This document shows positions 1 to 34,765 of a stretch of DNA of 34,765 nt, one piece after another. The notes beneath the pieces are model-generated. The model was not told the origin of the DNA. It ran no database searches and worked only from the letters and a program-made list of their open reading frames with translations. The translations under genes were made by a program, and so were the position numbers. Within the stretch, counting starts at the first letter, position 1, and the number at the start of each line of letters is the position of its first letter. Location: assembly GCA_024281365.1 (NCBI GenBank), contig JAMXAU010000009.1:1-34765 (forward strand), written 5' to 3'. This stretch comes from Nitrospira sp. (GTDB taxonomy: Bacteria > Nitrospirota > Nitrospiria > Nitrospirales > Nitrospiraceae).

Positions 1-176
1 ATGTGGGTCGGCTTTCCTGGTTTCCGGACGGTCCAGTTCATCCGATGGTAGGTGCTGACCCTGTGGGTCTCTGGCGTTGTAGGAATATGATGGCCTGCAA
101 ATGGCAGGGGCGATCGTGAGTCATAGGCTCCTCAGTGTTGGGTTCTATATACAAGGATAGGGGGCATCGAGGCACC

Positions 177-1889
177 GTGAAAACACATTCGAGCAGTCTC
201 CTGGCTCTCACTCTGTTGGCGTTGTTGTGCGGGTTAGGTGTTTCAGACGTATTCGCCCAGGAGGCTGGAGTGTCTTCTGTGGACTTCCCGTACACTGGAA
301 ACAGAACCGCTGTGTGGATCGTCGCGCAGCTGCACATCTTGTTTGCAGCCTTTATTCTCGGAGCTCCGATCTTCGTGGTGATCTCCGAATGGTTAGGCTA
401 TCGGAAGCAAGATCCTCGATACGATCGTCTTGCAAAAGAAGTGACCAAGGTGACGGTGATTCTTTTCAGCATGACGGCGGTGACCGGGGGATTGTTTATC
501 TTTGTTCTCCTTGCCGCCTATCCGCAGTTTACGACGTCCTTTATCAATCAATTCTATGTGGTCTTTGCGATTCTGTACCCAGCCTTGTTTATCGCGGAGA
601 CGATCCTCATGTATGCCTATCTCTATACATGGGACATTTGGAAAGGCGAGAAGAAGGGGCGCCATATCGCACTGGGTGTTCTTCTCAACCTGGTGTGCTT
701 GCTGATCCTGTTCGTGATCAACGGGCCCACGTCGTTCATGAACACCCCACCGAAGGCCGAAGGTGTTTCGCCGCAAGACTTCATCGCTGCGGCGACCTTG
801 TGGGATAAGATTGCCAATCAAAGTTGGTTTCCGCTCAGTCTTCATCGAATCGACGGGAATGTAGCATTTGGTGGCTTCATTGCCGGCATGATCGCCGCGT
901 ATATGTACATGGCGGCCAAGACGAAGGAGGAGCGGGCGTATTATGATTGGATGGGATTCGTCGCGATTTGGATCGCGGTCGGTGGATCGCTATTGCAGCC
1001 CTTCACGGGGCTTTTGTTGGCCTATGAGATGTGTGATTACGATTTCTCGTTCTGCCCATACATGATGGCCGATCAGCTTTCAATGTTTTTTGAGATGCAA
1101 GGCATCATGATCGGGCTGCTCTTTCTAGGAATCAACTACTATAGCTGGCTGAGTGTCAAGCGTATCGAGGGTGCCGATAATGTTCGGATGAGCATCCTGA
1201 CTCCCATTGTGCTGATCGCCTTGCTCCCTGTGACGATGTGGGTGATGAACAGCTGGTGGATTCCGGACCCGATGTCGCTGGCGTTTCTTCTGCCTCTGAC
1301 GCTCTCCCCGTTCCTCCTTGGGCGTTTTATTCCGGTAACGGTTTCTGCGCGGACAGTCATCAAGATCGGGTTTATCGTCATGCTCATCAGCGACGCAGTC
1401 TGGCTCACTCCTGCCGGCTTTGTCGCTACGGGGACGGATATGCCGGATGAGATGAAATTGCCGGAAGGTTGGGACTATTTGTCGTCGATGCCGGCGAAGC
1501 TCTCAGCCATCTTGACGCTAGTGTTTGTGACAATCGTCAATTTTGTCTTGTACAATCGTGCCATTAAGCAAGGGACCATCCTTTGGGGGAAGATTGACTT
1601 CGCCGCTCAATTCGTCTTGATCTTCCTGGCGTTCACCTCCACATGGATTATGGGATTGATGGGCGCAGTGCGCTCGCTCTTGAAGAAGTACTTCCATACC
1701 TATAGCCTGGTATCGGATCTCAGCGCGGAATCGTTTACTCCCACGCTTTCATATTCAGCTGGATGGATTACTGCGATCACGATATTTTTTATCGCTGTTG
1801 TGACAGTTGCAGCTCTGATTGCCATTCGACCGTCTGTGGCGCCGGCCAAAGAGCCGGAAGGGAACCCAGTCCCTGTTCCGGTCAAGTAA
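177..1889 (+). CDS. Cytochrome bd-like quinol oxidase subunit I family protein (first copy)
   Basis: Polytopic membrane protein of about 570 residues related to CydA. The GTG at 177 was chosen because it is followed directly by a signal-like segment (SLLALTLLALLCGLG, then VFAQEAG); an in-frame GTG at 135 would add 14 charged residues. An AGGGGG lies about 12 nt upstream. Conserved histidines occur in AQLHILFAAFILG near the N terminus and in SLHRIDGNVAFGG; by family analogy these could be axial ligands of b hemes. Many hydrophobic helices follow. No CydB-like partner is seen, so this is probably a quinol- or heme-handling subunit of the adjacent cytochrome b/Rieske complex and not a classical bd oxidase. 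It is first in the cluster, 12 nt before a cytochrome c gene, and has a paralogue at 5850. The family call is firm; catalytic activity is not shown. Confidence 0.85.
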   Translation: MKTHSSSLLALTLLALLCGLGVSDVFAQEAGVSSVDFPYTGNRTAVWIVAQLHILFAAFILGAPIFVVISEWLGYRKQDPRYDRLAKEVTKVTVILFSMTAVTGGLFIFVLLAAYPQFTTSFINQFYVVFAILYPALFIAETILMYAYLYTWDIWKGEKKGRHIALGVLLNLVCLLILFVINGPTSFMNTPPKAEGVSPQDFIAAATLWDKIANQSWFPLSLHRIDGNVAFGGFIAGMIAAYMYMAAKTKEERAYYDWMGFVAIWIAVGGSLLQPFTGLLLAYEMCDYDFSFCPYMMADQLSMFFEMQGIMIGLLFLGINYYSWLSVKRIEGADNVRMSILTPIVLIALLPVTMWVMNSWWIPDPMSLAFLLPLTLSPFLLGRFIPVTVSARTVIKIGFIVMLISDAVWLTPAGFVATGTDMPDEMKLPEGWDYLSSMPAKLSAILTLVFVTIVNFVLYNRAIKQGTILWGKIDFAAQFVLIFLAFTSTWIMGLMGAVRSLLKKYFHTYSLVSDLSAESFTPTLSYSAGWITAITIFFIAVVTVAALIAIRPSVAPAKEPEGNPVPVPVK

Positions 1890-1901
1890 TCACTTTATGG
1901 A

Positions 1902-2738
1902 GTGTCTACTGAGGCAGCGAGAAATCACATGTGGAACTTATTCAAAAAGCTAGCAGTTGGGTTAATAGTCGGGGGCGGATTGGTTGCCATTGCAAATTCG
2001 CAAGAAGTGCCGGTGAGTTTTCAACTCTTATTCTTTGTTATCTCGGTGATCGGAGCCGGTATCTTTGCGCTCCTTGACGCAAAGACGATGAACGTGATGA
2101 GCGGAGGGATGTCCTTCCTCACCGTGACCGTGTTCTGGGTCTTTCTTATCTCGGTGTGCGTGGCCGGTGCGTCATTCTTGCCGCAGTTCGATCCCGAGGA
2201 TGAAAAGGCTAAGATCGGCAAACTTCTCGATAAGGAGCGAAAGCTGTCGGCCCAGGGGAAGACGGAAGAGCTGATCGCTCGTGCGAAGGCTCTCGATGCG
2301 CAAGTGAAAGCGTTAGAAGATCGCCTCAAGGGCATCGGAGGTGGACAGGCGGTGGCAGCGGTTCAAGTTCCTTCCTCTGGAGAAAAGCCTGCTCCTGCAG
2401 GGGGTGGCGCTTCCGGTGACATCATGAAAATCGGTGAGGAGCAGTGGCAGTTGCAGGAATGCTACAACTGTCACAAGTTGAGGGGAGAGGGAGGCAAGAA
2501 GCGGGGGCCTGAGTTGGATAACATCGGGACCTTGTTGACTGTCGAGGAGATTCAGCAAAAAATTGCTGACCCTAAGAGCTTTATGGCTGAAGGGTATGAC
2601 AAGGAATGGCAAAAGGGCATTATGCCCGATAAATTTAAAGATCTCATGGATCCTAAGGAAATGCTGGCGCTGGCCACCTGGTTAGGTTCCTTCAAGAACA
2701 CCGCAATCAATACTCCCAAGCCAATCAAGAAAAAGTAA
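1902..2738 (+). CDS. Membrane-anchored monoheme c-type cytochrome with coiled coil
   Basis: The 278-residue protein has three hydrophobic helices in the first ~95 residues, a charged helical segment (about 98-145, probable coiled coil), an Ala/Gly/Pro-rich linker, and a C-terminal cytochrome c domain with the heme motif CYNCH at 187-191. The Met in GIMPDKF is the likely distal ligand. The heme domain should sit outside the cytoplasmic membrane and exchange electrons with the Rieske or other c-type subunits. The start is uncertain: GTG 1902 is used, but ATG 1929 (MWNLFKKL) is equally plausible and gives a cleaner N terminus. The stop overlaps the ATG of the Rieske gene (TAATG), which indicates translational coupling. 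Confidence 0.85.
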   Translation: MSTEAARNHMWNLFKKLAVGLIVGGGLVAIANSQEVPVSFQLLFFVISVIGAGIFALLDAKTMNVMSGGMSFLTVTVFWVFLISVCVAGASFLPQFDPEDEKAKIGKLLDKERKLSAQGKTEELIARAKALDAQVKALEDRLKGIGGGQAVAAVQVPSSGEKPAPAGGGASGDIMKIGEEQWQLQECYNCHKLRGEGGKKRGPELDNIGTLLTVEEIQQKIADPKSFMAEGYDKEWQKGIMPDKFKDLMDPKEMLALATWLGSFKNTAINTPKPIKKK

Positions 2739-3673
2739 TGCTACAACCAAAATTGAAATCCAAGGTCCGGTGTACGGATCACGATATCGGGGAAGTCACC
2801 CGGGTAGTGCTCGATCCGCTGTCCCATGAAATCAGTCATATCGTCGTCTCCATGAACGGCAGCGGAGAGCGGCAGATCATGATGACCCAGGTCCAGGACG
2901 TCACGGAGGACGCAGTACAGCTACGGGCTCCTTCTGCAGATATCTTGGCGTTGCCTCCCTTCAAACGCGAAGATTATGTCACGACGCACGAGGTGGAGAT
3001 CTCCCATCTGGAAGACAATATCCATGTCACGCCCGGCGAAGTGTTGGTCCCTCTTCCTGATCTGGAGAAGAACGTCAAGCGTCGAACATTTTTCATGAAC
3101 TTTACCCATGTCATTGGGTTTCTGATCGGACTCCCTCTCGCCTATCCCATCCTTCGCTTTTTGATGAAGCCCATGTATGCCGATTTTGACAACGCCTGGC
3201 TCAAGGTCGGTAACGTGAGCAAAATTAAGCAAGAGAATGTCGGGACGCAATTTAAATACAAGAAGCAGGTCAAAGAGGCGTACATGCCCGAGTACGAAGT
3301 GGAGAAGAACGTCTGGGTGCTCCGGACGACTCCCGACCTGCTGGAGAGGGTGTATCAGGGTAAAGATGTCGAATTCCACGATGCCAAGGGGAAGGCCATC
3401 TGGACCAACAAAAAAGATGTTCCCTATATCGCATTTTCCGGTAAGTGCCCCCATCTTGGCTGTGGCTTCAAGTGGCGCCAGCATAAGGCTTTAGGCCAGG
3501 TTTTTCTCTGCCCTTGCCATTTGAGTATCTATGATGCGGGGGGGAAAGTTCTTGATGGGCCGGCGCCCCGTGGATTGGATGCCTTGCCGGTGAAGGTCTC
3601 ACCTTCCGGCGAGGTTGAGATCATCGATATGGAATTTAAGGCCGGCACGAAGTCGCAAATTCGGATTGTGTGA
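2738..3673 (+). CDS. Rieske [2Fe-2S] protein with N-terminal PRC-barrel-like domain
   Basis: A 311-residue Rieske iron-sulfur protein of a bc-type complex. Cluster ligands are C237 and H239 (CPHLGC) and C258 and H261 (CPCH); C242 and C260 can form the usual disulfide. One membrane helix lies around 120-145. Residues 1 to about 80 do not belong to a standard Rieske protein: the pattern KSKVRCTDHDIGEV...VVLDPLSHEISHIVV resembles a PRC-barrel domain and would be cytoplasmic if the helix has the usual orientation. Ordinary bc1 or b6f Rieske proteins are about 180-200 residues, so the extra domain accounts for the size. The start overlaps the previous stop and cytochrome b follows after 12 nt, which fits one operon. 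The Rieske call is secure; the PRC-barrel call is moderate. Confidence 0.93.
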   Translation: MLQPKLKSKVRCTDHDIGEVTRVVLDPLSHEISHIVVSMNGSGERQIMMTQVQDVTEDAVQLRAPSADILALPPFKREDYVTTHEVEISHLEDNIHVTPGEVLVPLPDLEKNVKRRTFFMNFTHVIGFLIGLPLAYPILRFLMKPMYADFDNAWLKVGNVSKIKQENVGTQFKYKKQVKEAYMPEYEVEKNVWVLRTTPDLLERVYQGKDVEFHDAKGKAIWTNKKDVPYIAFSGKCPHLGCGFKWRQHKALGQVFLCPCHLSIYDAGGKVLDGPAPRGLDALPVKVSPSGEVEIIDMEFKAGTKSQIRIV

Positions 3674-3685
3674 GCACGTAGCATC

Positions 3686-4813
3686 ATGGATATGAAACAC
3701 TCATCGCCTGCCGTGATCCCTGATCATCAGCCCAGCACCAGTGAAAAGGTTCTCGCCTTTCTCGATGAACGGCTTGGGCTCAAGGAAATGCAGGCGAAGA
3801 TGCTCAATGAGCCGATTCCGGGAGGCTCGCGTTGGGCCTACGTGTTCGGTTCGATCTTGTTGTTCATCTTTGCCATGCAAGCGGTCACCGGCACTATGCT
3901 CATGTTCTACTATGTGCCGACTGCGGACCACGCGTACGATAGCACGCAGTATATTATCCACGACGTCGACTACGGCTGGTTTTTGCTCAGCTACCATTTC
4001 TGGGGCTCCAGCGCCATGGTGGTCTGTGTGTTTGCGCATATGTCGCAGGTCTTTCTCTGGGGGGCGTACAAAAAGCCTCGAGAGCTTCTCTGGTTGGTCG
4101 GGCTCGCTCTCTTCGGAATCGTCATTACATTCGGTTTTACCGGATACCTTCTGCCTTGGGATCAACGCGCATTCTGGGCGACGCTCGTGGGTGTCGAAAT
4201 TTTAGATAAAACGCCGATCGTCGGCGATTTTATCGCGAGATTTTTAAAGGGCGGTGCCAGTCCTGGGCAGATGACCTTGAGCCGCTTCTTTGTGCTCCAT
4301 GTGATGATTCTCCCCGCGGCGTTGATGGCTTTGGCAGGGCTCCACATCTTCTTGTTTCGGGTGGCCGCTCCAGCCGGTCCCTTTAAAGGGACAAAGGAAG
4401 AAATCCAGGCAAAAACCGACTATTTCTTCCCCCGTCAAATTTGGAAAGACATCGTCGGGATGGCTTTCGTCTTTGTCGGCCTTTGTGCCTTGGCTCTTTG
4501 GGAACCCGTTGTACTGCTTGACAAGGCGACTCCTGATCCTGGGGAGTACCATCCAGAGCCGGAATGGTACTTTCTCTTCTACTTCCAATTGCTGCGGCTG
4601 AAGCTCTTCGCCGGACAATTTGGCCAGTTTATGGGAGCGGTTGCACTGCCGGTTCTATTTATGGGGCTGATGGTCGCGCTTCCATTTTTCGACAAAGATC
4701 CTGAGCGGAATATTTTCAAGCGACCCATTGCGCTGATTGTCTGGATCGTGATTATGGTTGTCATTGCGCTCTTTACGGTGGCAGCCGTGATCAATCGAGA
4801 GTTTTTGGACTAA
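3686..4813 (+). CDS. Cytochrome b of a bc-type complex III (fused b6 plus subunit IV form)
   Basis: A 375-residue membrane cytochrome b, the quinol-oxidising core of complex III. Helix B carries H104 and H118 (13 residues between) and helix D carries H205 and H220 (14 residues between); these are the ligands of the two b hemes. The 14-residue spacing in helix D is the b6-type pattern. The Qo-site motif PEW is at 292-294 (PEPEWYFLFY). The N-terminal and C-terminal halves are in one chain, as in bc1 cytochrome b. No Cys is present before helix A, so the covalent heme c(i) of b6f-type proteins is not expected. The gene sits directly after the Rieske gene in the same cluster. Confidence 0.95.
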   Translation: MDMKHSSPAVIPDHQPSTSEKVLAFLDERLGLKEMQAKMLNEPIPGGSRWAYVFGSILLFIFAMQAVTGTMLMFYYVPTADHAYDSTQYIIHDVDYGWFLLSYHFWGSSAMVVCVFAHMSQVFLWGAYKKPRELLWLVGLALFGIVITFGFTGYLLPWDQRAFWATLVGVEILDKTPIVGDFIARFLKGGASPGQMTLSRFFVLHVMILPAALMALAGLHIFLFRVAAPAGPFKGTKEEIQAKTDYFFPRQIWKDIVGMAFVFVGLCALALWEPVVLLDKATPDPGEYHPEPEWYFLFYFQLLRLKLFAGQFGQFMGAVALPVLFMGLMVALPFFDKDPERNIFKRPIALIVWIVIMVVIALFTVAAVINREFLD

Positions 4814-4837
4814 CGATCATTCATACGAACTGAGCAT

Positions 4838-5833
4838 ATGGCTGAAGAACGCGATTCAATGTCTCCTACGAAAATCGGATTCGGCATCCTCTGGTCGGCC
4901 TGCTGGACGGGTATTCCTATCAAAGCCGTGTTTGCCGTGATGGCGATGACCCTGGGGCTTGTCCATTTTGAGGGAAGATTTGGGCTTGCATTCCTCATGT
5001 TGCTCGCCAGTCCGGTTACTGTGTTTGCAGCTCCGGTGATCATGGCGATCTATGACACTCATTTTGGTGAGGGGATCGGTCTTCCACTCATCTTCGGAGC
5101 CTCCATTCCTATCGATATCTGGGCGCTCGGTCTCGTTGGTCGAACCTTCTTTCTGGAGCGCCTGAAGAAAGAGCCTCCTCACGACGGGCTTGGATTTGCC
5201 ATCTGGTGGAGGACCGCCCTTATCGGCACATTGATCATGCCGATTCTGTGGGGAATCGTCAGTAAAGTGACAGAGACGGCCATCAGCGCCTCGCATTCAC
5301 TCGCGGATATGGAAGTCCTGCGGCATATCTATGATACGGGATTGCCGGTTGCAGAACGCATTGGTCTTGAACTGACGGTATGGGGATCGATTTCTTCGGC
5401 TGTTCTCTTCATCCTGTCAGTGATCGGAGTGTCCGTCCTAGGTCAAGCCATTCGGCGTATTGCGGAGGATTGCCGTCAGGCACCTGAAAACTATCAGGGA
5501 CTCGTTACCCGCTGGGATTTGATGCGTGTGCCGAACGACCAAGGGCTGCTGTTGGCTTCGCTGGCCGGAGCCGGGGTGGTGTTCTCGCTTGTCTTCTGGA
5601 CCATCCTTCCTGTGACAACTCCTCATCCTCATGAGTGTTGTGCGAAACCGGAAGTTCAAGCAGAGCCGGTGTATAAACCAGTCGATGCATTGAATAAGAA
5701 CAGCCAACGGCTTGCGGCAGTGGCTGCACAAGTTGAGGCGATGGAAAAACAGAAATTGGAAGCCAAAGGGCAAAAAGAGAAGGGCAAGGGGAAGCCGGCA
5801 GGGGCAGCCTCCTCTGACAATTCGAAACCGTAA
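4838..5833 (+). CDS. Polytopic membrane protein of the complex III cluster, unknown function
   Basis: A 331-residue protein with about six hydrophobic segments in the first ~255 residues, then a hydrophilic tail rich in Ala, Lys and Glu (about 275-331) that looks helical or disordered. No heme-binding CxxCH and no recognised domain. A CC pair occurs near the last membrane helix (PHPHECCAKP), next to two histidines, which could bind metal; this is only suggestive. It lies 24 nt after cytochrome b and its stop is 14 nt before the GTG chosen for the second bd-like gene, so it is likely a structural subunit of the same complex. Confidence 0.75.
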   Translation: MAEERDSMSPTKIGFGILWSACWTGIPIKAVFAVMAMTLGLVHFEGRFGLAFLMLLASPVTVFAAPVIMAIYDTHFGEGIGLPLIFGASIPIDIWALGLVGRTFFLERLKKEPPHDGLGFAIWWRTALIGTLIMPILWGIVSKVTETAISASHSLADMEVLRHIYDTGLPVAERIGLELTVWGSISSAVLFILSVIGVSVLGQAIRRIAEDCRQAPENYQGLVTRWDLMRVPNDQGLLLASLAGAGVVFSLVFWTILPVTTPHPHECCAKPEVQAEPVYKPVDALNKNSQRLAAVAAQVEAMEKQKLEAKGQKEKGKGKPAGAASSDNSKP

Positions 5834-5849
5834 CTTGCGAGGTGATGTG

Positions 5850-7700
5850 GTGAGTGCCATACAGGAGGTCGAAACAGTTCAACGGGCTCTCCGGGCCATG
5901 CGTGGTCAAGAGCGATGGCTTCTCGGTCTCTTGTTCACGGCGGGTTGGTTTCTCCTCCCTTCCATGGGGTTTGCGGCCGAGGGAACCACTGCCGGGCCGA
6001 CTGAGTATAGGGACATTCCCTACATCGGTAGTAGGAATCTTGTATGGATTGTTGCTCAGCTTCACCTCCTGCTCGCGGGTTTCGTGCTGGGTGTGCCAAT
6101 TTTTGCATGGCTGTGTGAAGTCATTGCATGGAGGGGAGGCGAAAAGCGGTACGACAAACTGGCCAAGGAGTTTACCAAGCTTCTGACTTCGGCCTATGCC
6201 ACCACCGCATTGTTCGGCGGGATTCTTCTATTCCTCTTGGTCGCCTTCTATCCGAAGCTCATGAATTACCTGACGGACGTCTTTTTTCCGTCTTTCCTCC
6301 TGTACTGCCTGCTCTTTCTCTTGGAAACCGCAACGCTCTATCTGTATTGGTATGGCTGGGATGCAATGCAATACGGCAATAAGAAAACCTTGCACGTATT
6401 CCTCGGGTTCCTGCTTAATTTCTTTGCCCTATTCATCATGATTGTGCCGAATGCGTGGGCGACGTTCCAGTCAAGCCCGGTCGTGCTCTCTGAAGGGACG
6501 GCATTTGAGCGAGCCTGGGCCGCTACGTGGAACCCGACCTGGTGGCCGATCAATATTCATCGGTTGATCGCCAATGTGGTGCTAGGTGGGTATATCTGCG
6601 GCGCCTATGCCGGGGTCCGCTACTTGTCGGTGAAGAGCACCGAAGATCGAGAGCATTACGACTGGATGGGCTACGTCGGTAACTTTATTGGAGTGTTCGG
6701 GCTCCTGGCTCTGCCGTTCGCCGGCTACTGGCTCATGCGAGAAATCTATCAATACAACCAGCAGATGGGCATTACCCTAATGGGTGGATTTTTGTCCTGG
6801 CTCTTTATCATCCAAGCCATGCTGATCGGCGTCTTGTTCCTTGGGTCCAACTATTACTTCTGGCTGGGAATCACCTACCGTATTCCTGGCTCGGAGGCGA
6901 AGTATCGACGGGCGATGTTGATGATGCTCATCAGTTTACTGCTTTGTCTTGCCGTTTGGATGACACCACATTCACTTGTCGCCAGCATCGAAGAAGCACA
7001 AAAAATGGGCGGTGCACACCATCCTCTACTCGGAGTGCTGGGCGTCATGTCGGCTAAGATGACGGTGTCCAACCTCATGATTCTCATTACGTTCATGAGT
7101 TTCGTCATGTATTGGCGGGCAGGAAAACAAGATACGGCAGGATGGGCAAAGCTGGGAAAGGCGGTGATGGGTGCTGTCCTGGTGTTAGCCAGCCTGGCTG
7201 TCATCGTCCTCGGCATATGGGGCTATTTTGTGCCGGCGATCGTCCGTATCAACTATTTTTCAACGTCCCAAGTGGCGATCGTAGGTTTTGTTATTCTGAC
7301 GATCACGCCGTTGACGGCGCTCTTGCTCAAGAGTGCCAAGACGACGACTGAAATGGTATGGGGCAGCATGCCCCCTCGCGCCGGGTATGCGCTGGTGCTC
7401 AATGCCGTTATGGTGATTTTATTGATGACGTTGATGGGCTATGCCCGGTCGTCTTCCAGAGTCCATTGGCATGTGTACGGAGTCATGCGTGATACGTCGC
7501 CCTATGCTTATTCGCCGGCACTCGGCAGCGCCTCATTGATTATGGCGTTCTGTACGTTTTTCTTCTGCATCCTCGTCGCGTTTATCTTCTGGGTCGCGAC
7601 CATGGGTGATAAATACAAAGCGGCAGCCGGAGCCGGAAAAGGAGAGCTTCCACATGGCATTCCCGCCATGGCCGGGGGCGCACCAGAAGAGCGGCAATAG
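5850..7700 (+). CDS. Cytochrome bd-like quinol oxidase subunit I family protein (second copy)
   Basis: Paralogue of the first gene in the cluster: the helix with VWIVAQLHLLLAGFVLG matches VWIVAQLHILFAAFILG there, and INIHRLIANVVLGGY matches its second histidine helix. Length is about 616 residues. GTG 5850 was chosen because GAGG lies 7 nt upstream; GTG 5847 and ATG 5898 are alternatives, and the longer reading frame from 5712 overlaps the previous gene with a very basic, unlikely N terminus. A signal-like segment ends at GFAAEG. The C-terminal half is longer than in the first copy, with extra helices and a Gly/Ala-rich tail. No cydB is nearby. It may act as a second heme-b or quinone-binding subunit. 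Confidence 0.85.
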   Translation: MSAIQEVETVQRALRAMRGQERWLLGLLFTAGWFLLPSMGFAAEGTTAGPTEYRDIPYIGSRNLVWIVAQLHLLLAGFVLGVPIFAWLCEVIAWRGGEKRYDKLAKEFTKLLTSAYATTALFGGILLFLLVAFYPKLMNYLTDVFFPSFLLYCLLFLLETATLYLYWYGWDAMQYGNKKTLHVFLGFLLNFFALFIMIVPNAWATFQSSPVVLSEGTAFERAWAATWNPTWWPINIHRLIANVVLGGYICGAYAGVRYLSVKSTEDREHYDWMGYVGNFIGVFGLLALPFAGYWLMREIYQYNQQMGITLMGGFLSWLFIIQAMLIGVLFLGSNYYFWLGITYRIPGSEAKYRRAMLMMLISLLLCLAVWMTPHSLVASIEEAQKMGGAHHPLLGVLGVMSAKMTVSNLMILITFMSFVMYWRAGKQDTAGWAKLGKAVMGAVLVLASLAVIVLGIWGYFVPAIVRINYFSTSQVAIVGFVILTITPLTALLLKSAKTTTEMVWGSMPPRAGYALVLNAVMVILLMTLMGYARSSSRVHWHVYGVMRDTSPYAYSPALGSASLIMAFCTFFFCILVAFIFWVATMGDKYKAAAGAGKGELPHGIPAMAGGAPEERQ

Positions 7701-7792
7701 ACTGAAGAGAGTTGTGAGTTTTGGATTGTACGTGTTGAGTGAATGACGAAGAGCTCAACACAGGTGATTCAGCACTACAAATTAGAGGGCAT

Positions 7793-8416
7793 ATGAGTGA
7801 AGTTGCACAATTACAGCTGATCGCACTGTCGATTGTAGGGGTTGGAATACTCATCCTCCTCTTCATCAAGGCCGTCTTTATTCGGGTCACGGGTTTTGTC
7901 TTCATCGTATTGGGACTATTTTCGTTGATGTCCCTGGCAGTACCTCAGCTAGCCTCCCTGCCACCGGCCGAAGAGAAAATCGATATCAGCAGCATCAAAA
8001 CGCCGACCGATATTGCCGCAATCGGGCAGACGGTATTTTTCAGCAAAGGTCAATGCGCCCTGTGCCATTCGATCGGACCCAGCGAATCCGCTCGATGCCC
8101 GGATTTGAAGGGCATTGGTGCCAAACTCAGTAAGGATTTTCTCTATGAAAGTCTAACGGATCCGCAAGCGTTCGTGTATCAGGACTACCGGCATGGTGGG
8201 GTGCCGAAGGAGTATCCAGCCACGATGCCCGCTATTAATAAGGATCCAATCGGACTCTCGAAGAATGAAATTTTGGCGGTTATCGCCTTCCTGCAACAGA
8301 TGAGCGGCGAACCGATTTCCGTCGCCGTCTCAGAACTTGAGATACCGGGGAAAACGCCGTCTGCTCCCGTGAAAGCAGCTGGTGCTGCTTCTTTCGCCAT
8401 GGCCCAGGTGCGTTAG
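7793..8416 (+). CDS. Membrane-anchored monoheme c-type cytochrome
   Basis: About 207 residues from ATG 7793 (AGAGGG just upstream); an in-frame GTG at 7739 would add 18 polar residues. Two hydrophobic helices at the N terminus anchor the protein. The heme motif is CALCH, and the Met in ATMPAINK is the likely distal ligand. The heme domain ends in a Pro/Ala-rich tail. The gene follows the second bd-like gene by 92 nt, so it probably delivers or accepts electrons at the outer face of the same complex. Confidence 0.85.
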   Translation: MSEVAQLQLIALSIVGVGILILLFIKAVFIRVTGFVFIVLGLFSLMSLAVPQLASLPPAEEKIDISSIKTPTDIAAIGQTVFFSKGQCALCHSIGPSESARCPDLKGIGAKLSKDFLYESLTDPQAFVYQDYRHGGVPKEYPATMPAINKDPIGLSKNEILAVIAFLQQMSGEPISVAVSELEIPGKTPSAPVKAAGAASFAMAQVR

Positions 8417-8452
8417 TAAGATTGCCGAAGCTGGTTTGATCTGCTTGGATCC

Positions 8453-8644
8453 ATGGAACGGACAATGTCTCAAAGTAAATTGTATGGGGTAGCAGGATGG
8501 TTAAAAAGGCTGTCCAGCAAAGCCGCAGCGAGCGATGAGGCAAAGCATACTTGGGGGCCGTACGGCGGATCTCTGAGCGATGTGAGAACGACGCTGGTAG
8601 GATTTTTCACCATTCTGGTAGGGAGGAATGTATGGGGGCGCTAG
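8453..8644 (+). CDS. Small single-helix membrane protein in the complex III cluster
   Basis: A 63-residue reading frame (59 from the second ATG at 8465) that fills an otherwise empty gap between two cytochrome genes and overlaps the next start by 13 nt. It has a basic, polar N-terminal half (GWLKRLSSKAAASDE) and a hydrophobic C-terminal half (TTLVGFFTILVGRNVW) that could be one membrane helix. Position and overlap suggest a small accessory subunit, as is common in respiratory complexes. No family is recognised and the Shine-Dalgarno is weak, so it could also be a chance frame. Confidence 0.5.
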   Translation: MERTMSQSKLYGVAGWLKRLSSKAAASDEAKHTWGPYGGSLSDVRTTLVGFFTILVGRNVWGR

Positions 8645-9348
8645 GGAAGCCGATCATTCTCATGGTGGGCATGTACGCGTTTCTGAAATTTGTATTGCCG
8701 AATATACCAGGATCCGCCCCACTGCCCTCCAGCTTGATTTTTCTGTATCTTCTCCTGACGGCGTCCGGGATCGTGATTTTTGAAACGCTCAGTGGAGAGT
8801 CGAAGGATGCCTTCTGGGGACCGATCCAGCGGTTTCTGACCGGCGAGAACATCGGTGGTCTCCAAGCGCTGCGCTACGGTGTCTTCATCCTCTTTCCGTT
8901 GTTGGTGGGGTGGCAGACATACGGGAGTACGGCGGTAAGCGATCTTCCCCCGACGGAAAGCCGGACGATTCATCCGGCACCGCCAGGGGAATACACGGGC
9001 CTCTCAAACCCCGTTCCAAAGACTCCCGAAAATATTATGCAGGGCAAGGGCTTTTATGCTGCCTATTGCTCACCTTGTCATGGCGGAAATTTTGATGGAA
9101 AGGGACCGGCCGCTCGTGGGTATATTCCAGCACCGGCCAATTTTGCCGACCCTACGACGATTGCCATGTTGCAAGAAAGTTATCTTTTCTGGCGAATTAA
9201 AAAAGGCGGTGTCGGCCTTCCAATCGAAGGAGCACCATGGAAGTCTGCAATGCCTCGCTGGGAAGTCGAGTTACCTGATGAATGGATTTGGAAGATTATC
9301 ATGGGAGAGTATGACGGAGCCCACCAGTCCCCACGAACCTGGGAATAG
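8632..9348 (+). CDS. Membrane-anchored c-type cytochrome with three N-terminal helices
   Basis: A 238-residue protein. ATG 8632 is well supported by GGGAGG five nt upstream; the longer frame from 8551 is not needed. Three hydrophobic helices precede a periplasmic-type cytochrome c domain with heme motif CSPCH. The Met in KSAMPRWE is the likely distal ligand. The heme motif is followed by GGNFDGKGPAARGY, typical of cytochrome c domains in multi-subunit reductases. The frame begins inside the small upstream gene and is followed after 52 nt by the gamma-subunit-like gene. Confidence 0.87.
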   Translation: MGALGKPIILMVGMYAFLKFVLPNIPGSAPLPSSLIFLYLLLTASGIVIFETLSGESKDAFWGPIQRFLTGENIGGLQALRYGVFILFPLLVGWQTYGSTAVSDLPPTESRTIHPAPPGEYTGLSNPVPKTPENIMQGKGFYAAYCSPCHGGNFDGKGPAARGYIPAPANFADPTTIAMLQESYLFWRIKKGGVGLPIEGAPWKSAMPRWEVELPDEWIWKIIMGEYDGAHQSPRTWE

Positions 9349-9400
9349 GGGAACCATAGAGTGTGGATGGACATAGGTGTCTAGGGAGAATGAGGGCAGC

Positions 9401-10234
9401 ATGAAACCGGCGAATCAGATTATAGGACAGATTCTGCGTGTTGGAATCGGCGTGCTCACGGCTATCATGATTGGGGGCGTAACGATTGGCTCTGCCCAAG
9501 AGAGCGTCTCAGTTCGAGCCACGCTGATGACAGGGGGAGTTCCCGTGGACGATCCAAGCGCGGCAGCCTGGAGCAGTGCGCCGCCTGCCACGTTCCCCAT
9601 GTCCCCACAAGTACATTGGCAGAATCGTATCCAGGAAGTGACGGTGAAGGATGTGATCGTGCGTGCCCTACACGACGGGAAACAAGTGGCTGTGCTTGTT
9701 GAATATGCCGACCCGACTCAGGATCCGGACGATGCAGCCGCGCTTGAGTTCATGGTGGGTGATAAGAAAGCGCACTTTGCCCATGGTCAGCCGATGCTGC
9801 AGGTTGAGGGCGGCCCGGTCAATATCTGGTTCTGGAAGAACAAGACGGCCAAGGCCGTTGATATGAATGCGAAAGGCTTCGGTACCTTGAAGGCGCAAGA
9901 GCATCAGGATGTGAAAGCGAAGGGCGTCTACTCGAACGGGACCTGGAAGGTCGTGTTTTCCCGTGATTTATCTACTGGCCATGCGGAAGAGGATGTCCAA
10001 ATTACACCGGGCCAATTCATCAGTATCGCCTTTGCGGTCTGGGATGGTCGAAAAGATGGCGCCGGAGACCTGGTCGAGAAGGGATCACAAAAGGCTGTCT
10101 CATCCTGGTGGTACTTCCGAGCCGATGCCCCGCCGGATTATTCCGGCTATATGTACGCAGCGATTGCTGCCGCATTGGCTTTGGGATTTCAGTTTGTCCT
10201 GATCCGAAAACTCAAGAAAGGACAGTCAGCATGA
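9401..10234 (+). CDS. Ethylbenzene dehydrogenase gamma-subunit-like heme b protein (NxrC-like)
   Basis: About 277 residues from ATG 9401 (GAGGG just upstream; GTG 9377 is the longer alternative). It has a signal peptide ending near GSAQES, a beta-rich domain and a C-terminal membrane helix (YAAIAAALALGFQFVLI) with a short basic tail. The motifs RALHDGKQVAVLVEYADPT, PVNIWFWKN and WKVVFSRDL resemble the heme-b-binding gamma subunit of DMSO-reductase-family enzymes (ethylbenzene dehydrogenase, nitrite oxidoreductase). No catalytic alpha or beta subunit is in the window. Its stop overlaps the next ATG (ATGA). It may bind a b heme at the outer membrane face and link the complex to periplasmic electron donors. 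The domain call rests on motif recognition. Confidence 0.75.
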   Translation: MKPANQIIGQILRVGIGVLTAIMIGGVTIGSAQESVSVRATLMTGGVPVDDPSAAAWSSAPPATFPMSPQVHWQNRIQEVTVKDVIVRALHDGKQVAVLVEYADPTQDPDDAAALEFMVGDKKAHFAHGQPMLQVEGGPVNIWFWKNKTAKAVDMNAKGFGTLKAQEHQDVKAKGVYSNGTWKVVFSRDLSTGHAEEDVQITPGQFISIAFAVWDGRKDGAGDLVEKGSQKAVSSWWYFRADAPPDYSGYMYAAIAAALALGFQFVLIRKLKKGQSA

Positions 10235-11256
10235 AGGCGGCACGGCTGGGTGTCATTGGATTCGCGGTAGGAATGATCGGCGGCGCGGTGTTGCTCGCTG
10301 GGGGGTGCGCCAACGAGCAAGAGAAGCGAGGTCATGAGCTCTATACCCACTACTGCAGTGATTGTCATGGTGAAAGCGGTAAGCAGAACGAAGGCTTCAA
10401 TTGGTCATCGATGCCGGATCCAAAACCAAAGGATCTGTCGAATAAGTCTGAGATGGGGACATTCAAGGATGAGGAGCTCTTCGCGACAATCTCACGCGAC
10501 ATGTTGGACACGACTGAAGAAGGCGGCGATCCGATTGGAGACGATGATTTTGCGGTGCCGACCATGCCCACGTTCAAGTATACGCTGTCGGAGGATGAGG
10601 TGTGGGCGATCGTCGGTCATGTCCGCACGTTGCATGGCATGAAGATGGAGTTTAATGTCGCGGCACGCAAGACCTCGCTGGAAGAAGGACTGAAGACCGC
10701 ACAGACCAAGTTCGAGCAAGCGAAGCAGGCCTATGAGACGGCGGAAAAGAAAGCCAGTGACGAAGCTGAGCGAAAGAGTGAGCAACTGAAGAAAGATGTG
10801 GATGTCGATGAGTCTGCCTATGCGGCCGAACAAGCCGCGATGGTGCAGGCGAAGAAGGAAATGGATGTCGCGCAGATTGCACTGAATAATTTCTCGACCA
10901 GACCGGGCAAAGGGGTGAGTGTTCCCAGGCCGGACTTGACTGTCAAGCCGGCGGAAACGACAAAACTGGTCGATCGCGGGAAACAGCTCTACGAAAACAA
11001 GTATGGGTGTAACGGGTGTCATAATTTGGCAGGCGAAGGCGGGAAAATTGGTCCTGCGCTTGATCGGGCTGGGTTTCGGCTGAATGCCACATGGATCTAT
11101 CGCTGGTTGAAGAATCCGCAGGCCATGGATGCACATACTCGTATGCCAGCCTTGGGGCTCAATGATGCGGATGCAAAGGCCGTCACCATCTATGTATCCA
11201 CGCTCCGAGCTCCAAAGGAGGAACCGGTCGTTGTGAAGCCGGTCGAGAAGCCTTAG
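10231..11256 (+). CDS. Diheme c-type cytochrome lipoprotein with central coiled coil
   Basis: A 341-residue protein whose start overlaps the previous stop (ATGA). A lipoprotein signal with lipobox LAGGC suggests a membrane-tethered periplasmic protein. Two cytochrome c domains, with heme motifs CSDCH and CNGCH, are separated by about 110 residues of charged, Lys/Glu/Ala-rich sequence that is probably a coiled coil. Met residues in PTMPTF and TRMPAL are likely distal ligands. It is the last gene of the cluster; the long spacer could place the two hemes far apart, bridging the complex and a soluble or filamentous partner. Confidence 0.87.
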   Translation: MKAARLGVIGFAVGMIGGAVLLAGGCANEQEKRGHELYTHYCSDCHGESGKQNEGFNWSSMPDPKPKDLSNKSEMGTFKDEELFATISRDMLDTTEEGGDPIGDDDFAVPTMPTFKYTLSEDEVWAIVGHVRTLHGMKMEFNVAARKTSLEEGLKTAQTKFEQAKQAYETAEKKASDEAERKSEQLKKDVDVDESAYAAEQAAMVQAKKEMDVAQIALNNFSTRPGKGVSVPRPDLTVKPAETTKLVDRGKQLYENKYGCNGCHNLAGEGGKIGPALDRAGFRLNATWIYRWLKNPQAMDAHTRMPALGLNDADAKAVTIYVSTLRAPKEEPVVVKPVEKP

Positions 11257-11368
11257 CAGGCTGTGGACACCAACCCGGTCGTCAGGATGTGGACCTCTGG
11301 GTACTAGCGTGCGTCCGCCCTTGAGGAATCCTAGCCCTGGTCATCATGATCCGGAAGCTGGTCTTCTG

Positions 11369-12262
11369 TTAGGCTGATAAACCTGCCAGCAATCCAAAAA
11401 GGAGCGCGACGCCAGCCCAAATATGACTCCGGAACATGGCGAACGCGTCGGTCGGCGAGACTGGTTGTTGTAAGAGTCTCACCTGGTTCATGAAAAAGAG
11501 TCCCACACCCACCAGCGTACAGTAGAAAGGCCATTGCAGCTGGTTAAGCCATCCGGTGATGGTGAACAGGACCAGCATGGTCGAAAGCGCAAGGCCTACC
11601 CCGCGGTGGAGTGATGAGCCGAGGTAGAGTGCAGCGGATTTGACCCCCACTCTACGATCATCTTCTAAGTCTTGTACGGCATAGATCGTGTCGTAGGCGA
11701 TGGCCCACACGGCGGTGGCGCTAAAGAGAAGCCAAGCAGAGAGTTCTATGTGCTCTCGGACCGCAGCCCAGGCCATGATGGCTCCCCAGCCAAATGCAAT
11801 CCCTAGCATAGCCTGAGGGATATGGATCCATCGTTTCATGAAGGGATACAAAGCCGCCAAACCCACGGCAATGGGGGAGAGCCAGGCAACAAATGGGGGG
11901 AGCGCAAGCAGCAGGCCAGCCGCAACCAGCAGCAACAGACCGAGCAGCATATAGGCTTGCCGGCGGGACAATTCTCCGGATGCCAGTGGGCGGCTCTTGG
12001 TGCGGGTCACTTGTCGATCGAAGGCCTGATCGGCCAAATCGTTCATGATGACCCCGGCGCTGCGCATGACGAATGCGCCACCGATAAAAACCACGAGTAG
12101 CTTCAAGGGCGGGATCCCTCGCGCTGCGAGGACCAATGCCCACAAGGTGGGCAAGAGCAACAGATAGGTGCCGGTTTGGTTCGGTAAACGGATCAATCTG
12201 GCAAGAGCAGACCAAGGAGTGACAGAAGAAGTCGCCGATGAGGAAGCTGCTGGAGCGGACAT
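11369..12262 (-). CDS. ubiA: UbiA family prenyltransferase (4-hydroxybenzoate polyprenyltransferase-like)
   Basis: A 297-residue integral membrane enzyme that attaches a polyprenyl chain to an aromatic ring in quinone biosynthesis. Both Asp-rich motifs are intact: N74-D75-x2-D78-x3-D82 followed by RTKSRPL, and D191-TIYAVQ-D198-LEDD with GVKS after it. About nine hydrophobic helices. The second motif is closer to UbiA than to MenA. The exact substrate (4-hydroxybenzoate, or the futalosine-pathway intermediate used by MqnP) cannot be decided from sequence alone. It converges on the respiratory cluster, which makes sense for an organism that uses the quinone there. Confidence 0.88.
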   Translation of the reverse strand: MSAPAASSSATSSVTPWSALARLIRLPNQTGTYLLLLPTLWALVLAARGIPPLKLLVVFIGGAFVMRSAGVIMNDLADQAFDRQVTRTKSRPLASGELSRRQAYMLLGLLLLVAAGLLLALPPFVAWLSPIAVGLAALYPFMKRWIHIPQAMLGIAFGWGAIMAWAAVREHIELSAWLLFSATAVWAIAYDTIYAVQDLEDDRRVGVKSAALYLGSSLHRGVGLALSTMLVLFTITGWLNQLQWPFYCTLVGVGLFFMNQVRLLQQPVSPTDAFAMFRSHIWAGVALLFGLLAGLSA

Positions 12263-12346
12263 TCTGCGACCTTAGCCCAGCGGAAATTGGCTGTCAACGG
12301 GCCTTGACCGGTTGTGACGCCACGATGAAGTCTGTATAACCACCCT

Positions 12347-14386
12347 GTGAAAAATCTTCAAAGTCCTCAGATCCAGTGTGTGAAGCTGTGGGGTGGTCTA
12401 GCCAGCTGCGGCAGCATAGCAGGCCTCATCCTCCTCGTTGTAGGCTGCTCTGTTTTTACCCGCACGCCGCCGACCGTGAGCCCTCAAAGGATTCCTCTCA
12501 CCCCAGCCGTTTGGTTTTCGCCCAGCGTCACTGCCGCTGAGGTGTCGTACGATACCCCCTGCGGTGAAAAGAAGACGATGGCGCTAGCTGATGTGCTGGT
12601 CACGTCGATTCCAAAACAATTGAACAACACGTTCAACCAGGTGACCACGCCGAATCACACTGAGGAGCCCCTCGCCTCGGATGGGGCGATTGAAGTCGGT
12701 GTTGGCGTCAGACGGATCAATCTTGCCATTCCACCTCAAGGACATGGGAGCTATCCGGCCACGGCGACTGTGGGAATGGAAATGGTCTTCTTGGCTCGTA
12801 ATGGGACGGTACTTTTCAGTAAGAAACTGGATGGGGTTGGCCGTGGGACAGTTGCTGTCGCCGAACAGTCGTGTGTCCTTGAGGGGTTGGATGCAATTCT
12901 CCAGGAGGCCATCGACTCGGCGGCCGACGGGTTGGCGAAGCAGATGGCGCTCTCCTCCCAGATACAAGACTATGCAGCGACGAAAGACACGTGGACGCCG
13001 ATCGCCGGTCAGTTTAGATCTGAACCAGTATCCCCGATCGTTGGAACTACCGCAGTGCCGTCTCCTGCTGTCCCGGAGCTGACTCAGCCTGTTCAGACGG
13101 TTCCCCCCGAACTCGTTCAGCCCGCGCACGTCAATTTTCGAGCGATTATTCGGGATGAAAATCGTGACCAGTTTCTGGATCCTGACGAGTCCCTCACGAT
13201 CGAAGTCGAGGTCAAGAATGAAGGGACGGTCGAGGCCAAGGATGTCGCCGTGGTGGTGGAAGGGAAGGATGAGCTCGCCGGTGTATTTCCGGGTGAGGTG
13301 GTGGTTGGGACGCTTCAGCCGGGAGAAGTCAGGCGAACGACGCTTACCAAACATGTTACCGCAATCGAATCAACCGGGCATGGGGAGCTCTCGCTGAGCT
13401 TGCGGTCTGCAAGCCAACTGGACCTTGTGTCGTCTCCCAAGATCTTTGCGTTTGGGGCGAAGCCCAAGCAGCCTGATAGTATGCTGGTTCCGGATGTGGA
13501 TCAGTTGCCAAGCACACTCACGGCATTTAAGGAGCCGAAGGCCGTCATCGTGACGATCGGTGTCGGACGTTTTCGCGACGAGCAGGTACCGGTGGTCAGC
13601 CATGCCAGCCACGATGCGGCGGTGATGGCGGAATACGTTCACGCGATCGGGAATGTGCCGCGTGAACGGATGCGAGTGCTGCTCGATCGCCAAGCCCAGC
13701 TGGGTGATTTAGAGGAGACGTTTGAAAGGTGGTTACGAAAAAAAGCGGATGCAGCCACCGACCTCTATGTATTTTTTTCCGGTCGTGCTCTGGTTGACGG
13801 CGTAAGTGGGGCCGTGTCGTTGATGGCCTATGATGGGGTGCCGGCTGGCCCAATCGGAGTCTATCCCATCCGGCAACTGCAGGAGGCGATCCAACGACTT
13901 CCGATTCGCCGGGCGGTGCTCTTCTTCGATGTTTCGTTGGATCCTGCTCCCGGTGCCGATCTTGCCGTAATTCCCAAACCAGATTGGGAGTCAGGGTTCA
14001 GTGACGCGAGAAAAGATATTGAGATGTGGATGGTGGGCAACCGGAAATTACAGGAAGCCCAAGCGCACGATCATAGCAAACACGGGTTATTCACTTACTA
14101 TCTCCTGAGGGGACTACAGGGGGTGGCGGATCTCAATCGGGATAGTATCGTGACGGCAGGGGAACTCTGCACCTATGCGAAAAGCCAGGTCATCCAGGTC
14201 ACTCGCGACCAAGTGAGAAGCAAACAGGAGCCTCTCTGCTTGCCGCAGGTCGGTCGTGGAGGCATGGCTCGGATCTATCCCATCGCCAAAGGAAATAATC
14301 CAAAACCCGCGCCCATTCCGAATGCACCGGAATCTTCCGCTGGTGTCTCAACGCCGCCGCCCGCCTTCATGCAGGTTGGGCCGTGA
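12347..14386 (+). CDS. Lipoprotein with Ig-like and catalytically dead caspase-like domains
   Basis: A 679-residue protein. A lipobox-like LVVGC34 follows a hydrophobic segment. Residues 60-210 form an uncharacterised domain; about 260-370 is a CARDB-like or Ig-like beta domain (LTIEVEVKNEGTVEAKDV); about 395-660 is a caspase/metacaspase-like (peptidase C14) fold. The usual SGHG is SGRA at 478-481, so the catalytic His is Arg480; the usual DAC is DVS at 528-530, so the catalytic Cys is Ser530. Other fold features persist (HGLFTYYLLRGLQG, DLNRDS, TAGELCTYAK). It is most likely a non-proteolytic binding protein. The start is uncertain: GTG 12347 or GTG 12380, both with weak ribosome-binding sites. 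Confidence 0.8.
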   Translation: MKNLQSPQIQCVKLWGGLASCGSIAGLILLVVGCSVFTRTPPTVSPQRIPLTPAVWFSPSVTAAEVSYDTPCGEKKTMALADVLVTSIPKQLNNTFNQVTTPNHTEEPLASDGAIEVGVGVRRINLAIPPQGHGSYPATATVGMEMVFLARNGTVLFSKKLDGVGRGTVAVAEQSCVLEGLDAILQEAIDSAADGLAKQMALSSQIQDYAATKDTWTPIAGQFRSEPVSPIVGTTAVPSPAVPELTQPVQTVPPELVQPAHVNFRAIIRDENRDQFLDPDESLTIEVEVKNEGTVEAKDVAVVVEGKDELAGVFPGEVVVGTLQPGEVRRTTLTKHVTAIESTGHGELSLSLRSASQLDLVSSPKIFAFGAKPKQPDSMLVPDVDQLPSTLTAFKEPKAVIVTIGVGRFRDEQVPVVSHASHDAAVMAEYVHAIGNVPRERMRVLLDRQAQLGDLEETFERWLRKKADAATDLYVFFSGRALVDGVSGAVSLMAYDGVPAGPIGVYPIRQLQEAIQRLPIRRAVLFFDVSLDPAPGADLAVIPKPDWESGFSDARKDIEMWMVGNRKLQEAQAHDHSKHGLFTYYLLRGLQGVADLNRDSIVTAGELCTYAKSQVIQVTRDQVRSKQEPLCLPQVGRGGMARIYPIAKGNNPKPAPIPNAPESSAGVSTPPPAFMQVGP

Positions 14387-14488
14387 TGGGCTGTGCCGGT
14401 ATGACAGACTGCAATTGACAGCCACGCTGGTGGTCGTTATCATGCCCGAATACTTTCCTGTCAGGTCATCATCCAGACTCACCAAGGT

Positions 14489-14564
14489 GCCGGCGTAGCT
14501 CAGTTGGTAGAGCAGCGGTTTCGTAAACCGCAGGTCGCCCGTTCAATCCGGGTCGCCGGCTCCA
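14489..14564 (+). tRNA. tRNA-Thr (anticodon CGT)
   Basis: A complete 76-nt cloverleaf with encoded CCA. The acceptor stem GCCGGCG pairs with CGCCGGC, the D-arm is GCTC...GAGC, and the anticodon stem GCGGT/ACCGC carries loop TTCGTAA with anticodon CGT (reads ACG). The T-arm is GCCCG/CGGGT with loop TTCAATC. Discriminator T, then CCA at 14562-14564. It stands alone, with no other tRNA nearby. Confidence 0.97.
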
Positions 14565-15215
14565 TATCGTGCCAAACTATCTCCACAATAAGGCGGGTCC
14601 AGATGAGCGCTGGATACCGCAGTGCTTGGCCCAACTCCGCAAACCCAAATAGCCTGTCGCTGAGACCAGCGAAGCGATGGTTAAACTCCGAAGAGGCAAT
14701 GCCTTCCGGCCATCCCTTCCCCGCGTCCATCGTGTGACCCCGGCGAGGATGAGCGGTAATCCCATTTTTCGGTCGCGACATCTGATATGGCGCTTTCGCC
14801 CGTACCTTTGAAATAATGGTAAATGATACGACTAGGATCAGGGGGACATGAAATAGGTAGGACAAACGATTCATACTCAAGGGTTCCTCCGACCAGAGGG
14901 CTTGACATCTCGGCTCGGGTCTTGATGCCACACAATACATAGAACGGTCACGCCAGAGATGGAGGAAGTTGATCAAGGAAAGGCTATGGGGTGGGTGGTA
15001 TCGGTGCTGGCCTCTCACGCGTCATACGGCTGATTGAGCACATGGCATGATGAAGGTCGATCCTGGCTTGCGCTGCGGAGGTTTCGCGTGTGAATGGACG
15101 AAGAGTAGGAGGCTGCCAGCCAATGCAAAGCCATAACGCTAATGGTGCCGGAATGGATGGATGATCGCACGGCTGGTTTGTTGTGAATTTGCGCACAGGG
15201 CTATGGCCATGACGC
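14565..15215. other. Intergenic stretch with no supported gene
   Basis: About 650 bp after the tRNA. Minus-strand open frames run through it and even across the tRNA, but the residues encoded by the tRNA antisense (ATRIERATCGLRNRCS) are a known artefact pattern and the rest matches no recognised family. No integrase or tRNA-end duplication marking an integration site was seen within the window. Confidence 0.5.
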
Positions 15216-15602
15216 TCATACATCCATTGGTCGACTGTTGCTCAGGGTCACCAACCGCGAATGACGCGGTATACGAACCAGAGTCCAACCAACTGATCGG
15301 CAACCACATGAAGAGTAGGCCGATCCCAAAGGTCGCGATGATGAAGACCACGCAAAGGGACATCCACAGCAGGTCCAAACCAGAACGTTCGAATCTGTCA
15401 GCGAAGGGACTCCAACAAGTGCCGCGACATTCGTTCGCTTGATGTGGTTGAGCATGACCACGATGATCGAAGGCCAGCCGGTGAAGAATGCGCTGACCAC
15501 TGTGGCTGTGCCAATAATGCCGGTCAGCAGGCTGAACGCGTGTAGGGCGCATAAGAGCAACCCTTCTTCCAGGTGACCAGTGAATCCACGAGTTCGTTCC
15601 AT
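15216..15602 (-). pseudogene. Decayed small inner-membrane protein (DUF4870-like)
   Basis: Reading the minus strand with frame changes restores a small membrane protein. The N-terminal part (LLTGIIGTATVVSAF...VVMLNHIKRTNV) is in one frame. The middle (RHLLESLR-stop-QIRTFWFG) is in a second frame, shifted near 15425 and with an in-frame TGA at 15398-15400 where Trp is expected. LLWMSLCVVFIIATFGIG is in a third frame, shifted near 15374. FVYRVIRGW and then VTLSNSRPMDV need two more shifts. The order matches a family of small membrane proteins with a KRxDxxGTWLxSHxRWQIRTFW-type core. With at least four frame changes plus a stop in under 400 bp, this is a pseudogene and not a single sequencing error. 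Confidence 0.65.
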
Positions 15603-15912
15603 CCTCGCGTTCTGTGGTGAATGTTCCATAGATCTGAAGCTATGTGCAGCATACTCACCATATTGGGCTTCTCGCAAGATCGCGTATTCCACACGCCTGA
15701 TGCAGCTCCTCTGGGATGCCGCGATGTTTGTTTGGGAACAGGCGCATAAAAGAGAAGATTTTCCTAATGAGCGAGGCTGGAAACCGGGTCACCACAAAGA
15801 CAGAGGGAATCGATAAATGCGATAAACTCCATGTACCGTGGATGTGGAATTGGGGAGGTTGGGAAACTCAGGGCGAAGCCAATCGCAGAGACTAATGCTG
15901 AATCAAGAGCAG
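15603..15912. other. Intergenic stretch with no supported gene
   Basis: About 310 bp between the decayed membrane-protein gene and the terminator of the RRM gene. Only short open frames without recognisable motifs were seen. Confidence 0.45.
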
Positions 15913-15941
15913 AAAAAGGGGCACCCCAGTTGAGGCGCCCC
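15913..15941 (-). terminator. Rho-independent terminator of the RRM protein gene
   Basis: On the minus strand an 8-bp stem (GGGGCGCC paired with GGTGCCCC, one G-U) with an 8-nt loop is followed by TTTTT. It starts about 31 nt after the stop codon of the RNA-binding protein gene. Confidence 0.85.
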
Positions 15942-15972
15942 AGTCGGTGGCTCATCTCGAACGAGTGTCGCG

Positions 15973-16278
15973 TCAATAGCGGCTACGCTTTGGACCACTA
16001 CTAAAACGACCAGCGCCCCCAGACCGAGGTTCCATCGGTTTGGCCTCATTGACGGTTAAGGATCGCCCATCCATTTGCGATCCGTTCAAGGCCGTAATAG
16101 CCGCCTGAGCCTCTTCCGTGCTCGACATTTCGACAAAGCCGAATCCACGAGATTGGCCGGTGAACTTATCTGCGACGATACGGGCTGACTCCACGGTCCC
16201 ATGTTCGGCAAAGAGGGTGGTCAGTTGCGATTCGGTCGCTGCGTACGGCAATCCGCCGACGTATAATTTTGCACTCAT
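15973..16278 (-). CDS. RRM-domain RNA-binding protein
   Basis: A 101-residue single-RRM protein of the cyanobacterial Rbp/glycine-rich type. RNP-2 is KLYVGGLPY at the N terminus and RNP-1 is RGFGFVEM in the middle; a short Gly/Ser/Arg-rich tail ends in GPKRSRY. The start at 16278 is set by AAGGAG seven nt upstream; the longer open frame to 16476 is not needed. These proteins bind RNA in the cytoplasm and are often cold- or stress-responsive. A monocistronic unit is likely, since a strong terminator follows. Confidence 0.93.
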   Translation of the reverse strand: MSAKLYVGGLPYAATESQLTTLFAEHGTVESARIVADKFTGQSRGFGFVEMSSTEEAQAAITALNGSQMDGRSLTVNEAKPMEPRSGGAGRFSSGPKRSRY

Positions 16279-16550
16279 AAACATATCTCCTTCCAGGTGT
16301 GATGATATGGCCGAGACTCGAGAAATAGTTTGCGAGGGGAAGGAGAGGGCCGAAGACGCAACCAGGGAGGCGGCTTGGGTCAGGCTTCCGATCAGGTTTC
16401 TCGGTAACAACAACATCGGTGATGGGCCCTTATGATCTCGTTTCATGCGAGGCCCTTCGCGATGAGACCCGTGCATCCTAGCAGGTGTGGGAGTAAATAG
16501 CTATTCGGCGTCTCGCATGAGCGGTATCCGTTCTGTGCTTTGAAGATGAA

Positions 16551-16847
16551 TCACTGGTTGCCCGATGATCGAGGCCCATGCCAGATCAGGTACGGCGGTT
16601 TTTTCATCGTCTCACCTGCGTTGGGGTAGAGGCGCAGGGTATAGCTGTATGCCTGTTCTTGGGCAGTCAGGCATGTAGATGAAGAGAGGAGGTGAGTCGC
16701 GATATTGCGGAAGTCCGTATGATCATCAGTTTCGACGACAGTATAGACTGAGCAGGAAAAGTCCCCTTCCTTCGAGCATTCCGTGCTGATCGCGAGGTAG
16801 GATCCATCCGAAAACGTCATGAGTGGCTCAAGGTTCAGACGGCTCAT
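16551..16847 (-). CDS. Small protein of unknown function, duplicated copy A
   Basis: A 98-residue product starting MSRLNLEPLMTF with AAGGAG five nt before the ATG. It is nearly identical to the product at 17017-17286 up to YTLRLYP, after which the C termini differ completely, as expected if the duplication break lies inside the gene. The shared core has three cysteines (TECSKEG, FSCSVY, STCLTA) and no recognised domain. It is the downstream copy of a tandem duplication. Confidence 0.6.
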   Translation of the reverse strand: MSRLNLEPLMTFSDGSYLAISTECSKEGDFSCSVYTVVETDDHTDFRNIATHLLSSSTCLTAQEQAYSYTLRLYPNAGETMKKPPYLIWHGPRSSGNQ

Positions 16848-17009
16848 TACGACTCCTTTTGTCTTGAGAGGTTTGGGTGTATGGCCCAGTCTTGCGGGAG
16901 AGGCGCGATCGGTAAACCACGCGCACCCGCCAAGGGATGCGCACACTCAGAAGCCTAATAGAGTGGTGCTTGAGAACTGATCCCCAGTGTAAACCAGCGA
17001 GAATCTGGG
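16623..17009. repeat. Tandem duplication, copy A
   Basis: Direct repeat of the block at 17062-17440, offset by 439 bp at the aligned start codons. It holds the small-protein gene, its ribosome-binding site and a degenerate remnant of the 3' end of the next upstream small gene (CAAGCACCACTCTATTAG is kept). Small indels separate the copies. Confidence 0.88.
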
Positions 17010-17016
17010 CAATCAC

Positions 17017-17286
17017 CTATCCTGGAACTATGACAGGGAAAGATTGCCTGAAGTCTTGGCGGGGGTAGAGGCGCAGGGTATAGCTGTATGCCTGTTCTTG
17101 GGCAGTCAGGCATGTAGATGAAGAGAGGAGGTGACTCGCGATATTGCGGAAATCCGTGTGATCATCAGTTTCGACGACAGTATAGACTGAGCAGGAAAAG
17201 TCGCCTTCCTTCGAGCATTCCGTACTGATCGCGAGGTAGGATCCATCCGAAAACGTCATGAGTGGTTCAAGGTTCAGACGGCTCAT
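17017..17286 (-). CDS. Small protein of unknown function, duplicated copy B
   Basis: An 89-residue product, MSRLNLEPLMTF onward, with the same AAGGAG site as copy A. Over the shared ~73 residues, one substitution (IASHLL here, IATHLL in copy A) was seen. The C terminus is RQDFRQSFPVIVPG. It lies just downstream of the small basic gene at 17390-17575. Cysteines are conserved between copies. Function unknown. Confidence 0.65.
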   Translation of the reverse strand: MSRLNLEPLMTFSDGSYLAISTECSKEGDFSCSVYTVVETDDHTDFRNIASHLLSSSTCLTAQEQAYSYTLRLYPRQDFRQSFPVIVPG

Positions 17287-17440
17287 TACGACTCCTTTTG
17301 TCTTGAGAGGTTTGGGTGTATGGCCGCAGTCTTGCGGGAGAGGCGCGATCGGTAAACCACGCGCACCCGCCAGGGATGCGCACACTCGCCTAATAGAGTG
17401 GTGCTTGAGGACCCCAGTGTAAACCAGCGAGATCTGGGTC
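17062..17440. repeat. Tandem duplication, copy B
   Basis: Probably the parental copy: here the repeat runs without disruption into the intact 3' end of the small basic protein gene, whereas copy A carries only a damaged tail of it. Confidence 0.88.
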
Positions 17441-17575
17441 TTCACCTTCTTGGGCTGGACGGTCCGGCTTGTTCGCCTTCCGCTCCACGCGGCGCGCTTC
17501 TTTGTCGCGCTGCTTCTGTTGACGTGATTTTTCTCGGTCTCTCTTGGCGGCTGTAGTTTTTCCTGGTCCTCCGAT
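17390..17575 (-). CDS. Small basic protein with no canonical start codon
   Basis: A 61-residue, very basic frame (GGPGKTTAAKRDREKSR... ending in GPQAPLY). AAAGGAGG lies 5 nt before an ATC (complement of 17573-17575), exactly where a start should be. Going upstream in frame to the first stop there is no ATG, GTG or TTG. Either ATC is used as a rare start, or the start codon has mutated, or there is a base error. The composition (long Lys/Arg/Glu/Gln helix, then an acidic and aromatic tail) looks like a real conserved small protein. No family name is assigned. Confidence 0.5.
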   Translation of the reverse strand: MGGPGKTTAAKRDREKSRQQKQRDKEARRVERKANKPDRPAQEGEDPDLAGLHWGPQAPLY

Positions 17576-17613
17576 GATGTCCTCCTTTCGGGTGCGATGT
17601 ACTGATGTTCGAG

Positions 17614-17883
17614 TTACGACGAAGCGGGATTCCGTTTACGGCCAGACGCAGATCGCTTGGCACCTGGCCCTGAGCGCCCATCCTGCTGTTGAGAGCGGGA
17701 CACTGTATCGGGACTCAATCCTTGACTGGCGGCTGATGTAATTTGACGACGAAGGTCTTCAATCGAGGTTGCCGATGATAATCCTGCCGGATCTTGAAGC
17801 CCGAGCTTCTCCCACCGCACCTTGGTACGAAGTACGATTCGCCGCCGCTTATTCGGGGATTTCGTTCCCCATGATGTTTTCAT
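17614..17883 (-). CDS. Small basic protein of unknown function
   Basis: An 89-residue product from ATG 17883, with GGAG five nt upstream. It has a basic N terminus (KTSWGTKSPNKRRRIVLR) and a middle part suggesting a short helix pair (SIEDLRRQITSAASQG). The tail is Ser/Gly/Arg/Lys-rich, probably disordered, and could bind nucleic acid. It is part of the minus-strand run of small genes between 16.5 and 18.3 kb. No family recognised. Confidence 0.6.
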   Translation of the reverse strand: MKTSWGTKSPNKRRRIVLRTKVRWEKLGLQDPAGLSSATSIEDLRRQITSAASQGLSPDTVSRSQQQDGRSGPGAKRSASGRKRNPASS

Positions 17884-17940
17884 GCTAGCTCCATGTGACA
17901 CGTTCATGTGCAAATCGGTGGCTCGATCTCTGCTTGACCA

Positions 17941-18243
17941 TCAGCGAGTCTTTACACGGGACGCAGGTACCTTTTCGGTCGCAGCTACAAACCGATCTTC
18001 CGGAAGAGCGGCTCGGAGCCGGTCAGTGAGAGATCGCCGATACAGTTCAGATTCACGACCGATCAGAACTAACTGATTGGTGTCGATCAGAACATTCAGA
18101 TATTGTTCTGGAACCAGCAATCGGGTCCCACCTTCCACCTTGACGCGATACTGCGTTTTTCCGTCGGGGTTACGCTCCGATCCGGAGACGATCTCTGTGA
18201 GTCCGTCGATAATTCCTTCGTAGGCTTCCGATCGATGACGCAC
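17941..18243 (-). CDS. Small protein with SH3-like barrel pattern
   Basis: A 100-residue product from GTG 18243. The sequence VRHRSEAYEGIIDGLTEIV, then QYRVKVEGGTRLLVPEQYL, is a beta-rich pattern like small SH3/KOW-type domains. The frame stays open and protein-like for about 24 more codons upstream (EHWVRIPNGTR) with no ATG, GTG or TTG before a stop, so the natural start may be lost or non-canonical. No Shine-Dalgarno is seen at the GTG. Function unknown. Confidence 0.5.
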   Translation of the reverse strand: MRHRSEAYEGIIDGLTEIVSGSERNPDGKTQYRVKVEGGTRLLVPEQYLNVLIDTNQLVLIGRESELYRRSLTDRLRAALPEDRFVAATEKVPASRVKTR

Positions 18244-18486
18244 TCGTGTGCCGTTCGGAATGCGGACCCAATGCTCTGCGGGTGCTGGTCGGTTATTGCT
18301 CGCTGTTTGGTGAATCTAGGATGAAGCAATCGCCCTGCTGAGGGTAAACAGACATGACGGACTGGGTGGTATCCAAGTCTGTTGGGTGGATATGAGGAAG
18401 GTAGAGATTACCACAGCCACCCTCAGGCGATGGCCATAGCAGAACTCTTGGCGAGCAAGACTGACGGGTCTCCCGCCCTATGATCT

Positions 18487-18612
18487 TCAACCATGTGCAC
18501 CCCTCAGTAAACCTGCGCTTATCAGTGCAATGAGGACGATTCCAATCAGAAACGCTGCATCCAGGAATGCCCATCCTGGCTTTGGATTGTAACTCATCGA
18601 GTATGTGTACAT
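18487..18612 (-). CDS. 41-residue single-helix membrane peptide
   Basis: A short minus-strand frame, ATG at 18612 (or the internal ATG at 18597). It encodes MYTYSMSYNPKPGWAF, then a strongly hydrophobic helix (AAFLIGIVLIALISAGLL), and ends RGAHG. AAGGAGG lies about 16 nt upstream, somewhat far. A longer overlapping frame (18293-18619) uses the better-spaced ATG but encodes an unlikely protein. The hydrophobic profile supports the short frame as real. Confidence 0.45.
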   Translation of the reverse strand: MYTYSMSYNPKPGWAFLDAAFLIGIVLIALISAGLLRGAHG

Positions 18613-18787
18613 CACGCATGGTGGGTGCCCTCCTTGCTTGATGGGGACATGGGTGTGATTCAGGGTGTGTGGATCGTCCTCCGTATTTGTTAAATTCTAA
18701 AAACTCGAATGTCTTTTCTCCATCGCTCAGAGCATGGAATTACTGTCTACATCGATTGGTTGAGGAGGGGCTGGTTGAACGGCGAGG

Positions 18788-19519
18788 TTACTGTCGTCGA
18801 AGATACGCAATGACGGCTTCAACACGTCCGTCGACCGACAGCTTCTGATAGATGTGATGCAAGTGTGTCTTCACAGTATCGACGGAGACGCACAGGTGAT
18901 CGGCAATTTCCTTATTGCTTTCACCGACTGCCGCACAAGCCAATATTTGGCGTTCACGGTCGCTCAGAGTGGAGAGCTCCATGGCGTCGCCGTCATGGGG
19001 GTGTCGTAACGAGCCAGGAACATTAGGCATAAAACGGTCCGGCAGTATCGGGGACAGAACCTGCCGGCTATTTGCCGTTGACCGGAGGATGCGTAGGAAG
19101 TCCGTCCAATCGGTATCTTTGAGGATGTATCCAACGGCACCAGCCTTCATCGCGGCCACGATCCGCGCGTCTTCATCGTATCGAGCTAAGAGGAGGACTC
19201 GCATCCTGGGATGGTGCTTGTGGAGGAGGTGTGTGACTGATGTAGCGTCAAGATGCTGCATATCCACGTCGAGTAACACGATGTCAGGTCGGTGTGCCAT
19301 CGCAAGCCGACAGACTTCTTGTGCATCGGACGCCTCAAGGACGGCAGCAATATCACGCTCCTTCTTCAGCAGGAGGTGCAGACTCTGTCTGAATAGGCGC
19401 TGTGCTTCAGTGAGCAGCACACGGATGGATCCTGACGATACTCCATGTTCCGAATGAGCATGGACGGCTCTCTCGCGATGGTTCGACGTAGAATTTCCCC
19501 TCCCTTCATGGTGGACCAC
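18788..19519 (-). CDS. NarL/FixJ-type response regulator (orphan)
   Basis: A 243-residue protein with an N-terminal receiver domain (IRVLLTEAQRLFRQSL; phosphoacceptor Asp in IVLLDVDM; conserved Lys in YILKD) and a C-terminal LuxR-type helix-turn-helix (LSDRERQILACAAVGESNKE, then TVKTHLHHIYQKL). The start GTG 19519 leaves about 30 extra residues before the receiver; the true start may differ, because an AAGGGAGGGG sits just inside. It should bind DNA once phosphorylated. No sensor kinase gene lies in the window. Confidence 0.9.
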   Translation of the reverse strand: MVHHEGRGNSTSNHRERAVHAHSEHGVSSGSIRVLLTEAQRLFRQSLHLLLKKERDIAAVLEASDAQEVCRLAMAHRPDIVLLDVDMQHLDATSVTHLLHKHHPRMRVLLLARYDEDARIVAAMKAGAVGYILKDTDWTDFLRILRSTANSRQVLSPILPDRFMPNVPGSLRHPHDGDAMELSTLSDRERQILACAAVGESNKEIADHLCVSVDTVKTHLHHIYQKLSVDGRVEAVIAYLRRQ

Positions 19520-19840
19520 AGAAGCACAAGGGTGGAAGGTTTCGTATCAGGCACACAAAAGCACGATGTGACGTGACCGATAATTCAATGAAAGGAATAA
19601 TACGAGAGAACGGCGAGGGAGACCAAATGTGACCAGACCTGTTCGCTCGGTCTGCTGTTCTCTGGACACACATGAGGACCACCTCCTATTGGCTGAGGCG
19701 GTATCAACTTACACTCTACGCTCGGTGCAATATCCTGGTCAAGGCTCGGTCAGGGCATGTGATGGACTGGATTGCTGGGTGACTGCATGAAATTGGGAAA
19801 AGGTTGGCCGAATCAGCGGGGCCCGGTAGCATAGAGCGTC
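19520..19840. other. Divergent intergenic region
   Basis: About 320 bp between the divergently transcribed response regulator and nuclease genes; it should hold both promoters. No clear operator palindrome or -35/-10 pair could be assigned by eye. Confidence 0.4.
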
Positions 19841-20326
19841 ATGAGGCTCTCTTCCGCCATCGTGGGGATCTTACTGGTCGTGCCGGTCCAGGTCTTGGCC
19901 GGGACGGAGTTCGTCGCACGGGTGCTGACTGTGCATGAAGGGGACCGTCTGACGATTCACTATCAAGAGAGAAACCAGACGGTCGCTCTTCGCGATGTGG
20001 ATTGCCCTGAGCTGAAACAACCTTACGGGAAGCAAGCGAAACATGCAGCGGCGGCGTACCTTGCCAATCGCGATGTCTTGGTGAGGGAGCTGAAAAAGGA
20101 TCAGCGGGGCCGTATGACAGCCGACATTTTACTCACGGATGGACGAAACATCGCCCATGAATTGGTCAAAGAGGGACTTGCCTGGGTCCAGCCTGGTGAA
20201 GTCCATGATCCAGTTCTTAAGGATATGGAAGAACTAGCCAGAGCCTCCAAGCACGGCCTGTGGTCTGAACCTGATCCCATCCCACCGTGGAAGTGGAAAC
20301 CCACTAAACCAGCTCGTCGCAATTAG
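19841..20326 (+). CDS. Secreted thermonuclease (SNase-domain) protein
   Basis: A 161-residue staphylococcal-nuclease-like protein with a signal peptide (SSAIVGILLVVPVQVLAG). The expected active-site residues are visible: Asp in HEGDRL, Arg/Asp/Glu in LRDVDCPEL and Arg in QRGRMTADI. GRNIAHELVKEGLAWV is the usual helix after the active site. It probably cleaves DNA or RNA with Ca2+ in the periplasm or outside the cell. The C terminus is Pro/Lys/Trp-rich. A copy of the dispersed repeat begins 55 nt after the stop. Confidence 0.9.
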   Translation: MRLSSAIVGILLVVPVQVLAGTEFVARVLTVHEGDRLTIHYQERNQTVALRDVDCPELKQPYGKQAKHAAAAYLANRDVLVRELKKDQRGRMTADILLTDGRNIAHELVKEGLAWVQPGEVHDPVLKDMEELARASKHGLWSEPDPIPPWKWKPTKPARRN

Positions 20327-20380
20327 AAAGAGAAAGAACCGAAGCGACTCTTCAGGTGAGTGACCTGTCGGGAGATATTC

Positions 20381-20718
20381 ACTCCCCATCTTCTGTGGAT
20401 AACTATGTGGGCAAGTTCTGTTTGTCAGGCAAGACGCAACGAGTAGCGCGCAAATCTATCAAAGTGCCCATTTTGTAGGCATCCGCTCTTGCGCCGATGT
20501 ACCACAAGGAATAGTGGTCTAAGTAGACATTCCTGATTTTCTTGCATATTCCTAGAAAAATACTTCGCTGTTATCCACTCAGTCAGGCTGACACCCATGC
20601 TATTCCCAGTCTACTGACTGGCTATCCACAGGTTGTAAAGTTTTCTGGGGATGAGGTTCCCTGCAGCAGGAGCGCGGATTCATTTCTGTCAAGGGATGAG
20701 CCACAGAAAGATGGCTCT
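20381..20718. repeat. Dispersed ~338-bp intergenic element, copy 1
   Basis: Collinear with 29807-30143 and the same length to within about 1 nt. Shared blocks include ACTCCCCATCTTCTGTG, AGGAATAGTGGT, TATCCACAGGTTGT, TTTTCTGGGGATG and GAAAGATGGCTCT. DnaA-box-like 9-mers: TGTGGATAA (20394-20402, a perfect reverse TTATCCACA), TGTGGGCAA (20406-20414), TTATCCACT (20571-20579), CTATCCACA (20622-20630). A CCAGTC-TACT-GACTGG hairpin precedes the last box. No protein-coding frame is shared with copy 2. It could be a structured RNA, a DnaA-binding locus or a mobile-element remnant. Confidence 0.85.
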
Positions 20719-20938
20719 ATTTCGATCGGAAAAACAGTCTGTGCATCGGGTCTCTTGTCCATGTCCTACTTGGTGAAATCTGAGAGAGTTGTATACCTTT
20801 CGATATGGCGTAGGGGAGTCGTAGGAGTTCCATCCATTTCGAGAGGTGGCTCACAAGCCGACCGATATTTCTCATCGCTGGATCGAGCTGGTTATTGGAG
20901 TCGATTCTTTGAGTGGAGTGGCGTAATCTATCAGGCAT

Positions 20939-21439
20939 ATGGCGATTCCTGAGTTCATCAAGTCCCTTCGTGCAAAAATCGGAACGGACTTGTTGCAAGT
21001 GCCGACGGCGACGGTCATGGCCTATGATGACCGAGGGCGGTTGTTACTTGTCAAGGATATGGCATCAGGTTTGTGGGGGCCACCAAGCGGTATCGTTGAC
21101 CCCTACGAGCTGCCATCAGATACGGCGGTACGAGAGGTCTGGGAGGAAGCCGGGGTGTACGTCGAGCTCACACATATTCTTGGCGTCTTTGCGGGAAAGC
21201 CGTTCTCTGGTGTGTACCCGAACGGCGACCAGCTGTCAGTGGTGGCGACTGTTTTTGCAGCACAGCCAATTAGAGGCATCCCTCGAGCCGACCATGAGGA
21301 AACTTCTGACGCGAGGTTCTTTCATACGAACGAGATTGAGAAGCTATCCTGTTATCCCCATTTCCATGTAATCCGCCAGGCGGTTGGCCAGTCCCAACCC
21401 TACTTCAAACCGGCTACCTGGTGTCCTGAAACTCCATAA
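20939..21439 (+). CDS. Nudix hydrolase (first of two paralogues)
   Basis: A 166-residue protein with a complete Nudix box: G-x5-E-x7-REVWEEAG (GIVDPYELPSDTAV, then REVWEEAGV). The N-terminal MAIPEFIKSLRAKIGTD helix precedes the Nudix fold, and the pattern resembles the Nudix subgroup with an N-terminal helical extension. It hydrolyses a nucleoside-diphosphate-linked substrate with Mg2+; the substrate is unknown. The ATG has no strong Shine-Dalgarno. The paralogue at 22743 is closely similar along its whole length. Confidence 0.92.
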   Translation: MAIPEFIKSLRAKIGTDLLQVPTATVMAYDDRGRLLLVKDMASGLWGPPSGIVDPYELPSDTAVREVWEEAGVYVELTHILGVFAGKPFSGVYPNGDQLSVVATVFAAQPIRGIPRADHEETSDARFFHTNEIEKLSCYPHFHVIRQAVGQSQPYFKPATWCPETP

Positions 21440-21577
21440 GCGGTCTTGTGATTTTTTGAGCATTGTGCAGCTGTTTTCGTACAGAGCAGTTATGGCGCGG
21501 CACATTCGTGTTCAGGAGGGAAAAAGGATGAAGCGAGTGGCCGCCAGGAAGTGAAAGCGGCAGAGACCTTGTTTGGC

Positions 21578-21880
21578 CTATGGTTCGTCTTTGGAGGATT
21601 CTTCGCTCTGTTTGAGCCAGAGTTCAAGCAGCCTGGTCTCGCGTTCAGATTGGGAAATGTGTTCCAGTGCGAAGGCACCGTTCAGGCGATCTTCATAGAA
21701 CGCCCGTTGTTTGGCGTAGGTTTTCTTAAAGGCTTCGGTCTTCAGAGTCTTCCAATTCGCATCGGAGATGCCAGCCTGGGACCGCAAGAGGTTGATCTCG
21801 ATGGCTTGGAAGGCAAAGACTTTCGCGAGCACCTTGATGACCGTGGCATTCGTCAGGAATCTGGGATTCTTTTCAGACAT
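21578..21880 (-). CDS. Small helical protein of unknown function
   Basis: A 100-residue product (MSEKNPRFLTNATVIKVL...), largely alpha-helical by composition with many charged residues and no Cys. No signal peptide or membrane helix. The ribosome-binding site is weak (GTTGAG). It sits downstream of the ferredoxin gene on the same strand, separated by a strong stem-loop, and between the two Nudix genes. No family recognised. Confidence 0.6.
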   Translation of the reverse strand: MSEKNPRFLTNATVIKVLAKVFAFQAIEINLLRSQAGISDANWKTLKTEAFKKTYAKQRAFYEDRLNGAFALEHISQSERETRLLELWLKQSEESSKDEP

Positions 21881-21963
21881 AACTCAACGCTGCAGTCCTG
21901 GCGGGGCACACAAGCCTGGACCGATGCTGTCTCTGCACCCTGCGGGCGATCCTGACTCACTCT

Positions 21964-21997
21964 GTGCCCTCGATAGGTCGAGACCTATTGAGGGCAC
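21964..21997. terminator. 15-bp stem-loop after the ferredoxin gene
   Basis: GTGCCCTCGATAGGT pairs with ACCTATTGAGGGCAC over 15 positions (one G-U) around a CGAG loop. It lies 51 nt after the ferredoxin stop, between two minus-strand genes. No T-run follows on either strand, so it may be an atypical terminator or an RNA-processing hairpin. Confidence 0.6.
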
Positions 21998-22047
21998 GAA
22001 GAGATATTAAACAGTCTGATCAAATCGGAACAGTGAAATGGAACCAC

Positions 22048-22742
<695 letters not shown>

Positions 22743-23252
22743 ATGGCGATTCCTGAGTTTATCAAAGCCCTTCGTGCAAAAGTCGGGACCTCGTTGTTGC
22801 ATGTCCCGACGGTGGCGGTCCTGGCCTATGCTGAACAGGGACGGATGTTGCTCGTCAAGGATAAGCCTTCAGGCTTGTGGGGGGCACCGAGCGGGATTGT
22901 CGACCCTCATGAGCTCCCATCAGACGCAGCAGTACGGGAAGTGTGGGAGGAGGCAGGGGTCTACGTCGAGCTCACACAGATCCTCGGTGTCTTCGCAGGG
23001 GAACGGTTCTCCGTAGTCTATCCGAACGGCGATCAGCTGTCAGGGGTGGAGACCGTATTTGCGGCGCGGGCCATCAGTGGAATACCACGAGCCGATCAGG
23101 AGGAAACCTCGGACGCGGGTTTCTTTGATTCTGGCGAAATTGAGCGTCTGACTTGTTATCCCCATTTTCTCGAGATCCACCGGGCTATTGGCCAAAACCC
23201 ACTTCAACCCTATTTCAAGCCGGCTACCTGGCGTCCTCCTGCAGGAGGGTGA
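22743..23252 (+). CDS. Nudix hydrolase (second of two paralogues)
   Basis: A 169-residue protein with the full Nudix box G-x5-E-x7-REVWEEAG (GIVDPHELPSDAAV, then REVWEEAGV). It matches the gene at 20939 nearly end to end, including the N-terminal MAIPEFIK and the C-terminal QPYFKPATW. The two copies lie 1.8 kb apart in the same orientation. Both keep the catalytic box, so both are probably active. Confidence 0.92.
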   Translation: MAIPEFIKALRAKVGTSLLHVPTVAVLAYAEQGRMLLVKDKPSGLWGAPSGIVDPHELPSDAAVREVWEEAGVYVELTQILGVFAGERFSVVYPNGDQLSGVETVFAARAISGIPRADQEETSDAGFFDSGEIERLTCYPHFLEIHRAIGQNPLQPYFKPATWRPPAGG

Positions 23253-23682
23253 AAAACTCTCCCAGCGTTGCTCTCGGGTCGCTTTCAGGCACATGCAAGG
23301 GGTTGGATAACACTCATGGCGGTGAACCTGCCAAACGGTGAAGCGTCGTTCGTTTGTGAGTTGTGAGATGCGAACTACGAGAGACAGGAGTCAGTGCTTC
23401 GTTTTGCGAACGTTGTGTCTTTTCTCTCGCACAGCAACTACGAATGGCGGAGGTCCGTATGAGCCCGATCAGGTTGTGGGGTTGAACTATGGGCTTGTCA
23501 GTTGTATGGTGCATCCAGATTTGGGTCTAGTCAGAGCGCATACGATATTGTGGTTTCAGTAAGGAAAAAGTTTTTGATCAACCCTGTTGTCCTGACTTTG
23601 GCTGGTGAATGACCTTCATTACACTGAGTTGAATAGGCAGTATCTCGGTATCTGTCCACCTTTTCACAAAGGAGTGTGTTCT
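23253..23682. other. Intergenic stretch with no supported gene
   Basis: About 430 bp. Short open frames on both strands lack recognisable motifs or ribosome-binding sites. The promoter of the coiled-coil protein gene should lie in its right end. Confidence 0.4.
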
Positions 23683-23946
23683 ATGGCAGAGGTTAAGGAG
23701 CAGATCACGAAGGCCCTCGAACATTTCAAGCAGCAACGCGATGAACTACAAGTACAGTTGCATCTCGCGAAGGCGGAGGCAAAGGACGAATGGGCTCGCC
23801 TGGAGACTCAATGGGACGAGATAAAGCCAAAGCTTGAGGCGGCCAGGGATGAGGTGGGGAAAACGGCGGTGTCCGTCGGCGATGCGCTGAACCAGGCGAT
23901 CGACGAGCTGAAGAAGGGGTATGAGCGGCTGCGGAGCCGACTCTAA
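23683..23946 (+). CDS. Small coiled-coil protein
   Basis: An 87-residue product from ATG 23683 (AAAGGAG nine nt upstream). Almost entirely charged helical heptads (EQITKALEHFKQQRDELQ... ending YERLRSRL). It resembles small stress-associated coiled-coil proteins of the sll1863 type, but that link is weak. No signal peptide. It converges with the OmpA-type gene. Confidence 0.75.
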   Translation: MAEVKEQITKALEHFKQQRDELQVQLHLAKAEAKDEWARLETQWDEIKPKLEAARDEVGKTAVSVGDALNQAIDELKKGYERLRSRL

Positions 23947-24068
23947 CGGAGGTGGTATCGGGATAGCAGCAACGTCACGCTGCGGCAGATTCTGCTGATC
24001 GGTCGTCGTCTCTGAGGGGTGGATCTCACCGCAATGCCCCACCCAAGACTGCCTGCTTTCCGATCAAC

Positions 24069-24095
24069 GATGGGTCACCGCTTGTGTGACCCATC
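24069..24095. terminator. Hairpin overlapping the OmpA-type stop codon
   Basis: GATGGGTCAC and GTGACCCATC form a perfect 10-bp stem around a 7-nt loop, between two convergent genes. It overlaps the last codons and the stop of the minus-strand gene. The plus-strand side is followed by T-rich sequence (TTGTGGTTTCTT), so it may end transcription from the left. Confidence 0.55.
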
Positions 24096-25820
24096 TTGTG
24101 GTTTCTTGCCGACTTGGGTTTTCCCTTCACCTACTGCAATTCCTGATTCCGATGTCTGGGTAATCACGATTTCCAATCGCCGGTTCTTGCTCCGGCCCTT
24201 GTCCGTATCATTCGTCGTGATCGGTTTACTATCGCCATAGCCCACGGCCTTGACTCGGTCGTTCTGCAGTCCTCCGTTGATCAGCACTTGCACGGCATAG
24301 TCAGCCCGGGCGCGCGAGAGTTCCTGATTATCCCGAAAGCCCTTTCGAAGGTCGGATCGGAATAGGGTATTGTCGGTATGTCCCGCCACCTCGATCCCCT
24401 GGTACCGGGATCCGTGCAGGACGGCGCCGATCCGTTCGAGTAAGGAAGTGCCTCCGAGGGTCACGGTCGCGTCACCTGTGGAGAAGAGGTCGCTATTGGC
24501 CAGCGCCAGGGTCAACTTATTCCCGCGCTGTCTCACTGTGACCGTGCCCTTCTTTAGCTCTGGTTGGAGCAGACCTGTCAGGCTCTCACTGATTTTGCGG
24601 AGGTCGCTATTTCCGATGAGCGTGAGCGTTTCTTCCTCATCAGTGGCGTCGGCGTTGGGCCCGAGCAAGGTCGTTGCGGAAAGTGTCTGATCGATCGACT
24701 GAAGCGACAGGGCAGGAGGAGCTTCCTCTTGTGTGGCCGCGGCGTCGGTCTGTTTTGATGCGTTGCTGTTGGCATTGGCGTTCAACTCAATATCCACGAG
24801 CATTTGTTTAGTGCGAGCGAGTTCTGCTTCTTTCGCCACGAGTTGCGGATTCACGTCGGCGAACTTTTGGCTGACTTGTTTCAGCTCGTCCTTTACCTGT
24901 GTCAGCTCCTGCTCCTTTTTCACGATCAGTTGTTCCGCGTCCGTGGCCCGGCGTTTGGCCTGGGCCAGTTCCTGTTCCCGTCCTGAAGACGCCATCTGTT
25001 GCTCGACCTCGGTCACCCGGCGCCTCGCCTGGGTCACTTCCTGTTCCTTCGCTGCCAGCTGTTGTTCAACTTCGGTGACGCGGCGCTTGGCTTGGGCCAC
25101 CTCCTGGTCTTTTTTTGCCGTCTGCTGTTCCGCGTCGCTGACGCGGCGTTTAATCTGGATCAGCTCCTGCTCTTTGCCCGCCGTTTGTTGCTCGGCCTCG
25201 TTGATGCGGCGTTTGGCCTGGTTCAGGTCCAGCTCTTTGTTGGCTGTCAGTTGTTCCGCCTCTGAGATGCGGCGCTTGGCTTGGGTGAGGTCCTGGTCTT
25301 TCTTAGCAGCCAATTGCTCAACTTCGGCGATACGGCGCTTGGCTTGAACCAGTTCCTGTCCCTTTGCGGTTGCCGCCATCTGTTGCTCCACTTCGGTCAC
25401 TCGGCGTTTGGCTTGATTCAGCTCTTCCGTTTGTGCGGCGAGGTCCTCACGAAATTTCTTGGAATTGTCGATCGCGTTCGACCGCAGGGTGGCGATTTCG
25501 GTGTCCTTGGCGTGGAGTTGCAGCACGAGCTCGCCAACGCGTTGCTTGAGCTCGTCGATTTTCTGCTTGGCCGCCAGGAGATTGTTCCTGGCCGCGCTTA
25601 GTTCGTCTGAGGACTGGCCGTCTGCCGTTCCCCGGAGTGCATCGTCCTCGACCCTGTAGGCCCGAGTGGGGTTTGAGTCAGATGTCTTTTGGAGACGATC
25701 CTGTTGAATATCTGAGGATGGATTCATAGCCATCAGTTGAGCAGCGGCAACCGAAACGGTAATAGTTCCGTAAAGCAGCGAAATGGAGAGCAGCGTACAG
25801 GTAGAGAGTTTCACAAGCAT
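24075..25820 (-). CDS. OmpA-family protein with long 21-residue coiled-coil repeats
   Basis: A 581-residue protein from ATG 25820, which directly precedes a signal peptide (LLSISLLYGTITVSVAAA) and has AGG eight nt upstream. A coiled-coil region covers about residues 75-350. Within it, about eight units of 21 residues (three heptads) repeat the pattern QAKRRVTEVEQQLAAKEQEV. The C-terminal ~120 residues are an OmpA/MotB peptidoglycan-binding domain (EVAGHTDN, SRARADYAVQVLINGG, VGYGDSKPI, GRSKNRRLEI). It is expected to be periplasmic, tying the cell wall to a rod-like spacer. It could be structural or part of an envelope machine. Confidence 0.9.
   Translation of the reverse strand: MLVKLSTCTLLSISLLYGTITVSVAAAQLMAMNPSSDIQQDRLQKTSDSNPTRAYRVEDDALRGTADGQSSDELSAARNNLLAAKQKIDELKQRVGELVLQLHAKDTEIATLRSNAIDNSKKFREDLAAQTEELNQAKRRVTEVEQQMAATAKGQELVQAKRRIAEVEQLAAKKDQDLTQAKRRISEAEQLTANKELDLNQAKRRINEAEQQTAGKEQELIQIKRRVSDAEQQTAKKDQEVAQAKRRVTEVEQQLAAKEQEVTQARRRVTEVEQQMASSGREQELAQAKRRATDAEQLIVKKEQELTQVKDELKQVSQKFADVNPQLVAKEAELARTKQMLVDIELNANANSNASKQTDAAATQEEAPPALSLQSIDQTLSATTLLGPNADATDEEETLTLIGNSDLRKISESLTGLLQPELKKGTVTVRQRGNKLTLALANSDLFSTGDATVTLGGTSLLERIGAVLHGSRYQGIEVAGHTDNTLFRSDLRKGFRDNQELSRARADYAVQVLINGGLQNDRVKAVGYGDSKPITTNDTDKGRSKNRRLEIVITQTSESGIAVGEGKTQVGKKPQDGSHKR
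24900..25415. repeat. Tandem 63-bp coding repeats
   Basis: About eight imperfect in-frame copies of a 63-bp unit encode the 21-residue coiled-coil repeat of the OmpA-type protein. Spacing is regular apart from two units with a 2-residue or similar insertion (TAKG, SSGR), which suggests growth by unequal recombination or slippage. Confidence 0.85.
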
Positions 25821-26361
25821 GATTGACCTACTTAAAGGGATACAGTGTGGTGACGACACATAGACTGGCGCCTTCCTCACGCACATCACCGCATGGACGT
25901 GGTTATGGACTCCGCTCAGAAATCACAGGGGGCAGGACTCATGGTGCCCATTGCCAATGGCGGAGCTGTCCCCTCTGACATGAAAAAACAGAGCAAGAGG
26001 AGAAGAGAATCCTATCGTCTTCCAGATTCACTTTGCAACGGGTGTGTGAGGCGGAATCGGTTGCTCGTCACAGGTCGAGGGGTGATGGGGTGCATGCCGA
26101 CGGGTGCCCATCTTTTGTGCGTCGCGCTCTCGACGTGGACGATCTGGAATCCGAATGGGGACGATCGTCTGCAGGGTGAGGGCTCATACGTTTCTTATCA
26201 ATATTGTCGCAACCTATTCGTGGATTGGAGGGCACGACCGCAACAAAGTTGATGCACCATACTGATGCACATTGAGGCACTCGCTCCTGCCTTGAATCTG
26301 GGCGGTGAATCTCGCTAGACTGCGCCCGCTCACCTTGTTCTGCGTTTTCGGAGGGTCTGCC
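25821..26361. other. Divergent intergenic region
   Basis: About 540 bp between the divergent OmpA-type and Sel1-repeat genes. A plus-strand frame (25893-26252) was considered and not accepted because it shows no domain and no ribosome-binding site. Confidence 0.45.
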
Positions 26362-27396
26362 ATGGTGGTTCGTGCGTTTCTTCCTGTCTGCCTAATCGTT
26401 GGAGTGCTGGTCTTGGTCGGGATGTGTCCCGCAGCGGCAGCCGACCAACCACAGCAGCTGAAGGCTGCCTGTGAGCGAGGGACACCGGCTGCCTGTAACG
26501 CGCTTGGTTTACTGCATATGAAGGGTGAAGGGGTGAAGCAAGACGAGTCACGAGCTGCCGCCATGTTCAGAAAAGCCTGTGAGGTCGGTGATCCGAATAG
26601 CTGCTCTAATCTCGGGGTATTGTACGCTGAGGGGACGGGTGTTCCACAGGACGATGTGCAAGCCGCGGTCTTCTCGAGGAAAGCGTGTGATGGCGGAGAT
26701 GCACGGGGTTGTTACAACCTTGGGGTGATGTATGCCGAGGGAACAGGCGTTCAACAGGATGATGTGCAGGCGTCCGATTTCACTCGGAAGGCCTGTGATG
26801 CTGGCAATATGAAGGGTTGCTACAATCTGGCCGTGATGTATGCCTCAGGAACCGGAGTGCAACAGGATGAGGTGCAGGCCGCCGATCTCTACAAAACAGT
26901 CTGTGAGAGTGGGAACGCGAGAGGGTGCTACAATCTTGCCGCGATGTATGCAGCTGGAGCAGGAATCCAACAGGACGATATTCGAGCCGCCGAGTTCTAC
27001 CGGAAGGCTTGTGACGGCGGAAATGCACGAGGCTGTTACAATCTTGGCGTGATGTATGCCGAAGGGACAGGGGTCCCACAGGACGATTTCCAAGCCGCCG
27101 ATTTCTACCGGAAGGCCTGTGACGGCGGGAGTGCAAGGGGTTGCTCCAATCTCGGCTCGATGTATGCGGCGGGCAACGGAATTAAACAGGACGATGTTCG
27201 TGCAGCGACGCTCTACCGAAAGGCCTGTGACGATGGCGACGCCAAGGGTTGTATCAATCTCGGGGTGATCTATCAAGTCGGACGGGGTGTCAAATCAGAT
27301 GACACGGAAGCCCTCAAGCATTATGGAAAAGCCTGCGACCTCCGAGAGCAGAAAGGCTGTTCTCTCTACGCCAAATTGAAGACGGGAAGGCGGTGA
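26362..27396 (+). CDS. Secreted Sel1-repeat protein with cysteine-paired repeats (Hcp-like)
   Basis: A 344-residue product from ATG 26362 (GGAGG seven nt upstream), followed by a signal peptide (LIVGVLVLVGMCPAAAAD). The rest consists of about eight to nine Sel1-like repeats of 36 residues, each of the form KACDGGDARGCYNLGVMYAE then GTGVQQDD. Each unit has two Cys eight residues apart, the spacing that forms disulfides in Helicobacter cysteine-rich (Hcp) proteins. The fold should be a superhelical protein-binding surface in the periplasm. Repeats are very uniform at DNA level, suggesting recent expansion. Confidence 0.9.
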   Translation: MVVRAFLPVCLIVGVLVLVGMCPAAAADQPQQLKAACERGTPAACNALGLLHMKGEGVKQDESRAAAMFRKACEVGDPNSCSNLGVLYAEGTGVPQDDVQAAVFSRKACDGGDARGCYNLGVMYAEGTGVQQDDVQASDFTRKACDAGNMKGCYNLAVMYASGTGVQQDEVQAADLYKTVCESGNARGCYNLAAMYAAGAGIQQDDIRAAEFYRKACDGGNARGCYNLGVMYAEGTGVPQDDFQAADFYRKACDGGSARGCSNLGSMYAAGNGIKQDDVRAATLYRKACDDGDAKGCINLGVIYQVGRGVKSDDTEALKHYGKACDLREQKGCSLYAKLKTGRR

Positions 27397-27739
27397 GGTG
27401 CTGTGGGCCCAAGACCGGCAGGTGTTGAGCATGGTCTGTCGAGGTTCAGCCGGAGTGACGGTGGTGGTCAGAGTCTGATCACCTTGTCCAGGTCCAAGTT
27501 CTTCATCTGCGTCAGGGTGCCGTGAGATTGTCCGAATAGTTCTCCCGCAACCTGTTGGCGGGACGGTCACCCGATTTAAGTCTCACCTCCGTACAGCCTC
27601 ACGTGGTGTTGGCGTTCGATGATTGCCAATGGATTATGTCCGACCAACTCTGTAAATCAGTAGGTCGATCTGGTGATGCGAATACGGCTGAGTAGAATGG
27701 AAGGGTTGCGTGATCACAGTTTCGGGTAAGGGGAGCCTC
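27397..27739. other. Intergenic stretch with no supported gene
   Basis: About 340 bp. One weak 6-bp hairpin (TCCCGC...GCGGGA) near 27541-27563 was noticed. No coding region is supported. Confidence 0.4.
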
Positions 27740-28609
27740 ATGGTGTTGCAGAGACGATTGATGACGTGGTGTGTGGGTGTGACGGCATGTTTGTGCTTTG
27801 GTGCCGATGTCTTTGCGCACGAGCCTCTGACCGCGTCGCCGTCCGGGACCTCGGAGGTCCGAGCCGTGGTCGAGCAGGATGTGGCTTGGGATGCCATTGA
27901 GTGGACGGAACGACGTTACAAGCTTGAGGCGGTAGGATTCAAGGCACGGAATGAAACCGGTTGGGATTGGTGGGGGAGTGATGAGGTGATGGTCGGGACG
28001 GAAGACTCAAAAGGCTGGACCGTTTCGGCTGAACTTAGTGGTGTCGATTCAGGAGAATTTTATTCCTTTGATCCAGTTCGGAGTTGTGTTGTCGCAGTAC
28101 GACCGGGGATTGTTGTCTTGGGAAAGACGTCGGTCTGCAATGAGGCCGGTGAACCTGCTCCACTGAGTTTTGGAGTGGAGCTGTGGGAAAAGGATGTAGT
28201 GGGGTGGCGGACTGGTTTCTGCAAAACATTGCCTCCCGGGAAGGGTCTGCATGCCGGGCCTCATTGTGCGGATGATGGAAGTGGTGCGGATTTTATTGGT
28301 CGTGCCCGGGTCGATCTTTCCGCCTTGGATCTTGAAGCCGTGTTGCCGAATGTCGGTGATGAACATATTGAGACTGTTGTGTTGAGCCCTTGTCCCAGCG
28401 GCGAGGTATGCAGTGATGCCGATTTGCCGGACTACAGTTTCACGTTTCGCGTTACACGTGTGCGTGACGCGCGGGTTGAGCTGCGCTCGTTACTCGATGA
28501 GACAATGCACAGAACGGGTGCGCGTTCGGAACTGGAGGCCATCGTGACCGGCCTGCGCTCCTTGCGTGCACCAAGTCCTCGGCAGGTGGAGCCAAATCTG
28601 CCCAGGTAG
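27740..28609 (+). CDS. Secreted protein of unknown function
   Basis: A 289-residue product from ATG 27740 (GGGGAG four nt upstream) with a signal peptide (LMTWCVGVTACLCFGADVFA). The mature part is beta-rich with several Cys (RSCVVAV, TSVCNEAG, GFCKTLPPG, GPHCADD, LSPCPSGEVCSD), probably disulfide-bonded outside the cytoplasm. The pattern GWDWWGSDEVMVGTED recalls beta-sandwich domains, but no family is named. The C-terminal ~50 residues are helical and Arg-rich. Confidence 0.75.
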   Translation: MVLQRRLMTWCVGVTACLCFGADVFAHEPLTASPSGTSEVRAVVEQDVAWDAIEWTERRYKLEAVGFKARNETGWDWWGSDEVMVGTEDSKGWTVSAELSGVDSGEFYSFDPVRSCVVAVRPGIVVLGKTSVCNEAGEPAPLSFGVELWEKDVVGWRTGFCKTLPPGKGLHAGPHCADDGSGADFIGRARVDLSALDLEAVLPNVGDEHIETVVLSPCPSGEVCSDADLPDYSFTFRVTRVRDARVELRSLLDETMHRTGARSELEAIVTGLRSLRAPSPRQVEPNLPR

Positions 28610-28834
28610 GTCGAATGAGCCTGGCGTCACACCGCCAATGGATTGATGGGCACTGGGTTTTGATGAGCATGCGGTTGCAGGTCTCTGGCTGGAAATTTCC
28701 ATGGCGGTGGGTGGTGAAACTTTGAACTCAGTATCGAAGGAATGAACGCCGAATGTTGTCGCAGCGATGTTGGCTGGAGAAGTACGTATGAAAACTGAGT
28801 TTAGGTATTGGTCGGATCGTATGGGAGAACCGTC

Positions 28835-29134
28835 ATGATATTCAGACGACCAGAGCTCGAAAAGGACAATCCAATCGCTCCAGAACCGTATGTCGGACCG
28901 CGGCGTCGCCTGGCCATGGCCCGTGCAGCTGCAGCCGGGAAATCTACCGAGCCTGATGATGTGAGGGTGGCGTTGCAGGTCTTGGCAGAGGCAGCGGCTC
29001 AGGTGGTGAAGCGTCTCTCCAACAGGCGGAACACCGATGAAGACCTGGAGACGCTCCGAAAAGCCGTTGCTCAAGCCGAGCAAACATTAGCGGCCCTGGA
29101 ATGCCCGCTACCGCCGAGTAGGCTGAAGGCTTGA
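28835..29134 (+). CDS. Small helical protein of unknown function
   Basis: A 99-residue product from ATG 28835 (GGGAG seven nt upstream). It begins MIFRRPELEKDNPIAPE, then has two helical stretches rich in Ala, Leu, Glu and Arg (VALQVLAEAAAQVVKRLSN and EDLETLRKAVAQAEQTLAAL). Cytoplasmic. No family recognised. Confidence 0.65.
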   Translation: MIFRRPELEKDNPIAPEPYVGPRRRLAMARAAAAGKSTEPDDVRVALQVLAEAAAQVVKRLSNRRNTDEDLETLRKAVAQAEQTLAALECPLPPSRLKA

Positions 29135-29287
29135 GGTTCTGGGAGAGACGCGGGGCGTTCCTTTTGGCTCAGCGGGAGAAGCGCCATTGTTTTGGCGATC
29201 GTATTCGTGTGCGGGGTATCCCCCAGTCGTTGGACATCGTTAGAGCCGACCGGAGTGAGGTCTCGGTGTTCAACCGGAGTGGCTGTG

Positions 29288-29747
29288 TTGCCAGATCGAG
29301 AGGACAGGAGGTTTGAGAGAAAGCTGGTTGTTTTCTGGAGAGCTGGTGGGGGCCCTCTGGGTCTTCTCCTTTGTATCGTACTCTCGAGTTGCCGGACGAT
29401 GAGTGGGTTTGCTTGTGGTGATGGCGGGCAACGTGCTGTTCAAGAGGTGGTCTATTTCGGAACCGACACACCGTCGAGTTCAGTCACACCGGAAGATTGG
29501 ACAAGATTTCTCACTGACACGGTGACACCGCGGTTTCCTGAAGGACTTTCCGTCTGGCAGGCGTCGGGTCAATGGCGGGCGGCGCCAGGCGTGATGGTGA
29601 ACGAACCGACCTATATTCTCAGTCTGATCCATCCAGGCAATGCTATTACAGACAAGGCGATGCGGGACGTTTCTCTCTTCCTACAAAACTCGCTTTCACC
29701 AAGAAGCGGTGCTCCGTGTGTCGTCTGCTGTCTGCACGTCGCTCTAA
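29288..29747 (+). pseudogene. DUF3574-family lipoprotein, frameshifted
   Basis: The frame encodes a lipoprotein signal (LLLCIVLSSC) and a DUF3574-type domain (VVYFGTDTP, DWTRFLTDTVTPRFPEGLSV, SGQWRA). At about 29671-29682 the protein continues in another frame: YKTRFHQEAVLRVSSAVCTS, ending at the TAA 29745-29747. One extra base explains this. In the original frame the sequence runs on as Ser/Cys-rich text unlike the family. The start is unclear; TTG 29288 gives a plausible signal peptide, and AGGAGG at 29305-29310 has no good start after it. It may be a recent pseudogene or a single-base error. Confidence 0.7.
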
Positions 29748-29806
29748 GTTTCTTACCGGTTCCAAGCTTGGGCTCTCGCTAGAAGTTAATGAGGGTGAAC
29801 ATCCGT

Positions 29807-30143
29807 ACTCCCCATCTTCTGTGTATAACCTTGTGTGTAAGTCTTGCAATCAGGTCGGGAGAGTGCGAATCACGCGTAAAATCATCAAAGTGCCTATTAT
29901 TTAAGCATCCGCCTTTTCGCAATCGAACCCCTAGGAATAGTGGTTCAATGAGTAGTTTGTGAGTTTCTTGCGCATTCCTAGAAACTTGCCAGGAGTTATC
30001 CCCTTCATGAGGCAGATGTCCATACTATTCCCAGTCTGCTGACTGGATATCCACAGGTTGTGATGTTTTCTGGGGATGGCTTTCTCTTTCCCTGGAGCGT
30101 TGTTCTGTATCTGTCAAGAGGTGCCTGAAGGAAAGATGGCTCT
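29807..30143. repeat. Dispersed ~338-bp intergenic element, copy 2
   Basis: Homologous to 20381-20718. DnaA-box-like 9-mers occur at matching positions: TGTGTATAA (29820-29828, perfect reverse TTATACACA), TGTGTGTAA (29832-29840), TTATCCCCT (29996-30004), ATATCCACA (30047-30055). The hairpin CCAGTC-TGCT-GACTGG is kept with a changed loop. A second inverted pair, CTAGGAAT and ATTCCTAG, is perfect here and shortened in copy 1. As in copy 1, the element begins about 55-60 nt after the end of a plus-strand gene. Confidence 0.85.
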
Positions 30144-30269
30144 AGCGAGGATTTTAAAGAGCCCTGATGCACAGTCGCATGTCTATGACAGATCGGATTC
30201 TATTTGTAGACATGATCGCTGGTCCGGTCCACCTCATTCATGCCTAACCGTTATAAGATCAAGTGCGGG

Positions 30270-30698
30270 TTACCCGTTTCCTCGAAGAGCGGATCGTACA
30301 CGATCGATTGTGTGTTGAAGCGTTGCCCCTGTGAGATGGACAGGGGGATGTGGTACGCGCCACACCGGTTCCAGTGGGGCTGGATCATCCGGCAGTCTAG
30401 GAATCACATGCCAATGGATGTGGGGGAGCTGATTCCCTAAGAGTTCATAGTTGATCTTCTTCGCGTGGTAGATCTCGGATAAGGCGCCGGCTACACGGCT
30501 GACTTCTTCGATCAGCTGAACACGTTCGGGTGGCGCTAATTGGAACAGTTCAGTGACATGCCGGTGAAAGACCAGCACCGTCCATCCAGGGAAGAACTGG
30601 TCTTCGTGCAGATAGGCTTTGGACAATCCAAGATCTTCAAGAAAATGGTCTGGACGGGGCCAAGTGCCCATACAGGCTGTACAGGGTGACTCACTCAC
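30270..30698 (-). CDS. HIT-family hydrolase
   Basis: A 142-residue histidine-triad protein with the catalytic motif HIHWHVIPR. A Cys pair near the N terminus (CTACMGTW) may bind zinc, as in several HIT proteins. The start GTG 30698 was preferred over GTG 30719 because it overlaps the stop of the upstream gene (GTGA), a translation-coupling arrangement. It hydrolyses nucleotide phosphoramidates or dinucleoside polyphosphates; the specific substrate is unknown. Confidence 0.9.
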   Translation of the reverse strand: MSESPCTACMGTWPRPDHFLEDLGLSKAYLHEDQFFPGWTVLVFHRHVTELFQLAPPERVQLIEEVSRVAGALSEIYHAKKINYELLGNQLPHIHWHVIPRLPDDPAPLEPVWRVPHPPVHLTGATLQHTIDRVRSALRGNG

Positions 30699-31333
30699 GG
30701 CTTGGTGGCTTTCTTCCACTCCTCTTCCGTCAGGACTCCTTTCTTGATCAGCAGCTGAATCAGCATATCGAGGGTCTTGCGGTTGGCAGCTGCGGCAGGT
30801 TCCGGGGGAGCAGGGGTGGAGAGTGAGCCTCCCGGACGCTTTGCGTCGGGCAACACCCGTTTTTGTCCAAAGACCTTAAACGACGGGGTAAACACTGCGA
30901 CATAGTCTCTATTTCTGATGCGTATGCTGGCAGGCAGGCTGTCTGATTGTGGAGTGAGGTCTGGCGCGGATCCCGGCGGGATATGAAAGTAGGGTTTCCC
31001 GTCACCAGTCTGGCCGTCTTGGTCCAGGACATCGAATCGCTTCAGGAATGATTCCCCCGTCAATGCTTCGTGGTCCTCACCTGCGAGATTGGTGATCTTG
31101 TCGAGGACGATTACCAAAGAATCGCCGGTGATCGTATCCGGTGAAAGGTTTCTGACACTGATGTCATACCGGTATTCACTGGAAAAGTTATCTCGGCTTT
31201 TCAACGTCACCAGAACCTGGACTCGCCCGGTGAGATCTGTCAGCTGATCCGGGGAAGCGGCGAAGGTGTCCATTGGTGCCGTTACCATGAGGGCAATCCC
31301 GATGAGCCCACCGCGTCGTAACCAACTCATCAT
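30695..31333 (-). CDS. Secreted protein of unknown function, coupled to the HIT gene
   Basis: A 212-residue product from ATG 31333 (a second ATG follows directly) with a signal peptide (LIGIALMVTAPMDTFAAS). The mature part begins with a beta-domain pattern (QVLVTLKSRDNFSSEYRYDI) like Ig-like or fibronectin-type folds, then a Pro/Ala linker, then a short C-terminal helix (LIQLLIKKGVLTEEEWKKA) similar to SHOCT-type or oligomerisation segments. It overlaps the HIT gene by 4 nt. Confidence 0.72.
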   Translation of the reverse strand: MMSWLRRGGLIGIALMVTAPMDTFAASPDQLTDLTGRVQVLVTLKSRDNFSSEYRYDISVRNLSPDTITGDSLVIVLDKITNLAGEDHEALTGESFLKRFDVLDQDGQTGDGKPYFHIPPGSAPDLTPQSDSLPASIRIRNRDYVAVFTPSFKVFGQKRVLPDAKRPGGSLSTPAPPEPAAAANRKTLDMLIQLLIKKGVLTEEEWKKATKP

Positions 31334-31486
31334 TCTGGTACCGTTCACTGGTGAGTATGGTCCGAGCATAACAGACCGGGAAGTATTGAGCGAGCCGATT
31401 CCTCTTCGAAGTCGCCTTGACAGTTTCTTCCTTCCGACGATATTCTCCCCAGCATCTGCATTATCCCGTGGGTGTATCTATCAGGC

Positions 31487-32359
31487 ATGGCACAATTCGT
31501 CTCTTCCCGATTGCAGGCGCCAGGGCTTTCACGCTCGCTCGTGAAAGCCTTGATGATCCTTTACGACTATCCTCATCCCCTTCACCAAGATCGAATCATC
31601 CGTGGCTACGACCGTCCCCATGCCGTGAGGACAGCGACGATGTGTGTGGCTGTCGCCGTGCGGTTGGGACATCCTGAAGATCGGGTCCGGCTCTATCATG
31701 TGGCCTGCCTGCTGCACGACCTCGGCCGTGCGGGTCTGGATCGACGACTCTTTGGCACGATCTGGTCGTGGGCGAAACAACGGGGCATTCCCACGAGACC
31801 TCGTGAATGGCGAGCCGTTCATCCGCATACAAGGTATGGTCGTGAGACGGAGGCCTTCGTGTCGCGCTATCGAAAGGACCTTGCGGCTGCGGGAGTACTG
31901 CTGGATCGCTGGGCGATCGAGCAGGTTGAGATGAGGTTGGGGTATGCCAGGCGCCTGGCTAGACGGTTGCGGGCGGTGAGGCCGACGTTCACGAAGCTGG
32001 GGGTGAGCTGGCAACCGTGGATGCAGCAGGTGATGCTGTACTACTATTACCCGGAACGGTTAGCCAAGGCACCATCATGGGTGAAACAATTAGCGGAAGT
32101 CCTTGTGGCCTGTGAGCAATTTGAGGCCTACAGTAACCAGCGTCGAGGACGTGACTATTATGCCAGGAGCAAAGAGAGCTTGGCAGAGGCGTTTGCGTAT
32201 CTGGATAAGTTGGAGCAAGAGGGGATCCTCAGTGACGAGGTTGTCGCTGCTGTGCGAGGCTTGACGGCCGAAGGGGCCTTTGACTCGATTCTTGAGGCAG
32301 CGCGAGGTGAACCGCTGACTCGGCATGACCGCCGGTACCTCCGCAATCTTACCGCCTAG
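31487..32359 (+). CDS. HD-domain protein
   Basis: About 290 residues from ATG 31487 (GTG 31472 is an alternative). The HD pattern is DRPHAVRTATMCVAVAV then YHVACLLHDLGR, with the metal-binding His and His-Asp. Further His residues in VHPHTRYG match the downstream His positions of HD-GYP-like enzymes, although no full GYP motif is seen. The C-terminal third is helical and Arg-rich. It is likely a metal-dependent phosphohydrolase, substrate unknown. It precedes the YjbQ gene by 9 nt. Confidence 0.85.
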   Translation: MAQFVSSRLQAPGLSRSLVKALMILYDYPHPLHQDRIIRGYDRPHAVRTATMCVAVAVRLGHPEDRVRLYHVACLLHDLGRAGLDRRLFGTIWSWAKQRGIPTRPREWRAVHPHTRYGRETEAFVSRYRKDLAAAGVLLDRWAIEQVEMRLGYARRLARRLRAVRPTFTKLGVSWQPWMQQVMLYYYYPERLAKAPSWVKQLAEVLVACEQFEAYSNQRRGRDYYARSKESLAEAFAYLDKLEQEGILSDEVVAAVRGLTAEGAFDSILEAARGEPLTRHDRRYLRNLTA

Positions 32360-32368
32360 GAGGATCTG

Positions 32369-32791
32369 ATGGCCGTTCGGACTGTAACGCTGACAATTCA
32401 AATGGCCGGGGGGACTCAGATCGAAAATGTTACCAAGTCCGTTGCCGCTGCCGTGGCAGAGGCGAAGCTTCAGGCAGGAATTGTGACGGTCTTTGTTAAG
32501 CACACGACTGCGTCTGTGATGATCATTGAGGATGAACCAGGGATCCGCGCCGACACACACGCGTTTTGGGACCGTCTCATCCCGGCAGATCCCCGCTGGC
32601 GACATAATACGGTCAATCCGGGAGAAGACAACGGTCACAGTCACCTTCGAGGGCAACTGCAAGGGCCTTCCGTCACGATTCCGTTTACTGCCGGATCGCT
32701 GTTGCTTGGAACTTGGCAGCAGGTCGTGCTCGTGGATTTTGACACGCGTGCGCGAACCCGTGAACTGGTCCTGCAGGTATTAGGTGAATAG
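32369..32791 (+). CDS. YjbQ / UPF0047 family protein
   Basis: A 140-residue protein with the family signatures FVKHTTASVMI, the HSHLRGQLQGPSVTIPF stretch and the GTWQQVVLVDFDTRAR end. His residues in HTT and NGHSH are the usual conserved ones. Related E. coli YjbQ shows weak thiamine-phosphate synthase activity; the true role is unclear. AGGAGG is five nt before the ATG. Its stop overlaps the next start by 8 nt. Confidence 0.93.
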   Translation: MAVRTVTLTIQMAGGTQIENVTKSVAAAVAEAKLQAGIVTVFVKHTTASVMIIEDEPGIRADTHAFWDRLIPADPRWRHNTVNPGEDNGHSHLRGQLQGPSVTIPFTAGSLLLGTWQQVVLVDFDTRARTRELVLQVLGE

Positions 32792-33902
32792 CCCGCGTGG
32801 ATATTCTTGCCTGTTTCTCGTCACTTTCTTACTGAGTTCAACAGTGGTTGCGGCGGACTGGGGCAAGCCGTTGGGAGCCGTCTATGACGGCCCTGAAGGA
32901 AGACCGCGCGCTGTGACGCCTGCACCCCTGGAGCTTGGTGCCGATGAGCGAACGACGATCACGGTCTTTGAGCGAGCGACGAAGTCCGTGGTGTTCATCG
33001 CCAATACCGCCATCCAGCAGGACATTTGGTCCCTCAATGTTATGGAAGTGCCGCAGGGATCAGGATCCGGGTTCATTTGGAGCAAGCAAGGGCATATCGT
33101 CACGAACTTTCATGTCATCTATGGAGCTGATGCGATCAAGGTGACCTTGGCGGATCGGAGTGAACACCAGGCTAAGTTGGTTGGGGCCGATCCCGATCAC
33201 GATCTGGCGGTGCTTCAGATACAAGTTTCGGACGGCCAGTTGGAGCCGATGGTGATCGGCTCCTCTCATGATTTGCGAGTTGGACAAAAAGTGCTGGCGA
33301 TCGGAAATCCGTTTGGGCTCGATCACACCTTGACTACGGGCGTCGTCAGTGCCTTGGGCCGGACCATCAAATCAATGTCCAATCGAACGATTGAAGGGGT
33401 GGTTCAGACGGACGCCGCGATCAATCCTGGCAACTCTGGTGGGCCCTTGCTTGATAGCGCCGGGCGGCTGATTGGTGTCAATACGCAGATTGTGAGTCCG
33501 AGTGGGGCCTATGCCGGTATTGGGTTTGCGGTTCCGGTCGATACAGTCAATCGTATCGTTCCTGAACTCATCAAGCACGGGAAGCTTATCCGTCCTGGAC
33601 TGGGGGTCTCGCTGGTCCCGGATGCGATGGCGAAGCGATGGGGAATCAAAGGGGTGATCATCGGCAAGGTGACGCGTGGGGGTGCTGCGGACCGCGCCGG
33701 CCTGAAGGGGGCCCGCGAAACGATGACGGGACAAATTCAACTCGGTGACATTCTTGTCGCAGTCTCCGGAAAAACTGTGACCACCATTGATGACCTTATG
33801 GATGCGATGGAAGAGCACAAGATCGGTGACCACGTCACCGTGGAAATCCTCCGTGGCAACCGGCGCGAAAAGGTGTCGGTCACGCTACAGGCCGTCAACT
33901 AG
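32784..33902 (+). CDS. HtrA/Deg-type serine protease with one PDZ domain
   Basis: A 372-residue protein from GTG 32784, with a signal peptide (GYSCLFLVTFLLSSTVVAAD). The trypsin-like domain carries the triad H110 (TNFHVI), D140 (DPDHDLAVL) and S218 (NPGNSGGPLL). A C-terminal PDZ domain spans about 275-370 (GVIIGKVTRGGAADRAGL, LGDILVAVSGK). It probably degrades misfolded periplasmic proteins. The order of domains and QGSGSGFIW resemble Deg1-type proteases. Gene overlap with yjbQ suggests co-transcription. Confidence 0.95.
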   Translation: MNSPRGYSCLFLVTFLLSSTVVAADWGKPLGAVYDGPEGRPRAVTPAPLELGADERTTITVFERATKSVVFIANTAIQQDIWSLNVMEVPQGSGSGFIWSKQGHIVTNFHVIYGADAIKVTLADRSEHQAKLVGADPDHDLAVLQIQVSDGQLEPMVIGSSHDLRVGQKVLAIGNPFGLDHTLTTGVVSALGRTIKSMSNRTIEGVVQTDAAINPGNSGGPLLDSAGRLIGVNTQIVSPSGAYAGIGFAVPVDTVNRIVPELIKHGKLIRPGLGVSLVPDAMAKRWGIKGVIIGKVTRGGAADRAGLKGARETMTGQIQLGDILVAVSGKTVTTIDDLMDAMEEHKIGDHVTVEILRGNRREKVSVTLQAVN

Positions 33903-33967
33903 CGTGGCGGCAATTCGCAACATGTGTATGGTAGGATTACTCAATTCTGTTTGGTAAAGGACTGTCT

Positions 33968-34765
33968 ATGGGTGATCGTAGTTCTTTTGATCAGGAGACG
34001 CAGCATGACAGGAGCGATGAGCCGTCGGTGAAGACCGGGACGGATCCGCTCGAGTTGATTGAACAGTGTCTCGCCTCTTTCTCAGATGGTGATCCTCGGC
34101 AAAGGCTGCTGTACAAGCTGCGGCATGCCGTGATGCTGTCTCAAACTGCTTCTCAGCAACGTGAGTTAGAGTTCAAGAAGGTGAGTGAGGTCGTGGCCAA
34201 GCTCACAGCGCCAGCCAATCGGATCGGCACCTTGCTTGAGATTCCGGCTCCGGGTCTCGCCCGTATCGTCGTCGGTGGGGCGGAGTATTATGCCAACGTG
34301 GATCCTCGCGTGGCTGATGCCGATCTGCGGATCGGCACCCAGATCTTGGTCAATGAAGCCTATGCGGTTATTCGGACCTTGGGATACGATCGGAACGGGC
34401 CCATTTTGAAACTGGCTGAAACGTTACCGGACGGCCGGTTGCGGTTTGAACAGGATATGGGCCGGCAGTCGTTGATTTTGCAGCGTTCGACGGATTTGCT
34501 CAGTGTCGAGCTCAGTGCGGGGGACCACATTCGAATCGACCCCAGTCTCCGTATAGCCCTTGAGAAACTGGTGGATCGGAAGGCCGGTCGCCATGTTCTG
34601 GATGAAACACCCACGGTCACGTGGGAACAGATCGGAGGACAGAACGAGGCCATCGCTGCGATTCGCAAGGCGATTGAATATCCTCTGGTGCATGCGGAGA
34701 CGTTCGAACGGTTCAAGTTTTCTCAACCGAAGGGGTTTTTGCTCTACGGACCACCCGGGTGCGGG
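33968..34765 (+). CDS. arc: Proteasome-associated AAA ATPase (Mpa/ARC), truncated by the window edge
   Basis: The first 266 codons; the gene runs off the right edge. ATG 33968 has AAAGGA six nt upstream. An N-terminal helical segment (about 20-75, probable coiled coil that captures the tagged substrate) is followed by an OB domain (LLEIPAPGLARIVVGGAEYY) and the start of the AAA domain (WEQIGGQNEAIAAIRKAIEY, Walker A GPPGCG at the very end). The ring ATPase unfolds substrates for the 20S proteasome. In Nitrospirota this gene normally heads a cluster with prcAB and a ubiquitin-like modifier (UBact); those genes would lie outside the window. Confidence 0.93.
   Translation, partial: MGDRSSFDQETQHDRSDEPSVKTGTDPLELIEQCLASFSDGDPRQRLLYKLRHAVMLSQTASQQRELEFKKVSEVVAKLTAPANRIGTLLEIPAPGLARIVVGGAEYYANVDPRVADADLRIGTQILVNEAYAVIRTLGYDRNGPILKLAETLPDGRLRFEQDMGRQSLILQRSTDLLSVELSAGDHIRIDPSLRIALEKLVDRKAGRHVLDETPTVTWEQIGGQNEAIAAIRKAIEYPLVHAETFERFKFSQPKGFLLYGPPGCG

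Follow-up and report, generated by a model that had tools for sequence, protein, structure and literature searches.

Gene B, a short frame on the minus strand of a 34,765-nucleotide stretch of Nitrospira DNA (the window; contig C139 of a 2.63 Mb genome of 76.5% completeness), very probably has as its start codon AUC, very rare in this role; this judgement rests on comparison with its relatives, ATC being found at this position in 81 of 90 distinct B-like frames from the genus. The AUH codons (AUU, AUC and AUA) pair imperfectly with the initiator tRNA and are rejected by IF3. The reading that we prefer, to which we give a probability of roughly 0.7, is that B is a real gene whose AUC start is set by a strong Shine–Dalgarno sequence and whose low yield would be tuned by IF3, as for infC.

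The sequence-only reading had described a Shine–Dalgarno sequence followed after 5 nt by ATC and a basic frame of 61 codons, without a canonical start back to the upstream stop, and this description was confirmed on the minus strand (Table 1). The spacer between AAAGGAGG and the ATC is ACATC (5 nt), and the ATC is followed by 60 further sense codons and a TAG (17392-17390, minus). The in-frame stop on the 5' side is a TAA (17638-17636, minus), and none of the 20 codons separating this stop from the ATC is ATG, GTG or TTG. A second ATC (17578-17576) lies immediately 5' of the start ATC and is not conserved in relatives. The leader was less folded than shuffled sequences (z +2.46) and is not strongly folded; no structure masking the Shine–Dalgarno sequence was seen in the folding analysis.

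Table 1. Features of the window in and around gene B
Feature	Position	Strand	Basis or remark
Shine–Dalgarno sequence AAAGGAGG of gene B	17588-17581	minus	read directly; AAGGAGG kept in 75/81 genus ATC frames
ATC start codon of gene B	17575-17573	minus	ATC in 81/90 genus frames
Gene B, 61 codons + stop; basic helical protein of a family without a name	17390..17575	minus	frame reading; relatives; no Pfam, NCBIfam or PDB family
Gene A, small basic protein with AUG start; upstream partner of B, its stop 38 nt 5' of the ATC	17614..17883	minus	conserved
Gene X copy 1, small protein between B and RRM gene	17017..17286	minus	tandem duplication
Gene X copy 2	16551..16847	minus	tandem duplication
Single-RRM RNA-binding protein gene	15973..16284	minus	Pfam RRM_1, E=2.9e-23; in line with B
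tRNA-Thr (anticodon CGT), only tRNA found in window	14489-14564

To compare start codons within the genus, loci matching B were fetched from a set of 79 Nitrospira genomes, 73 of which had a match. The 81 frames with ATC include one that breaks down later (L118) and one that borders unread bases (L104), and 75 of them retain the Shine–Dalgarno motif AAGGAGG. A single frame in the set, the paralogue L081 in genome G063, has ATG at exactly the start codon of B; having drifted to ATG, it indicates that AUC is not always needed. The remaining eight comprise six remoter paralogues whose ATG lies a few codons downstream of this position (L113-L116, L119 and L120), a decayed copy with AAC as its start triplet, whose frame breaks down and which is the sole match in its genome (L117, G075), and a weak fragment with ATT at the start codon (L121). 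When identical sequences among the 81 ATC frames and L081 were merged, 77 distinct sequences remained, 76 with ATC and one with ATG. In this same set the codon directly 5' of the start took 11 different forms, and the codons at invariant residues of B also varied (four at T8, five at R12, and AAG for K11 in 52/77). An alignment of orthologues had been proposed earlier as the means of checking the start, with ATG as the outcome that would speak against it; within the genus, ATG was not encountered at this position beyond the one paralogue.

A search at the level of the order found a match to B in 197 of 235 genomes, and a sample of these loci was typed for start codon. In f1, the family to which the genus belongs, loci from the remaining genera had ATC in 34 of 52 cases, the other 18 being seven with ATG, four with GTG and seven distant paralogues with ATG further in; the 11 ATG/GTG loci are L167, L173 and a divergent group in which most proteins begin PTHPKVT or PTNPKVT. 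Family f2 had ATC in five loci, one of them (L168) truncated by a stop, and ATT in one. All three f4 loci had ATA; they match B in its N-terminal half alone, with E values of about 1e-7 to 1e-8. The start was ATG in 13/13 f3 loci, in 9/9 loci from other families of the class (the outgroups) and in two of four distant relatives, named Syntrophobacteraceae and Desulfarculales; in the remaining two, both Pseudomonadota MAGs, GTG lies one codon beyond the B start position. AUG paralogues aside, the start codons in the sample typed were thus limited to AUC, AUU, AUA, AUG and GUG. B has a start other than AUG, GUG or UUG behind a good Shine–Dalgarno sequence, and this start is kept by selection across species, as ATC in 81/90 genus frames and as ATC, ATT or ATA in f1, f2 and f4. 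Because AUC, AUU and AUA replace one another between families, selection appears to retain the AUH class rather than one triplet. A tree of IF3 (midpoint root) placed f3 outside (f1,(f2,f4)) with support of 92/86, and f5, f9 and f13 beyond, which backs, without fixing, the branching order of the families. The simplest history would then be one change of B from AUG to AUH on the stem of f1, f2 and f4, after which AUC, AUU and AUA may have been exchanged for one another, with occasional reversion to AUG; the divergent set of f1 loci with AUG or GUG starts is like the f9 type and may reflect transfer. Apart from B itself, the same bacterial family holds a distant family of AUG-start paralogues (L113-L116, L119, L120 and L322-L328); in the first six of these an RRM gene follows on the same strand after about 270 nt.

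The earlier reading had also likened B to infC, and the comparison is apt, as infC of the same bacteria begins at ATC; control of B in a like manner is plausible. Among the infC loci typed (L122-L139, L218-L272 and L333-L340), those of f1, f2 and f4 that could be read begin with ATC, or with ATT in the case of G044, and the upstream stop can be as near as 9 nt; the match in G104 was partial, and searches of G000, G076 and G225 did not find infC. All 14 f3 genomes typed have ATG, without an obvious Shine–Dalgarno sequence, a sign that this family may no longer autoregulate IF3, and eight outgroup genomes of the class whose B starts with ATG have infC starting with ATC. Counted by hand over the genomes typed for both genes, infC and B were both AUH in 48, infC was AUH and B AUG or GUG in 17, both were AUG in 12, and infC AUG with B AUH was found in none. 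This tally fits a dependence of the AUH start of B on discrimination by IF3, without proving it, few evolutionary events lying behind the numbers. A strict rule that the start class of B follows that of infC was rejected, since the outgroups combine an ATC infC with an ATG B; nine f1 genomes also have infC with ATC yet B with ATG or GTG. B is not itself IF3, having no Pfam or NCBIfam match and infC being a separate gene, and any action of IF3 on B can therefore not be self-regulation.

The frequency with which such starts arise was examined in G040, another Nitrospira genome, of which 800 kb were scanned for further AUH-start genes. An SD-like hexamer together with an open frame was found at many sense codons, ATC among them 23 times, and ATH was not enriched among these frames. 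The pattern in one sequence alone is consequently weak evidence, which conservation lifts far above chance. A second version of the scan recovered B and yielded two other ATH candidates (3531658, ATC; 3305405, ATA); infC of G040 failed its strict list despite a Shine–Dalgarno sequence and a good coding score, so the scan leaves room for further AUH genes. Given the lack of enrichment, a large set of AUH-start genes is unlikely, with the reservation that the strict filters missed infC.

Searches of Pfam and NCBIfam gave no match for B and weak stray matches only for its relatives, a profile search of PDB gave none, and there was no match in the plasmid collection. By Pfam, B is without the RRM_1 domain that its neighbour carries, and no homology to a known initiation regulator was found. 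In the predicted model (mean pLDDT 78.6, pTM 0.42) a lone helix spans residues 8-34, counted among the 60 that follow the start. B is a mostly helical, highly basic protein that probably binds RNA or the ribosome, as its charge and its neighbours suggest.

Gene A lies upstream of B for 64 B frames in 94 loci; it belongs to no known family and adjoins B in family f3 too. Translational coupling to gene A was considered as the cause of the AUC start and rejected, as the upstream neighbour changes (A in g1, RRM in f2) and AUH stays. An RRM gene lies on the strand of B in 65 of 219 loci, and all 71 linked pairs are in line, although both figures contain some loci more than once and the flanks are mostly short, which makes absence uninformative. 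The three B-neighbouring RRM proteins tested all contained RRM_1 (Pfam). The RRM gene is 1.1 kb downstream of B in the window and close upstream of it in f2 (L169, L170, L172, L174 and L332) and in the distant relatives L031 and L032. A DEAD-box helicase gene was near B in 34 fetched loci, its helicase domains being confirmed for one (L148). In cyanobacteria, proteins of the RRM type contribute to tolerance of cold and salt (PMC9333190). The window also holds a tandem duplication (16551-17445) in which 264 nt recur 439 apart at 98% identity, together with a further 49 nt; it contains both copies of gene X, and close to 16966-17017 there is another stretch like the B 3' end. A relative of gene X (L005:3583-3879) had no match in Pfam.

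Two alternatives would deny that the conserved ATC is a start at all. It is scarcely credible that it is a sequencing error, a recent mutation or the mark of a pseudogene: a single frame of this kind is unremarkable in 800 kb of G040 and one decayed copy (L117) exists, but 73/79 genus genomes have a match, the amino acids are conserved and synonymous codons vary, and the many separate genomes that concur on ATC already contradict this explanation for the genus. Since the ATC is kept across relatives, it is a real conserved near-cognate start and not a base error. It is also very improbable that the ATC is an ordinary isoleucine codon in a protein begun upstream of it, or in one that ribosomes reach by a frameshift or by reading through a stop codon. 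This explanation could draw on the 17/81 genus ATC frames that have an in-frame ATG, GTG or TTG upstream and on the 58/81 in which a started frame in another register reaches the B site; against it, the other 64/81 lack an upstream in-frame canonical start, the nearest in-frame stop is 15 nt 5' of the ATC in 15/81, no canonical start in any of the three registers reaches the site in 16/81, the upstream codons are not conserved, and ATG stands exactly at the start codon in L081, f3 and the outgroups. Within B the first canonical codon comes at codon 9 or later, at positions that differ among frames, and 12/81 have none. Initiation at AUC is then the only economical reading, because ATC and the Shine–Dalgarno sequence are kept, stops lie upstream, canonical starts are absent or variable and the neighbouring codons vary; the claim of non-canonical initiation made from the single sequence is in this way strongly supported by the 81/90 genus frames.

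The third alternative accepts AUC as the true start but holds that it sets no more than a constant low level of B, one that suits its stoichiometry to A and to the RRM protein, with IF3 having no part as a physiological signal. B does adjoin the AUG-started gene A (64 B frames in 94 loci) and lies near AUG-started RRM genes, the outgroups keep B at AUG though their infC is AUC, so that the start classes are not locked together, and in S. aureus expression is held low by non-canonical starts (PMC13009471). A weak Shine–Dalgarno sequence or a GUG or UUG start would, however, be a simpler route to low yield, yet the Shine–Dalgarno sequence is strong in 75/81; the AUH class is retained in most loci of three families, and in the hand tally no typed genome combined B AUH with infC AUG. 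We consider a constant level doubtful, and rather favour IF3 as tuning the AUC start of B. On that preferred reading, the strong Shine–Dalgarno sequence would place the ribosome at AUC, rejection of this codon by IF3 would give a low basal yield, and translation of B in the cell would rise whenever the ratio of IF3 to ribosomes drops, as with AUC-started infC; the product would be a helical basic protein, RNA- or ribosome-binding and often encoded in line with a single-RRM protein. The conserved odd start points to deliberate control of the amount of B. A more speculative extension, which we regard as improbable, is that B and its RRM partner form the output of an IF3-titration sensor, in which ribosomes in excess of IF3 would derepress AUC-started infC and B together; acting on RNA or ribosomes jointly with its RRM partner, B would then feed back on initiation. 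IF3 homeostasis would on this view have a second arm, one that has been fixed in Nitrospirales ever since f1, f2 and f4 shared an ancestor.

Starts of this kind are known elsewhere. The AUU start of E. coli pcnB reportedly keeps its protein, poly(A) polymerase, scarce; it differs from B in codon and in protein. PMC5472188 describes IF3 as repressing non-canonical starts and gives ATT as the infC start of E. coli and ATC as that of Streptomyces; in S. aureus it is AUA (PMC13009471). Autoregulated infC (AUU, AUC or AUA) resembles B in its strong Shine–Dalgarno sequence and AUH start, but B is not IF3 and any control by IF3 would be exerted by the product of another gene. Parallels outside infC in these sources are sigR of Streptomyces and cvfC1 and ccpN of S. 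aureus. Like B, sigR has a strong conserved ribosome-binding site and a conserved non-canonical, IF3-repressed start (GTC in 32/34 species, GTT in two), and we count its co-transcription with a partner as a further likeness (PMC5472188); it differs in encoding a sigma factor, in using GTC/GTT and not AUH and in being kept within one genus, and IF3 repression is experimental for sigR whereas for B we infer it. The cvfC1 (AUU) and ccpN (AUA) genes share with B a conserved AUH start and an extended Shine–Dalgarno sequence (PMC13009471); their proteins are unrelated to B, and their starts were mapped by ribosome profiling, that of B by conservation. As reported in these two sources (PMC5472188, PMC13009471), conservation of the non-infC starts extends across a genus or a group of closely related strains. 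We found no report of non-AUG start codons in Nitrospira in the open-access literature, the titles and abstract openings on Nitrospira and infC did not concern start codons, and a wider open-access search returned nothing on gene B among the matches listed (best 10 of 46). B is a new and deeply conserved member of a kind already known from infC, pcnB, sigR, ccpN and cvfC1, and stands out by how deep its conservation reaches and by the selection that seems to act on the AUH class.

Gene finders restricted to ATG, GTG and TTG would miss or mis-start the B family. With its AUH class kept over three families through exchanges of AUC, AUU and AUA, its in-place ATG variant and its AUG outgroups, the family is a natural experiment on start-codon selection. 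It is found in nitrite-oxidising Nitrospira, organisms central to nitrification, and is linked to RRM proteins, whose bacterial functions are poorly characterised.
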